NCBI RefSeq assembly: GCF_003854935.1
Contig: NZ_CP033970.1
Coordinates: 682,001 to 746,000, forward strand
Source of the DNA: Cupriavidus pauculus
GTDB lineage: Bacteria > Pseudomonadota > Gammaproteobacteria > Burkholderiales > Burkholderiaceae
Reading direction: 5' to 3'
DNA: 64,000 nt
How positions within the stretch are numbered: the first letter of the stretch is position 1; the number at the start of each line of letters is the position of its first letter. Made by a program: the position numbers and the translations under genes. Positions 1 through 64,000 of the stretch are shown one piece after another. The notes under the pieces were generated by a model, which was given only the letters and a program-made list of their open reading frames with translations, had not been told where the DNA came from and did not search any database.

Positions 1-689
1 TGGAAACCGTGGGCGTCAGCCCGTTCACGCTGGTGTTCCGGCACGCGGGCCTGGCCTTTGCGGCCGGCGTGATGAACGCGGTGATCCTGACCGCCGTGCT
101 GTCGGCGGGCAACTCGGGCATGTATGCGTCCACGCGCATGCTCTACAACCTGGCCACCGAGGGCCGCGCGCCGCGCATCTTCGCCCGGCTCACGCGCAAT
201 GGCGTGCCGCTGATGGCGCTGCTGGCCACCACGGCCGTGGGCGCGCTGTGCTTCCTGACGTCGCTGTTCGAAAGCAAGTCGGTGTACCTGTGGCTGCTGA
301 ACCTGTCGGGCATGACCGGCTTCATCGCGTGGCTCGGCATCGCCGTGAGCCACTACCGCTTTCGCAAGGGCTTCGTGGCCCAGGGCCTGGACCTGAACCG
401 GCTGCCGTACCGCTCGCCGTTCTTCCCGTACGGGCCGATCTTCGCGTTCGCGCTCTGCATGATCGTGACGCTGGGCCAGAACTACCAGGCGTTCACGTCG
501 GGCAACATCGACTGGGTGGCCGTGGCCGCCACGTACGTCGGCATTCCGATCTTCCTGGCGATCTGGATGGGCTATCGCATCGCGCGCAAGTCGCGCTTCG
601 TGCGGTATGCCGAGATGGAATTCCCCGCGCTGCCCCCGGCCAGCGCCGACGCCTCCGGGCGCGGCCTGGCCCCGGCAGCCGGTGAATAG
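1..689 (+). CDS. lysP: Lysine-specific amino acid permease (APC superfamily), 3' part
   Basis: Only the C-terminal ~228 residues are in the window; the reading frame is open to the left edge, so the gene starts upstream. The block around residues 30-75, with SAGNSGMYASTRMLYNLA and a following GVPLMALLATT stretch, then SGMTGFIAWLGIAVSHYR, matches the second half of E. coli LysP closely. Several hydrophobic membrane segments follow, and the cytoplasmic tail ends in a short Ala/Pro-rich extension. The family is a proton-coupled inner-membrane transporter importing lysine. AroP/ProY-type permeases are close relatives, so the substrate is inferred from similarity remembered for LysP rather than proved. 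Confidence 0.85.
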   Translation, partial: ETVGVSPFTLVFRHAGLAFAAGVMNAVILTAVLSAGNSGMYASTRMLYNLATEGRAPRIFARLTRNGVPLMALLATTAVGALCFLTSLFESKSVYLWLLNLSGMTGFIAWLGIAVSHYRFRKGFVAQGLDLNRLPYRSPFFPYGPIFAFALCMIVTLGQNYQAFTSGNIDWVAVAATYVGIPIFLAIWMGYRIARKSRFVRYAEMEFPALPPASADASGRGLAPAAGE

Positions 690-771
690 CAGCAAAGCGG
701 CGCGCCATTCCCGGGCGCGCCCTGGCAACACCCATAACAAGCACAACAAGCACAACGACAAGGAGTCATCC

Positions 772-2451
772 GTGAAGAAGTCCATTCGCACGCGCCTGCT
801 GGCGCTGGCCGCCATGGCGGCGGTGCAGGCCCACGCGGCACCCACGCTGGTGGAGTCCGTCCAGGGCTACACGCTGCAGAACGACAAGATCGCCAGCTTC
901 AGCGGCCTGGTGTTCGACCAGGGTAAGGTGCTGGCCACCGGCGACGCCGCCGCGCTGCGCGCAAAGTATCCCGATGCCCGGCGCATCGACGGGCAGGGCA
1001 AGACGCTGCTGCCGGGCCTGATCGACGCCCACGGCCACGTGTTCCGCCTGGGCTTCAAGACCACGGAGATTTCGCTCTCGGGCACCCATGACCTGCAGGA
1101 GGCGCAGGGCATCATCCGCGCCTACGGCCAGAAGAACCCGCAGCGCCAGTGGCTGCTGGGCTATGGCTGGAACCAGGTGAACTGGAAGCTGGGCCGCTTT
1201 CCCACCGCCGCCGAGCTGGACGCCGCCGTGTCCGACCGTCCGGCCCGCCTGGTGCGCGTGGACGGCCACGCCGCGTGGCTGAACACCAAGGCGCTGCAGG
1301 CGGCCGGCATCACGCGCGATACCAAGGACCCGGCCGGCGGCCGCATCGAGCGCGACGCCAACGGCAACCCGACCGGCGTGCTGGTGGACAAGGCGATGGC
1401 GCTGGTCAACGACGTCATCCCGCCGTACACCGACGACGACCGCCGCGCCGCACTGGCGGCCGCGCTGGCGCACATGAACGCGCTGGGCCTGACCGCCGTG
1501 GGCGACGCCGGCGTGACCGTGACCGACGACCGCATCTACCGCGAGTTCGCCGACCAGGGCAAGCTGACCACGCGCATCTACGCGATGATCCGCGACACCG
1601 GCGACGACTTCAAGGCGCTGTCCGCCAAGGGCCCGGTCATCGGCTACGGCAACGACCGCTACTACCTGCGCGCGGTGAAGCTCTATGGCGACGGCGCGCT
1701 GGGCAGCCGGGGCGCGGCCCTGATGGAGCCGTACACCGACGACCACGCGCACAGCGGCCTGCTGTTCATGAGCGACGCCGCCATGCAGGCGGCCGTGAAG
1801 ACGGCCATCAAGGCCGGCTACCAGGTCAACGTCCACGCCATCGGCGACAAGACCAACCACCAGGTGCTGGACGCCATGGAAGCGGCCTACAAGGACGTGG
1901 GCGGCCGCCAGCTGCGCAACCGCATCGAGCACGCCCAGGTGGTGTCGATGCCGGACATCCCGCGCTTCAAGAAGCTGGACCTGATCGCGTCGATGCAGCC
2001 CACGCACGCCACCAGCGACATGAACATGGCCGAGGACCGCATCGGCAAGGACCGCATCAAGGGCGCCTATGCCTGGCAGACGTTCCTGAAGCAGGGCACC
2101 GTCATTGCCGGCGGGTCCGACTTCCCGGTGGAATCGGCCAACCCGTTCTACGGCCTGCACGCCGCCGTGACCCGCACCGACCACGAAGGCCGCCCGATCA
2201 AGGGCTGGCATCCCGAGGAAGCGATGACGCTGCCCCAGGCATTCCGCGCGTTCACGCTGGACGCCGCCTACGCCGAGCACCAGGAAAAGACGCTGGGATC
2301 GCTGGAAGCCGGCAAGTGGGCCGACTTCATCGTGGTGGACCGCGACCTGTTCAAGGTGCCCGCAGCCGACATCTGGAAGATCCAGGTGCTGGAAACCTGG
2401 GTGGCCGGCGAGCGCGTGTTCGCACGGGGGGATCAGTCGGCCAAGCGTTGA
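772..2451 (+). CDS. Exported amidohydrolase (YtcJ/amidohydrolase-3 family)
   Basis: The start chosen is the GTG at 772, preceded by AAGGAG at 760-765 with a 6-nt spacer; the longer in-frame opening upstream overlaps lysP and has no such site. The 559-residue product opens with MKKSIRTRLLALAAMAAV, a Sec signal peptide ending near AHA-A, so the enzyme is predicted periplasmic. The body has the hallmarks of metal-dependent amidohydrolases: the GLIDAHGHV metal-binding motif after the first strand, VNVHAIGDKTNH, an RIEHAQ motif, and GGSDFPVES near the C-terminus. Amidohydrolase-3 enzymes hydrolyse amide or formyl groups on diverse substrates; the substrate here is not evident. It stands alone between lysP and a strong terminator. 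Confidence 0.85.
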   Translation: MKKSIRTRLLALAAMAAVQAHAAPTLVESVQGYTLQNDKIASFSGLVFDQGKVLATGDAAALRAKYPDARRIDGQGKTLLPGLIDAHGHVFRLGFKTTEISLSGTHDLQEAQGIIRAYGQKNPQRQWLLGYGWNQVNWKLGRFPTAAELDAAVSDRPARLVRVDGHAAWLNTKALQAAGITRDTKDPAGGRIERDANGNPTGVLVDKAMALVNDVIPPYTDDDRRAALAAALAHMNALGLTAVGDAGVTVTDDRIYREFADQGKLTTRIYAMIRDTGDDFKALSAKGPVIGYGNDRYYLRAVKLYGDGALGSRGAALMEPYTDDHAHSGLLFMSDAAMQAAVKTAIKAGYQVNVHAIGDKTNHQVLDAMEAAYKDVGGRQLRNRIEHAQVVSMPDIPRFKKLDLIASMQPTHATSDMNMAEDRIGKDRIKGAYAWQTFLKQGTVIAGGSDFPVESANPFYGLHAAVTRTDHEGRPIKGWHPEEAMTLPQAFRAFTLDAAYAEHQEKTLGSLEAGKWADFIVVDRDLFKVPAADIWKIQVLETWVAGERVFARGDQSAKR

Positions 2452-2495
2452 TGCTTGCTTGAGGTCGCCCGGCGACGATAGCGGTACCAAAGCAG

Positions 2496-2532
2496 AAAGC
2501 CCCGTTGAACCAAGGTTCAACGGGGCTTTTTT
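2496..2532 (+). terminator. Rho-independent terminator after the amidohydrolase gene
   Basis: A perfect 16-bp inverted repeat (AAAGCCCCGTTGAACC at 2496-2511 and its complement at 2514-2529) is separated by two bases and runs into six T residues. It lies 44 bp after the amidohydrolase stop codon. Confidence 0.93.
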
Positions 2533-2663
2533 CGTGCCTGCCGACACCGCTTGCGAAGTCTTCCTCAATTCAAGGGTACTGCGATTCCACAAACTGACCG
2601 ATCGCAATACTGTCGCCGGTTGGGACGGGGCAAGTGGCTCCCAACTTTGGACGGCAGACAACC

Positions 2664-3389
2664 ATGATTTTGACGATCGGATCCTCCCGATCCGCGCCGC
2701 GAGGTGTAGTCGCCTTGATTGCGGCACTCTGCGCGGCACTGCAGTCGGGCTGCGCCAGCACCTCGGATCAAACGCTAGGTGCGGCTCCTTCGGCGACTGA
2801 CTTTGTCCTGCGGCCCGGGAATCCCGGAGATCCGCTCCCGGCGCAGACCACCGCAGCCGGCAGACACTGGCCCGTCGAAGTGCGCGAGGGCATCGAGCGG
2901 GTCGTCATGTTCCTGGATGCGGCCAGGGGCCAGCGGATCCACACCTTCGACAATGCCGCCATAGAGAAACTGCTCGATGTGAAATTGCACGGCGATACGA
3001 AACTGACCTCTCACATCGGCGCCACACCCTACGGCATCTCAGGCTGGCTAGCCAACTACCAGGCATCGGGGGCGTCGTTTTCAGGTCAGGCAAACCGGTA
3101 CCGGCCAAGTTCTGCGCTTGGCGACTACGTCTACATCCGCCTGGAAATCTCACCGAAGAAATACTGCCTCGACCCCTATGACCTCGCCGTCTATATCGGC
3201 GGCGATTATCGACCCTTGCACCCTGCCCCCTCTTTACACCGGGAAACGCCCGATCTTCCGAGATTCGAGCCAGCGTACGCGTGGGGAATGTTTGAACGGG
3301 GGGTGACCGGCATCCACTACGGAAGCCGAAAGATCCATATCAGCATCGAAGAACGATGTGTCGCTGAAGTAGCGATCCTGCACAGGTGA
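2664..3389 (+). CDS. Putative lipoprotein of unknown function with atypical base composition
   Basis: Translation from the ATG at 2664 gives 241 residues; a GTG ten codons earlier is possible. The N-terminus has a hydrophobic stretch (VVALIAALCAALQSGC) followed by Ser/Thr-rich sequence, resembling a lipoprotein signal with the acylated Cys in QSGC. The -3 residue is Gln rather than the usual Leu, so lipidation is tentative. The mature part contains no motif I recognise; it is soluble-looking, with clusters of Tyr, Pro and His near the end. Codon usage is visibly less GC-rich than in the flanking genes, with many A/T third positions, which suggests recent acquisition. It is flanked by a terminator on one side and a convergent gene on the other, so it is probably monocistronic. 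Confidence 0.6.
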   Translation: MILTIGSSRSAPRGVVALIAALCAALQSGCASTSDQTLGAAPSATDFVLRPGNPGDPLPAQTTAAGRHWPVEVREGIERVVMFLDAARGQRIHTFDNAAIEKLLDVKLHGDTKLTSHIGATPYGISGWLANYQASGASFSGQANRYRPSSALGDYVYIRLEISPKKYCLDPYDLAVYIGGDYRPLHPAPSLHRETPDLPRFEPAYAWGMFERGVTGIHYGSRKIHISIEERCVAEVAILHR

Positions 3390-3453
3390 GGATCATCTGG
3401 CTTGAAAGAAGACAAGAGGTCTGGCCACGCTCGCCAAACCCCTGCCAAAGCGC

Positions 3454-3774
3454 TTACTGCGCAGCCGGCGCCTTCTTGTGTGCCTTGGTCGACGACTTCT
3501 TCTTTGTCGCCTTGCTGTCGGTCAGCGCCGACGCGGTGCCCTGGTTCGCGCCCTGGGTGTACGGGTCGAACTTGTCGCCGGCGCGGGCGGTGTCGGGCAC
3601 GTAGCCGTCCTTGTTGGTCACACGCGCCGGGTCCGGCACATAGCCGTCCTTGTTGGTGGCGCGCATGTTGTAGTCGTACCGGTCGGCAGGGTTGGCCGGG
3701 CCGGCGGCGGTTGCCAGTCCCGGAGCCAGTACCGCCATTGCCGCTACCGCCAGTGCCATCGTGGACGCTTTCAT
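3454..3774 (-). CDS. Small secreted repeat protein, DxY..GA family member A
   Basis: The ATG at 3774 (MKASTMALAV...) is preferred over the ATG at 3780 because AGGAG directly abuts 3780 but lies 6 nt before 3774. The product has 106 residues. A Sec signal peptide (MALAVAAMAVLAPGLATA) is followed by two copies of NKDGYVPD separated by a short linker, then DKFDPYTQGANQG, and a Lys/Ala-rich tail (KKKSSTKAHKKAPAAQ). The DPYTQGA element matches the recurring D-P-Y-x-D/E-G-A motif in the proteins at 51762-52088 and 53805-54350, so I treat the three as one family. Function is unknown. The basic tail and the signal suggest a periplasmic or cell-surface location. It is transcribed towards the low-GC lipoprotein gene. 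Confidence 0.75.
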   Translation of the reverse strand: MKASTMALAVAAMAVLAPGLATAAGPANPADRYDYNMRATNKDGYVPDPARVTNKDGYVPDTARAGDKFDPYTQGANQGTASALTDSKATKKKSSTKAHKKAPAAQ

Positions 3775-3939
3775 CGACATCTCCTGCAAACGGTGGGTGG
3801 ATACACATCGTGCGGAAACCGCACGGCCATCCGTAAGCGTAGCCGTCAGATAGTGAAACCGCCATCTCTGATCGCGCGCGGGGCGCAGCCGGCCGTGCGA
3901 AGCCGAAATCGTGCCGGGCGGCACGCAAGGCAGAGGGGG

Positions 3940-4077
3940 TCAGGGGCGCAGCAGGTCGAAACCGGCCAGGGCCACCACGCCGCTGAGGACGTCCGTGGAC
4001 ATGGCGCCGTTGCCCAAAATCAGGATGGCGGCGGCGGTCCACGTGGTGGCGCAGAAGAGATAGAAACGCTTGTTCAT
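3940..4077 (-). CDS. Possible 45-residue small membrane or secreted protein
   Basis: Reading the complementary strand from the ATG at 4077 gives MNKRFYLFCATTWTAAAILI and then a short hydrophilic turn, a second hydrophobic stretch (VLSGVVALAGF) and the end DLLRP. The layout of a basic N-terminus followed by a hydrophobic segment is that of a real small inner-membrane or exported protein. No good ribosome-binding site precedes it; only an AGG about 14 nt upstream is visible. It lies in the otherwise empty stretch between the repeat protein A gene and the TauE/SafE permease gene, all on the same strand. It could also be a chance frame. Confidence 0.4.
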   Translation of the reverse strand: MNKRFYLFCATTWTAAAILILGNGAMSTDVLSGVVALAGFDLLRP

Positions 4078-4227
4078 GATGCGGCGGAGAGCCTGCGGAC
4101 GGCGCAGAGGGCCGGTCCTGACTCAAAGATAGGCGAAAAGCCGGGCCACGCGGGACCGGCGCGGGCGTCAGTATAAACCCTGATGCCGGGGGCCGTGTCG
4201 CGTCGCCAGACGTTACGTATTCGCCAC

Positions 4228-4977
4228 TCAGGATGCCAGCACGCGCGGCACGGCCGACACCAGCATCGCCACGCCCGAGCCGGTCAGCAGCGTCAGCACA
4301 ATGCGCCGGAACGTGATGTCGCTGATGCCGAGGTAGACCCGCGTGCCGATCAGTGTCGGCACCAGCATCGCGGGCGCCACGATGGCGAACATCGGCAGCA
4401 TCTCGCGCGTGATGATGCCGGTGCCGATGTAGACGCCCATTGTCACGATCAGCGCGCCGAGGTTGAAGTTCTGGATGATGACGCGCTGCTTGTCCTTGTC
4501 GTACCCGCGCAGCGTGCACCAGAGCGTCGGCACCACACCGGTGAAGCCGCCAATGCCGCCCATGATGCCGCCGATGCCGCCGGCCACCGCGTCGGCCACG
4601 CGGCCGCCGTGATGGATCTTCGGCATCCGCGCCGCCACCAGCATGATCGGGCAGAACACCATCAGGATGGTGCCCAGGCAGAGCTTGAACAGGTTGACGT
4701 CCAGCCTGGGCAGCAGGCTCACGCCGATGGGAATGCCGACCAGGCCGCCCAGCAGGAACGGCAGCACGGCCGCCAGATGGAACTGGCGCCGCACGGTCAC
4801 GGCGGCCAGCAGTTGCCCGGTCAGCGCGCCGAACACCGACATCGCCGCGGCCATGCGCGGGTCCACGCCCCACGCCCAGAACGACATGGCGACCATGCCG
4901 AACGCAAAGCCGGACAGCCCCTGCACGAAGCCCGCAACCGCCGCGCCCAGCGCGACGATCACGATGACGGAATCCAC
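4228..4977 (-). CDS. TauE/SafE-family (TSUP) permease
   Basis: This 249-residue protein is almost entirely hydrophobic, with about eight membrane segments. It has the family's two-fold layout: a glycine-rich first repeat (GFVQGLSGFAFGMVAM) and a second one (GGIGGIMGGIGGFTGVVP). TSUP proteins move sulfite, sulfoacetate or other small organosulfur or carboxylate anions across the inner membrane. The substrate cannot be read from the sequence. The gene is 21 bp upstream of the FKBP gene stop on the same strand, but no functional link is obvious. Confidence 0.88.
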   Translation of the reverse strand: MDSVIVIVALGAAVAGFVQGLSGFAFGMVAMSFWAWGVDPRMAAAMSVFGALTGQLLAAVTVRRQFHLAAVLPFLLGGLVGIPIGVSLLPRLDVNLFKLCLGTILMVFCPIMLVAARMPKIHHGGRVADAVAGGIGGIMGGIGGFTGVVPTLWCTLRGYDKDKQRVIIQNFNLGALIVTMGVYIGTGIITREMLPMFAIVAPAMLVPTLIGTRVYLGISDITFRRIVLTLLTGSGVAMLVSAVPRVLAS

Positions 4978-4998
4978 GGCGCTGCCCCGGTGCGGGAA

Positions 4999-5397
4999 TC
5001 AGCCGCCGATGCCCAGCAGCTCCACCTCGAAGTTCAGCGTCGCGTTGGGCGGGATCGTGCCCGGCACGCCGCGCGCGCCATAGGCCGTCGACGCCGGGCA
5101 GGTCAGCTTGGCCTTGCCGCCCACCTGCATCTTCTGCACGCCCTCGGTCCAGCACGGGATCACGCGGTTCAGCGGGAACGAGATCGGCTGGCCGCGCTTG
5201 TACGAGCTGTCGAACTCCTTACCGTCGGTCAGCGTGCCGCGATAGTGCACCTTCACGGTGTCGCTGGCCTTGGGCGAGGCGCCCGTGCCCTTGGTCACGG
5301 TTTCGATCACCACGCCCGAAGGCAGCGTTTCGGCGGCGGCGGCCACACCCGAGGCGGTCAGCGCGACGGCAGCAAGGAACATCGGAATGGTCTTCAT
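4999..5397 (-). CDS. Exported FKBP-type peptidyl-prolyl cis-trans isomerase
   Basis: The start at 5397 (MKTIPMFLAAVALTASGVAA) has AGGA a few bases upstream and yields 132 residues with a Sec signal peptide; longer frames upstream are not supported. The FKBP core is complete: VKVHYRGTLTDGKEFDSSY, then NRVIPCWTEGVQKMQVGGKAKL, then AYGARGVPGTIPPNATLNFEVELL. These segments form the hydrophobic proline-binding pocket. The protein is a single-domain periplasmic folding helper. It carries an extra Cys pair (IPCW and LTCP) that could form a disulfide after export. Confidence 0.92.
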   Translation of the reverse strand: MKTIPMFLAAVALTASGVAAAAETLPSGVVIETVTKGTGASPKASDTVKVHYRGTLTDGKEFDSSYKRGQPISFPLNRVIPCWTEGVQKMQVGGKAKLTCPASTAYGARGVPGTIPPNATLNFEVELLGIGG

Positions 5398-5533
5398 GGA
5401 ATCCTGTCGAGTCGGGTTCTGGAGGATGGCGCCCGACGCCGCGGCGCGGCCCGGTGCCAGCCGGCAAGTGTACACGCCATGCCGGCCGGCCCCGGGGTGC
5501 CGCGCGGGGGGCACGGCACCGCCACGGCACGCC

Positions 5534-7729
5534 TCAGGCCACCACGCCCATCGCCGGGTCGCTGACCGAATCCTTGCCGGTCTCGATGCGGCCTGCCACG
5601 CGGCGGCGGAACGACGGCGCGATGTCGCAGCTCACCTCGAAGTCGTACCAGTTGCCGCTGTCGGCCAGCGGCCACGTCAGCTCGCCGACCTTGCCGGCTT
5701 CCACCTTCTGGCCCCACGGGCCGTCCGTGCGGTACGCCTTGGCCGCCACGCCGAACGTGCACGCCTTGTCGCTCCGGTTGTACAGCTTCACCTGCAGCAC
5801 CGGCGGCTCGCACAGTTCGTAGCAGACCTGGATCTCGGCGCCAGCCGCGCCGGCCTGCTCGCTGGCATCGCCGATGAACGCGCGGTGGTAGCCGTTCGGG
5901 CCCAGCACCCAGAGGTCGTACTTGCCGTTGTCGGCCGCCACGTTCCACACGCCGTCCAGGCTCTTGCCGGCCTCCACGACATAGCGGCGCGGGATGGCGT
6001 CCAGGTGCAGCCGGTCGTAGACGTGGAAGACCGCGCCGGCCGTGCCGTTGTTGGCGAACGTCAGCGACACGGTCCGGGCCGTGCCATCGACACGCGACGT
6101 GGTGTGCAGCTCGTACGGCAGCGCGCGCGACGGCCGCGTGCCCGTGGCCTGCGCCGGCAGTGCCGGCGTGGTGGGCACCGGAATGGCGGCCATCGCCTTC
6201 TGCGTCAGCGCAAGGTTGTCCACCGTCACCTTGGTGCTGCGGCCGGCCAGCGTCGGCAGCGGGTCCTTGTTCGGGTTGACGAAGTTGAACGCCGACGTCA
6301 GGTCGCCGCAGACCGCCCGGCGATAGGCGCCGATCTGCGGCTCCTTCACGCCAAAGCGCTTTTCCAGGAAGAGCAGCGTCGACGTGTGGTCGAACACCTG
6401 CGAATTGACGTAGCCGCCGCGGCTCCACGGCGACACCACCCACATCGGCACGCGCGGGCCCGGGCCGTAGGGCTTGCCGTCGATGGCCGACTGGGCGGCC
6501 GTGGCCGGCGTGTAGTTGTGGTACTCGAACGCCATGTCGGCGTCACTGAGCGTGCTGCCGCCGGCCAGCGAGGCATCGGCATTGCGCGACGGGGCCGAAG
6601 GCGGCGGCACGTGGTCGAAGAAGCCGTCGTTCTCGTCGTAGTTGATCAGCAGCACGGTCTTGCTGAAGACCTCGGGGTTGGCCGTCAGCGCGTCCAGCAC
6701 CTGCTGCACGTACCAGCCGCCCTGCGCCGGGCTGGACGGCCCCGGATGCTCGCTGTAGAGCGACGGCGGGATGATCCACGAAATCTCGGGCAGCGTGCCG
6801 TTCTGCACGTCGTCGCGGAACGACTGCAGCAGCCCGTCGGGCATCGTGTTGCCAAAGCCCCTGGCCAGCGGGCTCAGCGCGTCGTCGATGGCCGGATCGT
6901 AGGCGGGCGACGTGCCCGGCAGCGCCACGGGCCGGCGCGCCACCGGCATCGACTCGATGGCCGCGCGCCAGTGGCGGAAGCTCATCATCTCGTTGCAGCC
7001 GTAGTTGTCGGCCAGGCTCTGGTAGACCTTCCAGCTCACGCCGGCGTCGACCAGGCGGTCCGCGTAGGTCTTCCACGTCCAGCCCTGCGTGGACGGCCCC
7101 ACGTCGTTACCGCCGTTGAACTCGTTGACCATGGCCGCCACGTTGGCGCCGCTGGGGCCGTTGGTGCCGGTCCAGTAGAACAGCCGGTTCGGGATGGTGC
7201 CCGTGTGCATCGAGCAGTGGTAGGCGTCGCACAGCGTGAACGCATCGGCCAGCGCGCGCTGGAACGGAATCTCGGCCGTGTCGTAGTACGACATCGACAG
7301 CCGGTTCTTGGCCACGGGCCAGCGGTTCATGCGGCCGTGGTCCCACGCGGCCTGGGCGTCGGGCCAGGTATGCGGCGTGCTGCCGGCGCGCTGCGCGTTG
7401 CCCAGCGAGCCGTCCAGCCGGTACGGGGTGATCGTGTTGTTGGTGGCGTCGGTCTGGAAGAACGCGTTCTGGCCGTTGGCCAGCGGGATCGCAAAGCGGT
7501 CGCCATAGCCGCGCACGCCCTTGAACGTGCCGAAGTAGTTGTCGAACGAGCGGTTTTCCAGCATCAGCAGCACCACGTGCTTGACGTCCTGGATGGTGCC
7601 GGTGGCGTTGTTCGCCTCGATGGCCAGCGCCCGGCGGATGCTGGGCGGGAACGATGCCAGCGTGGCGGCGGCGGCCGCGGTGCCGAGCGTGTTGCGCAGG
7701 AACTTGCGCTTGGAGGGGTTGAATGTCAT
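5534..7729 (-). CDS. Phosphocholine-specific phospholipase C
   Basis: The ATG at 7729 gives a 731-residue protein beginning MTFNPSKRKFLRNTLGTAAA. This resembles a Tat signal with KR replacing the usual RR, consistent with the family being exported folded. The catalytic N-terminal region has the phosphoesterase signature VVLLMLENRSFDNYFGT, in which Glu and Asn are expected metal or catalytic residues, and later DENDGFFDHVPPP. The C-terminal third holds the two repeated small beta domains typical of bacterial PLC (one ending near VEAGKSLDGVW, the second near GRIETGKDSV). The enzyme cleaves phosphatidylcholine or sphingomyelin head groups. Haemolytic and non-haemolytic types cannot be told apart here. 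The ribosome-binding site is poor. A small lipoprotein gene lies directly upstream on the same strand. Confidence 0.92.
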   Translation of the reverse strand: MTFNPSKRKFLRNTLGTAAAAATLASFPPSIRRALAIEANNATGTIQDVKHVVLLMLENRSFDNYFGTFKGVRGYGDRFAIPLANGQNAFFQTDATNNTITPYRLDGSLGNAQRAGSTPHTWPDAQAAWDHGRMNRWPVAKNRLSMSYYDTAEIPFQRALADAFTLCDAYHCSMHTGTIPNRLFYWTGTNGPSGANVAAMVNEFNGGNDVGPSTQGWTWKTYADRLVDAGVSWKVYQSLADNYGCNEMMSFRHWRAAIESMPVARRPVALPGTSPAYDPAIDDALSPLARGFGNTMPDGLLQSFRDDVQNGTLPEISWIIPPSLYSEHPGPSSPAQGGWYVQQVLDALTANPEVFSKTVLLINYDENDGFFDHVPPPSAPSRNADASLAGGSTLSDADMAFEYHNYTPATAAQSAIDGKPYGPGPRVPMWVVSPWSRGGYVNSQVFDHTSTLLFLEKRFGVKEPQIGAYRRAVCGDLTSAFNFVNPNKDPLPTLAGRSTKVTVDNLALTQKAMAAIPVPTTPALPAQATGTRPSRALPYELHTTSRVDGTARTVSLTFANNGTAGAVFHVYDRLHLDAIPRRYVVEAGKSLDGVWNVAADNGKYDLWVLGPNGYHRAFIGDASEQAGAAGAEIQVCYELCEPPVLQVKLYNRSDKACTFGVAAKAYRTDGPWGQKVEAGKVGELTWPLADSGNWYDFEVSCDIAPSFRRRVAGRIETGKDSVSDPAMGVVA

Positions 7730-7778
7730 GCGGGGAGCGTGTCGGTTGGGTGGGATCGGTGCAGGCGCGGCGCCTGCG

Positions 7779-7997
7779 TCACGGTGCCGGCGCGCAATGC
7801 GCCGTGGTGCAGGCGGCGGGCGGCTTGGTGCCGCCGCCGTCGTTGCCGCCACCCGTGGCCGGCGGCGGCGTGGGCTGGCCGCCGCTGTTGTTGTTGTCAT
7901 CGCCGCCGCAGCCGCCCAGCAGCAGCGCCAGGCACAGCACGCCGGCGCCAAGCAGCGGCCTGTGCATGCGCGAATGAACAGGTTTCGTGAGGATCAT
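7779..7997 (-). CDS. Small lipoprotein with low-complexity tail
   Basis: Translation from the ATG at 7997 gives 72 residues; an internal ATG at 7967 gives 62 and starts right before the signal peptide (MHRPLLGAGVLCLALLLGGC). The LLGGC lipobox is clear, so the protein is predicted to be lipidated. The mature part is Asp/Asn, Gly and Pro rich (GGDDNNNSGGQPTPPP, then Gly-rich) and ends with a Cys pair in ACTTAHCAPAP. No ribosome-binding site is convincing for either start. The gene lies 49 bp upstream of the phospholipase C gene and may be its operon partner. No function can be assigned. Confidence 0.6.
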   Translation of the reverse strand: MILTKPVHSRMHRPLLGAGVLCLALLLGGCGGDDNNNSGGQPTPPPATGGGNDGGGTKPPAACTTAHCAPAP

Positions 7998-8088
7998 GGT
8001 CGAGGTCAGGTTGGTTCGCGTGACTGATCCGGGCGTCGAAGCACCTTGTCGCCCGTGCACATCCCGGCCGCCTTTGTCCTCCAATGTC

Positions 8089-8099
8089 TTGTCTGACAA
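8089..8099. promoter_or_regulatory. Palindrome TTGTCTGACAA in the 7998-8366 gene-free stretch
   Basis: The 369-bp interval between the divergent lipoprotein and TrhA-like genes holds an exact 11-bp palindrome TTGTC-T-GACAA. Just downstream of it is a hairpin formed by TACCCC and GGGGTA. Odd palindromes of this form are typical targets of dimeric repressors, but none is encoded nearby. The rest of the interval is lower in GC than the genes and presumably carries both promoters. I recognise nothing else in it. Confidence 0.35.
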
Positions 8100-8366
8100 C
8101 GATTACCCCCCGGTGGAGGGGTATCGGCGGGCGAGACGTGGAAGTCTGGACGCTTGATATGTCAACCATGTGACCATAACGATACGATCGGCCGTTTGAA
8201 AGTCAACCGTTTGCGAATGAACGGAAAACGAACGCAAAACGACAGCCGGACACACGGACGTCATGTTGGCGGGGCCAATTGCGCGGCTTCTGCCCGCTTC
8301 GTCGGGGTATGGCGCCGATCCATGCCACAATGGCCGCTTGCCAACTACGCACACGGAGCTTTCGGG

Positions 8367-8984
8367 ATGTATCGCGGGGAACGGTTCAATGGCTACAGCC
8401 ACCTGGTTGGCGCGGTGTTGTCCGCGGCAGGGATGGCCGTACTGGTGACGACGTCGGCGCTTTACCACGACGTCTGGAAGGTGGTCAGCTCGGTGGTCTA
8501 CGGCACCACGCTGGTCCTGCTCTACACGATTTCCACGGTCTATCACAGCATGCGCGGGCCGGCCAAGGACGTGTTCCGGCGACTCGACTACTGCGCGATC
8601 TACCTGCTGATCGCCGGCAGCTACACGCCGTTTGCGCTGGTCACGCTGCGCGGCCCGTGGGGCTGGACGCTCTTCGGTATCAACTGGGCGCTGGCCGCCA
8701 TCGGCATCGTCCAGGAGCTATGGATCGGCCACCGCACCCGCGTGCTGTCGCTGTCGATCTACGTGATCATGGGCTGGCTGGTGCTGATCGCGTTCCAGCC
8801 GCTCACGGCGGTGCTGCCCCCGGCTGGCCTGTACTGGCTGGTGGCCGGCGGCGCCATCTACACCGCCGGCATCGGCTTCTTCCTGTTCGACGAGAAGGTG
8901 CGGCACTTCCACGGCATCTGGCACCTGTTCGTGCTGGCGGGCAGCTTCTGCCAGTTCATCAGCATCCTGTTCTACGTCAACTGA
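8367..8984 (+). CDS. trhA: Hemolysin III / TrhA-family membrane protein
   Basis: The ATG at 8367 follows CGGAG by 8 nt and gives 205 residues, the usual length of the family. Seven hydrophobic helices are apparent. The conserved metal-binding positions of the wider PAQR/hemolysin-III superfamily are present: SALYHDV and STVYHSMRG early, and KVRHFHGIWHLFVLAGS in the last helix pair. E. coli and Bacillus homologues are linked to membrane energetics and fluidity homeostasis; the haemolysis name is historical. The gene is convergent with tctA. Confidence 0.88.
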   Translation: MYRGERFNGYSHLVGAVLSAAGMAVLVTTSALYHDVWKVVSSVVYGTTLVLLYTISTVYHSMRGPAKDVFRRLDYCAIYLLIAGSYTPFALVTLRGPWGWTLFGINWALAAIGIVQELWIGHRTRVLSLSIYVIMGWLVLIAFQPLTAVLPPAGLYWLVAGGAIYTAGIGFFLFDEKVRHFHGIWHLFVLAGSFCQFISILFYVN

Positions 8985-9012
8985 ATGCGTCGCGGCCCGC
9001 CCTGGGCCGGGG

Positions 9013-10539
9013 CTACTCCGCGGCGCCGCCCGGCGCCGACACCATCTTGCGGCGGCGAGACTTTTCCAGCACCCCGCCGACAACCGGCCACACCAGGATC
9101 ACCACGGCCAGCGCCATGATCGTGCCGACCAGGCCGTTCGACCAGAACACGTTCATCTCGCCCTGCGACATCAGCATGGTCTGCCGGAACGCGTCCTCGG
9201 CCCGGTCGCCCAGCACCAGCGCCAGCACCAGCGGCGCCAGCGGGTAGTCGAGCTTCTTGAGCACGTAGCCGATGACGCCGAAGATCAGCATCAGCCAGAC
9301 GTCGAACATGGCGTTGTGCACCGTGAACGCGCCGATGGCGCAGACCACCAGGATCAGCGGCGCGATGATCGCGAACGGAATGCGCAGGATGGCGGCAAAC
9401 AGCGGCACCGTGGACAGCACCACGATCAGCCCCGCCAGGTTGCCCAGGTACATGCTGGCGATCAGCCCCCAGACGAACGTCTTCTGCTCGGCAAACAGCA
9501 GCGGCCCCGGCTGCAGGCCCCAGATCATCAGCCCGCCCAGCAGCACCGCCGCCGTGGCCGACCCCGGGATGCCCAGCGCCAGCATCGGCAGCAGCGCGCT
9601 GGTGCCGGCCGCATGCGCGGCGCATTCCGGTGCGATCACGCCCTCGACGTTGCCCTTGCCGAACGTGTCGCGCTTGCGCGAGAAGCGCTTGGCCACGCCG
9701 TAGCCCATGAACGACGCCGCCGTGGCGCCGCCCGGCGTCACGCCAAGCCAGCAGCCGATGACCGACGAGCGGATCAGCGTCATCCAGTAGCGCGGCAGTT
9801 CGGCCCACGTCCTGAGCACCACCTTGAGGTCGATGCTGGCCTTCTTGCCGCGGAATGCCACGCCCTCTTCCATCGTCATCAGGATCTCGCTGATGCCGAA
9901 CAGGCCGATCACCACCACCAGGAAGTCAAAGCCGCGCAGCAGCTCGGTGGAGCCGAAGGTCATGCGCAGCGTGCCGGACACCGTGTCCATGCCCACCGCC
10001 GCCAGCGCAAAGCCGATGCACATCGCGATGACGATCTTGGCCTTGGCCTCCTTGCCCATGCCGATGAAGCTGCAGAACGTGAGGAAGTAGACCGCGAAGA
10101 ATTCCGGCGGCCCGAACCGCAGCGCGAACTTTGCCACCATCGGCGCCAGGAACGTGATCAGCAGCACGCCGGCCAGCGCGCCCAGGAACGACCCCGTGAA
10201 CGCCGACGTCAGCGCCCGGCCGGCCTCGCCCTGCTGGGCCATCGGGTAGCCGTCGAACGTCGTGGCCACCGACCACGCCTCGCCGGGGATGTTGAACAGG
10301 ATCGACGTGATGGCCCCGCCGAACAGCGCGCCCCAGTAGATGCAAGACAGCATGATGATGGCCGACGTGGGCTCCATCGAGAACGTCAGCGGCAGCAGGA
10401 TCGCCACGCCGTTGGGGCCGCCCAGCCCCGGCAGCACGCCCACCACGATGCCGAGCAGGATGCCCACCAGCATCAGGCCGACGTTGTGCCACGACATGGC
10501 CACGGCAAAGCCGCCCATCAATGCATTGAGTTCTTCCAT
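9013..10539 (-). CDS. tctA: Tripartite tricarboxylate transporter, large membrane subunit TctA
   Basis: This is a 508-residue protein with about 11-12 membrane segments. It has the family's conserved glycine/proline motifs, VGVLPGLGGPNGVAILLPLTF near the N-terminus and LALGIPGSATAAVLLGGLMIWGLQPGP in the second half. These two loops are the repeated substrate or ion motif of TctA proteins. It is the translocating subunit of a Na+- or H+-driven secondary transporter that takes substrate from a periplasmic TctC receptor. It follows tctB after 12 bp, so tctC-tctB-tctA form one operon. Confidence 0.95.
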   Translation of the reverse strand: MEELNALMGGFAVAMSWHNVGLMLVGILLGIVVGVLPGLGGPNGVAILLPLTFSMEPTSAIIMLSCIYWGALFGGAITSILFNIPGEAWSVATTFDGYPMAQQGEAGRALTSAFTGSFLGALAGVLLITFLAPMVAKFALRFGPPEFFAVYFLTFCSFIGMGKEAKAKIVIAMCIGFALAAVGMDTVSGTLRMTFGSTELLRGFDFLVVVIGLFGISEILMTMEEGVAFRGKKASIDLKVVLRTWAELPRYWMTLIRSSVIGCWLGVTPGGATAASFMGYGVAKRFSRKRDTFGKGNVEGVIAPECAAHAAGTSALLPMLALGIPGSATAAVLLGGLMIWGLQPGPLLFAEQKTFVWGLIASMYLGNLAGLIVVLSTVPLFAAILRIPFAIIAPLILVVCAIGAFTVHNAMFDVWLMLIFGVIGYVLKKLDYPLAPLVLALVLGDRAEDAFRQTMLMSQGEMNVFWSNGLVGTIMALAVVILVWPVVGGVLEKSRRRKMVSAPGGAAE

Positions 10540-10551
10540 GCGCGTTCCCCT

Positions 10552-11058
10552 TCAGAAGCCGAAGGCCGCTTCGAGCGGGCCCTTGGGCAGCGGCACGCGG
10601 AACTGCATCTCGAAGATCCAGAACAGCGCCGCGTTGATGACCACGCCGGTCAGCACGGCACGCCACCACGCGAACTTGCCGATGGCCAGCATGAAGCCGG
10701 CGATGAAGATGGCCGATGCCACGTAGATGCCCAGGAACCCGATCAGCGCCACGTACACGGTCAGCGGCACCAGAATGACCGCCACCTGCCGCAACTGCGG
10801 CCACGTCACGAAGACGGCGTCGTTCGGCGTGCGCAGCGCCGTCCACAGCACGGCCAGGCAGGCGATGAAGATCAGCGCGCCGATGCGCAGCGGAAAATAG
10901 CCGGCCTGCGGCCCGTCGGGCGCCCAGCCCGCGCCGATCCCGTAGTTGGTGACCATCACCACCACCGCGCCGGCCGCGATCAGCACCGCCATGGCGATCT
11001 CCGCCGCGCGCACCGATATCGCCGCCGGCGCGGCGTCCTCATGTGTTTCGTCGTGCAT
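10552..11058 (-). CDS. tctB: Tripartite tricarboxylate transporter, small membrane subunit TctB
   Basis: The product has 168 residues with four predicted membrane helices, the expected size and topology of TctB. The GPQAGYFPLRIGALIFIAC segment after the first helix is the recognisable family signature. A hydrophilic, acidic N-terminus (MHDETHEDAAP) precedes helix one. It lies between tctC (72 bp away) and tctA (12 bp away) on the same strand. TctB assists TctA; its exact role is not well defined. Confidence 0.93.
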   Translation of the reverse strand: MHDETHEDAAPAAISVRAAEIAMAVLIAAGAVVVMVTNYGIGAGWAPDGPQAGYFPLRIGALIFIACLAVLWTALRTPNDAVFVTWPQLRQVAVILVPLTVYVALIGFLGIYVASAIFIAGFMLAIGKFAWWRAVLTGVVINAALFWIFEMQFRVPLPKGPLEAAFGF

Positions 11059-11130
11059 GGAATCCGTCTCCCCGCTCTTGTGTCAGGCTCCCCCCGCCCG
11101 CGCGGCGGGCCAGGGGGAGACCACCCTGCC

Positions 11131-12132
11131 CTACTTGGCCGCCACGAAGCCCGCTTCCTTGATGATGTCCTTGTGGCGCGTCTCGTCGGTCGTCAGGAAC
11201 TCGGTCAGCTTCTGGCCCGTGACAAAGTCGTTCTTGAGCGCGTTCTTTTCCAGGTATTCCTTCCACTCGGGCGTCGCCACCACCTTCTGCATCAGGTCGA
11301 CGTAGTACTTCTGCTGGTCCGGCTTGACGCCGCCGGGCAGCATGAACACGCGCAGCATCTGGTACTGCACGTCCAGCCCCTGCTCCTTGCAGGTGGGAAT
11401 GTCGTGCCAGCTCTGTGTGCCGGTGATCTTCGAGGTGTACTGCATGCGGTCCGGCGCGAACACGCAGAGCGCGCGGTGCTCGCCGGCGCGCCACTGGCCC
11501 ACCGATTCGGACGGGTTGTTGACGTTGGAGTCGATGTGCTTGCCCGATAGCTGCGTGGCGGCCTCGCCGCCGCCCTTGTACGGGATGTAGATGAACCGCA
11601 CGCCGGCCTTGCGCTCGGTCTGCGCGGTGATGATCTGGTCCTCGCGCTTGGAGCTGGTGCCGCCCATCTTGAACTTGCCCGGGCTCTTCTTGACCTCGGC
11701 CAGGTAGTCCGACGGCGTCTTGTACGGGTCCTGCGCGTTGGTCCAGAGCACGAACTCGTCCATGGCGACCATCGCCACCGGCGTCAGGTCGCGCCAGTTG
11801 AACGGCAACTGGCTGATCATCGGCACCGTGTAGAGCGCCGACGACGTGACCAGCAGCTTGTGCGCGTCGCCCTTCGACGCCTTGGTGTCCATCAGCCCTT
11901 CCGCGCCGCTGGCCCCCGCCTTGTTCACGACGATCATCGGCTGGTTCATCAGCTTGTGCTTGGCGATGATGCCCTGGATCGAGCGCGCCATCTGGTCCGA
12001 CGCGCCGCCGGCACTGAACGGCACCACCACTTCCACGGGCTTGGTCGGCTCCCAGGCCAGGGCCGGGGTGGCCCAACCAGCGCCGAACAGCGAAGCACAC
12101 GCGAGCGCGCGTGCGGCATAACGCAACGTCAT
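11131..12132 (-). CDS. tctC: Periplasmic Bug/TctC-type substrate-binding receptor
   Basis: The start at 12132 is fixed by AGGAG seven bases upstream and by a clean Sec signal peptide (MTLRYAARALACASLFGAGW, cleavage near ALA-WEP). The 333-residue product has the Bug-family N-terminal motif KPVEVVVPFSAGGASDQMAR, which binds the carboxylate. In the second half it has FIYIPYKGGGEAATQLSGKH. The substrate is likely an organic mono-, di- or hydroxy-acid, given the neighbouring 2-hydroxyacid dehydrogenase and transaminase. It is the first transporter gene after the aminotransferase, from which it is separated by a 181-bp gap containing an inverted repeat. Confidence 0.93.
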   Translation of the reverse strand: MTLRYAARALACASLFGAGWATPALAWEPTKPVEVVVPFSAGGASDQMARSIQGIIAKHKLMNQPMIVVNKAGASGAEGLMDTKASKGDAHKLLVTSSALYTVPMISQLPFNWRDLTPVAMVAMDEFVLWTNAQDPYKTPSDYLAEVKKSPGKFKMGGTSSKREDQIITAQTERKAGVRFIYIPYKGGGEAATQLSGKHIDSNVNNPSESVGQWRAGEHRALCVFAPDRMQYTSKITGTQSWHDIPTCKEQGLDVQYQMLRVFMLPGGVKPDQQKYYVDLMQKVVATPEWKEYLEKNALKNDFVTGQKLTEFLTTDETRHKDIIKEAGFVAAK

Positions 12133-12252
12133 GATCTGTCTCCTAGGGTAGCGGGGCGCCTCTGGCGGGCGGCCTCGGTTTGCGGTGATGACTGCGGGTG
12201 CTGCGGACTCCTGGAAAAACCGGATCGGGCCTGTGCCGATCCCTGCTGATCT

Positions 12253-12293
12253 GCGCCCCGCTCCCGTCCTGTTGTCCTGGGGAAGCGGGGCGC
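12253..12293. other. Inverted repeat between the aminotransferase and tctC genes
   Basis: GCGCCCCGCT at 12253-12262 is exactly complementary to AGCGGGGCGC at 12284-12293, with a 21-nt loop that can pair further. There is no T run in either direction. It may be a partial terminator or an mRNA processing or stability hairpin that sets transporter expression below that of the aminotransferase. Confidence 0.5.
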
Positions 12294-12313
12294 CTGTGTC
12301 ATGCCATGGCGTG

Positions 12314-13519
12314 CTACGCCGCGCGCAGCGCCGGCTTCGACGCCGCCTCGCGCAGGCTGGCCATCGCGGCCAGCACGCCGCCGGTCTGGTGCGGCACGCC
12401 GGCCAGCGCCAGCCCCATCTCCACGCCGGCAAGCGTGCCCATCAGCGTCAGGTCGTTGAAATCGCCAAGGTGGCCGATGCGGAAGACCTTGCCGGACAGC
12501 TTGGACAGCCCCTGCCCCAGCGACATGTTGAAATGTTCGAGCGTCACCTTGCGGAACGCGTCCGCGTTGTGGCCATCGGGCATGACCACGGCGGTCAGCG
12601 CCGGGCTGTACTCGGCCGGGTTCTGGCACAGGATCTCCAGCCCCCAGGCGGTCACGCAGGCGCGCGTGGCGGCGGCGTGGCGCTGGTGGCGCGCAAAGAC
12701 GTTGGGCAGCCCTTCCTCGAACAGCATGTCGCACGCCTCGGACAGCCCGTAGAGCAGGTTCGTGGCCGGCGTGTACGGCCAGAAGCCGTTCTTGTTCGAT
12801 TCCAGGATCTCGTCCCAGCCCCAGAACGCCTTGGGCAGCTTTGCGTGGGCAGACGCCGCCACGGCCTTCTGGCTGACCGCGTTGAACGAGATGCCCGGCG
12901 GCAGCATCAGCCCCTTCTGCGAGCCCGACACCGTCACGTCCACGCCCCACTCGTCATGCCGGTAGTCGACCGAGCCGAGCGACGAGATGGTGTCGACCAG
13001 CAGCAGCGCCGGATGGCTGGCGCCGTCGATGGCGCGCCGCACGGCCGCGATGTCGGACGTGACGCCGGTCGACGTCTCGTTGTGCACCACGCAGACGGCC
13101 TTGATCTCGTGGCCGCGGTCCTCGGCCAGCCGCGCGCCAATGGCGGCGGCATCCACGCCGTGGCGCCAGTCGCCGACGATGAACTCGGGCTTCAGGCCCA
13201 GCTTGTCGGCCATCTTCTTCCAGAGCGAGGCGAAGTGGCCGGTCTCGTACATCAGCACCTTGTCGCCGGGCGACAGCGTGTTGACCAGCGCCGCCTCCCA
13301 CGCGCCGGTGCCCGACGCCGGGTAGATCACCACCGGCTGCGTGGTCTGGAACACCTTGCGGATATCGGCCAGCACCTTCTTGCCCAGTTGCTGGAACTCG
13401 GGGCCGCGATGGTCGATGGTCGGGTAGTCCATCGCGCGCAGCACGCGGTCGGGCACGTTGGTGGGGCCCGGAATCTGCAGGAAGTGCCGGCCACTCGGAT
13501 GGGAATTCAGTCGGATCAT
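12314..13519 (-). CDS. PLP-dependent aminotransferase, serine/alanine-glyoxylate type
   Basis: This 401-residue class-V fold enzyme starts MIRLNSHPSGRHFLQIPGPT. The IPGPTNVP and IDHRGPEF motifs, YPASGTGAWEAALVNTL and the Schiff-base segment VSGSQKGLMLPPG (Lys202) are those of serine-glyoxylate and alanine-glyoxylate aminotransferases; Asp176 in LLLVDT would contact the PLP nitrogen. The family transfers an amino group to glyoxylate, giving glycine. Next to a 2-hydroxyacid dehydrogenase and an organic-acid transporter, a role in disposing of glyoxylate or a related oxoacid is likely. The true amino donor is not determined: aspartate-using relatives exist. A predicted GntR operator lies 26 bp before the start. 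Confidence 0.9.
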   Translation of the reverse strand: MIRLNSHPSGRHFLQIPGPTNVPDRVLRAMDYPTIDHRGPEFQQLGKKVLADIRKVFQTTQPVVIYPASGTGAWEAALVNTLSPGDKVLMYETGHFASLWKKMADKLGLKPEFIVGDWRHGVDAAAIGARLAEDRGHEIKAVCVVHNETSTGVTSDIAAVRRAIDGASHPALLLVDTISSLGSVDYRHDEWGVDVTVSGSQKGLMLPPGISFNAVSQKAVAASAHAKLPKAFWGWDEILESNKNGFWPYTPATNLLYGLSEACDMLFEEGLPNVFARHQRHAAATRACVTAWGLEILCQNPAEYSPALTAVVMPDGHNADAFRKVTLEHFNMSLGQGLSKLSGKVFRIGHLGDFNDLTLMGTLAGVEMGLALAGVPHQTGGVLAAMASLREAASKPALRAA

Positions 13520-13544
13520 GTCGCCTCGCGTCCTTACGTTTGAA

Positions 13545-13558
13545 TTTTGTATTCAAAA
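13545..13558 (-). promoter_or_regulatory. Predicted GntR operator before the aminotransferase gene
   Basis: Read in the direction of the aminotransferase gene, this is TTTTGAATACAAAA, ending 26 bp before its start codon. It agrees in 13 of 14 positions with the box in front of gntR and contains a TTG-N4-CAA palindrome. TACAAA inside it could serve as a -10 element, so binding would block initiation. Confidence 0.65.
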
Positions 13559-13632
13559 AACCGGGATGCACGACCGCGTCGGCATGCGGGATAATGTTGG
13601 CCGGCGCAAGCACCTGCCTCTCCGCTACAAAC

Positions 13633-13656
13633 CCTTATAAATCGACGTCTATAAGG
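13633..13656. promoter_or_regulatory. Palindrome CCTTATA-N10-TATAAGG
   Basis: Two exact 7-bp arms are separated by 10 bp, in the middle of the intergenic region between the divergent aminotransferase and gntR genes. The sequence is AT-rich against a GC-rich background. It differs from the TTGAATACAA boxes and may be a site for a second regulator. Confidence 0.45.
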
Positions 13657-13677
13657 AATACCTGCCGCTCGCCGCCG

Positions 13678-13708
13678 GGTTCCGGTAAGGGAAAACGCTA
13701 CCGGAACC
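13678..13708. promoter_or_regulatory. Inverted repeat GGTTCCGGTA-N11-TACCGGAACC
   Basis: A perfect 10-bp inverted repeat with an 11-nt centre lies just upstream of the likely gntR promoter. No T run follows, so it is unlikely to be a terminator. It could be an operator or activator site, or the end of a transcript read from the other side. Confidence 0.5.
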
Positions 13709-13733
13709 TGATTCGTGCTTGCCCCAGAGTAGG

Positions 13734-13747
13734 TTTTGAATACAATA
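13734..13747 (+). promoter_or_regulatory. Predicted GntR operator overlapping the gntR promoter
   Basis: TTTTGAATACAATA ends 22 bp before the gntR start codon. Its TACAAT (13741-13746) is a good -10 hexamer, with TTGCCC at 13719-13724 as a possible -35 at 16-bp spacing. The near-identical box at 13545-13558 stands at the same distance from the divergent gene. Together they suggest that this FCD regulator controls itself and the aminotransferase-transporter operon. Confidence 0.65.
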
Positions 13748-13769
13748 CTGTCAAGCCACACGATCCCTG

Positions 13770-14462
13770 ATGAGCACAATTCCAACCCTCTCCGCGCCAG
13801 CCGTCGACCGCCAGATCCTGCATGTGGCGGTGGCCCAGCGCCTGCGCACGATGATCATGGAAGGCGATCTGGCGCCCGGCACCCGCCTGAACGAGCGCGT
13901 GCTGTGCGATCTGCTCCAGGTGTCGCGTACGCCGCTGCGCGAGGCGTTCAAGGTGCTGGCCGCCGACGGCCTGGTGACGCTGCTGCCCAACCGCGGCGCC
14001 GAGGTCGTGGTGCTGTCGAAGGAAACCATCGACCACCTGTTCGAGATGATGGGCGCGCTGGAGGCCATGTCCGGCGAACTGGCCTGCGAGCGCATCACCG
14101 AGGCCGAGCTGAACGAAATCCGCGCGCTGCACTTCGAGATGCTGGCCTGCCATGCGCGGCGCGACCTGCCCAACTACTACGCGCTGAACCGGCGCATCCA
14201 CGACGCCATCAACGCCGCCGCGCGCAATCCGATCCTTGAGGAGACTTATCGCCGCATCAACCTGCGTATCCAGGCGCTGCGCTTCCGCTCGAACTTCGAC
14301 CACGACAAATGGGACATGGCCGTGCGCGAGCACGGCGCCATGCTCGATGCCCTGGCCAGACGCGACGGCGCGGCGCTGCGAGACATCCTGCGCGCGCACC
14401 TGAAGCACAAGCACGACGCGCTGATCGCCGAACTAGAACGCGCCCAGGACGTCGCCGCCTGA
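13770..14462 (+). CDS. GntR-family regulator with FCD ligand domain
   Basis: The product has 230 residues. A winged helix occupies about residues 15-85, with the GntR hallmark MEGDLAPGTRLNERVLCDLLQVSRTPLREAF in pieces recognisable as the recognition-helix region. The all-helical FCD domain follows, carrying likely metal or ligand residues in NRRIHDAI, REHGAML and AHLKHKHD. FCD regulators usually respond to organic acids and bind short TTG/CAA palindromes. The gene sits between the divergent aminotransferase-TctCBA operon and the downstream dehydrogenase, and matching boxes lie before both promoters. It is therefore the probable local repressor of the whole cluster. Confidence 0.92.
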   Translation: MSTIPTLSAPAVDRQILHVAVAQRLRTMIMEGDLAPGTRLNERVLCDLLQVSRTPLREAFKVLAADGLVTLLPNRGAEVVVLSKETIDHLFEMMGALEAMSGELACERITEAELNEIRALHFEMLACHARRDLPNYYALNRRIHDAINAAARNPILEETYRRINLRIQALRFRSNFDHDKWDMAVREHGAMLDALARRDGAALRDILRAHLKHKHDALIAELERAQDVAA

Positions 14463-14545
14463 GCCGCCTGCGCGCCGCGCGGCGCGCATCGGGCACAGGT
14501 GGCGGGGTCCGGCAAGGCGCCCGCAACCCGGAGACATCCCCGCCC

Positions 14546-17500
14546 ATGGCCTTGCCCGTCACTCCCACGCCGCCCGGCGTGCAGCCGCTGCGCTTCATGC
14601 CCGGCGCGGCGTCCGCCCCCGCCCTGCAATCGCCGCTGTACCGGCGCCTGGCCGCCGAACTGCGCGGCGACGTGCTGTTCGACACCGCCAGCCGCGGCCG
14701 CTATGCCACCGACGCGTCGATCTACCAGATCATGCCGCTGGGCGTGGTGGTGCCGCGCGACGAAGCCGACGCCCGGCTGGCGCTGGACATCGCCCGCGAC
14801 CTCAAGGCGCCGCTGCTGCCGCGCGGCGGCGGCACCAGCCAGTGCGGCCAGACCGTGGGCGAGGCGCTGGTCATCGACAACAGCAAGTACCTGAACCAGG
14901 TGGTCGATTTCGATCCCGTGGCGTGCACGGTGACCGTGCAGCCCGGCATCGTGCTGGACCACCTGAACGCCTGGCTCAAGTCGCACGGCCTGTGGTTCCC
15001 GGTGGACGTCTCCACGGCCGCGCAATGCACGATCGGCGGAATGACCGGCAACAACTCGTGCGGCTCGCGCTCCATCCAGTACGGCAACATGGTGCACAAC
15101 GTGCTGGGCGTGCAGGCCATCCTGGCCAATGGCGACGACGTGCGCTTCGACGCGCAGTGGCCGGCGGACGACGCCCCGCACCGCGCCATCGCCGACGGCG
15201 TGCGCCGCATTGCCGCGCGCGAAGCCGATGCCATCGCGCAGATGTACCCCCGGGTGCTGCGGCGCGTGGGCGGCTACAACCTCGACATCTTCGCGCCGCG
15301 CAACGAGCGGCCCTACACGGCCGACGGCAGCGTCAACCTGGCGCACCTGCTGGTGGGCTCCGAAGGCACGCTGGCCTACTTCCGGCAGATCACGCTGCAG
15401 CTGGCGCCGCTGCCCACGCACAAGACGCTCGGCGTGGTCAACTTCCCCACCTTCTACCAGTCGATGGACCTGACGCGCCATATCGTCGCGCTCAAGCCGG
15501 CCGCCGTGGAGCTGGTGGACCGCACGATGATCGACCTGGCGCGCGGCAACCCCGCGTTCCGGCCCGTGATCGAGCGCGCGCTGATCGGCGCGCCCGAGGC
15601 CATTCTGCTGGTCGAGTTCGCCGGCGAGGACCGCGACGCCACGCTGCGCGGCCTGCGCCAGCTGGTGGAGCTGATGGCCGACCTGGGCCTGCCCGGATCG
15701 GTGGTCGAGATGCCCGACGCCGGCCCGCAGAAGGCGCTGTGGGAAGTCCGCAAGGCCGGGCTGAACATCATGATGAGCATGAAGGGCGACGGCAAGCCGG
15801 TGTCGTTCATCGAGGACTGCGCGGTGCCGCTGGAACACCTGGCCGAGTACACGTCGCGCCTGACCGAGGTCTTCCACAAGCACGGCACGCGCGGCACCTG
15901 GTACGCCCACGCCAGCGTGGGCACGCTGCACGTGCGGCCGATCCTGGACATGCGCCGCGACGGCGCGGCCAAGATGCGCGCCATCGCCGAGGAAGCCGCC
16001 GCGATGGTGCGCGAGTACAAGGGCGCCTACTCGGGCGAGCACGGCGACGGCCTGTGCCGCGGCGAATGGGTGGCCTGGCAGTTCGGGCCGTCGCTGGCGC
16101 GCGCGTTCGAGGAGGTCAAGGCGCTGTTCGATCCGGACAATCGCTGCAACCCGGGCAAGATCGTGCGCACGCCGAAGATGGACGACACCGCGCTGTTCCG
16201 CTTTCCGCCCGGCTACTCCGTCACGCCGCTGACGCCGGCGCTGGACTGGTCGGCCTGGAACGTCACGCGCGACCCCGTCACCGAGGCCGAGAGCGCGCCG
16301 GGCACGGGCCTGGACCCCGCGCGCGGCCTGGCCGCCGCCGTGGAGATGTGCAACAACAACGGCCACTGCCGCAAATTCGACGCCGGCACGATGTGCCCGA
16401 GCTACCGCGTCACGCGCGACGAGCAGCACCTGACGCGCGGCCGCGCCAACACGCTGCGGCTGGCGCTGTCCGGCCAGCTTGGCCCCGACGGGCTGCTCGA
16501 CCCGGCCGTCAAGGAGACGATGGACCTGTGCGTGTCGTGCAAGGGCTGCAAGCGCGACTGCCCGACCGGCATCGACATGGCCAAGATGAAGATCGAGGTG
16601 CGCGCCGCCAACGCCCGCGCCGGCCGCCTGCGCGCGCGCGACCGCCTGGTGGCCTTCCTGCCGCGCTACGCCGGCATCGCCAGCAAGCTGCCCTGGCTGT
16701 TCAACCTGCGCGACCGCGTGCCGGGGCTGCCGCAGCTTGGCGAGCGGCTGCTGGGCCTGTCCGCGCGGCGCTCGCTGCCGCGCTGGCAGCCGGCCTTCGT
16801 GCGCGACGACTATGTCGCCCAGCCCACGGCGGACAAGGAAGTGCTGCTGTTCGTCGATACCTTCAACAACCACATGGAGCCCGAAAACGCCCGCGCGGCG
16901 CAGCGCGTGCTGCAGGCGGCCGGCTACACCGTCCACCTGTCCGGCGTGCCCGGCGAGCGCCCGCTCTGCTGCGGCCGCACGTTCCTGGCCGCCGGGCTGG
17001 TCGACGAGGCCCGCGCGGAGGCCCGGCGCGCGCTCGACGCGCTGCTGCCGTACGTCGAACGGGGCGTGGCGGTGGTAGGGCTGGAGCCGTCGTGCCTGCT
17101 GTCGATGCGCGACGAATTCCTGCAGTACGGCTACGGCGACGCCGCGCAACGGCTGGCCGACCACGCGTTCCTGTTCGAGGAATTTCTGGTCCGCGAGCAC
17201 GCCGCCGGCCGCTTTGCCCCGGCGCTGAAGCCAGTCGGCCACGCCCAGGCGCTGCTGCACGGCCACTGCCACCAGAAGGCATTCGACGCGGTACGGCCGG
17301 TGGAACAGGTGCTGGGCTGGATTCCCGGGCTGAAGACGTCGCTGATCGAATCGTCATGCTGCGGCATGGCCGGCAGCTTCGGCTACGAGGCCGAGCACCA
17401 CGCGGTCTCGATGAAGATGGGCGAGCTGTCGCTGCTGCCCGCCGTACGCAAGGCCGACGCCGACACGCTGGTCGTCGCCGACGGCACCAGCTGCCGCCAC

Positions 17501-17566
17501 CAGATCCACGACGGCACCGGCCGCCAGGCCATCCACGTAGCCCGGGTGCTGGAGATGGCGTTGTAG
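14546..17566 (+). CDS. FAD- and Fe-S-containing 2-hydroxyacid dehydrogenase (GlcD-GlcF-like fusion)
   Basis: From the ATG at 14546 (GGAG 12 nt upstream) the protein has 1006 residues. About residues 60-200 form an FAD-binding domain of the vanillyl-alcohol-oxidase type (LLPRGGGTSQCGQTVG, CTIGGMTGNNSCGSRSIQYG). The FAD-oxidase C-terminal domain extends to about 550 and includes GEHGDGLCRGEW. Two cysteine groups follow (Cys602, 608, 617 and C662-VSC-KGC-KRDC) that can hold 4Fe-4S clusters. Two CCG domains end the protein (CCGRTFLAAG and SSCCGMAGSFG). This is the fused counterpart of glycolate or D-lactate dehydrogenase subunits D and F; it passes electrons to the quinone pool. It starts 83 bp after gntR. 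Substrate candidates are glycolate, D-lactate or another 2-hydroxyacid. Confidence 0.92.
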   Translation: MALPVTPTPPGVQPLRFMPGAASAPALQSPLYRRLAAELRGDVLFDTASRGRYATDASIYQIMPLGVVVPRDEADARLALDIARDLKAPLLPRGGGTSQCGQTVGEALVIDNSKYLNQVVDFDPVACTVTVQPGIVLDHLNAWLKSHGLWFPVDVSTAAQCTIGGMTGNNSCGSRSIQYGNMVHNVLGVQAILANGDDVRFDAQWPADDAPHRAIADGVRRIAAREADAIAQMYPRVLRRVGGYNLDIFAPRNERPYTADGSVNLAHLLVGSEGTLAYFRQITLQLAPLPTHKTLGVVNFPTFYQSMDLTRHIVALKPAAVELVDRTMIDLARGNPAFRPVIERALIGAPEAILLVEFAGEDRDATLRGLRQLVELMADLGLPGSVVEMPDAGPQKALWEVRKAGLNIMMSMKGDGKPVSFIEDCAVPLEHLAEYTSRLTEVFHKHGTRGTWYAHASVGTLHVRPILDMRRDGAAKMRAIAEEAAAMVREYKGAYSGEHGDGLCRGEWVAWQFGPSLARAFEEVKALFDPDNRCNPGKIVRTPKMDDTALFRFPPGYSVTPLTPALDWSAWNVTRDPVTEAESAPGTGLDPARGLAAAVEMCNNNGHCRKFDAGTMCPSYRVTRDEQHLTRGRANTLRLALSGQLGPDGLLDPAVKETMDLCVSCKGCKRDCPTGIDMAKMKIEVRAANARAGRLRARDRLVAFLPRYAGIASKLPWLFNLRDRVPGLPQLGERLLGLSARRSLPRWQPAFVRDDYVAQPTADKEVLLFVDTFNNHMEPENARAAQRVLQAAGYTVHLSGVPGERPLCCGRTFLAAGLVDEARAEARRALDALLPYVERGVAVVGLEPSCLLSMRDEFLQYGYGDAAQRLADHAFLFEEFLVREHAAGRFAPALKPVGHAQALLHGHCHQKAFDAVRPVEQVLGWIPGLKTSLIESSCCGMAGSFGYEAEHHAVSMKMGELSLLPAVRKADADTLVVADGTSCRHQIHDGTGRQAIHVARVLEMAL

Positions 17567-17596
17567 GTCTGATTTGGTTTGGTTTGGTTTGTTTTT

Positions 17597-17900
17597 GCTC
17601 CCCTCTCCCACACCGTGGGAGAGGGGTTGGGGGAGAGGGCCGGCGCCTGAAATCGCGACCTGTCGTCGCCCACTACGTGCCTTGCTCCCCTCTCCCACAC
17701 CGTGGGAGAGGGGTTGGGGGAGAGGGCCGGCGCCTGAAATCCCGACCTGTCGTCGCCCACTGCGTGCCTTGCTCCCCTCTCCCACACCGTGGGAGAGGGG
17801 TTGGGGGAGAGGGCGACGAGGTTCTGCTTGCCGACCGTCGCAATTTGCACCACTGGCCCTCTCCCCCGGCCCCTCTCCCGCAAGCGGGAGAGGGGAGCAC
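17597..17900. repeat. Palindromic 87-bp direct repeats plus one mosaic element
   Basis: Two complete 87-bp units (17597-17683 and 17684-17770) and the start of a third (17771 to about 17814) are nearly identical. Each begins with GCTCCCCTCTCCCAC and its inverse around an ACCGTGG centre, so each can fold as a hairpin, followed by a (G)n-rich stretch. From about 17822 a different block starts with TTCTGCTTGCCGACC and ends in CCTCTCCCGCAAGCGGGAGA; it matches the array at 54.7-55.2 kb over about 80 bp. The array fills the gap between the convergent dehydrogenase and acylase genes and encodes nothing. It may act as a REP-type transcript end. Confidence 0.9.
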
Positions 17901-17909
17901 ACCCCCCCC

Positions 17910-20345
17910 CTACTGCGGCACCAGTTCCACCCGTTCCCTGCTTTCCTTTTCCACCGCCTTGCGCGTGTAGACCAGCGGAAAGTAATCGCCCTTGGCCCAC
18001 AGCGGCGCCAGGTCGCGGTAGTGGGGGCTGGCCGGGTTGCCCGACTGTCCCGGCGTGTTGACCGCGCGCGAGGCGTCCCAGTTGCCGACGTCGAGCACCA
18101 TGCGGAACGACGCGCCGGCGGTCAACTGGAAGTCGCTGTTGCGGTAGCTCGTGTTCATCGGCGTGAATGACGACCCGCCGATCGGGCCCGCGTTGACGTC
18201 GAACTGCTGGCGCTGCGTGGCGTCGAGGATCGGGTCCAGCGGGTGGCTGAACACAGCCGTGTGCAGCTTGCCCCATTGCCACGCCTTCGGGTCGGTGCCG
18301 AGCTTTTTCTCGACCTCGACCATGGCCGACTTCAGCGTGCCGAACAGGATGTCGTTGCGCTTGTCCATCGCCATCCACGTGTCGGGACGCTCCAGCACCG
18401 CGATCACGCGGCTGGCGTCGCCGGCGCCGACCAGGCGCGACGCGTCCGCCGGCAGCGCGGCCCGCACCACCGCCGGGCGCAGGTACTTGCTGAACCAGAC
18501 CTCGAACAGCGCGGCCGGCGCGCTGGTGGCGCGGGCGTTGCCGTCCCAGTTGCGCAGCAGGTCCAGCCCGCGCTGCACCTGCGGGTCGCTGCTGTTCAGC
18601 GGCTTGACCAGCGCCACCACGCGCTGCGCGGGCAGCGACACGGTGTCGTTCTGCCACGCCATCGAATCCTCCAGCGAACTGCGCGGATTCGCCGCCACTA
18701 GCGCCTTGAGCCGGCGTGCGCGCGAGCTGTCGCTCCATTCGTACCCCACGCCGATCTTCGCGGCCGGATGCTCGGGCGGGATGTTGTTCTCGTTGGCCGT
18801 CACGACGAAGCCCGGCGACGGGTTGAACGCCCACGGCAACTCGTCCATGTTGCGATAGCCGGCCCACTCGTAGCGGCCATCGCCGGGCACCGGCATCAGG
18901 CCGTCCCAGTTCGGGCGGTTCACGGTCAGGCCGCCCGGAATCCAGCCGATGTTGCCGGTGCGGTCCGCGTACACCTGGTTCTCGCCGGGCGCGCCCCAGC
19001 GGTTCATCGCCGCGCGGAACTGGTCCCAGTTCTGGGCGCGCATGTAGTCCATCGACCCGAAGTACGGCGCCATGCCGTAGTCAAGCCACGCGGCGCGCAG
19101 CGCGTAGGCGCGGCCGGCCTTGGCGTCGGCGTACAGCACCGGCCCGTGCCGCGTGTAGTCGATCGTCACCTTGCGGGGCGTGGGCTCGCCGCGCACGGCG
19201 ATCTGCTCGGTGACCGTTTCCATCGGCTCCCAGCGGCCCTTGTAGCGATATTCGTGTGGCTGCGCGGGATTGGTCTCGTAGACGTAGAGGTCTTCCTGGT
19301 CCATGTAGAACCGGGTCAGGCCGAACGCGATGGTGCCGTTGTGGCCGATCGAGATGCCGGGCAGGAACGGCTCGCCCGCGCCGATCACCGACAGCCCCGG
19401 CGCGTTCAGGTGGCTGATGTAGCGCAGGCTCGGCGCGCCATGCGCGCGGTGCGGATCATTGGCCAGGATCGGCCGGCCCGTGGTGGTGCGGCTGCCGGCG
19501 ATGACCCAGTTGTTCGAGCCCAGGCTGCGGCCCGTGTCGCTGTTGGCGTCCACCGTTGCGTAGAGCTGGTCCACCGGCAGGCTGGCGGCCTTGGCGGCGC
19601 CCTGCCACCAGTCCTTCGGAAAGCGCGGCGGCGCCGTGGCCAGGTCGTACGCCTTGCGCAGTTCGGCGCCGGGCAGCCCGCACGGGTCCAGCCCGTCCGG
19701 CAGCCTGGGCTCCACCGGCGGATCGAGTTCGCGGCGCACCCAGTCGGCGCGCACCGCGTTCGGCCTGGCGTGGCAGAACACCTGCGCGCGGTCGATCTCG
19801 CCGGTGAAGTTCAGCGTCAGGCCGTGGTGGCGGATGCGCACCACGTCCTCGGCGCGCCAGCGCGACGGCTTGTAGTTGAGGATCTTGAACTCGGGCGGCA
19901 GCAGTTCCGGGCGGGCCTCCACCTGCGCCACGTAGGCGTTCACGCCGGCCACGAATGCCTCGGCCACGCGCTTGGCATCGGACCCGTAGGCCAGCCATTC
20001 GCGGTACATGTCGCCGCGGAACAGCACCGCGCGCGCCATGCGGTCGCCGTCGACGTAGGCCGGGCCGAAGTCCCTGGCCATCTCGCCCAGCCCGCGCTTG
20101 CGCCACAGGTCGATCTGCCAGAGCCGGTCGCGCGCGGCCATGAAGCCCTGCACGTAGAATGCGTCGTAAAGCGTATTGGCGTAGATGTGCGGCACGCCCC
20201 AGCGGTCCACCAGCACCGTGGCCGGTTTTTCCAGGCCCGGCACGGCGAACTTGTCGGGGCCGGCGGCCCCGGCGGGCAGGCTGGCGGCGGCCAGCCAGGC
20301 GGCGACGGCAACAGCGCCGCGCCATGGACGGATCAGACGGGACAT
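17910..20345 (-). CDS. Penicillin acylase-type N-terminal nucleophile hydrolase
   Basis: The ATG at 20345 has AGGAG five bases upstream and a Sec signal peptide (LIRPWRGAVAVAAWLAAASL), giving 811 residues. The layout is that of the penicillin-acylase family: alpha chain, linker, then the self-processing site GSNNW with Ser277 as the predicted N-terminal nucleophile of the beta chain, and the following RTTTGRPILANDPH motif. Periplasmic relatives hydrolyse beta-lactam side chains, acyl-homoserine lactones (PvdQ, QuiP) or lipopeptide precursors. The residues seen do not decide between these. A Fur-like box lies about 130 bp upstream. The 3' end abuts the palindromic repeat array. Confidence 0.92.
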   Translation of the reverse strand: MSRLIRPWRGAVAVAAWLAAASLPAGAAGPDKFAVPGLEKPATVLVDRWGVPHIYANTLYDAFYVQGFMAARDRLWQIDLWRKRGLGEMARDFGPAYVDGDRMARAVLFRGDMYREWLAYGSDAKRVAEAFVAGVNAYVAQVEARPELLPPEFKILNYKPSRWRAEDVVRIRHHGLTLNFTGEIDRAQVFCHARPNAVRADWVRRELDPPVEPRLPDGLDPCGLPGAELRKAYDLATAPPRFPKDWWQGAAKAASLPVDQLYATVDANSDTGRSLGSNNWVIAGSRTTTGRPILANDPHRAHGAPSLRYISHLNAPGLSVIGAGEPFLPGISIGHNGTIAFGLTRFYMDQEDLYVYETNPAQPHEYRYKGRWEPMETVTEQIAVRGEPTPRKVTIDYTRHGPVLYADAKAGRAYALRAAWLDYGMAPYFGSMDYMRAQNWDQFRAAMNRWGAPGENQVYADRTGNIGWIPGGLTVNRPNWDGLMPVPGDGRYEWAGYRNMDELPWAFNPSPGFVVTANENNIPPEHPAAKIGVGYEWSDSSRARRLKALVAANPRSSLEDSMAWQNDTVSLPAQRVVALVKPLNSSDPQVQRGLDLLRNWDGNARATSAPAALFEVWFSKYLRPAVVRAALPADASRLVGAGDASRVIAVLERPDTWMAMDKRNDILFGTLKSAMVEVEKKLGTDPKAWQWGKLHTAVFSHPLDPILDATQRQQFDVNAGPIGGSSFTPMNTSYRNSDFQLTAGASFRMVLDVGNWDASRAVNTPGQSGNPASPHYRDLAPLWAKGDYFPLVYTRKAVEKESRERVELVPQ

Positions 20346-20474
20346 CGCGACTCCTCGGCGGAAACTGCTGCGAGGATAGCGGAATGTGACGGCCACGGCG
20401 ATCATGCGCCGCCGCAACCCCGCCGCATCGTCCATGCGGTGCGGCGGCCACGTCCGGCGCCGCAAGCCGAGGCT

Positions 20475-20493
20475 GATAATGATTCTCATCTGG
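20475..20493. promoter_or_regulatory. Fur-box-like site
   Basis: GATAATGATTCTCATCTGG matches the classical 19-bp Fur consensus at 13 positions, including the whole GATAATGAT half and the TCAT of the other half. It is in the 353-bp interval between the divergent acylase and host-attachment genes, 130 bp from the acylase start and about 200 bp from the other. Iron control of either gene is a prediction only. Confidence 0.5.
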
Positions 20494-20663
20494 TGCGGCA
20501 ACCAATCCCGGCGCGGATGGCCGGGCGTTTTGATTACGGTTGATGACGCCTGGGCTGCAAATCTTGCGACGCTGCCCGTCGAAGCTGCAATCGGCGCCGC
20601 CGCGACCCGCCGCGCGGGCACTCCGGCGGGCGTGGCGTGGTGTTTGCAAGCCTCTGTCTCCAC

Positions 20664-20682
20664 GGGCCTGATTTGCAGGCCC
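20664..20682 (+). other. Short hairpin in the leader of the host-attachment gene
   Basis: GGGCCTG and CAGGCCC flank ATTTG. The hairpin ends 16 bp before the ATG, just ahead of the GGAGA ribosome-binding site, where it could affect translation or mRNA stability. There is no T run to make it a terminator. Confidence 0.45.
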
Positions 20683-20698
20683 CAATCGGAGACTTCCC

Positions 20699-21253
20699 AT
20701 GAAAACAGTCTGGATACTGGTGGCGGACGAAGGTGTCGCCCGCGTGCTGGCGCCGCAGGGCGACAACGCCCGCCTGGAAGAAGTCGAGAAGGTCACGGAC
20801 GCCGGCGCCCATGCCGACAATGCCGACCTGCGCCGCGACGCCTACGGCCGCCGTGGGCAGGCCCCGGTGCAGGGCGATGCCGGCCACCCCGGCGCGCACG
20901 CGGGCCGCACGGCCACGGTGGTGTCGTCGGCCGGCGAGGACGCCCTGCATCAGGAGGCGCAGCTTTTCTCGCGCCGCGTGGCGAAGCTGCTGGAGGACGC
21001 GCGCAACCGGCAACGGTTCGACGAACTGGTCGTGATCGCGCCGCCGCGCTTTCTGGGGCTGCTGCGGCAGGCGCTGCCGGCGTCGGTCAGCGACGCCATC
21101 ACGCGCGAGATCGGCAAGGACTACTGCCAGCTCGACAACCGCACCCTGCAGCAGCGGCTGGCCGACGATGGCATCGTGCCCGCCCGCCGCGACGCGCGCG
21201 TGCCCACCGGCCAGGGCGGCGGCAACGCCATCGACAGCCTGCCGATGCGCTAG
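20699..21253 (+). CDS. Host-attachment-family protein
   Basis: The product has 184 residues, beginning MKTVWILVADEGVARVLAP; GGAGA precedes the ATG. The opening strand with ADEGVAR, the central LHQEAQLFSRRVAKLLEDARN helix and the ELVVIAPPRFLGLLRQAL motif followed by REIGKDYCQLD are the features of the family named after an Agrobacterium protein needed for attachment to plant cells. The fold resembles the eRF1/RNase-H-like fold. It has no signal peptide, so a cytoplasmic role is likely and the attachment name may mislead. It stands alone with its own leader hairpin. Confidence 0.85.
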   Translation: MKTVWILVADEGVARVLAPQGDNARLEEVEKVTDAGAHADNADLRRDAYGRRGQAPVQGDAGHPGAHAGRTATVVSSAGEDALHQEAQLFSRRVAKLLEDARNRQRFDELVVIAPPRFLGLLRQALPASVSDAITREIGKDYCQLDNRTLQQRLADDGIVPARRDARVPTGQGGGNAIDSLPMR

Positions 21254-21282
21254 GCCGCCATCGTCACCGGCAGCCGGGGTAC

Positions 21283-21729
21283 TCAGCCTTCGGCCGGCTC
21301 CGGGCCGCGCCGGAAGCTGATGGCCAGCCGGTTGAACGCGTTCATCAGGCCGATCGCCATCGTCAGGTCGGCCAGTTCCTTCTCGGCAAACACGGCCGCG
21401 GCGGCGTCGAAATCCGCCTGCGGCACGTGGGTCTCGGCCACGCGCGTGACCGATTCCGCCCAGCGCAGCGCCGCCTGCTCGCGCGCGCTGAACAGGCTGC
21501 CCGCCTCGTGCCAGACCTGCACCAGCGCCAGCTTCTGCGGCGACACGCCCTTCCTGACGAGGTCGCGCGTGTGCATGTCCAGGCAGTACGCGCAGCCGTT
21601 GATCTGGCTCACGCGCAGGTAGACCATCTCGACCAGCACGTCTTCAAGCCCCGATTGCATGATGTAGCCGTAGACGCCGCCGAATGCCTTCACGCCGCCC
21701 GGCGCCGCCTTGGTGTAGTCCAGTCGCAT
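21283..21729 (-). CDS. AhpD-like carboxymuconolactone decarboxylase-family protein
   Basis: The start at 21729 follows AGGAG by 6-7 nt and gives 148 residues. The family's redox motif is present as NGCAYCLDMHTRDL, with a Cys-x2-Cys pair and a His three residues on, preceded by a Glu in VEMVYLRVSQ. Such proteins reduce peroxides using the Cys pair, as trimers or hexamers. The gene is divergent from a MocR-type regulator with a shared intergenic inverted repeat (21799-21844), so it is probably that regulator's target. Confidence 0.9.
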   Translation of the reverse strand: MRLDYTKAAPGGVKAFGGVYGYIMQSGLEDVLVEMVYLRVSQINGCAYCLDMHTRDLVRKGVSPQKLALVQVWHEAGSLFSAREQAALRWAESVTRVAETHVPQADFDAAAAVFAEKELADLTMAIGLMNAFNRLAISFRRGPEPAEG

Positions 21730-21798
21730 TGCCAACTCCTGTCTGTCGTGGAAGGCCGGGTCGAGCGCCCGGCCGATGGGTAGAATCATGGCCGCTGG

Positions 21799-21844
21799 CT
21801 GGTACACCGAAAAGCACCAAAATGCGCGCAACCGGCTGTACCAG
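21799..21844. promoter_or_regulatory. Candidate MocR operator: CTGGTACA / TGTACCAG pair
   Basis: CTGGTACA at 21799-21806 and its exact complement at 21837-21844 lie in the 144-bp interval between the AhpD-like gene and the regulator gene. MocR-type regulators bind spaced GGTAC-like half-sites next to their own genes, so this pair is the best operator candidate. The 30-bp spacing puts the half-sites about four helical turns apart, on one face of the DNA. Confidence 0.55.
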
Positions 21845-21873
21845 GCCGATCCCGCACCACCCCGCCCCCGACC

Positions 21874-23289
21874 ATGCCGCCCCCACTTCACCTGCAGCTT
21901 GACCGCACGTCCCGCACGTCACTTGCGGAGCAGATCCGCGCCGGTATCGCCGCCGCCATCGAGAGCGGCGTGCTGGCGCCCGGCGCGCGGCTGCCGTCGT
22001 GGATGGACCTTGCCACCCAGCTTGGCGTGGCGCGCGGCACGGTCAAGGCCGCCTACGAGCGGCTGGTCGATGCGCAGTTGCTGGTCGCATCGCGCGCCGC
22101 CGGCACGCGGGTGGCGGACCAGCCGGCCGCGGTGCCCGGCCCCACCGGCGCGGCGCGGTCCATCGACGCCGACCTGCAGTCCGCGCTGTACCAGCATTTT
22201 CTGCCAGGGCCGGCGGTGTTCCAGATGGGCGTGCCGGCGTCCGACTGCTTTCCGGTGTCGCTGGTCGCGCGGCTGCGCGCGCGGGCCGTGCGCGACGAGG
22301 TAGAGGCGCCCGCGTCCTACCCCGATCCGCGCGGCGAGCACGCGCTGCGTCGTGAGATCGCGGCCCACGTGGCGCTGTCGCGCGGCATCGACTGCCAGCC
22401 GTCGCAGGTCTTCATCGCCGCCGGCTTCACGGGCGCGCTGGGCGTGGCGCTGCGCGTGATCCCGGCGCCGGGCCGCGCGGCCTGGGTCGAGAATCCCGGC
22501 TTCCTGCCCAGCCGTACCGCGCTGTCGATCGCCCAGTTCCGGACGGTTGCGGTGCCGGTCGACGAGGACGGGCTGGACGTGGCGCACGGCGAGCGGCTGG
22601 CGCCCGACGCCGCCGTGGCGCTCGTGACGCCGGGCCAGCACGCGCCGCTGGGGCCGACGCTGTCGCTCGCACGGCGCATGCAGTTGCTGGACTGGGCGGG
22701 CCGGGCCGGCGCGTGGGTCATCGAGGACGACTACCTGGGCGAGTTGCAGCTGCGGCGCCGGGCGGCACCGGCGCTGGCGTCGCTGGACCGCGCCGGCCGC
22801 GTGATCCACATCGGCTCGTTCAGCAAGACCATCAGCCCCACGCTGCGGCTTGGCTTTGTGGTCGCGCCGCCGGCGCTGGTCGGCCGCTTCGAGGAGGCCG
22901 TGGCCTGCCTGGGATCGGCGCCGGGCCCGGCCGTGCAACTGGCCACCGCCGAATTCATGCGCGACGGCCACTACATGCGCCACCTGCGCCGGATGAAGCG
23001 GATCTACGCCCAGCGCAGCCAGACGCTGCTGGCCGCGCTGCAGGCGCGCCAGTTCCACGCCTACGCGGCCGGGCTGGCCGTCGTCGTCCAGTTGCCCGAT
23101 GGCACCGACGACCGGCGCATCGCCCGCGAAGCCTATGCCTACGGGCTGGCGCCGGCGCCGCTGTCCGGCTTCTACTGCGACCCCGGCACGGCCCGCGCCG
23201 GGCTGCTGCTGGGCGCGGCCACGGCCATCGAGCGGCAGGTGCCGAACGCCTGCGACCGGCTGCAGCAGCTGATCCGCAAGTTCGCGTGA
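21874..23289 (+). CDS. MocR/PdxR-type GntR regulator with aminotransferase domain
   Basis: This 471-residue fusion has a winged helix at about residues 10-80 (GARLPSWMDLATQLGVARGTV) and then a fold-type-I aminotransferase domain. The PLP lysine is Lys318 in GSFSKTISPTLRLG, and the Asp in VIEDDYLGE would bind the pyridine nitrogen. In this class PLP acts as a sensor, not for catalysis; members govern vitamin B6, GABA or taurine genes. Here the divergent neighbour is an AhpD-like redox gene, not a B6 gene, so the regulated process may be different. Confidence 0.93.
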   Translation: MPPPLHLQLDRTSRTSLAEQIRAGIAAAIESGVLAPGARLPSWMDLATQLGVARGTVKAAYERLVDAQLLVASRAAGTRVADQPAAVPGPTGAARSIDADLQSALYQHFLPGPAVFQMGVPASDCFPVSLVARLRARAVRDEVEAPASYPDPRGEHALRREIAAHVALSRGIDCQPSQVFIAAGFTGALGVALRVIPAPGRAAWVENPGFLPSRTALSIAQFRTVAVPVDEDGLDVAHGERLAPDAAVALVTPGQHAPLGPTLSLARRMQLLDWAGRAGAWVIEDDYLGELQLRRRAAPALASLDRAGRVIHIGSFSKTISPTLRLGFVVAPPALVGRFEEAVACLGSAPGPAVQLATAEFMRDGHYMRHLRRMKRIYAQRSQTLLAALQARQFHAYAAGLAVVVQLPDGTDDRRIAREAYAYGLAPAPLSGFYCDPGTARAGLLLGAATAIERQVPNACDRLQQLIRKFA

Positions 23290-23454
23290 GGCATGCGTGG
23301 CATGGGGCGGCCGGAAAGCGGCGCCCACGCCACTACCCACGCTATTGGTATCAATCCTCAGTCAAGTTTCCGCTCCGGACGGCCGTTAGCGCCGCTCATA
23401 GAGGACGTGCGACCAAACGTCCCGCCGATCAACGAAGCGAAACGGAGGAGTTGG

Positions 23455-25014
23455 ATGCTGCAAAACCTGAGTCTGAGAAAGAAGCTCATGCTGCCCCTGG
23501 TGCTGAGCTGGGCCTGCCTGCTGGCCATCACGCTGTGGAACGTCTGGCAGATGCGCGAGCAGCGCCTGGAGGACCGCAAGGTGGCGCTGGAGCAGGTGAC
23601 CGACGTGGCAAATTCAGTGGTTGCTGAATACGAGGCGCTGGCGCGCGCCGGCAAGCTGAGCAGCGAGGACGCGCAGAAGCAGGCCATCGACCGCGTGCGG
23701 GCCATCCGCTTTGGCGCCGACGGCTACTTCACGATCATGCGCTCCGACATGGTCGTGCTGATGCATCCGATCAAGTCCGACCTCAATGGCAAGTTCATGG
23801 GCGACATGAAGGACCCGAACGGCGTCTACCTGTTCCGCGACATCGCGCAGATCGGCAAGACCACCGGCAAGGGCTTCATCGAATACCTGTGGCCCAAGCC
23901 GGGCGCCGAGGCGCCGCAACCCAAGCTCAGCTACACGCTGAACTTCAAGCCGTGGGACTGGGACTTCATCGCCGGCCTGTACCTCGACGACATCCACGCC
24001 GAATTCCGCGCCGCGCTCTGGAAGGCGCTGGGCTGGCTGGTGGCCGTGGGCGCGCTGATGAGCGTGGTGATGGTGCGGGTGTCGATGAGCCTGCAGAAGC
24101 AGCTTGGCGGCGAACCGGCGCTGACGTCGCACATTGCCGCGCGCATCGCCGAGGGCGACCTCGCCACGCAGGTCGAGACCGCGCCGCACGACCGCGACAG
24201 CGTGCTGTACAACATGCAGCAGATGCAGGCGCGGCTGACCGGCGCCATCGGCCAGATCCGCGGCTCCGCCGACGCCATCGCCGGGGCGGCGCGCCAGATC
24301 TCGGCCGGCAACGTCGACCTGTCGCGCCGCAGCGAGGAACAGGCGGCGTCGCTGGAACAGACCGCCGCGAGCATGGAGGAACTGACCAGCACCGTGCGCC
24401 AGAGCGCCGATAACGCGCGCCAGGCGGCGCACCTGGCCGAGGGCGCGTCGGATATCGCCGTGCGCGGTGGCGAGATCGTGCACAAGGTCGTGGCGACGAT
24501 GGGCGAGATCAAGGACGCCTCGGGCAAGGTGGTGGACATCATCGCCGTGATCGAGGGCATCGCCTTCCAGACCAACATCCTGGCCCTGAACGCGGCCGTG
24601 GAAGCGGCCCGGGCCGGCGAGCAGGGCCGCGGCTTCGCGGTGGTGGCCGGGGAAGTGCGCAGCCTGGCCCAGCGCAGCGCCACGGCGGCCAAGGAAATCA
24701 AGTCGCTGATCGACAACTCGGCCCAGCGCGTGGAAGACGGCGCGACGCTGGTGGAAGGCGCCGGCAAGGCGATGGAAGAGATCGTCGAGGCCGTCAAGCG
24801 CGTGACCGACCTGATGGGCGAGATGCGCGCCGCCACCGAGGAACAGACCGGCGGCATCGAGCAGGTCAACCAGGCGGTGTCGCAGATGGACCAGATGGCG
24901 CAGCAGAACGCCGCGCTGGTGGAGCAGGCCACGGCCGCCGCCGCGTCGCTGGAGGACCAGGCCGACGCGCTGCACCGCGCCGTGGGCCAGTTCCGGCTGG
25001 CCGGGGCGCTGTAA
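23455..25014 (+). CDS. Methyl-accepting chemotaxis protein with periplasmic Cache domain
   Basis: The ATG at 23455 sits behind GGAGGAG; this start places the first membrane helix ([19 protein letters not shown]) at residues 11-30. The product has 519 residues. A single-Cache sensor lies at about residues 40-185 ([35 protein letters not shown]). A second helix near 190-215 leads to HAMP and then the signalling domain with the invariant hairpin tip [23 protein letters not shown] in pieces. Cache receptors of this type often sense small organic acids. Glu/Gln pairs for methylation flank the tip. No C-terminal CheR pentapeptide is present. A strong terminator follows. Confidence 0.95.
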
Positions 25015-25040
25015 CCCGCCCGGCTTCGCGCTGGTATCAG

Positions 25041-25066
25041 AGGCCCGCAGCGATGCGGGCCTTTTT
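25041..25066 (+). terminator. Rho-independent terminator after the chemotaxis receptor gene
   Basis: AGGCCCGCA and TGCGGGCCT form a perfect 9-bp stem around GCGA, ending in a T run, 26 bp after the stop codon. Confidence 0.92.
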
Positions 25067-25155
25067 GCGTTCCGGCGGCAAACCTTGGTCTGAACCTTGC
25101 TGCGCCAAGCACATCCGGTTACCCATGTCTTATTCAGCAGCCAAAGGAGTCCAAG

Positions 25156-25380
25156 ATGAATACGCCCCGGGACAATGCCCCGCAAAACACCCCCGCCGAA
25201 AACGACGCGAACAAGGCGAGCGAAAACCAGACAGTCGAAATCAAGGTGTCCGGCGACGGTAATGGACTCGTCGACGACGAAACCTCCGGCCACGTGCTCA
25301 AACCCGAGCACCCCGCGCCCGGCAAGACGCCGAACGAGCGCCTGGCGGGCGAAGGCGACGCGGACGCGACCAGCCAGTAA
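25156..25380 (+). CDS. Small hydrophilic protein of unknown function
   Basis: A strong ribosome-binding site (AAAGGAG, 6 nt before the ATG) introduces a 74-residue protein. It is rich in Asn, Asp, Glu, Ala and Pro, lacks hydrophobic segments and aromatic residues almost entirely, and is acidic overall. Such composition suggests an intrinsically disordered cytoplasmic protein, perhaps stress-related. I recognise no family. It lies between the chemotaxis receptor terminator and a LuxR-type regulator gene and appears monocistronic. Confidence 0.7.
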   Translation: MNTPRDNAPQNTPAENDANKASENQTVEIKVSGDGNGLVDDETSGHVLKPEHPAPGKTPNERLAGEGDADATSQ

Positions 25381-25500
25381 ATGCCGCGGCGATTATCCGA
25401 ATACCCCCCAACGGCGGGGCATGCATACATTTCGACTTAACCCCACCTTAATCTGGCAATCGGAAAAAAGGTAAATATTGCAGCACGTGCGGCGCCCAAT

Positions 25501-25517
25501 GTTACGTAACACGTAAC
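25501..25517. promoter_or_regulatory. GTTACGTAAC palindrome with an extra half-site
   Basis: A perfect 10-bp palindrome at 25501-25510 is followed at once by ACGTAAC. The 252-bp AT-richer leader before the LuxR-type gene contains no gene that I can see. The site is 116 bp from that gene's start and may bind the regulator itself or another factor. Confidence 0.4.
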
Positions 25518-25632
25518 GGGCGCCGGTCAGGTTTTCACGGCGCCATGCGGGTTGTGGCGCGATTTTCATTCTGGAACGGTTTTTGCGCTGCTCCTTTTTC
25601 AAACACAAAATCAGAAACAAGGGGAGCTTCAG

Positions 25633-26358
25633 ATGAAGGCTGCGGTTCTAGAGTCCAGGCCGCTGATCGGCCTTGGCATCCAGCAGGTATTGCACCGGAT
25701 CGCGGACGTCCACGACGCCAGCGTGGTCTCGCCTGCGCTGTCGCCATCGCCATCGCGCGCCCATTCCCTGCGGGGTATCGAGTTGCTGATCGTCGGCGAC
25801 CTGTTCCAGGGGTACGACGCCGCCACGCTCGAACTGCTGGGCACCGCCGACGCCGTCCGGGGCGTGCTGTACCTGGGCTCCAGCGGCACGGTCCAGTGGA
25901 CGCCCCCGCGCACGGTGTCGCCGCTGCTATCGTGGCTGCCGGAGAACGCCCCGGCCGACGACATCGAGCAGACCATGCGCCGGATCATCGGCGCCATGCG
26001 CACCGGCGGCACGGAGCCCGGCCGCGAAGCCGCGCCGTCCGACGATGGGGTTGCCGTGGTCCTGCCGATGGTGCCCGCGCGCAATGTCGGCCAGGGCTTG
26101 CCCGCGTTTGCCGCCGAGGCCCAGTTGCTGAACCTGACGCAGCGCCAGTACGACGTGCTCGTGCTGCTGTCCAAGGGCATGTCGATCAAGCTGATCAGCC
26201 GCCGGCTGGACATTTCGGTGCCAACGGTCAAGAGCCACACGCTGCAGATCTACCGCCGGCTGGCGGCCCGCAGCAAGACCGAGGCCGTGTTCCGCGCGCG
26301 CGAGAAAGGCGCCATGCTGAGCGTGCCGTCGGCCGCCGTGACAGCCGAGGCGGCCTGA
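25633..26358 (+). CDS. LuxR-type response regulator-like transcription factor
   Basis: The ATG at 25633 follows GGGGAG and gives 241 residues. Residues 167-224 are a LuxR/NarL helix-turn-helix (LNLTQRQYDVLVLLSKGMSI and the recognition segment VPTVKSHTLQIYRRL). The N-terminal ~125 residues look like a degenerate receiver: MKAAVLESRPLIGLGIQQVL resembles the first strand and helix, and LLIVGDLFQG sits where the phospho-acceptor Asp would be. The acidic pocket at the first strand is missing, so phosphorylation control is doubtful. No partner kinase is nearby. Confidence 0.85.
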   Translation: MKAAVLESRPLIGLGIQQVLHRIADVHDASVVSPALSPSPSRAHSLRGIELLIVGDLFQGYDAATLELLGTADAVRGVLYLGSSGTVQWTPPRTVSPLLSWLPENAPADDIEQTMRRIIGAMRTGGTEPGREAAPSDDGVAVVLPMVPARNVGQGLPAFAAEAQLLNLTQRQYDVLVLLSKGMSIKLISRRLDISVPTVKSHTLQIYRRLAARSKTEAVFRAREKGAMLSVPSAAVTAEAA

Positions 26359-26385
26359 TCCCGGCGCCCCCGGCACACCCGGCGC

Positions 26386-27531
26386 TCAGGGCCGCTGCGA
26401 GAACGTCCGCTCGAAGACCGCCTCGGCAATGCGGTTCTTGAGGATCTCGATCGAGCCGCCGGCGATCATCCAGCCCCGGCAGCGCCGCTGGCAGTACTCG
26501 ACCAGTTCCTCCTGGCTGTAGCCCATGCCGCCCATCACCTGCAGCGCCTCGTTGGCGATGTCGAAGCCGGCCTGGTTGCAGAACGCCTTGGCGATGGCCG
26601 TTTCCTCGGCCGACGGCAGGCCGCTGTCGGCATTGCTGGCCGCCCGGTACAGCAGCAGCTGGCCGGCATCGAGCTTCATCTTCATCTCGGCGAACTTCCA
26701 CTGCAGCCCCTGGAATTCGCACAGCAGGCGCCCGAACTGCTTGCGCTGCAGCGCCCACTGGCGCGCCACCTCGTACGCATAGCGGCCCAGCGCCAGCGAG
26801 CGCGCGGTGTTGCCCATGCGCTCGACGTTGAAGCCGGCAATCTGCTTCTTGAAGCCGCCCTCGCCCAGCAGCACGTCCTGCGGCGCCACGTAGACGTCCT
26901 CGAAGTAGATCTGCGCCCATTCCTCGCCCGACATGAAGCGCGACTTCTGGCCGATGCGCACGCCCGGCGCCTTCGTGTCGATCAGCACCGAGCCGATGCC
27001 GCCCACGCCGGGGCCGAATCGCACGTACGCCAGGATCACGTCGGCATGGGGCCCATGCGTGGTGAAGATCTTGGTGCCGTTGATGCGGAAGCCCTCGCCG
27101 TCGGGCGTGGCGCTGGTCTTCAGCTCGGTCACGGCCGATCCGGCCTCGGGCTCGGTCATGCCGACCGAGATCAGCGTCTCGCCGCGCAGCAGCGGCGCCA
27201 GCCACTTGTCCTTCTGCGCCGGCGATCCGTACTCGGCCAGCACGCGGATCGCGCCGAAGTTGCCGGCCTGCACCACGTCCGCGCTGCGCGGGCAGTGGGC
27301 CGCCACGGCCTGGATGGCGATCACGGCGTCCATCAGCGTGCCGCCCTGGCCGCCGTCGGCCTCGGCAATCGTGATGCCGAGCAGGCCCTGCTCGGCCATC
27401 TTCTTCGCCACGTCCCAAGGGTAGGCGTCGGTATGGGCGCGCTCGCGGGCGCCGGGGCGCAGTGCCTTTTCGGCAAAGCGGCTCACGGCGTCCTGGAATT
27501 CCTGCTGTTCGGGGGTGAGCTTGAAATGCAT
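26386..27531 (-). CDS. Acyl-CoA dehydrogenase
   Basis: The product has 381 residues with the usual three-part fold: an N-terminal helical domain to about 115, a beta domain with SVGMTEPEAGSAV (flavin-contacting) and FRINGTKIFTTHG, and a C-terminal helical domain with RKQFGR. At the common catalytic-base site near the C-terminus the sequence is MIAGGSIEILKN, without Glu. Glu237 in GFNVERM occupies the place used by isovaleryl-CoA dehydrogenase, so a branched or short acyl-CoA substrate is plausible. It is the last gene of a three-gene operon after the NDP-forming CoA ligase (45-bp gap). Confidence 0.92.
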   Translation of the reverse strand: MHFKLTPEQQEFQDAVSRFAEKALRPGARERAHTDAYPWDVAKKMAEQGLLGITIAEADGGQGGTLMDAVIAIQAVAAHCPRSADVVQAGNFGAIRVLAEYGSPAQKDKWLAPLLRGETLISVGMTEPEAGSAVTELKTSATPDGEGFRINGTKIFTTHGPHADVILAYVRFGPGVGGIGSVLIDTKAPGVRIGQKSRFMSGEEWAQIYFEDVYVAPQDVLLGEGGFKKQIAGFNVERMGNTARSLALGRYAYEVARQWALQRKQFGRLLCEFQGLQWKFAEMKMKLDAGQLLLYRAASNADSGLPSAEETAIAKAFCNQAGFDIANEALQVMGGMGYSQEELVEYCQRRCRGWMIAGGSIEILKNRIAEAVFERTFSQRP

Positions 27532-27576
27532 GGTGTCTCCGGTGAGGCTGGGTATGGGGATGGCTGCGCGTGCCGG

Positions 27577-29712
27577 TCAGTCGGCCAGGCGCAGCACGCA
27601 GTCGACGCCGACCACGCCGTCGGCGCGCACGAACAGCGGGTTGATCTCGGCCTCGGCCACGGTGGCGCCGTCCAGTGCCGCCAGGCGAGAGAAGCGGACG
27701 ATGGCATCGGCCAGCGCGTCGACGTCGCCGCGCGGCAGGCCACGGAAGCCGCGCACGATGCGCGTGGATCGCACTTCGTCGATCATCTGCCGCGCGTCGG
27801 CCAGGCTGACGGGCGCCGGCCGCAGGCTGACGTCCCGATGCAGCTCGGCCGTGATGCCGCCGGCGCCGAGCACGACGATGGGCCCCACCAGCGGGTCCAG
27901 CCGATAGCCGAGCATCAGCTCCAGCAGCCGGTCCTCCATGCGCTGGACGAGGATGCCGTCGACGCGGGCAGCCGGCGCGTGGGCGCGCGCGTTGGCCATC
28001 AGGCGCTGTACGGCGGCGGCCAGTTCGGCGTTGTCGCGCACGCCCACCTGCACGCCGCCGATCTCGGTCTTGTGCAGGATGTCGCGCGAGCAAACCTTGG
28101 CGACCACCGGATACGGCACCGCGTGGGCCGGCGACGCCGGATCGACCAGCGCCGCCGGCGCCACGGGCACGCCCAGCGCCGCGAACACGGCGGCGGCCTC
28201 GATTTCGCTGAGGTCGCCCTGCGTCGGCAGCCCGGCCGGCCACGCCAGCGGCGGCAGCGGCGCATCGGGCGCCCCCTGGCCCGCCCGGGCCGCGCGAAAC
28301 AGGCAGGCCAGCGCATCGGCGCAGCTTTCGGGCGTGCGGAACGCGGGCACGCCGGCGTCCTGCAACACCTGCAGCGACTGCGTGGCTTCCGGCGACAGGA
28401 ACGCCAGCAGCGGCTTGCCGCCCACCGCCGACGCCTCGACGATGGGCCTGACCGCAAGCTGCGGATGAAACTGCGCCGACGACCCGGCCACGCACAGCAC
28501 GGCATCGCACCAGTCGCCCTGCAGCATCTGCTCCACCAGGTCGCGGTACTGCGCGCCGGTGGCGGCCAGCGTCAGGTCGATGATCGGCGTCTGCCGGATC
28601 TTCACGCCGCGCGCCGCCATGTGTGCGATGAAGGCGTCGGGCGGCGCCACGGCTTCGACTCCGGACAGGCCCAGGCGGTCCACCACCGTGGCCGCCCCGC
28701 CGCCGGTCGTCGTCACCACGGCCACGCGCGGGGCGCGGTCCAGCGCGGGCACCGTGCGCGCGTAGCGGCTGGCCAGCGGCGCCGCCTCGAACAGTGTTTC
28801 CAGCAGCTCCACGCGCATCGCGCCATGCTGGCGCAGAAAGGCGTCCACGGCCGCGTCGTTGCCGGCCAGCGCGCCCGTGTGCGACTGGGCCAGCGCCTCG
28901 CCCTGCGCCGAGCGCCCGAGCTTGTAGACCAGCACCGGCTTGCCGGCGGCCCTGGCGCGGCGCAGCGCCGGACCCAGCACCGCCGCGTCGCGGATCGTTT
29001 CCAGGAACAACAGGATGACCTCGGTGGCAGCGTCGTCGACCAGCAGGTCCACCAGCTCGCCCACGCCGATATCGCATTCGTTGCCCACCGACACGAGCTT
29101 GGCAAAGCCCATGCCGCGCGCCGCGCCGCGCGACAGCAGCGCGCCCAGCATCGACCCGCTCTGCGACACCACGCTGACGGGGCCGGCATGCAGCGCGTCC
29201 ATCTCCAGCACCGCGTTGACGGACAGCACCGCGCCGCTATGGATGTCGACCACGCCGATGCTGTTCGGCCCCAGCACGCGCACGCCCAGCGCGCGCGCCT
29301 GCTCGGCCAGCGCCTGCTGCGCCGCCATGCCGGCCTGGCCCAGTTCCGCAAAGCCATCGGAGAAGATGGTCACCACGCGCGCGCCCTGCGCGGCGCTCTG
29401 CGCCAGCGCCTCGGCCACGTGGGCGCCGGGCACCATCACGAACGCGTGGTCGATCGGCTCGGGCAGCGCCGCCACGCTCGGGTACGCGGCCAGCCCCATC
29501 ACCTCGCTCCGGCCGGCGTTGACCGGCAGGATGCGGCCCTGGAAGCCGTGCTTGCGCATGAAGCGCAACGGCCGGGCCGTGTTCTTCTTCTCGTCGGCCG
29601 ATGCCCCCACCAGCGCCACGGCCTGCGGCGCGAACAGCGCGCGCGCCAGGTCCTTGCCCGTGGCGGCCACGGCGGGCGCGCCGGCCACGATTTCCTTGTC
29701 GACTCTCGTCAT
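27577..29712 (-). CDS. NDP-forming acyl-CoA synthetase (acetate-CoA ligase family)
   Basis: The 711-residue protein fuses the alpha and beta parts of this family. First comes a CoA-binding Rossmann domain (QAVALVGASADEKKNTARP), then two succinyl-CoA-ligase-like domains with the phosphohistidine His278 in AQSHTGALAGNDAAVDAF. The ATP-grasp domain is at about 490-711 (YPVVAKVCSRDILHKTEIGGVQVGV, and VLGAGGITAELHRDVSLRPAP). It would activate an organic acid to its CoA thioester, with ATP going to ADP and phosphate. It is translated 39 bp after the MmgE/PrpD gene, and its product could feed the acyl-CoA dehydrogenase downstream. Confidence 0.93.
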   Translation of the reverse strand: MTRVDKEIVAGAPAVAATGKDLARALFAPQAVALVGASADEKKNTARPLRFMRKHGFQGRILPVNAGRSEVMGLAAYPSVAALPEPIDHAFVMVPGAHVAEALAQSAAQGARVVTIFSDGFAELGQAGMAAQQALAEQARALGVRVLGPNSIGVVDIHSGAVLSVNAVLEMDALHAGPVSVVSQSGSMLGALLSRGAARGMGFAKLVSVGNECDIGVGELVDLLVDDAATEVILLFLETIRDAAVLGPALRRARAAGKPVLVYKLGRSAQGEALAQSHTGALAGNDAAVDAFLRQHGAMRVELLETLFEAAPLASRYARTVPALDRAPRVAVVTTTGGGAATVVDRLGLSGVEAVAPPDAFIAHMAARGVKIRQTPIIDLTLAATGAQYRDLVEQMLQGDWCDAVLCVAGSSAQFHPQLAVRPIVEASAVGGKPLLAFLSPEATQSLQVLQDAGVPAFRTPESCADALACLFRAARAGQGAPDAPLPPLAWPAGLPTQGDLSEIEAAAVFAALGVPVAPAALVDPASPAHAVPYPVVAKVCSRDILHKTEIGGVQVGVRDNAELAAAVQRLMANARAHAPAARVDGILVQRMEDRLLELMLGYRLDPLVGPIVVLGAGGITAELHRDVSLRPAPVSLADARQMIDEVRSTRIVRGFRGLPRGDVDALADAIVRFSRLAALDGATVAEAEINPLFVRADGVVGVDCVLRLAD

Positions 29713-29751
29713 GACTCTTCCGTCTGCTTCGGTATCAATGAGGGGATGGCT

Positions 29752-31107
29752 TCAGCGCGCGCGCAGCGCACCGAGCCCCAGCGCGCGCACCGGGCGCGCG
29801 TCGAGCTGCCACAGCGCGTCCAGCAGGCTGGCGGCGCGGATCGTGCCCAGCACGGGGCCGGCCAGCTCCATGAACTTGTCCGCCAGCGTCGCGTCGTCGA
29901 GCGGCGCTTCGGGATCGCCGCGCCGGTAGGGCGCGAAGTGCTCGTGGCGGCGGCCGTCGGCCAACTCGATCGCCACGCGCGCGGCGCGCTGGCGCGGAAA
30001 GGCGGCGGTCAGCGCGGGATCGGCGGTCAGCGTGATGCGCTGCATCAGCGCGCGGATGGCGGGATCGGCCAGGCGCGCGGGGCTGAACGCATCGAGCCGC
30101 ACCGCGCCGTGCAGGATGCCGTGCGCCACCACGTAGGGCAGGCTGAAGCGCGCCTCGAACGGCGTGGCCGGATGGAAGTTGCCGGTGACGTCCAGCGCCA
30201 CCTGGTACGCCTGCACGTGCACGGCGGCAATGCGCGACGGATCGAGATCGTGGTCGCGCACGAGCTGCATGGTGGCGTCGATGGCGGCGAACGTGTGGCC
30301 GCAGCAGCCGTGGTTCTTCTGCGTGATGCGCGTGACGTGGAAGTCGCTGCCCAGGCCGTCGGTGACGCGCGACCAGTCCGGACTGCCGCCCAGCGCCGCG
30401 CCAAAGCCGGCGTCGCCTTCCAGGATGTCGCGCACGCCGGTCACGCCATGCGCGGCGCCCTGCGCGGCCAGCACGCCGGTCTGGGCCGCATGGCCCGCGT
30501 GCAGCGCCTTGGTCATCGCATCGGAGCGGAAGGCCTGCTGCAGCCCGGAGGCAAACGTGGTGGCCGTGGCCATCGCATGGCCGGCCACGCCGGCATCGCC
30601 CGGCGCCAGCAGCAGCGCGCCGGCCGCCGCGGCACCGATGCAGCCGACCGTGCCGGTGGTATGGAAGTAGCGGTAGTGCGCGGGCTGGATCGCCGTGCCG
30701 ATGCGCGTGGAGACCTCGTAGCCGGCCACCACGGCGCGCAGCAGGTCGGTGCCGCTGGCGTCGCACTGCTCGGCCACGGCCAGCGCGGCGGCGATGGTCG
30801 GGCAGCCCGGGTGATAGACCGCGTCGCGGTAGATGTCGTCGAACTCGGCCGCGTGCGACACGCTGCCGTTGATCCACGCGGCCAGCGCCGGGAAGGCCGT
30901 GGTGCCGTGGCCCAGCACGGTACTGTGTCCCACGCCCAGTTCGGCGCGATGGGCCTTCATCAGTTGCTGGCCCGGCGCCATCGGCACGCCGGCCAGCAGC
31001 GCGGCAAACCAGTCGATCACCACGCGCCGGGCGTGGTGCTGTACGTCGTCGGGCAGCGGCGCATGGGCCTGGCTGCCGACATAGTCGGCAAATCGGTCGA
31101 TCAGCAT
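29752..31107 (-). CDS. MmgE/PrpD-family protein
   Basis: The start at 31107 is preceded by GGAG at 9 nt and aligns with the family's usual beginning (MLIDRFADYVGSQAHAPLPD); 451 residues. Recognisable segments are RVVIDWFAALLAGV, SHAAEFDDIYRDAVYHPGCPTIAAAL, and KNHGCCGHTFAAIDA. The family includes 2-methylcitrate dehydratase, cis-aconitate decarboxylase and iminodisuccinate epimerase, so a di- or tricarboxylic acid is the likely substrate. It heads a three-gene operon divergent from a LysR regulator. Confidence 0.92.
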   Translation of the reverse strand: MLIDRFADYVGSQAHAPLPDDVQHHARRVVIDWFAALLAGVPMAPGQQLMKAHRAELGVGHSTVLGHGTTAFPALAAWINGSVSHAAEFDDIYRDAVYHPGCPTIAAALAVAEQCDASGTDLLRAVVAGYEVSTRIGTAIQPAHYRYFHTTGTVGCIGAAAAGALLLAPGDAGVAGHAMATATTFASGLQQAFRSDAMTKALHAGHAAQTGVLAAQGAAHGVTGVRDILEGDAGFGAALGGSPDWSRVTDGLGSDFHVTRITQKNHGCCGHTFAAIDATMQLVRDHDLDPSRIAAVHVQAYQVALDVTGNFHPATPFEARFSLPYVVAHGILHGAVRLDAFSPARLADPAIRALMQRITLTADPALTAAFPRQRAARVAIELADGRRHEHFAPYRRGDPEAPLDDATLADKFMELAGPVLGTIRAASLLDALWQLDARPVRALGLGALRAR

Positions 31108-31167
31108 GCCGGGGGTCTCCGGTGGTCTCCTCTGGAATGCCTCCATCGTACGAACCGCCACCGGCCC

Positions 31168-31190
31168 AGCTTTGACATTTGGTGAAAGCT
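31168..31190. promoter_or_regulatory. LysR-type operator AGCTTT-N11-AAAGCT
   Basis: A perfect inverted repeat of the T-N11-A class stands between the divergent MmgE/PrpD operon and lysR gene, 60 bp from the former start and 97 bp from the latter. The right half GTCAAAGCT, read on the opposite strand, recurs with AGC.TT at the same spacing upstream of the first Bug gene (32234-32256). Confidence 0.7.
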
Positions 31191-31287
31191 CCCGAGCCCG
31201 GCCGCGTATCCGGCCCGGCCCGGGCTGGTGCATACTCGGCGCACGCCGTTTTGCGCGCAGCTTTTCCTTCCGGAGCACGCCCGACCC

Positions 31288-32205
31288 ATGGACATGGACA
31301 TTCCTTCGCTTGCCATCCTGATTGCCGCCGTGGAAGAGAAGAGCCTGTCACGTGCGGCCGAGCGCGAGAACCTGGTCACCTCCGCCGCCAGCAAGCGGAT
31401 TGCCGAGCTGGAACGGCGCGCGGGCACGGCGCTGCTGCGCCGCCACGGGCGCGGCGTGGAGCCCACGCCGGCCGGCGCCATGCTCTACCAGCGCGCCAAG
31501 GCCATCGTGCGCAGCGTGCAGCTTGCGCAGGACGCGCTGGCGGCCTACTCGCTCGACGGCATCGCCAAGATCCGGCTGGCGTCCAACCGGTCGACCATCC
31601 TGCAGTTCCTGCCGGCCGACATCAGCGGCTTCCTGAAGCACGACCCCGAGGCCCGCATCGACTTGGTGGAAGCGTTCAGCTTCGACATCCCGCGCATGGT
31701 CTCCAACGGCGACGCCGACATCGGCATCTACCACGCGCGCAGCCCCAGCCCCGGCGTGCACTCGCTGCCATACCGCCAGGACCGCGTGGGGCTGGTGGTG
31801 CCGCGCGGGCATCCGCTGGAGGCGCGCGGTGCGCTGCATCTGGAAGAGGCGCTGGACTACGACTTCCTGGGCTACTTTCCGCGCCACACGTTCGACGCGT
31901 TCCTGACGCTGGTGTCCGGAACGATCTCGCGCCCGCTAACCGTCAAGACGCAGGTGTCGAACTTCGAGGCGCGCTGCCGCATGGTGCGCGAGGGCCTGGG
32001 CCTGGCCGTGGTGCCCGAGGGCATCGCCCGCAACTACCTGCAGATGATGGGCCTGTCGCTGCTGACGCTGAAGGACGACTGGGCCGAGCGCGCGTTCTAT
32101 GTCTGCGTGCGCGACCGCGACAGCCTGCCATCGGCCGTGGGCCGGCTGCTGGAATACCTGAGCCGCTGCGCCGCGATGGAGCAGCATTTCCTGAAGCCCA
32201 GGTAG
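31288..32205 (+). CDS. LysR-family transcriptional regulator
   Basis: From the ATG at 31288 the product has 305 residues. The N-terminal helix-turn-helix (LAILIAAVEEKSLSRAAERE, then SKRIAELERRAGTALLRRHGRG) is typical. The effector domain includes RLASNRSTILQFLPADISGFL and a later VREGLGLAVVPEGIAR. It is divergent from the MmgE/PrpD-CoA ligase-acyl-CoA dehydrogenase operon and is followed by two Bug receptor genes. Matching T-N11-A-like boxes precede both directions, so it probably governs uptake and breakdown of the same acid. Confidence 0.93.
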   Translation: MDMDIPSLAILIAAVEEKSLSRAAERENLVTSAASKRIAELERRAGTALLRRHGRGVEPTPAGAMLYQRAKAIVRSVQLAQDALAAYSLDGIAKIRLASNRSTILQFLPADISGFLKHDPEARIDLVEAFSFDIPRMVSNGDADIGIYHARSPSPGVHSLPYRQDRVGLVVPRGHPLEARGALHLEEALDYDFLGYFPRHTFDAFLTLVSGTISRPLTVKTQVSNFEARCRMVREGLGLAVVPEGIARNYLQMMGLSLLTLKDDWAERAFYVCVRDRDSLPSAVGRLLEYLSRCAAMEQHFLKPR

Positions 32206-32233
32206 GCGCGCCCCCGCCGCACGGCAAGAACGC

Positions 32234-32256
32234 AGCGTTTCTGTTTCGTCAAAGCT
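32234..32256 (+). promoter_or_regulatory. Second LysR-type box, upstream of the first Bug gene
   Basis: AGCGTTT, a variable centre and GTCAAAGCT give a 23-bp element. It matches the complement of the 31168-31190 operator in 14 positions, with the last nine bases identical. It ends 82 bp before the Bug gene start, a usual place for a LysR activation site. Confidence 0.5.
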
Positions 32257-32338
32257 CGGCGCCGCCGTCTTTCTAAGATGGTCCCAGGGCTACCGCGCCA
32301 GCGGCAGGCCCCATGACAAGAGACACACGGAGACAGCG

Positions 32339-33307
32339 ATGAAAGACTTCCTGCGGCGCTCGGCCGCCGGCGTACTGCTTTTTTGCGCCGCGACAGCCCA
32401 TGCCCAGCAACCGTACCCGTCGAAGCCGATCCGCGTGGTCGTGGCGTTCACGGCCGGCGGCACCACCGACATCCTGGCGCGCGAGGTGGCGCAGCAGATG
32501 GGCAAGGCGCTGGGCCAGAGCGTGGTGGTGGAAAACCGCCCCGGCGCCGGCGGCAACATCGGCACGGACTTCGTCGGCCGCAGCGACCCCGACGGCTACA
32601 CACTACTGGCCACGTCGGTGGGCCCCGTGGCGATCAACCCCACGCTGTACAGCCGCCTCAAGGTCAACCCGCAGACCGACCTGCAGGCCGTGGCGCCCAT
32701 CGCCGACGTGCCCAACGTGATGGTCGTCAGCCCCGGCGTGCCGGCCAAGACCGTGCAGGAGTTCATCGCCTACGCCAAGGCGCACCCGAACCAGCTCAAC
32801 TTCAGCTCCACCGGCGTGGGCACGGCCGCGCACCTGTCCGGCGTGCTGTTCAACGAGAGCGCGGGCACCAAGACGACCCACGTGCCGTACAAGGGCGCCG
32901 ACGCGCTGAACGACCTGCTGGCCGGCCGCGTGCAGTTCATGTTCGCGACTGTGCCGTCGGTGATCTCGCATATCCGCGGCGGGCAACTGCGCGCGCTGGC
33001 CGTGACGTCGCGCAAGCGGTCGAGCGCGCTGCCCGACGTGCCGACGATGGCCGAGGCCGGCGTGCGCAACGTGGTGACGGGCGCGTGGTTCGGCCTGTTC
33101 GCGCCGAAGGGCACGCCGCCGGAGATCGTCGCCAGGCTGAACCGCACGGTGACCGACGCGCTGTCGCAGCCCGAGATGCGCAGCAAGCTCGCGCAGCAGG
33201 GCGCGGAGGCGATGAGCCTGACGCCCGACGCGTTCGGCAAGTTCGTCGTGGCCGAGTACCAGGCGTGGAAGCCCGTGGTGGTCAGCTCGGGCGCGCGCAT
33301 CGACTGA
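32339..33307 (+). CDS. Bug/TctC-family periplasmic receptor (first of two)
   Basis: The product has 322 residues with a signal peptide (DFLRRSAAGVLLFCAATAHA). The Bug motif KPIRVVVAFTAGGTTDILAR, the NRPGAGGNIGTD segment and HVPYKGADALNDLLAGR are all present. Bug receptors bind carboxylates through two water-bridged loops. No TctA/TctB genes accompany it, so it either serves the 9-12 kb or another transporter, or acts as a sensor for a regulator. It lies downstream of a LysR gene and of a LysR-type box. Confidence 0.92.
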   Translation: MKDFLRRSAAGVLLFCAATAHAQQPYPSKPIRVVVAFTAGGTTDILAREVAQQMGKALGQSVVVENRPGAGGNIGTDFVGRSDPDGYTLLATSVGPVAINPTLYSRLKVNPQTDLQAVAPIADVPNVMVVSPGVPAKTVQEFIAYAKAHPNQLNFSSTGVGTAAHLSGVLFNESAGTKTTHVPYKGADALNDLLAGRVQFMFATVPSVISHIRGGQLRALAVTSRKRSSALPDVPTMAEAGVRNVVTGAWFGLFAPKGTPPEIVARLNRTVTDALSQPEMRSKLAQQGAEAMSLTPDAFGKFVVAEYQAWKPVVVSSGARID

Positions 33308-33515
33308 CCGGCACCCGTCGCGCCATGCCGGCCTGCCCTGCAGCATGGCCGGCCCGCGCCGGTGCGGCTATCGCACATTGCATCGCACAACCGGGGGCTG
33401 ACCCTGACGCCGGCCGCCCGGTTCCTCGCCGATAATCGCCCGGCCGGCGCCGTCCGGCCGAGAGCCTCGGGGCGCCGCCACCGGGTGCGAGCAGAACGTC
33501 AGTGAAGGAGATGTA

Positions 33516-34499
33516 GTGCGTATCAAGCGTCAAGCCGCGCGTGCCGCGTGCGGGATGGCCGTTGCCATCGCCACCCTGTCCACCCCGTCCGCCTTTGCCG
33601 CGGACGCCTGGCCCAGCAAGCCGATCAAGGTCATCGTGCCGTACACGCCGGGCGGGTCTACCGACACCGTGTCGCGCGTGGTGTTCGAGCGCGTGTCCCA
33701 GAGCCTGGGCCAGCCGATCATCATCGAGAACAAGCCCGGCGCCAACAGCACGCTGGGCGTGGGCGTGGCCGCGCGCTCGGCGCCGGACGGCTACACGTTC
33801 GTGTCGGTGCTGGCCGCGTACAGCGCCAACATGTCGCTGTACTCCAAGCTCAGCTACAAGCCGTCGGACCTGACGCCGGTGGCGGAAATGGCAGAACTGC
33901 CGCTGTTCCTGTTTGCCAGCAAGAAGGTGCCCGCCAGGAGCGTCGGCGAGCTGGTCGACTACGGCCGCAAGCATCCGGACGCGCTGACGTTCGGCTCCAG
34001 CGGCGTCGGCAGCTCGGCGCACCTGACCGGCGAGCGGCTGGCGATGGAATCGAAAGTCCGCATGACGCATGTGCCGTACAACGGCAGCGCGCCGATCCTG
34101 CCCGCGCTGGTGGCCGGCGAGGTCTCCGTGGCGTTCGACCCGCTGCTGGTGCCGATGCCGCACGTGAAGTCCGGCAAGATCAACGTGCTGGCCGTGGCAT
34201 CCGCCAAGCGCTGGCCCGGCGAGCCCAACATCCCGACCATGGAGGAGTCCGGCTTTCCCGGCTTCATCATGAGTTCGTGGACCGGCCTGCTGGCCCCGGC
34301 CGGCACGCCGCAGCCGGTGGTCGACCGCATGGCGAAGGAGATCGCGGCCGCCACGCGCAGCCCCGACGTGGCGAAGAAGCTGACCGAGCTGGGCTTCATC
34401 CCGGTGGGCAGCACGCCCGACGAGTTCCGCAAGCTGATCGAGCGCGACACCACGCGCTACGCGCAGATCGTGAAGGCCGGCAAGATCACGCTCGACTGA
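33516..34499 (+). CDS. Bug/TctC-family periplasmic receptor (second of two)
   Basis: A GTG start at 33516 is 5 nt after AAGGAG and gives 327 residues. The signal peptide ends near AFA-ADAW. Core motifs: KPIKVIVPYTPGGSTDTVSR, ENKPGANSTLGVG, THVPYNGSAPILPALVAGEV. It is clearly distinct from the preceding Bug protein, especially in the specificity loops, so it probably binds a different acid. The 208-bp gap between the two has no visible terminator or gene. A GC-rich hairpin without a T run follows the gene. Confidence 0.92.
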   Translation: MRIKRQAARAACGMAVAIATLSTPSAFAADAWPSKPIKVIVPYTPGGSTDTVSRVVFERVSQSLGQPIIIENKPGANSTLGVGVAARSAPDGYTFVSVLAAYSANMSLYSKLSYKPSDLTPVAEMAELPLFLFASKKVPARSVGELVDYGRKHPDALTFGSSGVGSSAHLTGERLAMESKVRMTHVPYNGSAPILPALVAGEVSVAFDPLLVPMPHVKSGKINVLAVASAKRWPGEPNIPTMEESGFPGFIMSSWTGLLAPAGTPQPVVDRMAKEIAAATRSPDVAKKLTELGFIPVGSTPDEFRKLIERDTTRYAQIVKAGKITLD

Positions 34500-34570
34500 A
34501 CGGCAGCCGGCCCGGACGGGCGGGCCGTTTCCACCGGAAGCCGGCCCGCCCGCACCTTCACTGCGCAGTC

Positions 34571-34599
34571 AGAGATTTTGATACTTCTAACAAATCTCT
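34571..34599. promoter_or_regulatory. AT-rich inverted repeat before the autotransporter gene
   Basis: AGAGATTT and AAATCTCT flank 13 bp in an unusually AT-rich segment (34561-34625) ahead of the autotransporter gene. No T tract follows. It may be an operator or part of the leader RNA. The whole interval looks like a promoter region different in composition from its surroundings. Confidence 0.45.
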
Positions 34600-34685
34600 T
34601 CAGACGCAATCAAAAAAGATCCAATTACGGAAGGTGACGCGACCGCCAACAATGCAGTGACGATGGTTCCCCGGCGAACGATGTC

Positions 34686-37600
34686 ATGGGCCTGGCTGCG
34701 TCTGCTTCTTACCCACCCTTCCGCAACGATGGCCCGGAGCCGGACGCGCCCACGCCGCGCGTGACGCTGGGCGCCGCCGCGCTGGTGGCGCTGTCCGTGC
34801 ATGCCACGCCGGCCGCCGCCCAGGCCACGGCGCGCTGCGGCAGCGACATCTCGGGCAGCTTTCCGACCGGCGTGCTGTGCCAGCCGGCCATCGGCACGGC
34901 GGCCGTGCTGGGCACGCTGCCAGGCGCCACGTTCGGCGGCAGTACCGCCTCCAGCCTGCGGGCATTCGGCCGGCAGGCCAGCGCGTCGGTGACCGTGGAC
35001 GGCGCGACGATCACGAACAGCGCCACGGTCAGCAACGCCCATGGGGTCCAGGCCCAGGTCACGGGCGCGCCGGGCGACGCCACGGTGACGTTCTCCGGCG
35101 GTGCCACCGGCATCACGCTGACCGGCGCGACTGCGCTGGACGGCGCCAACGCGCTCAACAACACGGGGGGCGCGGCATCGATCTCGGTGACGGCCGGCAC
35201 GGCGCTCCAGATCACCAACCTCGTCAACGGCAACGACCATGACGGGCTGGACGCCAACAACACCGGCGGCGGCAATGCCAGCATCGTGCACAACGGCACG
35301 GGCCAGATCTCGGTGGTGGGCGGCAACGGCGTCCATGGCCGCGCAGTGGGCGCCGGCACCATCTCCGCGACGGTAGGCAGCGGCGTGTCGATCATCGTCG
35401 ACAACACCAACGGCGTGGCGGACCCCGCCGACCCCGGCCTGGAAGCGGGCAAGGCCAACCACGCCGGCATCTGGGCCCGCACCGTCGGCAGCGGCGCGAT
35501 CACGATCGACAACGGCGCCAGCATCCGGTCCATCGACGAGAACGCGTTCGGCATCCTGGGCTGGGGCGGCACGGGCGCGGTCAGCATCCGCAATACGGGC
35601 GCGATCACGACCGACGGCACGGCCGGCAGCGCGCTGCGCGCCGCCGCCACCACCAGCGGCGACATCACCATCGTCAACCGTGGCGCCCTGACGACCACCG
35701 GGATACAGGGCCACGGCATCTACGTCAGCGGCGGCGCCACCGACGGCAACATCGCCGTGGAGAACCACGGCACGCTGACCGTGGGCAGCCCCGCCAACGC
35801 CGGCGACGCAGAGGGGTCGCGCGCCATCTACGTGATCGCGCGCGGCGCCAGCAACGCCCAGGTCACGGGCTCGGGCGACATCGCCGTGCGCGGCGCGCCG
35901 ACCTCGGGGCGCGGCTACGGCATCATCATGAGCGCGGTCAACGGCACGTCGACGGTGGACTATTCCGGCAACATCACGGTGGTCGGCAACGGCGCGGGCG
36001 CCATCCGCGCCCATTCGAACACCAACGCGACGACGGTGGACTACCACGGGGGCAAGCTCGAAACGTTCAACGCCAACGCCAACGGCATCTACGCCACCAA
36101 TGATTCAGCCACCGCGCCCGTGACCGTGCGCGCGTCGGGCACCATCGTCACCCATGCCGACAACGGCGGCGGCGACGGCTCCGGCGGCGGCTCGTTCGGC
36201 CTGCAGGCCACCACGCTGGGCGGCCCGGTCAGCATCGACTTCCAGGGCGGGCAGATCGACGTCAACGGGTCGGGCGCGGGCATCGTCGCCGGCTCGGGCT
36301 TCAGCGGCGGCACCGGCGCGGGCAGCGTCACCGTCCGCAACGCCGGCGCGATCCTCGCGCGCGGCGCCACCCAGCGCGGCATGCGCAGCTTCAGCAGCAC
36401 CGGCGCGCAGCAGATCACGAACACCGGATCGATCCAGACGCTCGGCGTAGCCGACTCGCAAGGCATCCTGGCCCAGGCGACTGCCGCCGCGGCCATCACC
36501 GTGGCCAACAGCGGCGGCATCCAGACCGTCGGCAACAACGCATCCGGCATCGAGGCCACCACGCAGGGCACGGTCGACGTCACCAGCACCGGGCCGATTT
36601 CGGCGGGCTGGGGCACCAGCGCCGGCATCCGCGTGGGCGGCGCGGCGCAGGCCGTGCAGAACGGGGCCGGGCTGTCGGCGCTCAGCGACGTGGCGGTGGC
36701 GGCCGACAACGGCGCGGCGGGCAGCTTCGTGCTGCGCAACACGGGCGCGATGACGGGCGTGGTCACCGCCGCCACGTCGGCCACGCAGATCGCCAACGCC
36801 GGGGCCTGGAACCTGCGACGGTTCATCGACGGCAGCGGCACGGGGGTCCGCGACACCTGGCAGGTGGCGGTGGCCAACCTGGGCACGAGCGGCGCCAACA
36901 GCGTCGACAACAGCGGCACGCTGTCGCTGGCGCCGCAGCCAGTCGGCACGGCCGCCACGCGCAGCCCGGCCGACGCCATCGCCACATTCGACGCCACCGG
37001 CGCCTACCTGCCGCTCGGCCAGTCGGCCAACGCGCCGGTGCTGGGCGGCGCGGTGCAGGGGCAATTGCTGGGCGTGCGGACGTTCACGAACAGCGGCACC
37101 ATCGACGTGGCCGGTGGCGGCACGGCCGTCGGCAACGTGCTGTTGATCACCGGCGGGCAGACGCCCGGCGCCGATGGCGGCGGCACATTCGTGTCGAACG
37201 GCGGCGCGCTCAAGCTCAACACGGTGCTCAACGAAGGCGGCGCGGCCAGCCGGTCCGACATGCTCGTCGTCGACGCCACCGCCACCGGCCCGGGCGGGCC
37301 GACCCGCATCGCCGTGAACAACGTGGGCGGCGCGGGCGCGCTGACCAACGGCGCCGGCATCGCGCTGGTCGAGCTGACCAACAAGGCGCCGTCGGCCAGC
37401 GACCCCAACGCGTTCGCGCTGAACGGCCGTGCCGTGGCCGGCGTCTACGAGTACCGCCTGTTTCGCGGCGACCAGGCCGGCGCCAATCGCGACGTCTGGT
37501 ACCTGCGCTCCGAGCGCAGCCCCGAGCCCACGCCAAACCCGCAGGCACTGTACCGGCCCGAGGTGGCGGCCTACCTGGCCAACCAGCGGCTGGCCGGGCA

Positions 37601-38507
37601 AATGTTCGTCCACAGCCTGCACGACCGGCTGGGCGAGCCGCAGTACGTGGAAGCGCAGGGCTTCGACCGGGCGGAGGACAAGCCGCGCACGGGCTGGCTG
37701 CGCGCCGTGGGCAACTGGCAGGGCAGCCGCAGCAAGGACGGCGTCTACAAGACCAGCACCGACTCGTTCCTGCTGCACGGCGGGCTCGAACTTGCCAAGT
37801 GGCACCTGGGCTCGGAGACCGACCGCGCGCACGCCGGGCTGATGGCCAGCTACGGCAACGCCAGCACCGACGCGGACGCCGCCGGCAACGCGTTCCACGC
37901 GCGCGGCAAGGTGGAAGGCTGGAGCGTCGGCGCGTACGGCACGTGGTACCAGAACGACGAAAACCGGCTGGGCGCCTACGTCGACACGTGGTTCCAGTAC
38001 GGCTGGTTCACCAACCGCGTGGAGGGCGACCTGCTGCCCTCGGTGCGCTACCACGCGCAGGGGCTGGCGCTGTCGGGCGAGGCGGGCTACGCGGTGCCGC
38101 TGCGCGACCGCTGGGTGGTGGAGCCGCAGGCGCAATTGATCTACGTCGACTATAACGAGGACGATGTCACCGAGCCCAACGGCACGCGCGTGAACGGCGC
38201 CGACAGCTCGGGCGTCATCACCCGGCTCGGCGTGCGCACGCACCGCACCTACGACCGCGCCGACGGCCGCAAGTACCAGCCGTACCTGACCGTGAACTGG
38301 TGGTACAGCGACACGGACAGCAACATCGCCTTCAACCAGATCCCGGTGGGCACCCTCTATCCCCACAACCGGATGGAGCTGAAGCTGGGTCTGAACGCGG
38401 ACCTGGGCAAGGGCCGCACGGCCTGGGCCAATGTCTCGGGCTCCTGGGGCCAGCAGAACTACTACCAGTACGCGGCCCGCGTCGGCTTCAAGTACACCTG
38501 GAAGTAG
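34686..38507 (+). CDS. Autotransporter (type Va) with beta-helical passenger
   Basis: The product has 1273 residues. A hydrophobic export segment (TLGAAALVALSVHATPAAAQ) is preceded by about 26 mostly polar residues, so this looks like an extended signal region. The passenger (about 50-960) is built of Gly/Asn/Thr-rich rungs with recurring phrases such as ITNSATV, NTGAITTDG, NRGALTTTGIQGHG and NSGGIQTVGNNASG, typical of a right-handed beta helix. The last ~270 residues (YVEAQGFDRAEDK onward, with GWLRAVGNWQGS) form the outer-membrane beta-barrel and end in VGFKYTWK. The ribosome-binding site is poor, and GTG 34761 would give a shorter N-terminus lacking basic residues. A role in adhesion or surface coating is plausible. 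Confidence 0.9.
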   Translation: MGLAASASYPPFRNDGPEPDAPTPRVTLGAAALVALSVHATPAAAQATARCGSDISGSFPTGVLCQPAIGTAAVLGTLPGATFGGSTASSLRAFGRQASASVTVDGATITNSATVSNAHGVQAQVTGAPGDATVTFSGGATGITLTGATALDGANALNNTGGAASISVTAGTALQITNLVNGNDHDGLDANNTGGGNASIVHNGTGQISVVGGNGVHGRAVGAGTISATVGSGVSIIVDNTNGVADPADPGLEAGKANHAGIWARTVGSGAITIDNGASIRSIDENAFGILGWGGTGAVSIRNTGAITTDGTAGSALRAAATTSGDITIVNRGALTTTGIQGHGIYVSGGATDGNIAVENHGTLTVGSPANAGDAEGSRAIYVIARGASNAQVTGSGDIAVRGAPTSGRGYGIIMSAVNGTSTVDYSGNITVVGNGAGAIRAHSNTNATTVDYHGGKLETFNANANGIYATNDSATAPVTVRASGTIVTHADNGGGDGSGGGSFGLQATTLGGPVSIDFQGGQIDVNGSGAGIVAGSGFSGGTGAGSVTVRNAGAILARGATQRGMRSFSSTGAQQITNTGSIQTLGVADSQGILAQATAAAAITVANSGGIQTVGNNASGIEATTQGTVDVTSTGPISAGWGTSAGIRVGGAAQAVQNGAGLSALSDVAVAADNGAAGSFVLRNTGAMTGVVTAATSATQIANAGAWNLRRFIDGSGTGVRDTWQVAVANLGTSGANSVDNSGTLSLAPQPVGTAATRSPADAIATFDATGAYLPLGQSANAPVLGGAVQGQLLGVRTFTNSGTIDVAGGGTAVGNVLLITGGQTPGADGGGTFVSNGGALKLNTVLNEGGAASRSDMLVVDATATGPGGPTRIAVNNVGGAGALTNGAGIALVELTNKAPSASDPNAFALNGRAVAGVYEYRLFRGDQAGANRDVWYLRSERSPEPTPNPQALYRPEVAAYLANQRLAGQMFVHSLHDRLGEPQYVEAQGFDRAEDKPRTGWLRAVGNWQGSRSKDGVYKTSTDSFLLHGGLELAKWHLGSETDRAHAGLMASYGNASTDADAAGNAFHARGKVEGWSVGAYGTWYQNDENRLGAYVDTWFQYGWFTNRVEGDLLPSVRYHAQGLALSGEAGYAVPLRDRWVVEPQAQLIYVDYNEDDVTEPNGTRVNGADSSGVITRLGVRTHRTYDRADGRKYQPYLTVNWWYSDTDSNIAFNQIPVGTLYPHNRMELKLGLNADLGKGRTAWANVSGSWGQQNYYQYAARVGFKYTWK

Positions 38508-38623
38508 CCGTCCGGGGCCCCGCCCGAGAAAATTCATATCGTTCGCCGAAAGAAGTGAATGCCGCACCCGGTGCATCGTCGATACCATTTCCGTCGAACC
38601 CGGCACAACTGGCGGAGAACACG

Positions 38624-40120
38624 ATGCGACGAGCACTGAAATGGATGGCGGCGGCCCCGCTGGCGATGGCGTTGGCCGGCGCGGCACACGGGCAGTCTTC
38701 CCGATACGAGAATCTGGCGGGCACGCCGTTCCAGGGCGGCTACCCGACCCGCCAGGGCATTACCGCGCTGCAGGACGAGCTGTACTTCCAGCGCGCGGTG
38801 CAGAGCTACATCTGGGCGCTGCCGGCGCTGAACATGTACGGCATGAAGGAAGGCTCGGAGAAGACGTTCGGCAAGGGCTACAACGTGCTGCCGATCTGGA
38901 AGGACCGGCTGAACGCCAAGACGCGGGTCACCACGCCGAACTCGGACGTGATCTACGCCATGGGCTACCTGGACCTCAAGGAGGACGGGCCGATGGTGAT
39001 CGAGGTGCCGCCGGGCCTGCAGGGCATCCTCGACGACTTCTTCCAGCGGCCGATCTGCACGGAAGGCGAGATCGAAGGCCGCCGCTGGTGCGGCGACGTG
39101 GGCCTGCCAGGGCCCGACAAGGGCAAGGGCGGCAAGTACCTGCTGCTGCCGCCCGACTACCGCGGCGAGGTGCCGCCGGGCTACATCACCATGCGCTCGC
39201 GCACCTACGGCGTGTTCGTGTTCTGGCGCGGCTTCTTCAAGGACCCGAAGGCGCTGGCCGAGCCGGTGCGCGTGATGGAACAGACGCGCATCTACCCGCT
39301 GGGCAAGGAGGCATCGGCGCGGCCGATGCAGTTCCCGAACGCGTCGGGCGTGCCCGTCGACATGCTGTACCCCACCGACGGCTCGGCCTTCGACATGCTG
39401 GCCCGCTACATCGCGCACGAGTACGCCGACCCGCAGGACATGGAAATGCGCGGCATGCTGGCCGCGCTGGGCATCCGCAAGGACAAGCCGTTCGCGCCGG
39501 ACGCGCGGCAGCGGGCGCTGCTGGACAAGGCCGCGCGCACGGCGGCCAAGATGGCGCACGTGGCGTCTTACGAGCCGCAGACCATCGTCGAGAACGGCCT
39601 CTGGTACCCGGACCGGCGCTGGCTCAACGTCTTCCCGGGCAACGCCACGTTCACGGCCGAGACGTTCAACTACATCGACCCGCGCACCGGGTTCTTTGCC
39701 AACGCCTACTCGGCCAGCCCGGGCATGGCCGTGGAAATGGTGAACGTGGGCGCCAAGTATCCGGCGACGTTCGTCGATGCCGACGGCAAGTTCCTGAGCG
39801 GCGGCAACCGCTACAAGCTGACGCTGCCGAAGGACGTGCCGGCCGCGCTGTTCTGGTCCGTCACGATCTATGACTCGCTGAAGGCGACCGGCGTCGACAA
39901 CGGCCAGCCCTTCCCGTCGATCAACACGATGGACAAGCCCGCGCAGAACGCCGATGGATCGACCGACATCTACTTCGGGCCGACATCGCCGGGCGAGGGC
40001 CGCAACTGGCTGCGCACGCTGCCGGGGCAGGGCTACTTCGTGATCCTGCGGCTCTACGGCCCGACCCAGGCGTTCTTCGACAAGGCGTGGAAGCCCAGCG
40101 ACCTGGTCAGGCAGAAGTAG
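38624..40120 (+). CDS. Exported DUF1254/DUF1214 protein (full-length type)
   Basis: The ATG at 38624 follows GGAG by 6 nt; 498 residues with a signal peptide (WMAAAPLAMALAGAAHG). The DUF1254 part spans about residues 50-190 (QRAVQSYIWALPALNMYGMK, RVTTPNSDVIYAMGYLDLKEDGP). The DUF1214 part is at the C-terminus (PAALFWSVTIYDSLKATGVDN, DIYFGPTSPGEGRNWLRTLPGQGYFVILRLYGP). The family's biochemical function is not established. A shorter relative lies at 60042-61085. It is 116 bp downstream of the autotransporter gene in the same direction, perhaps cotranscribed. Confidence 0.9.
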   Translation: MRRALKWMAAAPLAMALAGAAHGQSSRYENLAGTPFQGGYPTRQGITALQDELYFQRAVQSYIWALPALNMYGMKEGSEKTFGKGYNVLPIWKDRLNAKTRVTTPNSDVIYAMGYLDLKEDGPMVIEVPPGLQGILDDFFQRPICTEGEIEGRRWCGDVGLPGPDKGKGGKYLLLPPDYRGEVPPGYITMRSRTYGVFVFWRGFFKDPKALAEPVRVMEQTRIYPLGKEASARPMQFPNASGVPVDMLYPTDGSAFDMLARYIAHEYADPQDMEMRGMLAALGIRKDKPFAPDARQRALLDKAARTAAKMAHVASYEPQTIVENGLWYPDRRWLNVFPGNATFTAETFNYIDPRTGFFANAYSASPGMAVEMVNVGAKYPATFVDADGKFLSGGNRYKLTLPKDVPAALFWSVTIYDSLKATGVDNGQPFPSINTMDKPAQNADGSTDIYFGPTSPGEGRNWLRTLPGQGYFVILRLYGPTQAFFDKAWKPSDLVRQK

Positions 40121-40146
40121 CGCCGCCGGCGGCGGCGCGGCGGATG

Positions 40147-40611
40147 TCAGCGCTGCCGCTGCTGCCAGGCCTCGTACAGGTCGGGCTCGCCCTGCTGCCG
40201 CACGGGCAGGTACTGGATGGTCATCGACTGCTCGGCGAAGGGCCGGGCCAGGTCGGCGTAGATGGCCGCCGTGGACAGCCCGAACGGCTCGCCATCGTCG
40301 TTCGAATAGGCGTAGGCCACCTCGGTCACGCCGGCCAGCCGCATCGCCGCCATGCACATCGGGCACGGGTGGCCGCTGGCGTAGACCGCGCAGCCGGCCA
40401 GGCTGGGGCTGCCAAGCTTGTGGCTGGCGGCGCGGATGGCGTTCAGCTCGGCGTGCGACGTCGGGTCCTGGGTCTTGTGGATCTCATTGACGGCCGTGGC
40501 GATGACTTGGCCATCGCGGACGATCACGGCGCCGAACGGGCGGCCGCCCGCCTCCATGTTGGCGCGCGCCAGGCGGATGGCTTCCTGCAGATACTGTTGG
40601 GCTTGCGTCAT
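40147..40611 (-). CDS. Nucleoside/guanine deaminase-type zinc enzyme
   Basis: The product has 154 residues with GGAG 7 nt before the ATG at 40611. The zinc site of the cytidine-deaminase-like fold is intact: His53-Ala-Glu55 (SHAELNAIR) and Pro-Cys83-Pro-Met-Cys86 (GHPCPMCMAAM). The motif order and length fit guanine or tRNA-adenosine/cytosine-type deaminases of the nucleoside-deaminase group. The C-terminal YAYSNDDGEPFGLSTAAIY helps to define the base pocket. The exact base is undetermined. It is a single gene, convergent with the DUF1254 gene. Confidence 0.9.
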   Translation of the reverse strand: MTQAQQYLQEAIRLARANMEAGGRPFGAVIVRDGQVIATAVNEIHKTQDPTSHAELNAIRAASHKLGSPSLAGCAVYASGHPCPMCMAAMRLAGVTEVAYAYSNDDGEPFGLSTAAIYADLARPFAEQSMTIQYLPVRQQGEPDLYEAWQQRQR

Positions 40612-40746
40612 GCTCGGTCTCCATCGTGCGAAGGGTCCGATCATAACCGCTGCGCCGTGTACTAAGCTGAAGCAGGCCACGCGCTTCACCGGCTGGAAGC
40701 CGTGCCGTGCCAGCGGTGCAGCCGGGCGTTTTCGCGGCGGGGTGCC

Positions 40747-41283
40747 ATGTCTCGCTTTCCCTTGCGCCTTCCCTGGCGCTTCTCCATCCGGCTGGCCGGC
40801 GCGCCGCTCGTTGCCATGCTGGCCACCATGGGCGGCGCCCTGGCGGCCGAGCCGCCGAGCGCGCTGACCGTCACGTTCCTGCATCCCGACACGTACCAGG
40901 ACGCCTCGCGCCACGCCGGCTACGGCAGCGACGCGCAGGTGCTGCAGGCGATCCGCCAGCACCTGCAGAAGCTGGCCGCCCGTGGGCTGCCGCCCGGCTA
41001 CGCGCTGTCGATCGAGGTGCTGGACATCGACCTGGCCGGCTACGTCGACTGGCGCTACCCAAGCGGCCTGCGCATCGTGCGCGACGCCACGTGGCCGCGC
41101 ATGACGCTGCGCTACGTGCTGACGCACGGCGACGAGACGCTGGCCACGCGCGAGGAACGCATCCACAACATGCACTTCAACTGGGGCGTCAACCTGTACG
41201 GCCCCAGCGACCCGCTGCGCTACGAGAAAGCCATGCTCGACGACTGGTTCGAGCGCGCCATCGCGCGGCGCGTGCAGGGCTAG
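40747..41283 (+). CDS. Exported DUF3016 protein
   Basis: The product has 178 residues from the ATG at 40747 with a signal peptide (LAGAPLVAMLATMGGALAAE). The domain shows VTFLHPDTYQDASRHAGYGS, a helix with ILQHL-type residues, GYALSIEVLDIDLAGYVDW, and a C-terminal strand pattern ending in YEKAMLDDWFERAI. This is the DUF3016 pattern (phrases like evLDIDLAG). The function of the family is not known. It shares no obvious operon with its neighbours. Confidence 0.8.
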   Translation: MSRFPLRLPWRFSIRLAGAPLVAMLATMGGALAAEPPSALTVTFLHPDTYQDASRHAGYGSDAQVLQAIRQHLQKLAARGLPPGYALSIEVLDIDLAGYVDWRYPSGLRIVRDATWPRMTLRYVLTHGDETLATREERIHNMHFNWGVNLYGPSDPLRYEKAMLDDWFERAIARRVQG

Positions 41284-41341
41284 GCCGGCAGCCGGGCCGC
41301 GACTAGACTGGGTAGATCGCCACGCGGACCGGAGCCCTGCC

Positions 41342-41764
41342 ATGGCCGACGCCACCTCCACCGACCCGCCCGTCAGCCATTCGACGCTGGCCTTCGGGCG
41401 CCTCTACAGCGACGACGCCGGCGAATCGCATTTCGGCGCGCTGTCGTTCGACATGCACGAGCGCGACTTCGCCCCGCCGGCGCCAGCGTTCCGCGTCTCG
41501 CGCCTGGACCCGGCCGAGCGGCAGGGTTTCCTGGTCATCCCCACCGGCTGGGTCGGCCAGTTCCATCCCGCGCCGGTGCGCATGTGGATCTTCGTGCTTG
41601 ATGGCGAGATGGAGTTCGAGGCATCGGACGGCGAGCGCCGCGCGCTGGTACCGGGCAACGCACTGCTGCTGGAGGACACGCACGGCAAGGGCCACGCCAG
41701 CCGCGTGATCGGCGGCAATATCGCCACGCTGGCCATGGTGCAGATGCCGGGGGCCGCCGGTTGA
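41342..41764 (+). CDS. Cupin-domain protein
   Basis: The product has 140 residues with a single cupin barrel in the second half: HPAPVRMWIFVLDGEMEFEASDG, GNALLLEDTHGKGHASRVI. Of the usual metal ligands, His and Glu are visible, but the classical HxH pair is replaced, so metal binding is uncertain. It has no signal peptide. The next gene starts with TTG overlapping this stop codon, suggesting translational coupling with a small membrane protein. Confidence 0.78.
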   Translation: MADATSTDPPVSHSTLAFGRLYSDDAGESHFGALSFDMHERDFAPPAPAFRVSRLDPAERQGFLVIPTGWVGQFHPAPVRMWIFVLDGEMEFEASDGERRALVPGNALLLEDTHGKGHASRVIGGNIATLAMVQMPGAAG

Positions 41765-42135
41765 GCGCGCCGATGCCGACGCCGGATGGGCCGCACCCGC
41801 CACCGCCTGCGCCGCCGTCCGGCGTCCCGTCGGGCTTCCGGCAGGGCATCATCACGGCCATCACGGTGCTGTTGGGCTTTTCGCTGGCGTTCTGGCGTTT
41901 CTGGGGGTTCGAGAGTCCCGGCCACTGGGGCGCCAGCGCGCTGCTGGCCGCGCTGTGCCTGATCGTCGCGGTGGCGCTGCAGATCCTGGCCCTGTTTCGC
42001 GCGCTGCGGCTGGAAGACGACAGCATCCCGGAGTACCGCAAGACCGTGCGCTGGTTCATTGCGTCGGCGGTGGCACTGCTGGTGGGGCTGACCATCGCCA
42101 TGCTGGATGCCGCCATCGCCACGGACGCGGTCTGA
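41761..42135 (+). CDS. Small membrane protein, three predicted helices
   Basis: TTG at 41761 overlaps the cupin gene stop by 4 bp; an ATG four codons on (41773) is an alternative start. The product has 124 residues. A proline-rich N-terminus (TPDGPHPPPPAPPSGVPSG) precedes three hydrophobic helices (about 29-48, 59-79 and 95-118). I recognise no family. The overlap with the cupin gene suggests that the two products are made together. The gene is convergent with the TSUP permease gene 18 bp away. Confidence 0.7.
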   Translation: MSAPMPTPDGPHPPPPAPPSGVPSGFRQGIITAITVLLGFSLAFWRFWGFESPGHWGASALLAALCLIVAVALQILALFRALRLEDDSIPEYRKTVRWFIASAVALLVGLTIAMLDAAIATDAV

Positions 42136-42153
42136 CCGATCCGGCGGGGGGCG

Positions 42154-42918
42154 CTACCGGAAAATGCCCGGCCCGTAGGTCTTGACGAAAAACGCCAGCG
42201 TGATGCACGACGTGGCCAGCAGCGTGCCGGCCCGCACCACGCGCGGCGGCGTGAGCTTGCCGAGCAGCGCGCCGCCGTAGCCGCCCAGCACGGCGCCGAT
42301 CAGCATCGCCAGCGTCTCTGGCCAGCGCACGGCTCCCGCCACGATAAAGGCGATCACGGCCACCGCGTTGGCGGCGCTGACCATCAGCGTGCGCGGGGCG
42401 TTGAGCCGCTTGATGTCGCGGCTGTCCAGCAGGCCCCACATGGCGATCATCATGATGCCGACGGCCCCGCCGAAATAGCCGCCGTAGACGCCCAGCGCAA
42501 ACTGCACGGCCAGCACGGCATTGGCGTGGACATGGCAGCGCCTGCGCAGCGCCTCGCCCAGTTGGCGCCCGAACGCCAGCGCCACACAGGCCACCAGCAG
42601 CAGCCACGGCAGCACGAACGTGAACGCGGCCGATGGCGTGCGCAACAGCAGCAGCGCCCCGGCCAGCCCGCCGCACAGCGTGGCCACCAGCAGCGCCCGC
42701 AGCGACACGGCGCCCACCGGGCCCAGCCCGTCGCGATAGGCCCACGCGCTGGCGAGCCCGCCCGGGAACAGCGCCACGGTGCTGGACGTGTTCGCCTGAA
42801 CCGGTGGCACCCCGGCGGCGATCATCGCCGGCAGGCTGACGAACGAGCCGCCGCCAGCCAGGGCGTTCATCGCGCCAGCCACAAATCCAGCGCCAAAAAC
42901 CATCAGTATCGGATCCAT
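42154..42918 (-). CDS. TauE/SafE-family (TSUP) permease, second copy
   Basis: The start at 42918 (MDPILMVFGAGFVAGAMNAL) gives 254 residues and eight membrane segments. The first repeat has GGGSFVSLPAMIAAGVPPVQANTSSTVALFPG and the second YGGYFGGAVGIMMIAMWGL, both typical. It is of a different subgroup from the 4228-4977 permease. It is divergent from a LysR regulator, which likely controls it. The substrate is unknown (sulfite, sulfonate or another small anion). Confidence 0.9.
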   Translation of the reverse strand: MDPILMVFGAGFVAGAMNALAGGGSFVSLPAMIAAGVPPVQANTSSTVALFPGGLASAWAYRDGLGPVGAVSLRALLVATLCGGLAGALLLLRTPSAAFTFVLPWLLLVACVALAFGRQLGEALRRRCHVHANAVLAVQFALGVYGGYFGGAVGIMMIAMWGLLDSRDIKRLNAPRTLMVSAANAVAVIAFIVAGAVRWPETLAMLIGAVLGGYGGALLGKLTPPRVVRAGTLLATSCITLAFFVKTYGPGIFR

Positions 42919-43008
42919 GGACGGAATGCTATGCACCGGCGGCCCGGTCCGCAATCTGGCATTTCCGGTGCTAGACTTCGGCGCATCCGAAAGCAGAGGG
43001 GCGTTGCG

Positions 43009-43884
43009 GTGCGTTTCGACCTGACCGACATGCGGCTGTTCCTGAGCGTCGTGGAATGCGGCAGCCTGACCCACGGCGCCCGCGCGATGCACCTTGCGGT
43101 GGCGTCCGTCAGCGAGCGCATCGCCGGCATGGAGGCCGCGCTGGGCGCGCCGCTGCTGGAACGCAACCGGCGCGGCGTGCGGCCCACCGCGGCAGGCGAG
43201 GCGCTGGTGCGCCACGCGCGCTCGATCCTGGGCCAGGTGGAGCAGATGCGCGGCGAACTGCGCCACTACGCCACGGGCCTCAAGGGCCGCATACGGCTGC
43301 TGTCGAATACCGCCGCGCTGGCCGCCTTCCTGCCGCCCCACCTGTGCCGCTTTCTGGCCGCCCATCCGGACCTGTCAGTCGACCTGGGCGAGCGTCCGAG
43401 CGCGGAGATCGTCCAGGCGCTGGCCGAGGGCCGCGCCGACCTGGGCATCGTCGCCGACATCACCGATGTCTCGACGCTCCAGACCCACCGCATCGCCCAG
43501 GACCAGCTCGTGGTCGTGGCCGGCCACATGCATCCGATTGCCACGCAGGAAACGGTGGCGTTTGCGGACATCGTGGGCGAGCCGATCGTCGGCGTGGCCG
43601 ACACGGCGCTGGAATCGCACCTGGCCGAGCGCGCCGCGCGGCTGGGGCGCCAGCTGCACTACCGCGTGCAGCTTCGCAACGTCGAGCATGTGGCGATGCT
43701 GGTCGACGCCGGCATCGGCATCTCGATCGTTTCCGACGCACTGGCGCAGACCATGCCGCGCGGGCTGGCCATCCTGCCGCTGTCCGAACCCTGGGCGGCC
43801 CGCCGCCTCTATCTCTGCGCGCGCGATTTCCAGGCGCTGACGCCCCACGCGCAACTGCTGGCGCGGCAACTGACCGAAGGCTGA
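43009..43884 (+). CDS. LysR-family transcriptional regulator
   Basis: A GTG start at 43009 gives 291 residues, beginning with the canonical helix-turn-helix (TDMRLFLSVVECGSLTHGAR, SVSERIAGMEAALGAPLLER). The effector domain carries IRLLSNTAALAAFLPPHLCR and a LVDAGIGISIVSDALAQ motif. It is 90 bp from the divergent TSUP permease gene; in the gap GCACCGG and CCGGTGC form a spaced inverted repeat (42933-42971) that could be its site. The product likely senses the permease's substrate or its metabolite. Confidence 0.92.
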   Translation: MRFDLTDMRLFLSVVECGSLTHGARAMHLAVASVSERIAGMEAALGAPLLERNRRGVRPTAAGEALVRHARSILGQVEQMRGELRHYATGLKGRIRLLSNTAALAAFLPPHLCRFLAAHPDLSVDLGERPSAEIVQALAEGRADLGIVADITDVSTLQTHRIAQDQLVVVAGHMHPIATQETVAFADIVGEPIVGVADTALESHLAERAARLGRQLHYRVQLRNVEHVAMLVDAGIGISIVSDALAQTMPRGLAILPLSEPWAARRLYLCARDFQALTPHAQLLARQLTEG

Positions 43885-43951
43885 CCGGCCGCGCTCAAGT
43901 CGGGCCCGCGGAAAGCCGTAAAATCCCGGGACATCGTCTGGAAGCAATCCC

Positions 43952-44506
43952 ATGAAGCAAGTATTCCTGCTGGCCCTGGCCTGCCTGGCCGGCGCGGCCC
44001 ATGCGCAGTCCACCGTGGGCGCCGTCGCGGCGCCGCTGGGGCTGGAGCTGGGCAAGACCCAGTGCGCAAGGCTGACGCCCGGCCCGAACCGCGAGAAGAC
44101 CGGCAAGACGCCGTGGGCCGGCGGCGACGCCTTCGAGCTGCGCCACCTCGAACGATTCAACCTGCCCGGACTGACGCGCGCGGTCGTCAACTGCGATGCG
44201 CAGGACCTGGTGACGCTGGTGACGCTGACCTTCGACCGCACCGCGCTGGACGACGTCACGCACAAGCTCGACGCGCGCTACGAATCGAAACGCAAGACCG
44301 ACGCCAACGCCCAGAACGCCTACGCCGAGTGGGCGGCCGCCAATGGCACGCTGGAACTGCTGTACGCCCGCGACGGCAAGCAGTTCACCGTGGCGTACTG
44401 GGGCAAGGGCGCCAAGGCGCGCTACTTTGCCTATGGCAGCACCCCGGACAAGGCGCCCGCCGCCTCGGCTGCGCCCGCCCCCGCCAAGGTGCCGGCGGCG
44501 CTCTAG
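43952..44506 (+). CDS. Exported protein of unknown function
   Basis: The product has 184 residues, with a signal peptide (MKQVFLLALACLAGAAHA-Q). Two Cys residues (KTQCARL and VNCDAQ) could make a disulfide in the periplasm. The middle has alternating strand-like segments (LVTLVTLTFDRTALDDVTHKL), and the tail is Ala/Pro-rich. No family is recognised. It is cotranscribed in direction with the isocitrate-lyase-type gene 75 bp further on, but a link is unproved. Confidence 0.7.
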   Translation: MKQVFLLALACLAGAAHAQSTVGAVAAPLGLELGKTQCARLTPGPNREKTGKTPWAGGDAFELRHLERFNLPGLTRAVVNCDAQDLVTLVTLTFDRTALDDVTHKLDARYESKRKTDANAQNAYAEWAAANGTLELLYARDGKQFTVAYWGKGAKARYFAYGSTPDKAPAASAAPAPAKVPAAL

Positions 44507-44581
44507 CCGGTTGCCCGGCAAGGTGTAATCTTCAGCCTGCATCGGGATGCCGCCGGCGTCCCGCCTGACTGGAGAATCCCC

Positions 44582-45466
44582 ATGACTTCCAAAGCCTCCG
44601 CCCGCCGGCAGGCGTTCCGGCAGCAGGTGGCGGCGCGCCAGGCGCTGCTGATGCCCGGCGCGTTCAACGCCATGAGCGCGCGCGTGATCGAGGACCTCGG
44701 CTTCCAGGCGGTCTACCTGACCGGCGCGGGCGTCACCAACATGTCGTTCGGACTGCCCGACCTGGGCTTCATCGGCTTGAGCGACATCGCCGAGCACACC
44801 GCCCGCGTGCGCGACGCCGTGGACCTGCCGCTGCTGGTGGATGCGGACACCGGGTTCGGCAACGCGCTGAACGTGCACCACGCGGTGCGCACGCTGGAAC
44901 GGGCCGGCGCCGATGCCATCCAGCTCGAAGACCAGGTGATGCCGAAGAAGTGCGGCCACTTTGCCGGCAAGCAGGTCATCGGCACGGGCGAGATGGTCGG
45001 CAAGATCCGGGCCGCCACCGACGCGCGCGACGACCCCGACTTCCTGATCGTGGCCCGTACCGATGCGGCGGCCGTGCACGGCATCGACGACGCCATCGAC
45101 CGGGGCCACCGGTTTGCCGAAGCCGGCGCGGACATCCTGTTCCTGGAGGCCATCGAGGACCTGCGCGACATCGAGCGGCTGCCCGGCCTGTTCGACGTGC
45201 CGCTGCTGATCAACATCGTGATCGGCGGCAAGACACCGGTGCAGGGCCGCGACGCGCTGGAGCGGATGGGCTACGGCCTGGTGCTGTACGCCAACGCCGC
45301 GTTGCAGGGCGCCGTGCGCGGCATGCAGCAGGCGCTGGACCTGCTGCAGACCCAGGGCCAGATGACCGAGGACCCCGCCATCGTCGCCCCGTTCGGCGAA
45401 CGCCAGCGGCTGGTGCGCAAGCCGCGCTACGACGAGCTCGACGGCCGCTATCAGAGCGACGACTGA
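44582..45466 (+). CDS. Isocitrate lyase / PEP mutase-superfamily enzyme
   Basis: The product has 294 residues with TGGAGA upstream. The superfamily residues are present: VDADTGFGNALNVHH (Asp87 and Asp89 for Mg), QLEDQ, and the lyase loop KKCGHFAGK with Cys124 as the catalytic base. The KKCGH loop is typical of C-C lyases (isocitrate, 2-methylisocitrate or dimethylmalate lyases), not of PEP mutases. Its length fits the short 2-methylisocitrate type. The exact substrate cannot be fixed. Confidence 0.9.
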   Translation: MTSKASARRQAFRQQVAARQALLMPGAFNAMSARVIEDLGFQAVYLTGAGVTNMSFGLPDLGFIGLSDIAEHTARVRDAVDLPLLVDADTGFGNALNVHHAVRTLERAGADAIQLEDQVMPKKCGHFAGKQVIGTGEMVGKIRAATDARDDPDFLIVARTDAAAVHGIDDAIDRGHRFAEAGADILFLEAIEDLRDIERLPGLFDVPLLINIVIGGKTPVQGRDALERMGYGLVLYANAALQGAVRGMQQALDLLQTQGQMTEDPAIVAPFGERQRLVRKPRYDELDGRYQSDD

Positions 45467-45488
45467 CGCGACGACTGACACCAATCGC

Positions 45489-46157
45489 TCAGACACCTGG
45501 ATCCACGGCCAGCAGCCACAGCGACGCCACGCCCACGATCACGAGGCTCAGCGCCCAGACCGCGTCGAGGTTGAACCAGCTGCGCGAGACCAGTTGCGGG
45601 CCGACGTAGCGCCACGCCAGCCACGCCAGCGCGCCGCCCGCCACGAGCATCGCGGCGGTGTGGATGGCCGCCACCAGCAGCGCGGTGCCGGCGTTGCCGA
45701 AGGCCAGCGTGGTGGCCGCCTGGTGCCCGGCATCGGGCGCGGTGCAGAGGCCCAGGTAGATCGGCAGGAGCATCAGCCCGGCACCGTGGGCCAGCGCCAC
45801 CGCAAACGACCAGAGCATCAGCCGCGACGGCGGGATGCGCGCCAGCACGCGCGGATGCCGGCGCCGGCACAGCAGCACCACGCCGCAGGCCGTCACCAGC
45901 ACCGCCGCCGTCATGCGGATCGTCGGCGCCCATGCGGCCAGCGCGGCCAGCAGGCCGAACGGCAGCGTGAGCGCGAGCACGGCCACCGCGTGGCCCACGC
46001 CAAGGTAGCCCAGCGACACCGGCAACTGCCGGCCACTGCGCGCGAGCATCGCGCCGGAGACGGCCAGCGGCCAGCCCATCGCCGGGTTGATGCCATGGTA
46101 GAGGCCGCTCGCCACCACGGCGACCCACAGGCCGACCGGCTCCCAGCTTGCGGTCAA
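45489..46157 (-). CDS. Polytopic membrane protein coupled to the selenium-binding protein gene
   Basis: TTG at 46157 overlaps the upstream stop codon (TTGA, 4 bp), so this start is favoured; no ATG fits the N-terminus. The 222-residue product has about six membrane helices. Distinct features are the opening GLYHGINPAMGWPLAVSGAM, a short cytoplasmic loop (CRRRHPRVLARIPPSRL), and AHGAGLMLLPIYLGLC. His residues lie at helix ends (LYHGINP, LAHGAG, LGVGHAV), which could bind metal. I recognise no family; DsbD/CcdA-like or metal-permease-like folds are conceivable. The overlap implies that its role is tied to the methanethiol oxidase-like protein. Confidence 0.75.
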   Translation of the reverse strand: MTASWEPVGLWVAVVASGLYHGINPAMGWPLAVSGAMLARSGRQLPVSLGYLGVGHAVAVLALTLPFGLLAALAAWAPTIRMTAAVLVTACGVVLLCRRRHPRVLARIPPSRLMLWSFAVALAHGAGLMLLPIYLGLCTAPDAGHQAATTLAFGNAGTALLVAAIHTAAMLVAGGALAWLAWRYVGPQLVSRSWFNLDAVWALSLVIVGVASLWLLAVDPGV

Positions 46158-47572
46158 GCGTGCTCCGGCGCCTGCACCGACGTGTAGCAGAACGAATCGG
46201 TCGAGCAGTCGCCGCCTTCGAGCCGGATCTGATGCGCGCGATAGCCGTCGGGGAACGTCACGCGAAACCTGTCGTCGAGCGTCAGCCCGCCCTCGGGGCC
46301 GGCATGGGCCATCACCTGCGTGCCGGGCACGCCGTCGGGGTAGAACTGGTCGTCCCAGGTGGAATAGAGCGAATTGGTCCAGTACACGCGCCGCCCGTCG
46401 CGGCTGATCTCCACCATCTGCGGGCCGCCCGCGAATGGCTGGCCATCGGGATGCGGCGTGCGCCGGACGATGCCGCCCACGTGCACCGATCCGGTCTGCC
46501 GGGGCTTGCGCGGGTCGCTGACGTCGTACTGGCGCATCTCGCCCGTGCCCCAGCACGACACGTACAGGAAGCGGTCGTCGAGCGACAGGTCGATATCGGT
46601 CACCAGCGGCGGCACGGCGCCAAAGCCCTTGAGCAGTGGCGGCAGGTCGTCGGCGGCAGCCGGCTCGGGCGGGATCGTCGCGGTCTTTTCGATATGGAAC
46701 TGGCCGCCCTCGCGCCACCACGTCCAGATCGAGCCTTCCAGGTTGGTCGTGTCGACCACCACGCCAACAAAGCCGTACTCGCGCACGGGGTCGTGCGCGG
46801 GACGCACCTCCAGCGCCATCTGGTGCTGCGCGCCAAGGTCGATGGTCTGCACGTTGCGCCGCGCGCGCAGGTCCCAGAAGTGCAGCCGGTGGCCATAGCG
46901 GTTGGCCAGCAGGTCTTCGGGCACCAGCCCGCGCTCGAACTGCGGCGGCAGCGCCCATTCGCTCGACACCATGTAGTCGCGCGGCAGGTTCCACCAGAAG
47001 TCGTAGTGCTTGTCCTGCGGGCCGCGGTCGATCTCCCAGCGGCCCAGCACCTCGAATGTCTCGCAGTCCATGATGAAGATGCCCGGCGCGCCGTCGGTGC
47101 CGTCGGGGCCGGCGCCGCCCAGCGTGCTGACGTAGATGCCATCCGGGCCGCAATGCACGGTGTGCGGGCGCGAATAGCCGGTCTTGCGGAACACTTCCTC
47201 GGGTTCGATGACCTTGTGGATGCGTGCCTGCGTGGGGTCGGGCCGCGTATCGACGATGTAGATGCGCGAGCTGCGCATGCCCGGGATGACCAGGTAGCGG
47301 CGCTGCAGGAAGGCGTGGCCGGTGAGCGGCGACAGCGCCGACGAGCACGCATTCCAGCCGAAGTGGTGCAGCTCGTCGCCCCTGGCCGTCATGGGTACCG
47401 TGTGCACCACCTGGCCGTAGCGCGGCGATGCGGGATTGACGTCGATGACCGCCAGCGCGTCGGGCTGCGACGCATCGGGGCTCAGCAGCAGCGTGTAGGC
47501 GTGGGTTTCCGCCGGGGCCTGCATCGCGAGCCGCGGCGATGCATGGAAGGTCGGATCGGGCCGCAGGTCCAT
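46154..47572 (-). CDS. Selenium-binding protein 56 / methanethiol oxidase family
   Basis: The product has 472 residues with GAGGAG upstream. It is a beta-propeller of the SBP56 family: GDELHHFGWNACSSAL contains Cys76, matching the selenium-binding Cys of human SELENBP1, and later PHTVHCGPDGIYVSTLGG, KHYDFWWNLPRDYMVSSEW and DITLS-like DIDLSLDDRFLYVSCWGTGE. Bacterial members oxidise methanethiol to formaldehyde, sulfide and peroxide with copper. No signal peptide is visible, unlike some periplasmic MtoX. SCO1/MauG-type partner genes are absent; instead the gene overlaps that of a polytopic membrane protein. Confidence 0.92.
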   Translation of the reverse strand: MDLRPDPTFHASPRLAMQAPAETHAYTLLLSPDASQPDALAVIDVNPASPRYGQVVHTVPMTARGDELHHFGWNACSSALSPLTGHAFLQRRYLVIPGMRSSRIYIVDTRPDPTQARIHKVIEPEEVFRKTGYSRPHTVHCGPDGIYVSTLGGAGPDGTDGAPGIFIMDCETFEVLGRWEIDRGPQDKHYDFWWNLPRDYMVSSEWALPPQFERGLVPEDLLANRYGHRLHFWDLRARRNVQTIDLGAQHQMALEVRPAHDPVREYGFVGVVVDTTNLEGSIWTWWREGGQFHIEKTATIPPEPAAADDLPPLLKGFGAVPPLVTDIDLSLDDRFLYVSCWGTGEMRQYDVSDPRKPRQTGSVHVGGIVRRTPHPDGQPFAGGPQMVEISRDGRRVYWTNSLYSTWDDQFYPDGVPGTQVMAHAGPEGGLTLDDRFRVTFPDGYRAHQIRLEGGDCSTDSFCYTSVQAPEHA

Positions 47573-47787
47573 GGTGAGGTCTCCTCGGGAACGCGCAGGG
47601 GCGCGTGCCTGAGTAGCCTAGGTCGGCGTACCGGACACGTCAAAGGCTGCGCCTGCCAAGCGTAGGCGCACGGAAGGCCGCCGCGAACGAAGATCGCGGC
47701 ATATCGATACGCGGGCCGTGGCGTCCCCCGGGGGCCTGCCACTTCACCGCCTGCCACTTCACCGGCCACGCGGGCCGGTAACAGGTG

Positions 47788-48387
47788 TCAGGCTGGCTTG
47801 CCGTCGGGCCGGGTGGGCGCGTCGGGATCGGCCAGTTCCTCGGGCGTCGGCTCGGCCTCGCTCTGCCCGGCCGTGCCGGGCTGGTCGGCCTGCCCCGGCT
47901 GCCCGGTCAGGCCCGGTTCGCCGGGCTGGCCGGTCCAGCTCGTGTCCTGCGTGCCGGGCACCACGCGGATGTCGTTCTCGACGTCCTTGACGCCCGACAC
48001 CATCGCGGCGATGTCCTCGATCCGGTATTTCTGCTGGCGTGCCGGCACAGTGCCGGTCAGCTTCACCCATCCATCGGTCACGTTCACCTCCACTTCGCGT
48101 ACATCGACATGGCGCGCATGGGCCAGCCGCTCGCACAGGTCCTCGCGGATCCGTTCGTCGCTGCGGGTGTAGCCCTTGGGCCCACCCAGCCCGCGGCCGG
48201 GGCGATAGGCGGCGGCGCCGTCGTAGCGGTCGCCGTCGCGGATTTCGTTGGGATAGCCACCGTCGATGCCCCAGCCGGCGCGCCCCGTGTAGCGCATCTG
48301 CTCCATGCGGCGCGGATCGCCGCCGTAGCCGCGCGGCGGCTGGCGCAGGGTGTCGAGGTAGCGGTCATCGGGCGGGCCGCGCCTCAT
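47788..48387 (-). CDS. BON-domain protein
   Basis: The ATG at 48387 overlaps the preceding stop (ATGA), giving 199 residues. The N-terminal ~70 residues are hydrophilic with many Arg, Gly and Tyr. The BON domain is at about 72-140 (RSDERIREDLCERLAHARHVDVREVEVNVTDGWVKLTGTV, in pieces, then IEDIAAMVSGVKDVEN). The tail is Gly/Gln/Pro-rich. BON domains bind membranes or phospholipid; no signal peptide is visible. It is translationally coupled with the small hydrophilic protein upstream, as in osmotic or desiccation-stress sets. Confidence 0.85.
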   Translation of the reverse strand: MRRGPPDDRYLDTLRQPPRGYGGDPRRMEQMRYTGRAGWGIDGGYPNEIRDGDRYDGAAAYRPGRGLGGPKGYTRSDERIREDLCERLAHARHVDVREVEVNVTDGWVKLTGTVPARQQKYRIEDIAAMVSGVKDVENDIRVVPGTQDTSWTGQPGEPGLTGQPGQADQPGTAGQSEAEPTPEELADPDAPTRPDGKPA

Positions 48388-48641
48388 GGCCGCCCCGCGC
48401 CCTGCTTGCCGGACTTGCCGGACTCGCCGCCCGCGTCCTTGCCCCTGGACGGCTCCGCCGCGCCCGAATCGGCCTGGTGCTGGGCACCCGGGTCCTCGTT
48501 GCGGAAGCCGCCGTAGCTGCTCTGGCCCGGATCGGCGCTGCGGCTCTTCACCTCGTCGGCGCGGCGGTCGGTGCGCACGCCGGGGTTGGTGGGCGTGTCG
48601 GTGGGCTTGGCGTCGCCGCCGGTGCGTGGTTTGCTCGACAT
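48384..48641 (-). CDS. Small hydrophilic low-complexity protein
   Basis: The start ATG is at 48641, with GGGAG 6 nt upstream. The 85-residue product is rich in Gly, Asp, Lys, Ser and Pro and has no hydrophobic segment; it is likely disordered. Phrases such as KPTDTPTNPGVRTDRRADEV and SGKSGKQGAGRP resemble proteins made under water stress. Its stop overlaps the start of the BON gene. It is divergent from the DUF4142 gene. Confidence 0.7.
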   Translation of the reverse strand: MSSKPRTGGDAKPTDTPTNPGVRTDRRADEVKSRSADPGQSSYGGFRNEDPGAQHQADSGAAEPSRGKDAGGESGKSGKQGAGRP

Positions 48642-48778
48642 CACAATCTCCCAGAAAGCCTGTCTGCGGAACCGCGCGCAAGCATCGTGCCTGTCTGGCG
48701 GGCATGCGCCGTGGCGGCCACCGGCATGTCCCTTGCGTCTTGCGTGCCATGGATACCTACGATCTGCGGAGGCCGATC

Positions 48779-49360
48779 ATGCGCGCACAACTTTCCCGCC
48801 TTTCCCGCCATGTACGATCCGGCGGCGCCTGGCTTGGCTGCGTGGCCGCCGCGGCATCGCTGCTGATGCTGGCCGCGCCGGCCCAGGCGGCGCCGCTGTC
48901 CGACAAACCCGGCACCGCGCTGGCCGGCGACGCCGACGCCATGTTCCTGCGCAAGGCCGCGCTGGCCGGATCGATGGAGATCCAGGCCAGCACGCTGGCC
49001 GAAAGCCGCGCCAGCAGCCCGGCCGTGAAGGCGTTTGCCGCGCAGATGCTCAAGGACCATCGCGCGGCGGAGGCCAAGCTCAAGCAGCACGCGCAGCGCC
49101 TGGGCGTGCAGGTGCCGGCGTCCCCGCTGGACAACGACAAACAGGCGCTCGCCAGGCTCGGGCAGCTCAAGGGTGCCGATTTCGACCGGGCCTACGCGCA
49201 GCAGATTGGCGTGGACGCGCACCAGGACGCCGTGGCGCTGTTCCGGAAGGCCGTGGACGACACCAAGGACGACGGCGTCAAGGCGTTCGCGCGCGAGACG
49301 CTGCCCACGCTGAACCACCATCTTGAGATGGCCCGCCAGATGGCCGGCCAGGTGAAGTAG
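48779..49360 (+). CDS. Exported DUF4142 (ferritin-like fold) protein
   Basis: The ATG at 48779 follows GGAGG by 6 nt and gives 193 residues. After the signal peptide (LGCVAAAASLLMLAAPAQAA) comes the DUF4142 domain: DADAMFLRKAALAGSMEIQAS, AVKAFAAQMLKDHRAAEAKL, and at the end ARETLPTLNHHLEMARQMAG. It is a four-helix bundle like ferritins, but full di-iron ligands are not evident. It often accompanies stress genes, as here beside the BON gene. Function is not known. Confidence 0.88.
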   Translation: MRAQLSRLSRHVRSGGAWLGCVAAAASLLMLAAPAQAAPLSDKPGTALAGDADAMFLRKAALAGSMEIQASTLAESRASSPAVKAFAAQMLKDHRAAEAKLKQHAQRLGVQVPASPLDNDKQALARLGQLKGADFDRAYAQQIGVDAHQDAVALFRKAVDDTKDDGVKAFARETLPTLNHHLEMARQMAGQVK

Positions 49361-49454
49361 CCGAGGCACGCCGCTTCACGTGCCGGTCCGGCCGATTGCA
49401 GATCGTGCCGGGCATCGCGCACACCCGGTGCAAAATCTGCCCGGCCCGGGGCGC

Positions 49455-49871
49455 CTAGTCGACGTTGCAGAGGAAGTACTGCGAGACGATGGCCCGCGTG
49501 GTCGGGCTGGTGTCCAGGTGGTCCAGCCCGTCGGGCGAGGTCCATTTCACGTGCTTGATCTCGTTGCGCGGCTTGGCGTTGGCCGACTTGCCGACCGTGG
49601 CCGCGAACACGTGGTGGACCGTCGTCGCCCCGATGAACTGGAACGCGGCCGTCATCGCCTTGGCCTCCAGCGCGGTTTCCTCGCGCAGTTCGCGGCGGCC
49701 CGTGTCGATCAGCGGCTCCTGGCTGTCCGGCCGCCCGCCCGGCAGCGCCCAGCGCGCGCCGTCCTTCGACACGAGCAGCACCTGACCCGCGCGTACGCAG
49801 ATGACCGTGGCTCTGATTTTTGGTTTGAGGAATGGCATGTCGGTCGTGGGGGTGCGCGTTGCCTGGTGCAT
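49455..49871 (-). CDS. Nudix hydrolase
   Basis: The product has 138 residues from the ATG at 49871; an ATG at 49838 (MPFLKPKIRA) gives 127 residues and fits the fold better. Neither has a good ribosome-binding site. The Nudix box is at 46-68: G-x5-E-x7-REL-R-EE-T-A-L, with Ala67 replacing the usual Gly. It would cleave a nucleoside diphosphate linked to another group with Mg2+; the substrate is not determined. It is convergent with the DUF4142 gene. Confidence 0.88.
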   Translation of the reverse strand: MHQATRTPTTDMPFLKPKIRATVICVRAGQVLLVSKDGARWALPGGRPDSQEPLIDTGRRELREETALEAKAMTAAFQFIGATTVHHVFAATVGKSANAKPRNEIKHVKWTSPDGLDHLDTSPTTRAIVSQYFLCNVD

Positions 49872-50045
49872 GGTGCCGGGGCCCGTGATGCGTGGTTTCC
49901 ACTATAGCGACGGCCGCCCGCCGCCCGCTTGCGCGTCAGCCCGGCCGTTGCTGTGCGGAACGGTGAATTTCCGGACACGCGCGCAGCGTGCGCCGTGGCG
50001 CCCGCCACGGCAATGGATTGCCATCACGAAGCACGCGCCATGCCA

Positions 50046-50555
50046 CTAGGGCCGCCCGGCCGCCATGGCGAGCGCATGATAGTGCGAAATCCGCTCCAGC
50101 GCCCATTCGGACGCCGCCTTGCGGATTTCCGTGCGATTGCCGCTGAAGCGCCGCGTCTCGGTGTACTCGCGCACCGTCTGGGTCTTGCCCGGCAGGCGGA
50201 ACAGCCACGCGAAGCACTGGGTGCCGGCCGGTGTGCCATCGGGCGCGCCATCGTCGGCCACGCCGGTGTTGGCCACCGCCACGTCGGCCTGGCTGATGCG
50301 CATCACGCCGCGCGCCATCGCCAGCGACACCGCCTCGCTGGTCAGCCCGTGGCGCGCGATCAGGTCTGGATTGACGCCCAGGATCTGCTCCTTGGCATCG
50401 GGCGAGTACGCGACGATGGCGCACTTGAGCGTGCCGCCGCAGCCGGGCACGTCAGCGATATGCGACGCGATCAGCCCCGCCGTGCACGACTCCGCCGTGG
50501 CCAGCCGCAACTGCTGGCGCTGCAGGAACTGCGCTGCCTGTTCAGCCGGTTGCAT
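50046..50555 (-). CDS. pncC: Nicotinamide-nucleotide amidase (CinA C-terminal family)
   Basis: The product has 169 residues with GGAGG 6 nt before the ATG. The CinA C-terminal domain is complete: LATAESCTAGLIAS with the likely nucleophile Ser23, CAIVAYSPDAKEQILGV, and GVMRISQADVAVANTGVADDG. The enzyme deamidates NMN to NaMN in the pyridine-nucleotide salvage cycle. The usual CTGG is CTAG here. It heads a run of minus-strand genes, with the DUF2188 gene 28 bp upstream. Confidence 0.9.
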   Translation of the reverse strand: MQPAEQAAQFLQRQQLRLATAESCTAGLIASHIADVPGCGGTLKCAIVAYSPDAKEQILGVNPDLIARHGLTSEAVSLAMARGVMRISQADVAVANTGVADDGAPDGTPAGTQCFAWLFRLPGKTQTVREYTETRRFSGNRTEIRKAASEWALERISHYHALAMAAGRP

Positions 50556-50582
50556 GATCGACCTCCCATTCGCGCGGGCCAG

Positions 50583-50804
50583 CTATCCCTTGATCGACCG
50601 GGGATCGTGCCCGAACGAGTTGCGCGAGCGGATCTGGCCGTCGCGGCCATGGATGAACAGCTCCGACTGGTTGCGCCGGGCCAGCTCCGTGGCCGCCTCG
50701 ATGGCGTCTTCCTGCGTGGCGAACAGCTTCCGGCCCGCCGGGGTCCTGGCCTCTTCCACGGCCCAGCCTTCGGGGGCGGGCACCACGTGTACGTCCTTGC
50801 TCAT
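50583..50804 (-). CDS. DUF2188-domain small protein
   Basis: The product has 73 residues with GAGGTG before the ATG. The sequence VHVVPAPEGWAVEEARTPAGRKLFATQEDAIEAATELARRNQSELFIHGRDGQIRSRNSFGHDP (read in parts) has the DUF2188 features: a strand with GWAV, a helix with EAIEAA-like residues, and a GRDGQI turn. Function is unknown; the fold is a small alpha-beta module common in soil proteobacteria. Confidence 0.85.
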   Translation of the reverse strand: MSKDVHVVPAPEGWAVEEARTPAGRKLFATQEDAIEAATELARRNQSELFIHGRDGQIRSRNSFGHDPRSIKG

Positions 50805-50916
50805 GGGGTCACCTCTGGATGTTTGTCACATAGCGTACTTATTCACCCAAAGCGCCCCGCGCGGTAGTCGGCCGGGGTCTGACAACCGTGTAGGCCAAAT
50901 GGCGATCGGCGCCGCG

Positions 50917-51507
50917 TCAGTGGTCGGCGCCGCCGGCAAAGTGCTGCCGCACCAGCCGCGCGGCCTCTTCCCACAACACCGGCGAGCCGCGCTCGATGGG
51001 CGGACGGTAACGCGCTGCGGCCTGCGCCTCAGTGACCTGCATCTCCACCCACGATCCGCCGCCCGTGGCCGCGTTGTGCAGCAGCGGCTGGAAGCGGTCC
51101 ACCGCCTTGGCAAAGCGCGCGTCGGCGCTCTGGCCGGCCTCGAACTCGTCCCACAGGCTGCGGAACTCGGCGGCCTGGGCGTCGGGCAGCATCCCGAAGA
51201 TCCGCTCGGCGGCCAGTTGCTCGCGCGCGGCCTGGGCGGCATGCGCGGCGGTGTCGTGGAACGGCACGTCGCCGGCGTCGATCTCGACGATGTCGTGCAG
51301 CAGCAGCATCTTCACCACGCGGGTCACGTCGACGGGCTCGGCGGCATGCTCGGCCAGCACCAGCGCGTACATGGCCAGGTGCCACGAGTGCTCGGCACTG
51401 TTCTCGCGGCGCGACTGGTCGATCAGCGGCGTCATGCGGATCACGCGCTTGAGGCGGTCGATCTCGCGCAGGAACTGGAGTTGGCGTTCAAGGTGGGAAA
51501 GGTTCAC
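50917..51507 (-). CDS. HD-domain hydrolase (YfbR/HDDC2-like 5'-nucleotidase)
   Basis: GTG at 51507 is the start; 196 residues. The HD metal site is read as ENSAEHSWHLAMYAL (His40, His43) and KMLLLHDIVEIDAGD (His71-Asp72). This pattern is typical of the YfbR/HDDC2 group, which removes phosphate from deoxynucleoside monophosphates. The C-terminus is helical. The ribosome-binding site is weak. The gene is 112 bp from the DUF2188 gene on the same strand. Confidence 0.88.
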   Translation of the reverse strand: MNLSHLERQLQFLREIDRLKRVIRMTPLIDQSRRENSAEHSWHLAMYALVLAEHAAEPVDVTRVVKMLLLHDIVEIDAGDVPFHDTAAHAAQAAREQLAAERIFGMLPDAQAAEFRSLWDEFEAGQSADARFAKAVDRFQPLLHNAATGGGSWVEMQVTEAQAAARYRPPIERGSPVLWEEAARLVRQHFAGGADH

Positions 51508-51709
51508 GGTCAGGACGGACAGCTACAGGGGACGCCCGAAGTCTAGCAGCGCCCCGGCGGCGCGGCGGGTGTCGGCCCCGGCCCGGCAGGCGGCGTGCGC
51601 GCTGTTGGCCATCGCCCGACACCGAGGGCCCGGATCGGCCCCGGGAGCGGCATGCCCGGCACTTCAAGCGGCCGTTTGATGGTGGTACGGCTCGTGCGTT
51701 ATAGCCCCC

Positions 51710-51729
51710 CGAGCGCGCCAACGCGCTCG
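51710..51729 (+). other. Hairpin in the leader of repeat protein B gene
   Basis: CGAGCGCG-CCAA-CGCGCTCG forms a perfect 8-bp stem with a tetraloop, ending 32 bp before the ATG at 51762. It may stabilise the message or take part in regulation. The 253-bp interval around it has no other feature I can see. Confidence 0.5.
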
Positions 51730-51761
51730 TTGCCTTTCTACCTGTTTTACGGAGTGTTGCC

Positions 51762-52088
51762 ATGTCCCGCAGAGTTACCGCTTTCCACCTTTTCACCGCC
51801 ATCGTTGCCCTGGGGCTGACCGCCGGCGCCGCCCACGCCGCGTCCCCGCGCGGCGGCACGCCTGCCGGCGAGCTGTACGGCTACAGCTACCGCGTCGACA
51901 CGCGCGACGTCTACACCGATGGCGCCCGCAGCGGCCAGTTCGACCCGTACAGCGAAGGCGCGCGCAACGTTGCGCCGGTCACGCGCGAGCGTGACGACGA
52001 CCGCTCGCTGTCGGGCATGGATCGCCGCGGCGTGTCCGCCGAGCCGGCGCGCACGGTCGACGTCTACACCGACGGCGCCGCCGCCTGA
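51762..52088 (+). CDS. Small secreted repeat protein, DxY..GA family member B
   Basis: The product has 108 residues, with GGAG 7 nt before the ATG. A Sec signal peptide (TAFHLFTAIVALGLTAGAAHA) is followed by RDVYTDGARSGQFDPYSEGARN, a charged link (RERDDDRSL), the block SGMDRRGVSAEPART, and DVYTDGAAA at the end. Three copies of D-x-Y-x-D/E-G-A are present. The GMDR-GVSA-x-PAR block recurs in member C at 53805-54350 at the same place relative to the terminus, which makes homology very likely. The function is unknown. The mature protein is short, polar and rich in Asp, Arg and Tyr. A leader hairpin and a terminator-like hairpin flank the gene. Confidence 0.8.
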   Translation: MSRRVTAFHLFTAIVALGLTAGAAHAASPRGGTPAGELYGYSYRVDTRDVYTDGARSGQFDPYSEGARNVAPVTRERDDDRSLSGMDRRGVSAEPARTVDVYTDGAAA

Positions 52089-52099
52089 GGCCCCCCCCC

Positions 52100-52134
52100 G
52101 CGCGGCCGTGCCCGACCACCGGGCGTGGCCGCGC
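52100..52134 (+). terminator. Long stem-loop after repeat protein B gene
   Basis: A 15-bp stem (GCGCGGCCGTGCCCG at 52100-52114 with 52120-52134) has two G-U wobbles and a five-base loop, 12 bp after the stop. It lacks a T run, so it is termed terminator-like. Confidence 0.55.
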
Positions 52135-52292
52135 CTGCCCCACGCCGACGATGCCGCCCCGGGTCGACATACGCTGCCTTTGCCACACTCGCACTGGGCC
52201 GCGGGCATCGTTTGGCCATAGACTGAAAGCTACCGCGCGCAGCCTGGCGCGGCTGTACAACCAGCCAATCCCCACCCAGCGAGCGAAGCACC

Positions 52293-52631
52293 ATGTCGAT
52301 TCCCCACCTGTCGTCCGGCCAGACCGCCAGCGTGCTGCCGCTGGGCGCCAACCTCAAGAACACCCCCACCACCGCGCTGTTCAAGGCGCCCCACATGGAA
52401 GTGGCACGCCTGGTGATGCTGGCCGGCAAGCAGTTGCCGCCGCACGCCGTGGCCGGGCCGCTGACGATCCAGTGCATCGAGGGCGAGATCGAGGTCGCGC
52501 TCGACCACGGTTCGCAACGGCTGCGCGCGGGCGACCTGATCTACCTGGCCGGCAACGTCCGGCACGACGTGAAGGCGCTCAGCGACGCGTCGCTGCTGCT
52601 GACCATCGTGCTGCTGGACGGCCCGCGCTAG
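52293..52631 (+). CDS. Small cupin protein
   Basis: The product has 112 residues forming one cupin barrel: KAPHMEVARLVMLAGKQLPPH, VAGPLTIQCIEGEIEVALDHG, LRAGDLIYLAGNVRHDVKAL. The metal ligands are partly present: the His in LPPH and the His in RHDV, with Gln/Glu between. Such one-domain cupins are often of unknown function or act as dioxygenases or sugar-binding proteins. No signal peptide. It is convergent with the redoxin gene, separated by a shared hairpin. Confidence 0.82.
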   Translation: MSIPHLSSGQTASVLPLGANLKNTPTTALFKAPHMEVARLVMLAGKQLPPHAVAGPLTIQCIEGEIEVALDHGSQRLRAGDLIYLAGNVRHDVKALSDASLLLTIVLLDGPR

Positions 52632-52648
52632 CCACGCATCCACGCAAG

Positions 52649-52670
52649 AAGGGGCCCCGCAGGGCCCCTT
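52649..52670. terminator. Bidirectional terminator-like hairpin
   Basis: AAGGGGCCC and GGGCCCCTT flank CGCA, in the 60 bp between the convergent cupin and redoxin genes. Short A/T runs on both sides make it suited to both strands. Confidence 0.65.
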
Positions 52671-52691
52671 GCCATCGCGCCGTGGCCCGCG

Positions 52692-53240
52692 CTACGGCGC
52701 GGCGCGGCGTTCGGCCAGCAGCTTCTGGATGGCGGCCTCGGTTTCCTTGTAGCGGCCCTCGCCATAGTGCTGGTAGACGATGCGGCCGTTGGCATCGATC
52801 AGGTACAGCGCCGGCCAGTACTGGTTGCGATACGCGGACCACGTGCCGTAGGCGTTGTCCTGCGCCACCGGGTAGCGGATGTCGTACCGCTTCAGCGCCG
52901 CCTGCACGTTCTCGGTCGATTTCTCGAACGGAAACTCGGGCGTGTGCACGCCCACCACGACGAGCCCCTGGTCCTTGTACTTGTCATGCCACTGCTTGAT
53001 GTACGGCAGCGTGTTCACGCAGTTGCCGCAGGCATAGGTCCAGAAGTCCACCAGCACCACCTTGCCGCGCAACTGCTGCATGGTCAGCGGGGTCGTGTTC
53101 AGCCAGTTGTTGATGCCCACGAATTCGGGCGCGGCGCCCTGGTCGCCCACTTTCGGGCTTTCGGCAATCGCGCCGGTGCCGAAGGTATAGATCGCGGCGA
53201 TGCCGATGGCGGCAAGCATGGCGCGGAGTACGTTACGCAT
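52692..53240 (-). CDS. TlpA/DipZ-type periplasmic thioredoxin-fold protein
   Basis: The product has 182 residues with an N-terminal signal or anchor (LRAMLAAIGIAAIYTFGTGA). The active site is DFWTYACGNCVNTLPY, with Cys71 and Cys74; a cis-Pro region YWPALYLIDANG follows. The sequence HTPEFPFEKSTENV is nearly the same as HTPEFAFEKRPENV in the redoxin part of the DipZ-like protein (57576-59363), so it is a stand-alone relative of that domain. A role in thiol reduction at the membrane is likely. It is 72 bp downstream of ohr and may be cotranscribed. Confidence 0.9.
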   Translation of the reverse strand: MRNVLRAMLAAIGIAAIYTFGTGAIAESPKVGDQGAAPEFVGINNWLNTTPLTMQQLRGKVVLVDFWTYACGNCVNTLPYIKQWHDKYKDQGLVVVGVHTPEFPFEKSTENVQAALKRYDIRYPVAQDNAYGTWSAYRNQYWPALYLIDANGRIVYQHYGEGRYKETEAAIQKLLAERRAAP

Positions 53241-53312
53241 GATTCGGGGGCCTTTCTGTAAGGTCGGCGCCCCGCCGCCTGCCTGGGCAGGCCACGGGGC
53301 ACGCGGGGCGGG

Positions 53313-53732
53313 TCAGACCAGTTCGGTCTCGATGTGGACGTTGCCGTGCAGGGCCTTCGAGTACGGGCAGGTGCGGTGCGCCGTTTCCACAAGCTGGCGC
53401 GCCACGTCGCGGTCCACGCCGGGAATGTGCACGCGCAGCCGGGCCTGCAGCAGGAACTCCACGCCGGCCGTGCCGAGGTCGACTTCGGTATCCACCGACA
53501 GGTCCTGCGGCAGTTGCACCTTGGCCTTCGACGCCGCGATGCCGATGGCGCCGATGAAGCAGGCGGACCAGCCGGCAGCCAGCAGCTGCTCGGGGTTCGT
53601 GCCCTGGCCCTTGCCGGCGAAATGCGAGAGCTGGATATCCAGCTTGCCGTCGCTGCTGCGGGCCGATCCGTCGCGGCCACCGGACGTGACGTGGACCTTG
53701 CCGGTGTACAGGACTTTTTCGATGCGGGTCAT
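53313..53732 (-). CDS. ohr: Organic hydroperoxide resistance protein (Ohr/OsmC family)
   Basis: The product has 139 residues, the standard Ohr length. The catalytic Cys58 (GWSACFIGAI) and Cys122 (HRTCPYSKA), Arg20 in the GGRDG loop and a Glu in NPEQLLAAG make the active site of Ohr, a peroxidase for organic hydroperoxides that uses lipoyl thiols. It is cytoplasmic. Usually a MarR repressor OhrR stands beside it; none is encoded here. It is upstream of a redoxin gene on the same strand. Confidence 0.93.
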   Translation of the reverse strand: MTRIEKVLYTGKVHVTSGGRDGSARSSDGKLDIQLSHFAGKGQGTNPEQLLAAGWSACFIGAIGIAASKAKVQLPQDLSVDTEVDLGTAGVEFLLQARLRVHIPGVDRDVARQLVETAHRTCPYSKALHGNVHIETELV

Positions 53733-53804
53733 GGTGCTTTCCTTTTCCTTCTGTTGCAGGGGTTGAGTCAGGGTTTTCAGGGTCGATCGGGGGCGGATGC
53801 CGCC

Positions 53805-54350
53805 TCAGGCGTAAGCGCCGTCGAGGTACGGATCGGCGCTACGGGCCGGGGGCGCCGAGACGCCGGTGCGGTCCATGCCGGCCACCGTGTGGGCGCCGTC
53901 GTAGTACGGGCTGCGCGGTTCCTGCACCGAGCGGGCGCCTTCCGAGTACGGGTCGCGCTGGTCCTGCACCGAGCGGGCACCATCGAGGAACGGATCGGCC
54001 GAGCGGACCAGGGCTACCGTGCGGGCGCCGTCGTAGTACGGGCTGCGCGGTTCCTGGACCGAGCGGGCGCCATCGTAGTAGGGGCTACGCTGGTCCTGCA
54101 CCGAGCGGGCACCATCGAGGAACGGATCAGCCGAGCGGACCAGGGCTACCGTGCGGGCGCCGTCGTAGTACGGGCTGCGCGGCTCCTGCACCGAGCGGGC
54201 GCCTTCCGTGTACGGGTCGCGTGCTTCGGTGGCGGAACGGGCGCCTTCGGTGAACGGGTCGCGGGCACCGAGGACGGAAGCCTGTGCGCCAGCAGCGGCG
54301 GCAGCGAGGGCAACGGCGAGGACGAGGCGTTGGGCGAGAGTCTTGGACAT
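53805..54350 (-). CDS. Secreted tandem-repeat protein, DxY..GA family member C
   Basis: From the ATG at 54350 the product has 181 residues; the signal peptide is LVLAVALAAAAAGAQA. The mature protein is almost wholly repeats: ten copies of D/S-P-Y/F-x-D/E-G-A (DPFTEGAR, DPYTEGAR, SPYYDGAR, DPFLDGAR and so on). These group into a 44-residue higher-order unit, RSPYYDGARTVALVRSADPF then LDGARSVQDQR and a variable end. It is present twice and partly a third time; at DNA level the period is 132 bp. The end GMDRTGVSAPPARSADPYLDGA matches member B. No enzymatic motif is present; a structural, ligand-binding or envelope role is conceivable. The high DNA identity of the units makes copy-number variation likely. 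Confidence 0.85.
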   Translation of the reverse strand: MSKTLAQRLVLAVALAAAAAGAQASVLGARDPFTEGARSATEARDPYTEGARSVQEPRSPYYDGARTVALVRSADPFLDGARSVQDQRSPYYDGARSVQEPRSPYYDGARTVALVRSADPFLDGARSVQDQRDPYSEGARSVQEPRSPYYDGAHTVAGMDRTGVSAPPARSADPYLDGAYA

Positions 54351-54687
54351 GATCGGTTTCCTTTTGGATAGCGGTTTGCGGTATGAGTCGGGGTTGTGCC
54401 GAAGCAGCGTTTTCGCCTTGTCGTTGTTGCGTTGCGCTGCCACGGAACGTATTTAAGGCGCCCGACGTATCGCGCCCGTAGCGACTTCACGGCCGTTCTG
54501 TCAGGGCACGTATCGTCGCGGCGCGTTGATACAGTCGCGTACAAAAAGGGGGGAAGGACGGCTGGAAGGCGGGTGGCCGGGCCTGGGCAGGCCGGGTGGG
54601 AGGTGCTGCTGGGAGGGCTGGGAAGGGATGACGCAGCGAGCGCGGCGTCAGGAAGTGCGGTTTGCTCCGCGGCTGGGGGGTTGCGCT
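54351..54687. other. Gene-free stretch upstream of repeat protein C
   Basis: These 337 bp hold the promoter and leader of the repeat protein C gene, with GGAAACC before its ATG at the left end. The part near 54360-54480 is less GC-rich. Open frames across it lack coding character. I see no operator, RNA gene or terminator that I can support. Confidence 0.5.
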
Positions 54688-55256
54688 GCTTGGCGGCCAA
54701 CATCGCGATTTGAACCGCTGGCCCTCACCCCCAACCCTTCTCCCGCAGGCGGGAGAGGGGAGCAAGACACCGGGATGTCGAGCTCGCAGCGGAATTCCAG
54801 CGATGGTGGTCTCCCCTCTCCCGCAACGCGGGAGAGGGGCTGGGGGTGAGGGCGTTGAGGCTCTGCTTGCCGACCAACATCGCAAGTTGAACCGCTGGCC
54901 CTCTCCCCCGACCCCTCTCCCGCAAGCGGGAGAGGGGAGCAAGACATCGGGACGTCAAGCTCGCAGCCGAATTCCAGCGATGGTGGTCTCCCCTCTCCCG
55001 CAGCGCGGGAGAGGGGCTGGGGGTGAGGGCGTTGAGGCTCTGCTTGCCGACCAACATCGCGATTTGAACCGCTGGCCCTCTCCCCCGACCCCTCTCCCGC
55101 AGGCGGGAGAGGGGAGCAAGACACCGGGATGTCGAGCTCGCAGCCGAATTCCAGCGATGGTGGTCTCCCCTTTCCCGCAGGCGGCAGAGGGGAGCAAGAC
55201 ACCGGGACGCCGAGCTCGCAGCCGAATTCCAGCGCAAGCGGCAAAAGGGGAGCAAC
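54688..55256. repeat. Mosaic palindromic repeat array, 177-bp period
   Basis: A block beginning GCTTG(C/G)C(G)ACCAACATCGC starts at 54688, 54865 and 55042, giving a regular 177-bp period. Each unit holds a hairpin CCCTCTCCCGCAGGCGGGAG (or AAG for AGG), a linker with AAGACACCGGGATGTCGAGC and GAATTCCAGCGATGGTGG, and an oppositely oriented hairpin CCCTCTCCCGCAACGCGGGA followed by GGGGCTGGGGGTGAGGGCG. The array ends with shortened, degenerate copies up to 55256. The first 80 bp of the unit also occur at 17822-17900. It is not coding and fills the gap before the histidine kinase gene end. Likely REP-derived. Confidence 0.9.
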
Positions 55257-55297
55257 CCCCGGAACTACGAAACAAAGGCAGACGTCCTGCCGCCCAG

Positions 55298-56604
55298 CTA
55301 GGCCGCCAGCCGTATTTCCGCTGCCAGGCCGCCGCCATCGCGGTTGCGCAGGCTCAGGGAGCCGCCGGCGGCTGTCACGAGCTGGTGGGCGATGGCCAGG
55401 CCCAGTCCGGTGCCGCCGGTTTCGCGGTTGCGCGAGCCTTCCAGCCGTACAAACGGCTGCAGCACGGCGTCGAGCTTGTCTTCGGGGATGCCGGGCCCGC
55501 GGTCCATGATGGCGATGACCACGGCGCCCGGTTCGCGGCGGACGCCGACTTCCGCCGCCCCGCCGCCGTATTTGATGGCGTTGTCGATCAGGTTGGTCAG
55601 CACGCGCCGCAGCGCGTTGGGCCGCGTCAGGATGGCGCCGCCCGCGTTCTGCACCACCGCCACGTCCTTGCCGGTGTCCTGGTAGTCGTAGACGAGGCTT
55701 TCGACGAACGATCCCAAATCCACGCGCGACGGCGGCTCGCCGTCGCCGCTGGCGCCGCGGGCGTAGGCCAGGCCCTCGCGCACCAGTGTCTGGATTTCGT
55801 TCAGATCGTTGACCATCTTGCGCTTTTCCTCGGAATCCTCGGCCATCTCCGCGCGCAGCTTCATCCGCGTGATGGGCGTCTGCAGGTCATGCGAGATGGC
55901 GGCCAGGATCTGCACGCGCTCGGCCACGAAGTGCGCAATCCGGCCCCGCATCGCGTTGAACGCCCGGGCGGCGCGCGCCACCTCGGTCGGCCCGTCCTCG
56001 TCGAGCGGCGCCGACTTCACATTGGGATTCATCGCGTCGGCGGCCTCGGCCAGCGCGACCAGCGGGCGGATCGACAGCCGCACGGCGAACCAGCAGCACA
56101 GCACCAGCAAGGCCAGTTGCAGCACCAGCACGTAGGGCAGCCATTCGGCGATGGGTGTCATGCGCGGATGCACGTCGATCGTCAGCGGGCTGCCGTCGGT
56201 CAGCGTCAGGTGCGCCTGCAACTGCTTGCCGTCGCCGGGAATCGATTCCACCGTGACCGGATACCGCGTGCCCGTGGCCTCCATGATCCGCTCGGCGATG
56301 TCCTTGCCGCGCTGGGTCATTTCCGGCACGCCCCGCGCCCCGGGGCCCAGGATGTACTGGTAGTTGCCCCGGTTCACGCGCGGCAGCCACTGCGGCCGTT
56401 CGGCGGCCGGAATCCGGTCGAGGATGGCGACGGACGTGGCCACGTCGGTTTCGAGCGTGCCCAGCATCACCTGCCGGGCCGACATGTAGCGCTCGGAGAA
56501 CAGCACCGCGATCGACATCAGGTGCGCGACGATCAACCCCGTCAGCAGGATCAGGAACAGCCGGGACCCCAGCGTATGGGGCCAGTGCCAGCGGCGGCGA
56601 GTGC

Positions 56605-56608
<4 letters not shown>
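55298..56608 (-). CDS. EnvZ-like sensor histidine kinase
   Basis: GTG at 56608 overlaps the response regulator stop by 4 bp. The product has 436 residues. The first membrane helix is at about 16-38, a periplasmic domain of some 115 residues follows, and the second helix is at 157-178. HAMP leads to the dimerisation helix with His240 (AAISHDLQTPITRMK). The ATP lid has NALRRVLTNLIDNAIKYGG, DRGPGIPEDKLD and GTGLGLAIAHQLV. The signal is unknown. It forms a two-gene operon with the OmpR-type regulator. The 3' end abuts the repeat array. Confidence 0.95.
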
Positions 56609-57348
<740 letters not shown>

Positions 57349-57575
57349 CAGCGTCACCCCTGGTAATTTGTTCTTGGCGAAATGTGAACGATCCGTCTGT
57401 TGGCGTGATTGTATGGGCGGCCGCCGGTTTCCGTGTATCGCAATGTATCTGGGCGCGCGGGCCCCACAAAGCCATACAACTTTGCCGTTCGGCGACACAT
57501 TTACGGTAGATCAGCGGCGTCTCATTGGGGCATGCCAGATTGCTGGCCCGACATCCTTGCCGAGAGGACCCGACC

Positions 57576-59363
57576 ATGACCCTGCTGATCCTTGCCTACC
57601 TGGGCGGCGCGCTCACCATCCTGAGCCCGTGCATCCTGCCCGTCCTGCCGTTCGTGCTGAGCGGCAGCGGCCAGCCCTTCCTGCGCGGCCGCCTGCCGAT
57701 GCTGGCCGGCATGGCGCTGACCTTTGCGGCCGTGGCCACGCTGGCGTCGGTGGGCGGGGCCTGGGCCGTACGCGCCAACGAGTACGGCCGCTACGCCGCG
57801 CTGGCGCTGCTGGCCGTCTTTGGCGTGTCGCTGCTGGTGCCGCGGCTGGCCGATGCGCTGACGCGGCCGGTGGTGGCGCTGGGCAACCGGCTGGCCGGCA
57901 ACGGCACGGGCACCGGTGCCTCGCCGTGGGCGTCGCTGCTGCTTGGCGTGGCCACGGGCATGCTCTGGGCGCCGTGCGCGGGCCCGATCCTCGGCATCGT
58001 GCTGACCACGGCGGCGCTGCAGGGCGCCAGCGTGCAGAGTTCGCTGCTGCTGGTGGCGTACGCGGCCGGCGCGGCGACGTCGCTGGCCGCCGCGCTGGGC
58101 GTGGGCGGGCGGCTCTTCGCGGCCATGAAGCGGTCGATGGGCGCGGGCGAATGGCTGCGCCGCGGCCAGGGCGTGGGCGTGCTGGGCGGCGTGGCGGCCA
58201 TCGCCATCGGCGCCGATACCGGCCTGCTGGCGCGGCTGTCGATTGGCGGCCCGGCCCGGCTGGAGCAGGCGCTGATCGAGCGGCTGCACAAGGACGCCGC
58301 GCCGGTGCGGCCGGCCGCCCCGGAAGTGGCCCAGGCCGGCCCCGGCATGCTGCTGGCGGCCAACGACATGAGCGCCGGCTTCGGCAGCCGCCTGCCCGTG
58401 GAAGGCCAGTTGCCGGCGCTGGACGGCGCCGTCCAGTGGTTCAACACGCCCAACGGCGCGCCCATCACGCGCCAGCAGCTGCAGGGCAAGGTCACGCTGG
58501 TCTACTTCTGGACGTACTCGTGCATCAACTGCATCCGCACGCTGCCGTACCTGCGGGCGTGGGCCGACAAGTACCCCGGCCTGACCGTGATCGGCGTGCA
58601 CACGCCCGAGTTTGCGTTCGAAAAGCGCCCGGAGAACGTCCGCCGCGCGATTGGCGATTTCAAGATCAACTTCCCGGTGGCGCTGGACAGCGACTTCCGC
58701 ATCTGGCGCGCGTTCGACAACAACTACTGGCCGGCCGCCTACTTTGTCGATGCGCGCGGCAACATCCGCCATCACCAGTTCGGCGAGGGCGACTACGCCA
58801 ACTCCGAGCGCGTGATCCAGACGCTGCTGGCCGAGGCCGGCCAGCCGTCCGCGTCGCGCGACGTGGTGGTGCCGGACGCCCAGGGCGCCCAGGCCGCGCC
58901 TGACCTGCGCAACGTCCGATCGGGCGAGACGTACGTTGGCTACAGCCAGGCGTCGAACTTCGCCTCGCCGGGCGGTATCCGGCCCGATGCATCGCAGCGG
59001 TACGACGTGGGCACCCGCCTGCCGCTGAACCAGTGGGGCCTGACCGGCCAGTGGACCGTGGGCCCCGAGCAGGCCATGCTGGACCGCGCCGATGGCAGCA
59101 TCCGCTACCGCTTCCGGGCGCGCGACCTGCACCTGGTGCTGGGCCCCGGCGCCGACGGCCGCGCGGTGCGCTTCGTGGTGACGATCGACGGCAAGGCGCC
59201 CGGCGCCAGCCACGGTGCCGACATCGACGCCAACGGCAACGGCGCGGTCACCGCCACGCGGCTCTACCAGCTCGTGCGCCAGGCCGGCGACGTGGGCGAG
59301 CACACGTTCGAGATCCGCTTCCTGGATGCCGGGGCGCAGGCGTACGCGTTCACGTTCGGCTGA
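57576..59363 (+). CDS. dipZ: DipZ-like CcdA-redoxin fusion (cytochrome c biogenesis/thiol transport)
   Basis: The ATG at 57576 follows GAGAGGA; 595 residues. The N-terminal ~230 residues are a CcdA-like membrane domain with the paired cysteines Cys19 (LSPCILPVLPF) and Cys134 (WAPCAGPILG). A periplasmic redoxin follows at 275-430 with Cys316-Ile-Asn-Cys319 (YFWTYSCINCIRTLPY). The last ~150 residues are a carbohydrate-binding-like beta domain of the DipZ type (VRSGETYVGYSQASNFASPG). It passes electrons from cytoplasmic thioredoxin to periplasmic thiols. It is divergent from the two-component pair. A stand-alone relative of the redoxin part is at 52692-53240. Confidence 0.93.
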   Translation: MTLLILAYLGGALTILSPCILPVLPFVLSGSGQPFLRGRLPMLAGMALTFAAVATLASVGGAWAVRANEYGRYAALALLAVFGVSLLVPRLADALTRPVVALGNRLAGNGTGTGASPWASLLLGVATGMLWAPCAGPILGIVLTTAALQGASVQSSLLLVAYAAGAATSLAAALGVGGRLFAAMKRSMGAGEWLRRGQGVGVLGGVAAIAIGADTGLLARLSIGGPARLEQALIERLHKDAAPVRPAAPEVAQAGPGMLLAANDMSAGFGSRLPVEGQLPALDGAVQWFNTPNGAPITRQQLQGKVTLVYFWTYSCINCIRTLPYLRAWADKYPGLTVIGVHTPEFAFEKRPENVRRAIGDFKINFPVALDSDFRIWRAFDNNYWPAAYFVDARGNIRHHQFGEGDYANSERVIQTLLAEAGQPSASRDVVVPDAQGAQAAPDLRNVRSGETYVGYSQASNFASPGGIRPDASQRYDVGTRLPLNQWGLTGQWTVGPEQAMLDRADGSIRYRFRARDLHLVLGPGADGRAVRFVVTIDGKAPGASHGADIDANGNGAVTATRLYQLVRQAGDVGEHTFEIRFLDAGAQAYAFTFG

Positions 59364-59468
59364 CGGGCGCCCGGCCCTGCCCGGCGGCTTTGACCGCGCG
59401 GCCCCGGGCATGGCAGCATCGCGGGGCGGACGCCTCCGCCCCCCCCCCGATGCACGACAGGAGCCTCA

Positions 59469-59858
59469 ATGAACCGAATCCGGCCACTCATGATCGCGGC
59501 CATCTTCGCCCCGCTGCTGGCGGCCTGCGCCAGCGGCACCAGCATGGAATACCTGGAATCGCAGGACGGCAGCACGCTGCACTCCGACGCCAGCGTCGGC
59601 GACCTGGTGCTGTGCCTGAAGCAGAAGCTCGGCGACGACGCCAGCGTGCAGGCGTACCCCGAGCCCGGCAAGGTCGACGTGCGCGTGGGCTACGGCCATC
59701 GCGCCGATGCCGGCACGTCGTACCTGATCAGCCTGCGCGCGGCCCGGCAGGGCACCGACGTGGAGATCCGCAGCGCCGGCGACTGGCGTCCGATGCTCAG
59801 CAAGAGCCGCGTCACCGGCTATGTGCAGAACTGCAAGCCCGGCACGGCGGTACGCTGA
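59469..59858 (+). CDS. Small lipoprotein of unknown function
   Basis: The product has 129 residues; ACAGGAG stands upstream and the signal ends in LLAAC, a good lipobox. The mature part includes LVLCLKQKLGDDASVQAYPE, VRVGYGHRADAGTSYLISLRA and a terminal GYVQNCKPGTAVR; Cys in VLCLK and QNCK may pair. I recognise no domain family. It is 105 bp downstream of the DipZ-like gene on the same strand. Confidence 0.78.
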   Translation: MNRIRPLMIAAIFAPLLAACASGTSMEYLESQDGSTLHSDASVGDLVLCLKQKLGDDASVQAYPEPGKVDVRVGYGHRADAGTSYLISLRAARQGTDVEIRSAGDWRPMLSKSRVTGYVQNCKPGTAVR

Positions 59859-60041
59859 CCGCGCAGGCTCGGATGCGTCCGATGCCGGCTGGGCCGCGGG
59901 CCAGGCGGCCGGCGGCGCCCGCCAATTAAAAGGTTTCGGCGCCCGATCTGAGTCCTTTCGCGCGCGATGCCGGGCACGGCCGCGCTGCCGCATACTTGCC
60001 CCGCAAGTGGCCTGGCGCCACGCTTTGTGGAAGGCAAACCA

Positions 60042-61085
60042 GTGAACAGAAAGCAGATCGTCAATACCTTCGCGGGCCTGGCCCTGGCCGGTTTCGGCAT
60101 GGCCCACGCGCAGGACGCAACCGCTCCCGCGACCAATCCGGTACCGGTCACCGTCGACAACTTCGTCCGCGCGGAATCGGATACCTACATTGCCAGCCTG
60201 GCCAAACAGGGCGGGCTCGGCAAGATCTACCACCGCCGCGAGCCGTCGTCGATCGACCGGCAGACCGTGATCCGGCTCAACCGCGACACGCTGTACTCGT
60301 CGGCCGTGTTCGACCTCGACGCGGGGCCGGTCACGATCACGATGCCCGATCCGGGCAAGCGCTACATGTCGCTGCAGGTCATCAACGCGGACCACTACGT
60401 GCCGGCCGTCTACTACGGCGCCGGCAAGCGCGTGCTGACGCGCGACAGCGTGGGCACGCGCTACGCCGTGGTCGGCATCCGCACGCTGGTTGACCCGAAC
60501 AGTCCGGACGACGTCCGGCAGGTGCACGCGCTGCAGGACGCCATCCAGGTCACCCAGAAGTCGCCCGGCCAACTGGAACTGCCGAACTGGGACGCGGCCA
60601 GCCAGAAGAAGGTGCGCGAGGCCATCCTGGTGCTGGCGTCGACGGTGCCCGACTTCAAGCGCGCCTTCGGCAAGCGCGGCGAGGTGGACCCGGTGCGCCA
60701 CCTGATCGGCGCGGCCGCCGCGTGGGGCGGCAACCCGGACAAGGACGCCACCTACCTGAACATCACGCCGCCGAAAAACGACGGCAAGACCGTCTACCGG
60801 CTGCACGTCAAGGACGTGCCCGTCAACGGCTTCTGGTCGGTCAGCGTCTACAACGCCAAGGGCTACTTCGAAAAGAACGCCGCCAACGCCTACACGCTGA
60901 ACAACCTCACGGCGAAGAAGGATGCCGACGGCGGCGTGACGATCCAGTTCGGTGGCTGCGACGCCAACGCCAGCAACTGCCTGCCGATCGTCGAAGGCTG
61001 GAACTACACGGTGCGGCTGTATCGCCCGCGCCAGGAAGTGCTGGGCGGCAAGTACCGCTTCCCCGAGCCGCAGCCGGTTAACTGA
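60042..61085 (+). CDS. Exported DUF1254/DUF1214 protein (short type)
   Basis: GTG at 60042, 7 nt after GAAGG, gives 347 residues with a signal peptide (IVNTFAGLALAGFGMAHA). It contains the same core as the protein at 38624-40120: TVIRLNRDTLYSSAVFDLDAGP in the DUF1254 part and VPVNGFWSVSVYNAKGYFE with NYTVRLYRPRQEVL in the DUF1214 part. It lacks about 150 residues between them. Family function is unknown. A terminator lies just after. Confidence 0.9.
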   Translation: MNRKQIVNTFAGLALAGFGMAHAQDATAPATNPVPVTVDNFVRAESDTYIASLAKQGGLGKIYHRREPSSIDRQTVIRLNRDTLYSSAVFDLDAGPVTITMPDPGKRYMSLQVINADHYVPAVYYGAGKRVLTRDSVGTRYAVVGIRTLVDPNSPDDVRQVHALQDAIQVTQKSPGQLELPNWDAASQKKVREAILVLASTVPDFKRAFGKRGEVDPVRHLIGAAAAWGGNPDKDATYLNITPPKNDGKTVYRLHVKDVPVNGFWSVSVYNAKGYFEKNAANAYTLNNLTAKKDADGGVTIQFGGCDANASNCLPIVEGWNYTVRLYRPRQEVLGGKYRFPEPQPVN

Positions 61086-61125
61086 CGGACGACCGGGGCC
61101 CACGGCGCCACGCGCCACGACGAAA

Positions 61126-61151
61126 AAAGGCGAGGCCGTGGCCTCGCCTTT
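61126..61151. terminator. Bidirectional rho-independent terminator
   Basis: AAAGGCGAGGCC at 61126-61137 pairs perfectly with 61140-61151. An A tract precedes it and a T run follows, so it can serve both the DUF1254 gene (+) and the ferritin-like gene (-). The longer A tract favours the minus-strand gene. Confidence 0.9.
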
Positions 61152-61194
61152 CTCCTTGGCTGCCGGCCAGACTCCGGCGGCCGCTGGCTTCCGC

Positions 61195-61749
61195 CTACTT
61201 CTTCTGCCCGTCCTCGCGCGACGACAGCAGGTCCAGCATCTCGTCGGCGTGCTCTTCCTCGACGGCCAGGATGCTCTCCATCAGCCGGCGCGACGTCGGG
61301 TCCTTCTCGCCCAGGTACTGGATGATCTCGCGGTACGTGTCGATGGCGATCCGCTCGGCCACCAGGTTTTCCTTGATCATGTCCGACAGCGACGTGCCTT
61401 CCACGTACTCGGCGTGGCTGCGCGTGGTCAGCGTGTTGGGCGACAGGTCCGGCTCGCCGCCCAGTTGCACGATGCGCTCGGCAATCTGGTCGGCATGGCC
61501 CTGTTCCTCGTTCGAGTGGGCCAGGAATTCCTCGGCCACGCCCTTCGAGTTCGGCCCCTTGGCCATGAAATAGTGGCGGCGGTAGCGCAGCGTGCAGACG
61601 ATCTCGGTGGCCAGCGCCTCGTTGAGCAACTTGATCACCGTGTCGCGCTCGGCGTTGTACCCGGCGGTCACGGCGCCGTCGTCGATGTGTTGCCGGGCAC
61701 GCTCGCGAATCGTTTTGACGTCCGTCAGGAACGGTTGCTTCTCAGACAT
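61195..61749 (-). CDS. Ferritin-like / bacterioferritin-type protein
   Basis: The ATG at 61749 is 5 nt after AGGAG; 184 residues. The di-iron ligands of a four-helix ferritin fold are visible: NEALATEIVCTLRYRRH, EEFLAHSNEEQGHADQ, IKENLVAERIAIDTYRE and AVEEEHADEMLDLL. It is similar to bacterioferritins but without an obvious haem Met. It probably stores iron or protects against peroxide in the cytoplasm. Confidence 0.92.
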   Translation of the reverse strand: MSEKQPFLTDVKTIRERARQHIDDGAVTAGYNAERDTVIKLLNEALATEIVCTLRYRRHYFMAKGPNSKGVAEEFLAHSNEEQGHADQIAERIVQLGGEPDLSPNTLTTRSHAEYVEGTSLSDMIKENLVAERIAIDTYREIIQYLGEKDPTSRRLMESILAVEEEHADEMLDLLSSREDGQKK

Positions 61750-62062
61750 GGGGACTCCTTCATCATCGTTCGAATGGTCCCGCTTCCCGCGCGGCGGCGG
61801 GAGCGGATTCAAACGCTGCAGGCAAGATCGATGCCACTGCGCCAGCCCCCGTGGCACCGATCACCACGCGCCGTGCCGTGTGTGGTTTTTACAAAGCCGG
61901 GCAGCGAACCCTGCCATGGCGGCCGTGCGGGGCATCAGCCAAAGGTATGGCCCTGTTGTCCGGAGTGCCAACTTGCCCGGTCGTGTCGATCCGCGTAATG
62001 TGCGGCGTCGTGCATCTCCGTTTCATCGCACTTTGACGAATCCGACCCCAGGGAGAACCCAG
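61750..62062. other. Divergent intergenic region
   Basis: This 313-bp stretch between the divergent ferritin-like and metallo-beta-lactamase-fold genes must hold both promoters. An imperfect hairpin of CCGCTTCCCGC with GCGGGAGCGG lies near 61787-61814. No Fur box, gene or RNA is visible to me. Confidence 0.4.
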
Positions 62063-63088
62063 ATGGAACTGCGCCTGCCCCGCGCCCCCCGAATCCGCCA
62101 GCCCCGCGCACGGGCTGCCATGGCCGCTGCGCTGCTGGCCGCCGCCGCGGCACTGCCGCTGGCGTCCGGCGTGGCCCATGCCGCCCCGCCCGCCCAGCAG
62201 AAGACGCAAGTGCCCGGCTATTACCGGATGATGGTCGGCCAGCTCGAAGTCACGGCCCTCTACGACGGCTACATCGACCTCGACCCCAAGGTGCTCAAGT
62301 ACACGAGCGCGCGCGAGGTGCAGAGCCTGCTGGCGCGCATGTTCGTGGCCTCCACGCCCGGCATGCAGACCGCCGTCAACGCCTACCTGGTCCACACCGG
62401 CACGCAACTCGTGCTGGTGGATACCGGCGCGGCGGCCTGCTTCGGCCCCACGCTCGGCGGCATCGTGCCGAACCTGCGCGCGGCCGGCTACAGCCCCGAA
62501 CAGGTGGATGCGGTGCTCCTGACCCACCTGCACGGCGACCACGCCTGCGGCCTCGTGGCCGACGGCAAGCCGGTGTTCCCGAACGCGACGGTCTACGCGG
62601 AACAGGCCGACGCCGACTACTGGCTCAGCGAATCGGTGGCCACCGCCGCGCCCGAGGGCGCCCAGGCGTTCTTTGCGATGGCGCGCAATGCCGTGGCGCC
62701 GTACCAGGCAGCCAACCGTTTCCGCACGTTCCGCGGCGCGTCGGGCGAGTCGCCGGTGCCGGGCGTGCAGCCGGTGCCCACGCCGGGCCACACGCCGGGC
62801 CACACCGGCTACCTGTTCACGGCCGGCAAGGACAACCTGCTGCTCTGGGGCGACATCGTCCACAGCCACGCCACGCAGTTCCGCCGGCCCAACATCGCCA
62901 TCGAGTTCGACGTGGACAGCCAGCAGGCCGTGCAGACGCGCAAGCGCGTGCTGGCCGATGCGGCGCGCAACAAGCTCTGGGTGGGCGGCGCGCACCTGCC
63001 GTTCCCGGGCCTGGGCCACGTGCGGCGCGACCAGGTGGGCTACACCTGGGTGCCCGTGGAATTCGGCCCGATCCGCAGCGACCGCTGA
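62063..63088 (+). CDS. Exported metallo-beta-lactamase-fold hydrolase
   Basis: The ATG at 62063 follows GGGAG; 341 residues, with an Arg-rich start and a long signal peptide (AAMAAALLAAAAALPLASGV). The zinc motif THLHGDHACG has His155, His157, Asp159 and His160; further ligands are His243 or His247 in PTPGHTPGHTGY and Asp264 in LLWGDIVHSH. The pattern is that of lactonase or glyoxalase-II-like enzymes. A periplasmic acyl-homoserine lactonase or aryl-sulfatase-like function is possible but unproved. Confidence 0.92.
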   Translation: MELRLPRAPRIRQPRARAAMAAALLAAAAALPLASGVAHAAPPAQQKTQVPGYYRMMVGQLEVTALYDGYIDLDPKVLKYTSAREVQSLLARMFVASTPGMQTAVNAYLVHTGTQLVLVDTGAAACFGPTLGGIVPNLRAAGYSPEQVDAVLLTHLHGDHACGLVADGKPVFPNATVYAEQADADYWLSESVATAAPEGAQAFFAMARNAVAPYQAANRFRTFRGASGESPVPGVQPVPTPGHTPGHTGYLFTAGKDNLLLWGDIVHSHATQFRRPNIAIEFDVDSQQAVQTRKRVLADAARNKLWVGGAHLPFPGLGHVRRDQVGYTWVPVEFGPIRSDR

Positions 63089-63109
63089 CGCACCGCGGGG
63101 CCGGGTCGG

Positions 63110-63742
63110 CTAGCGCGGCCGCCGCACCGCGCGCACCTTGCCGCTGTTGCCGCCGCCGCAGTAGAAGCGGTCGGCGCCATCCGATTCCAGCCCCGATACG
63201 CCCACGCCGGCCGGCATCTCCAGCGCCTCCAGCACCTTGCCGGTCTGCGGGTCGACGCGGCGCAACTCGCTCTGGTCGTTTTCCCAGGTGCCGTGCCAGA
63301 GCTGCCCGTCGACCCACGTCACGCCCGTGACGTAGCGGCTCGATTCGATGGTGCGACGGATGGCGCCGGTCTCCGGGTCGATCTCGTGGATCTTGCGGTC
63401 GCGGTACTGGCCCACCCACAGCGACCCCTCGGCCCAGGTCAGGCCCGAATCGTTGCCATGGCCCGGCGCCGGGATCGTCGCCACCACCTTGCCGGTCTGC
63501 GGATCGATCTTCTGGATCTGGCGCTCGGCGATCTGGAACAGGTAGCGGCCATCGAACGCGGTGCCGGCATCGGCCTGCACGCCGATCTCGCGCGCGGTGG
63601 CGCCGCTGGACGGGTCCAGCGCCAGCAGCCTGTCGCCCACCGCGAACCAGACCTGCCGGCCATCGAATGTCAGCCCGTGCACATGCTCGACCCCCGGGAA
63701 CGGGCCGTATTCCTGAACGATTTCTGCGGCATTGCGTTTCAT
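63110..63742 (-). CDS. Beta-propeller (Vgb/SMP-30/glutaminyl-cyclase-like) protein
   Basis: The ATG at 63742 follows AAAGGA; 210 residues, no signal peptide. Repeated blades are read: VEHVHGLTFDGRQVWFAVGD, DAGTAFDGRYLFQIAERQIQ, DSGLTWAEGSLWVGQYRDRK, VTGVTWVDGQLWHGTWENDQ. Each contains a G-L/V-x-W/F-x-G-x-LW pattern. The family (Vgb-like) has no certain function. It is 37 bp downstream of the winged-helix gene and may be cotranscribed with it. Confidence 0.85.
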   Translation of the reverse strand: MKRNAAEIVQEYGPFPGVEHVHGLTFDGRQVWFAVGDRLLALDPSSGATAREIGVQADAGTAFDGRYLFQIAERQIQKIDPQTGKVVATIPAPGHGNDSGLTWAEGSLWVGQYRDRKIHEIDPETGAIRRTIESSRYVTGVTWVDGQLWHGTWENDQSELRRVDPQTGKVLEALEMPAGVGVSGLESDGADRFYCGGGNSGKVRAVRRPR

Positions 63743-63779
63743 GACGGTTTCCTTTGACGTGGTGAACGTGAAACCCATG

Positions 63780-64000
63780 CTACGCGCCAGGCAGCGGCGC
63801 GGGGAGTAACAAGGCCGTCGCGAATCCGGTGGCCGGCGGCGTCATCCAGCGCCGCGTGCGGCCGCTGCCCACCGGCTGGACCTGCCCGGCGGCGGCCAGC
63901 GCGTCGAGCGCGCGCTGCACCGTGCGCTGGCTGGTGCCCAGCGCCAGCGCCAGCGCCGAACTGGACCACGACTGCCCGTCGGCCAGGCACGCCAGCACCG
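63780..64000 (-). CDS. Winged helix-turn-helix protein, 3' part only
   Basis: At least 72 C-terminal residues are present and the frame is open to the right edge. The helix-turn-helix (SSSALALALGTSQRTVQRAL, DALAAAGQVQPVGSGRTRRW) is clear, with a wing. It would be the regulator of the downstream beta-propeller gene. The gene start is outside the window. Confidence 0.65.
   Translation of the reverse strand, partial: VLACLADGQSWSSSALALALGTSQRTVQRALDALAAAGQVQPVGSGRTRRWMTPPATGFATALLLPAPLPGA

Follow-up and report, generated by a model that had tools for sequence, protein, structure and literature searches.

A species-variable CopQ-family repeat protein of Cupriavidus pauculus, its ohr-linked locus and its conserved promoter region

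Introduction

CopQ, MmrQ and CzcJ of Cupriavidus metallidurans belong to a family whose members, in the sections of the source paper that deal with them, are described as having a signal sequence and an RDXXTDG motif that is repeated 3–4 times with spacers of defined length (PMC2864759). The same sections describe the family as metal-induced, link some of its members to the cop, czc and ncc loci, and give its BLAST range as Cupriavidus and Ralstonia (PMC2864759). A later account counts 21 copQ homologues in C. metallidurans CH34 and, in the part that concerns them, calls the family still poorly characterised (PMC7563307). Two other reports bear on its function in the portions that mention it: silver resistance of the mutant NA4S was lost on deleting PrsQ1 or PrsQ2 (PMC7380067), and a proteome study of CH34 lists CopQ and CzcJ as undetected (PMC11647595).

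Here we describe a locus of C. pauculus within a 64,000-nucleotide stretch of DNA, referred to throughout as the window, which had been annotated previously from its letters and open reading frames (the sequence-only reading). The family itself is already known; what is added is a long member of species-variable length that is often linked to ohr, together with a candidate regulon.

Organisation of the repeat protein gene

The gene product was designated P0001 and its features, in window positions, were as follows.

53805–54350, minus strand: CopQ-family repeat protein P0001, 181 aa, ten motifs
54279–54350, minus strand: predicted Sec signal peptide, residues 1–24, ending in AQA ahead of S, by eye from the translation
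53892–54260, minus strand: motif array, motifs 1 to 9 with their linkers
54203–54072 and 54071–53940, minus strand: two 132-bp copies, followed by a partial third at 53939–53884
53808–53888, minus strand: conserved C-terminal module TVAGMDRTGVSAPPARSADPYLDGAYA, containing motif 10

The coordinates, strand and 181-aa length that the sequence-only reading gave for this open reading frame were correct. The start codon was ATG, with an AAGGA-type Shine-Dalgarno sequence ahead of it. The N-terminus, which opened with MSK and ran to RLVLAVALAAAAAGAQA before the S, was read by eye as a signal sequence and was conserved across 14 aligned sequences, many columns of the signal-peptide region being invariant or near-invariant; this agrees with the earlier proposal that the protein is secreted. 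A 345-aa open reading frame opposite P0001 (53334–54371, plus strand) was taken as an antisense artefact of the high GC content.

The mature protein was nearly pure repeat, as previously proposed. Ten [DS]P[YF]x[DE]GA motifs were counted, spaced by 14, 14, 16, 14, 14, 16, 14, 14 and 26 residues, and the last 27 residues formed the conserved C-terminal module. The array of 44-residue units described earlier was present but could be refined, in that the elementary repeat unit is 14 residues and the 44-residue unit is a higher-order triple of 14+14+16. When the residues of mature P0001 were shuffled 20,000 times, 19,993 of the shuffles held 0 motifs, seven held one and none held more.

The 132-bp unit was found twice and in part a third time, which also upheld the sequence-only reading. 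The two full copies were identical at 122 of 132 bases, and over the 56 bp of the partial copy 54 bases were the same as in either full copy. Comparison of the gene with itself at a lag of 132 gave 176 matches in 188 bases over the whole stretch, and TRF reported a period of 132 with 2.6 copies and 89% matches. Codon pairs that encode the same residue in both copies were identical in 52 of 58 cases, against an expectation of 33.9 from 5,000 codon randomisations (sd 3.7, highest value 47). Because this codon agreement exceeds what the protein demands, there was a duplication at the DNA level and not only a conserved protein; the 132-bp array is a fairly recent DNA duplication.

AlphaFold2, a check that had been suggested for one repeat unit, gave P0001 a mean pLDDT of 45.2 from a shallow alignment of 14 rows, with no secondary structure beyond the signal helix. 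P0001 also fell on the disordered side of a charge-hydropathy plot, and both predictions suggest that it is probably intrinsically disordered.

Membership and range of the CopQ family

No Pfam model matched P0001 at its cut-off (the best, YqjK, scored 16.2 bits against 28.1) and there was no match in NCBIfam, so that the profile searches placed the repeat in no characterised domain. Among the PHROGs phage families the best match (8.7e-05) was of unknown function and had no stretch passing on its own, and among PDB sequences the best chain had an E-value of 0.059, with nothing convincing. The earlier statement that the repeat fits no known family had to be abandoned, as P0001 fits the published CopQ/MmrQ/CzcJ family by motif, signal peptide and spacers and, on this sequence comparison, is a member of it.

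CopQ itself was located at 180358–180594 of pMOL30 through the gene order copL-copQ-copH, and has a signal peptide, after which come RDPYTDGGHSMG-type units, with four motifs. In a local tblastn P0001 matched the CopQ gene with 35% identity across 0.87 of the query sequence. A tblastn search across plasmids with P0001 as query (E <= 0.01, low-complexity filter switched on) listed 11 Cupriavidus records, and pMOL30, the home of copQ, was not among them.

A search of the whole genome with the motif pattern gave 70 matches, compared to 3 with the reversed pattern. Fifteen proteins, including P0001 and a second protein of the window (P0002, described below), had two or more motifs and a signal-like N-terminus; the other matches were scattered singles. 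Motif conservation was counted in 16 proteins, these 15 and CopQ, with the motif positions freed singly. Position 6 was G in 85 of 85 cases, position 3 was Y or F in 85 of 86 and position 5 was D or E in 85 of 86, where shuffled proteins yielded 0.4–2.7 chance motifs, and the linker positions varied. Motif spacings of 10, 12, 13, 14, 21–22 and 26 recurred among the 16 proteins, the spacing of 16 was unique to P0001, and spacings of 34 and 39 occurred once each. The members at L063, L069 and L072 had a Lys-rich unit of the GKPDPYTDGAK type and not an Arg-rich one.

The regular arginines of the array would suit a precursor from which a trypsin-like protease cuts many near-identical octapeptides, like the multi-copy precursors of peptide pheromones. 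Every Arg of the array sits at a motif or linker end; R follows eight of the ten P0001 motifs and precedes seven, and in the family as a whole 68 of 81 motifs are followed by R or K. Cuts after Arg would give DPFTEGAR, DPYTEGAR, three copies of SPYYDGAR, DPYSEGAR and two copies of SADPFLDGAR, with a linker of six residues between one and the next. Were this true, the octapeptides DPYxEGAR, SPYYDGAR and SADPFLDGAR would be stress signals between cells after export, with array length setting the signal dose and the paralogues acting as different stress channels. However, H follows motif 9 and Y follows motif 10, the paralogues differ in their linkers, the locus showed no gene recognised as a protease, transporter or receptor, and the regular Arg may simply reflect the repeat structure. 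We regard such processing as very unlikely.

Family membership also raises the question of metal. P0001 could be a periplasmic chelator or chaperone of copper, silver or another metal, comparable to the small proteins of cop and sil clusters, with array length as its metal capacity. The metal induction of the family and the position of some members at cop, czc and ncc loci, as given in the sections on the family (PMC2864759), would fit such a role, as would the need for PrsQ1 and PrsQ2 in silver resistance, as reported for those two proteins (PMC7380067); in addition, each motif unit supplies two carboxylates and one aromatic residue. The composition of mature P0001 points the other way: it lacks Cys and contains a single His and a single Met, and Cys is absent from 14 of the 15 family members of this genome, so that soft-metal ligands are nearly absent, and the D1 position of the motif is S in four of the ten repeats. 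Neither was a metal transporter identified among the window genes compared, or a metal transporter or pump among the genes sharing the P0001 promoter. A soft-metal chelator is disfavoured by this lack of Cys and near lack of His and Met, and metal binding as the function of the array seems unlikely to us.

A 34-position motif profile (E <= 0.001) matched 76 of 399 genomes at the level of the bacterial family (2 of 25 genera) and 3 of 399 at that of the order (1 of 158 genera). We take the second genus with the motif to be Ralstonia, as assumed from the literature. A relative of P0001 was present in all 60 genomes of the genus search, and no open reading frame at two weak matches (L073 and L074) had more than one motif. 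In the EM10 and CH34 chromid records, the corresponding stretches carried no annotated features. The 13 other family genes of the genome had no common neighbour by eye, with genes called by a home-made GC3 gene caller; the family gene at L064 lay near a regulator-kinase pair.

Variation in array length

At ten loci with a P0001-type gene and ohr, compared between species only, the number of motifs ranged from 4 to 11. The window had ten, L009, L010 and L012 had 11 each, L013 and L014 had eight, L015 seven, L017 six, L019 five and L018 four, and none had fewer than four. In the alignment of 14 sequences, which included the window, the ends were near-invariant and the middle was of varying length.

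Copy number is therefore not invariant among the relatives, and the change in array length that the sequence-only reading had expected was borne out between species. Fast slippage within a species did not find the same support, because the near relatives L009, L010 and L012 shared an identical 11-motif layout, from which the arrays appear to be stable over short distances.

These comparisons bear on two further explanations. One, towards which the sequence-only reading leaned, is a surface-exposed antigen or adhesin of variable length whose copy number changes quickly within a population. Repeats at the DNA level and array lengths that differ between species would be expected of it; the same layout in three near relatives, the many short members of the CopQ family and the co-location with ohr and a thioredoxin, which points to stress, would not, and no anchor or autotransporter domain was matched in Pfam or NCBIfam. 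We consider it very unlikely. The other explanation takes the repeats to be an expansion, without selective consequence, of a short stress protein of the CopQ type, in which only the conserved ends matter. Near-invariant ends around a middle of 4 to 11 motifs are consistent with this, and CopQ itself has four motifs, but the near-complete conservation of G, Y/F and D/E when each motif position was freed holds in diverged paralogues with variable linkers, and the minimum among the ten ohr-linked loci counted was four motifs. A neutral expansion thus appears improbable.

The second family protein of the window had a repeat of its own.

51762–52088, plus strand: second CopQ-family protein P0002, 108 aa, three motifs, one GMDRRGVSA module

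This repeat was a module of the GMDRxGVSAEPSRTIDVYTDGALA type that was present in one to three copies between species: one in the window, L015 and L017, two in L013, L014 and L059, and three in L009 and L012, L010 being left out of the count as its gene is cut by the end of the stretch.

Gene neighbourhood

The genes surrounding P0001 were as follows.

53313–53732, minus strand: ohr, organic hydroperoxide resistance protein (Ohr family peroxiredoxin), 72 bp downstream of P0001 on the same strand
52692–53240, minus strand: ResA/TlpA-like thioredoxin-fold protein, after ohr in the same gene run (Pfam Redoxin/AhpC-TSA)
52293–52631, plus strand: small cupin protein, adjoining P0002 and syntenic in relatives
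55298–56608, minus strand: EnvZ-like sensor histidine kinase, upstream of P0001 (Pfam/NCBIfam)
56605–57348, minus strand: OmpR-type response regulator, start taken at MESHVDH
57576–59363, plus strand: DsbD-TM/thioredoxin fusion, DipZ-like (DsbD_TM match weak, 17.7 bits against 27.1)

The ohr product matched NCBIfam TIGR03561 with 148.6 bits (cut-off 88.85). Classic ohr is governed by OhrR. The gene for the DsbD-thioredoxin fusion was divergent from that of the response regulator, for which the listed GTG start (56605–57498) overruns a conserved intergenic box; 57348 is the better start. Tandem copies with periods of 177 bp and 87 bp and many CCCCTCTCCCGC/GCGGGAGAGGGG-like inverted repeats were seen at 54686–55192 and 17595–17814 of the window; these REP-like copies sit between the kinase gene and P0001 and also elsewhere in the window.

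The block of P0001, ohr, thioredoxin, cupin and P0002 was kept in L009, L010, L012, L013, L014, L015, L017 and L059, and parts of the P0001-ohr block were retained in L018 and L019. A wider block, including the two-component genes and the DsbD fusion, was found in L009, L010, L012–L015 and L059, in a comparison that drops overlapping rows and so often displays one of the kinase/regulator pair. Across CopQ-like loci in general, ohr was in the stretch at 27 of 49 (20 of 40 distinct) and absent from it at 22 of 49 (20 of 40 distinct), many of the stretches without ohr being only about 3 kb. The first 6300 bp of L019 (1–6300) contained two adjacent regulator-kinase pairs and three matches to the promoter model R1 introduced below (64, 19.1 and 8.9 bits), which by its sequence looks like a duplicated two-component system.

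A conserved promoter region

The upstream sequences of P0001 relatives aligned far beyond the coding region. Two features of the window were delimited.

54439–54544, minus strand: conserved 106-bp promoter region of P0001 (alignment; R1 87.1 bits)
57434–57449, plus strand: TGTATCGCAATGTATC direct repeat in the response regulator/DsbD-thioredoxin intergenic region

The P0001 promoter region contained a TTGTAC-TGTATC direct repeat with a 10-bp period, CGATACG, TGACA, GCTACGGGCGCGATACGT and a TTAAAT -10-like element. A pattern search of 50 sources, several of which are the same place twice, gave 22 distinct sequences, each exactly 106 bp long though the spacer was free over 60–90 bases; a few sites found later were 105 or 107 bp. 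Their common layout was TTGTA[CT], TGTAT[CT] 10 bp on (a spacing fixed by the search pattern itself), GATAC or GACAC at 30, GATAC at 73 and T[TC][TA]AAT. One of the 22, from L021, lay before ohr and not before a CopQ-like gene. A simple sigma-70 scan found no promoter, and the number of terminators was unremarkable.

A sequence-only model of the 22 promoters, R1, was built without this genome and without any hydrolase promoter. The window, L010, L015 and L019 had been missed by the pattern, yet R1 matched all 106 positions in them. In this genome, in addition to the P0001 promoter, R1 matched the promoters of an exported alpha/beta hydrolase (50.7 bits, E 8.6e-13) and an exported cupin (26.6 bits, E 2.7e-5). 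Lower scores were obtained for the promoter of a GST (21.8 bits, E 9e-4) and the intergenic region of a P450 and an epoxide hydrolase (17.4 bits, E 0.02), both below about 25 bits, where matches could be chance; the five remaining matches had E-values of 0.2 or worse. All E-values of R1 are rough. The half-site repeat TGTAYNNNNNTGTATC occurred five times in the genome, compared to once for a reversed control. One copy preceded P0001, one lay in the gap that separates the response regulator from the DsbD fusion, one preceded the alpha/beta hydrolase, and two were in the P450/epoxide hydrolase intergenic region. In the regulator/DsbD intergenic region a GTATC repeat with a 10-bp period was present in all ten of the ten regions aligned.

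At E <= 1, R1 found nothing beside the 13 other family genes of the genome, in a 49-kb stretch of pMOL30 with copQ, or in L058. The R1-type promoter is accordingly not general to the CopQ family, whose members seem, by these sequences, to be wired to different regulators.

The promoter region in relatives

R1 matched 15 of 16 Cupriavidus genomes, including the genome of the window, and the one without a match was 54% complete. The best site preceded a CopQ-like ORF in all 15 (in L104 by locus comparison), a result that is partly circular in that R1 was trained on promoters of CopQ-like genes, some from the same genomes. The weaker sites in these relatives, of which part only were read, are less circular: one lay before ohr (L119), one before a 42% identical alpha/beta hydrolase (L117), two before aldehyde dehydrogenases identified by eye (L115 and L116) and two before CcdA/DsbD-type genes divergent from a 64–74% identical response regulator (L120 and L121). 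The sites of L114 and L118 preceded ORFs of other kinds, and at L118 a cupin followed 1.1 kb beyond.

In the sister genus, strong R1 sites were present in six of eight genomes. Seven strong-site loci were read there: five consisted of a short CopQ-like gene followed by a 77–78% identical alpha/beta hydrolase and two of ohr and thioredoxin. Of four genomes from genera without the CopQ motif by profile, three had weak sites (E 2.8e-5 to 0.005). Three of these loci were read (E 2.8e-5 to 0.004): at L130 the site preceded a thioredoxin gene, from which a 63% identical regulator diverges, and L131 and L132 had theirs near ORFs that by eye were alpha/beta hydrolase-like. Since weak sites occur in genera without the CopQ motif, the promoter set is possibly older than its CopQ proteins, and the regulon may predate them. 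Among the papers listed by literature searches on such a regulon and on the repeat protein, no regulon of this kind was seen.

Discussion

The observations on protein, array and promoter can be joined in one reading, for which we see about an even chance: P0001 would be a disordered, exported, multivalent CopQ-family protein of a peroxide, electrophile and thiol-stress regulon, with a non-catalytic role in protection or buffering. P0001 is an expanded CopQ/MmrQ member, predicted to be Sec-exported, disordered and periplasmic. Its position and the shared half-sites suggest that it is made together with Ohr and the ResA/TlpA-like thioredoxin, and that its promoter is probably switched on by the adjoining OmpR-type two-component system. 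The regulon would serve against envelope stress of the peroxide, electrophile and thiol type. Each motif may weakly bind an envelope component or ligand, so that array length would set the valency of the protein; this length drifts between species through duplicated blocks of 14 and 44 residues. The conservation of the motifs over diverged linkers favours a multi-copy binding site, and the role of P0001 in binding would then be a protective one.

On our best reading, the promoter ties P0001 to a set of peroxide- and thiol-stress genes and not to a metal pump. Against this, the published family is metal-induced, so the stress that is sensed may differ or be caused by metal. The ohr gene may answer to OhrR instead; CH34 has an OhrR regulator, which the relevant part of the source gives as raised by copper (PMC7563307).

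For a poorly understood family, the locus supplies a context that can be tested, in which a promoter that hardly varies is joined by a neighbouring two-component system and by partner genes. The partners, which are ohr, the thioredoxin, DsbD-type genes and hydrolases, point to peroxide, thiol and electrophile stress of the envelope. The ohr-linked loci form a natural series of 4 to 11 motifs in which the role of repeat number could be measured.

Comparison with known systems

Hydrophilins are defined by a Gly content above 6% and a hydrophilicity index above 1. P0001, with 8.3% Gly and a GRAVY of -0.85 (index 0.85), lies above the first limit and below the second and was rejected as a hydrophilin on this one criterion. 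It nevertheless resembles hydrophilins and LEA-like proteins in being disordered by prediction, Gly-rich, repetitive and stress-linked.

Compared with Ohr/OsmC operons, the ohr of this locus lies 72 bp downstream of P0001 on the same strand. Classic ohr is under OhrR, whereas the promoter common to P0001 and ohr genes resembles an OmpR-type site array.

PrsQ1 and PrsQ2 of C. metallidurans NA4 are, by their published description, CopQ-like and predicted to be small and periplasmic, as is P0001 (PMC7380067). PrsQ2 is given there as being under the response regulator AgrR, whose box is the inverted repeat ATKACA-N4-TGTMAT, whereas the P0001 promoter has TGTATC/GATAC half-sites at another spacing.

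The closest systems are CopQ, MmrQ, CzcJ, MmmQ, MmtQ and MmsQ of C. metallidurans CH34, which, as far as the sections on them describe, share with P0001 a signal sequence, a repeated RDXXTDG-type motif, spacers and many paralogues (PMC2864759). P0001 differs in having ten motifs, compared to the 3–4 given for CzcJ, MmrQ and CopQ (PMC2864759), and an internal 132-bp DNA duplication, and no linkage to cop, czc or ncc was seen. It also differs from the CH34 proteins in having a promoter of its own, which by its sequence appears to be common to ohr, hydrolase, cupin and DsbD/thioredoxin genes.
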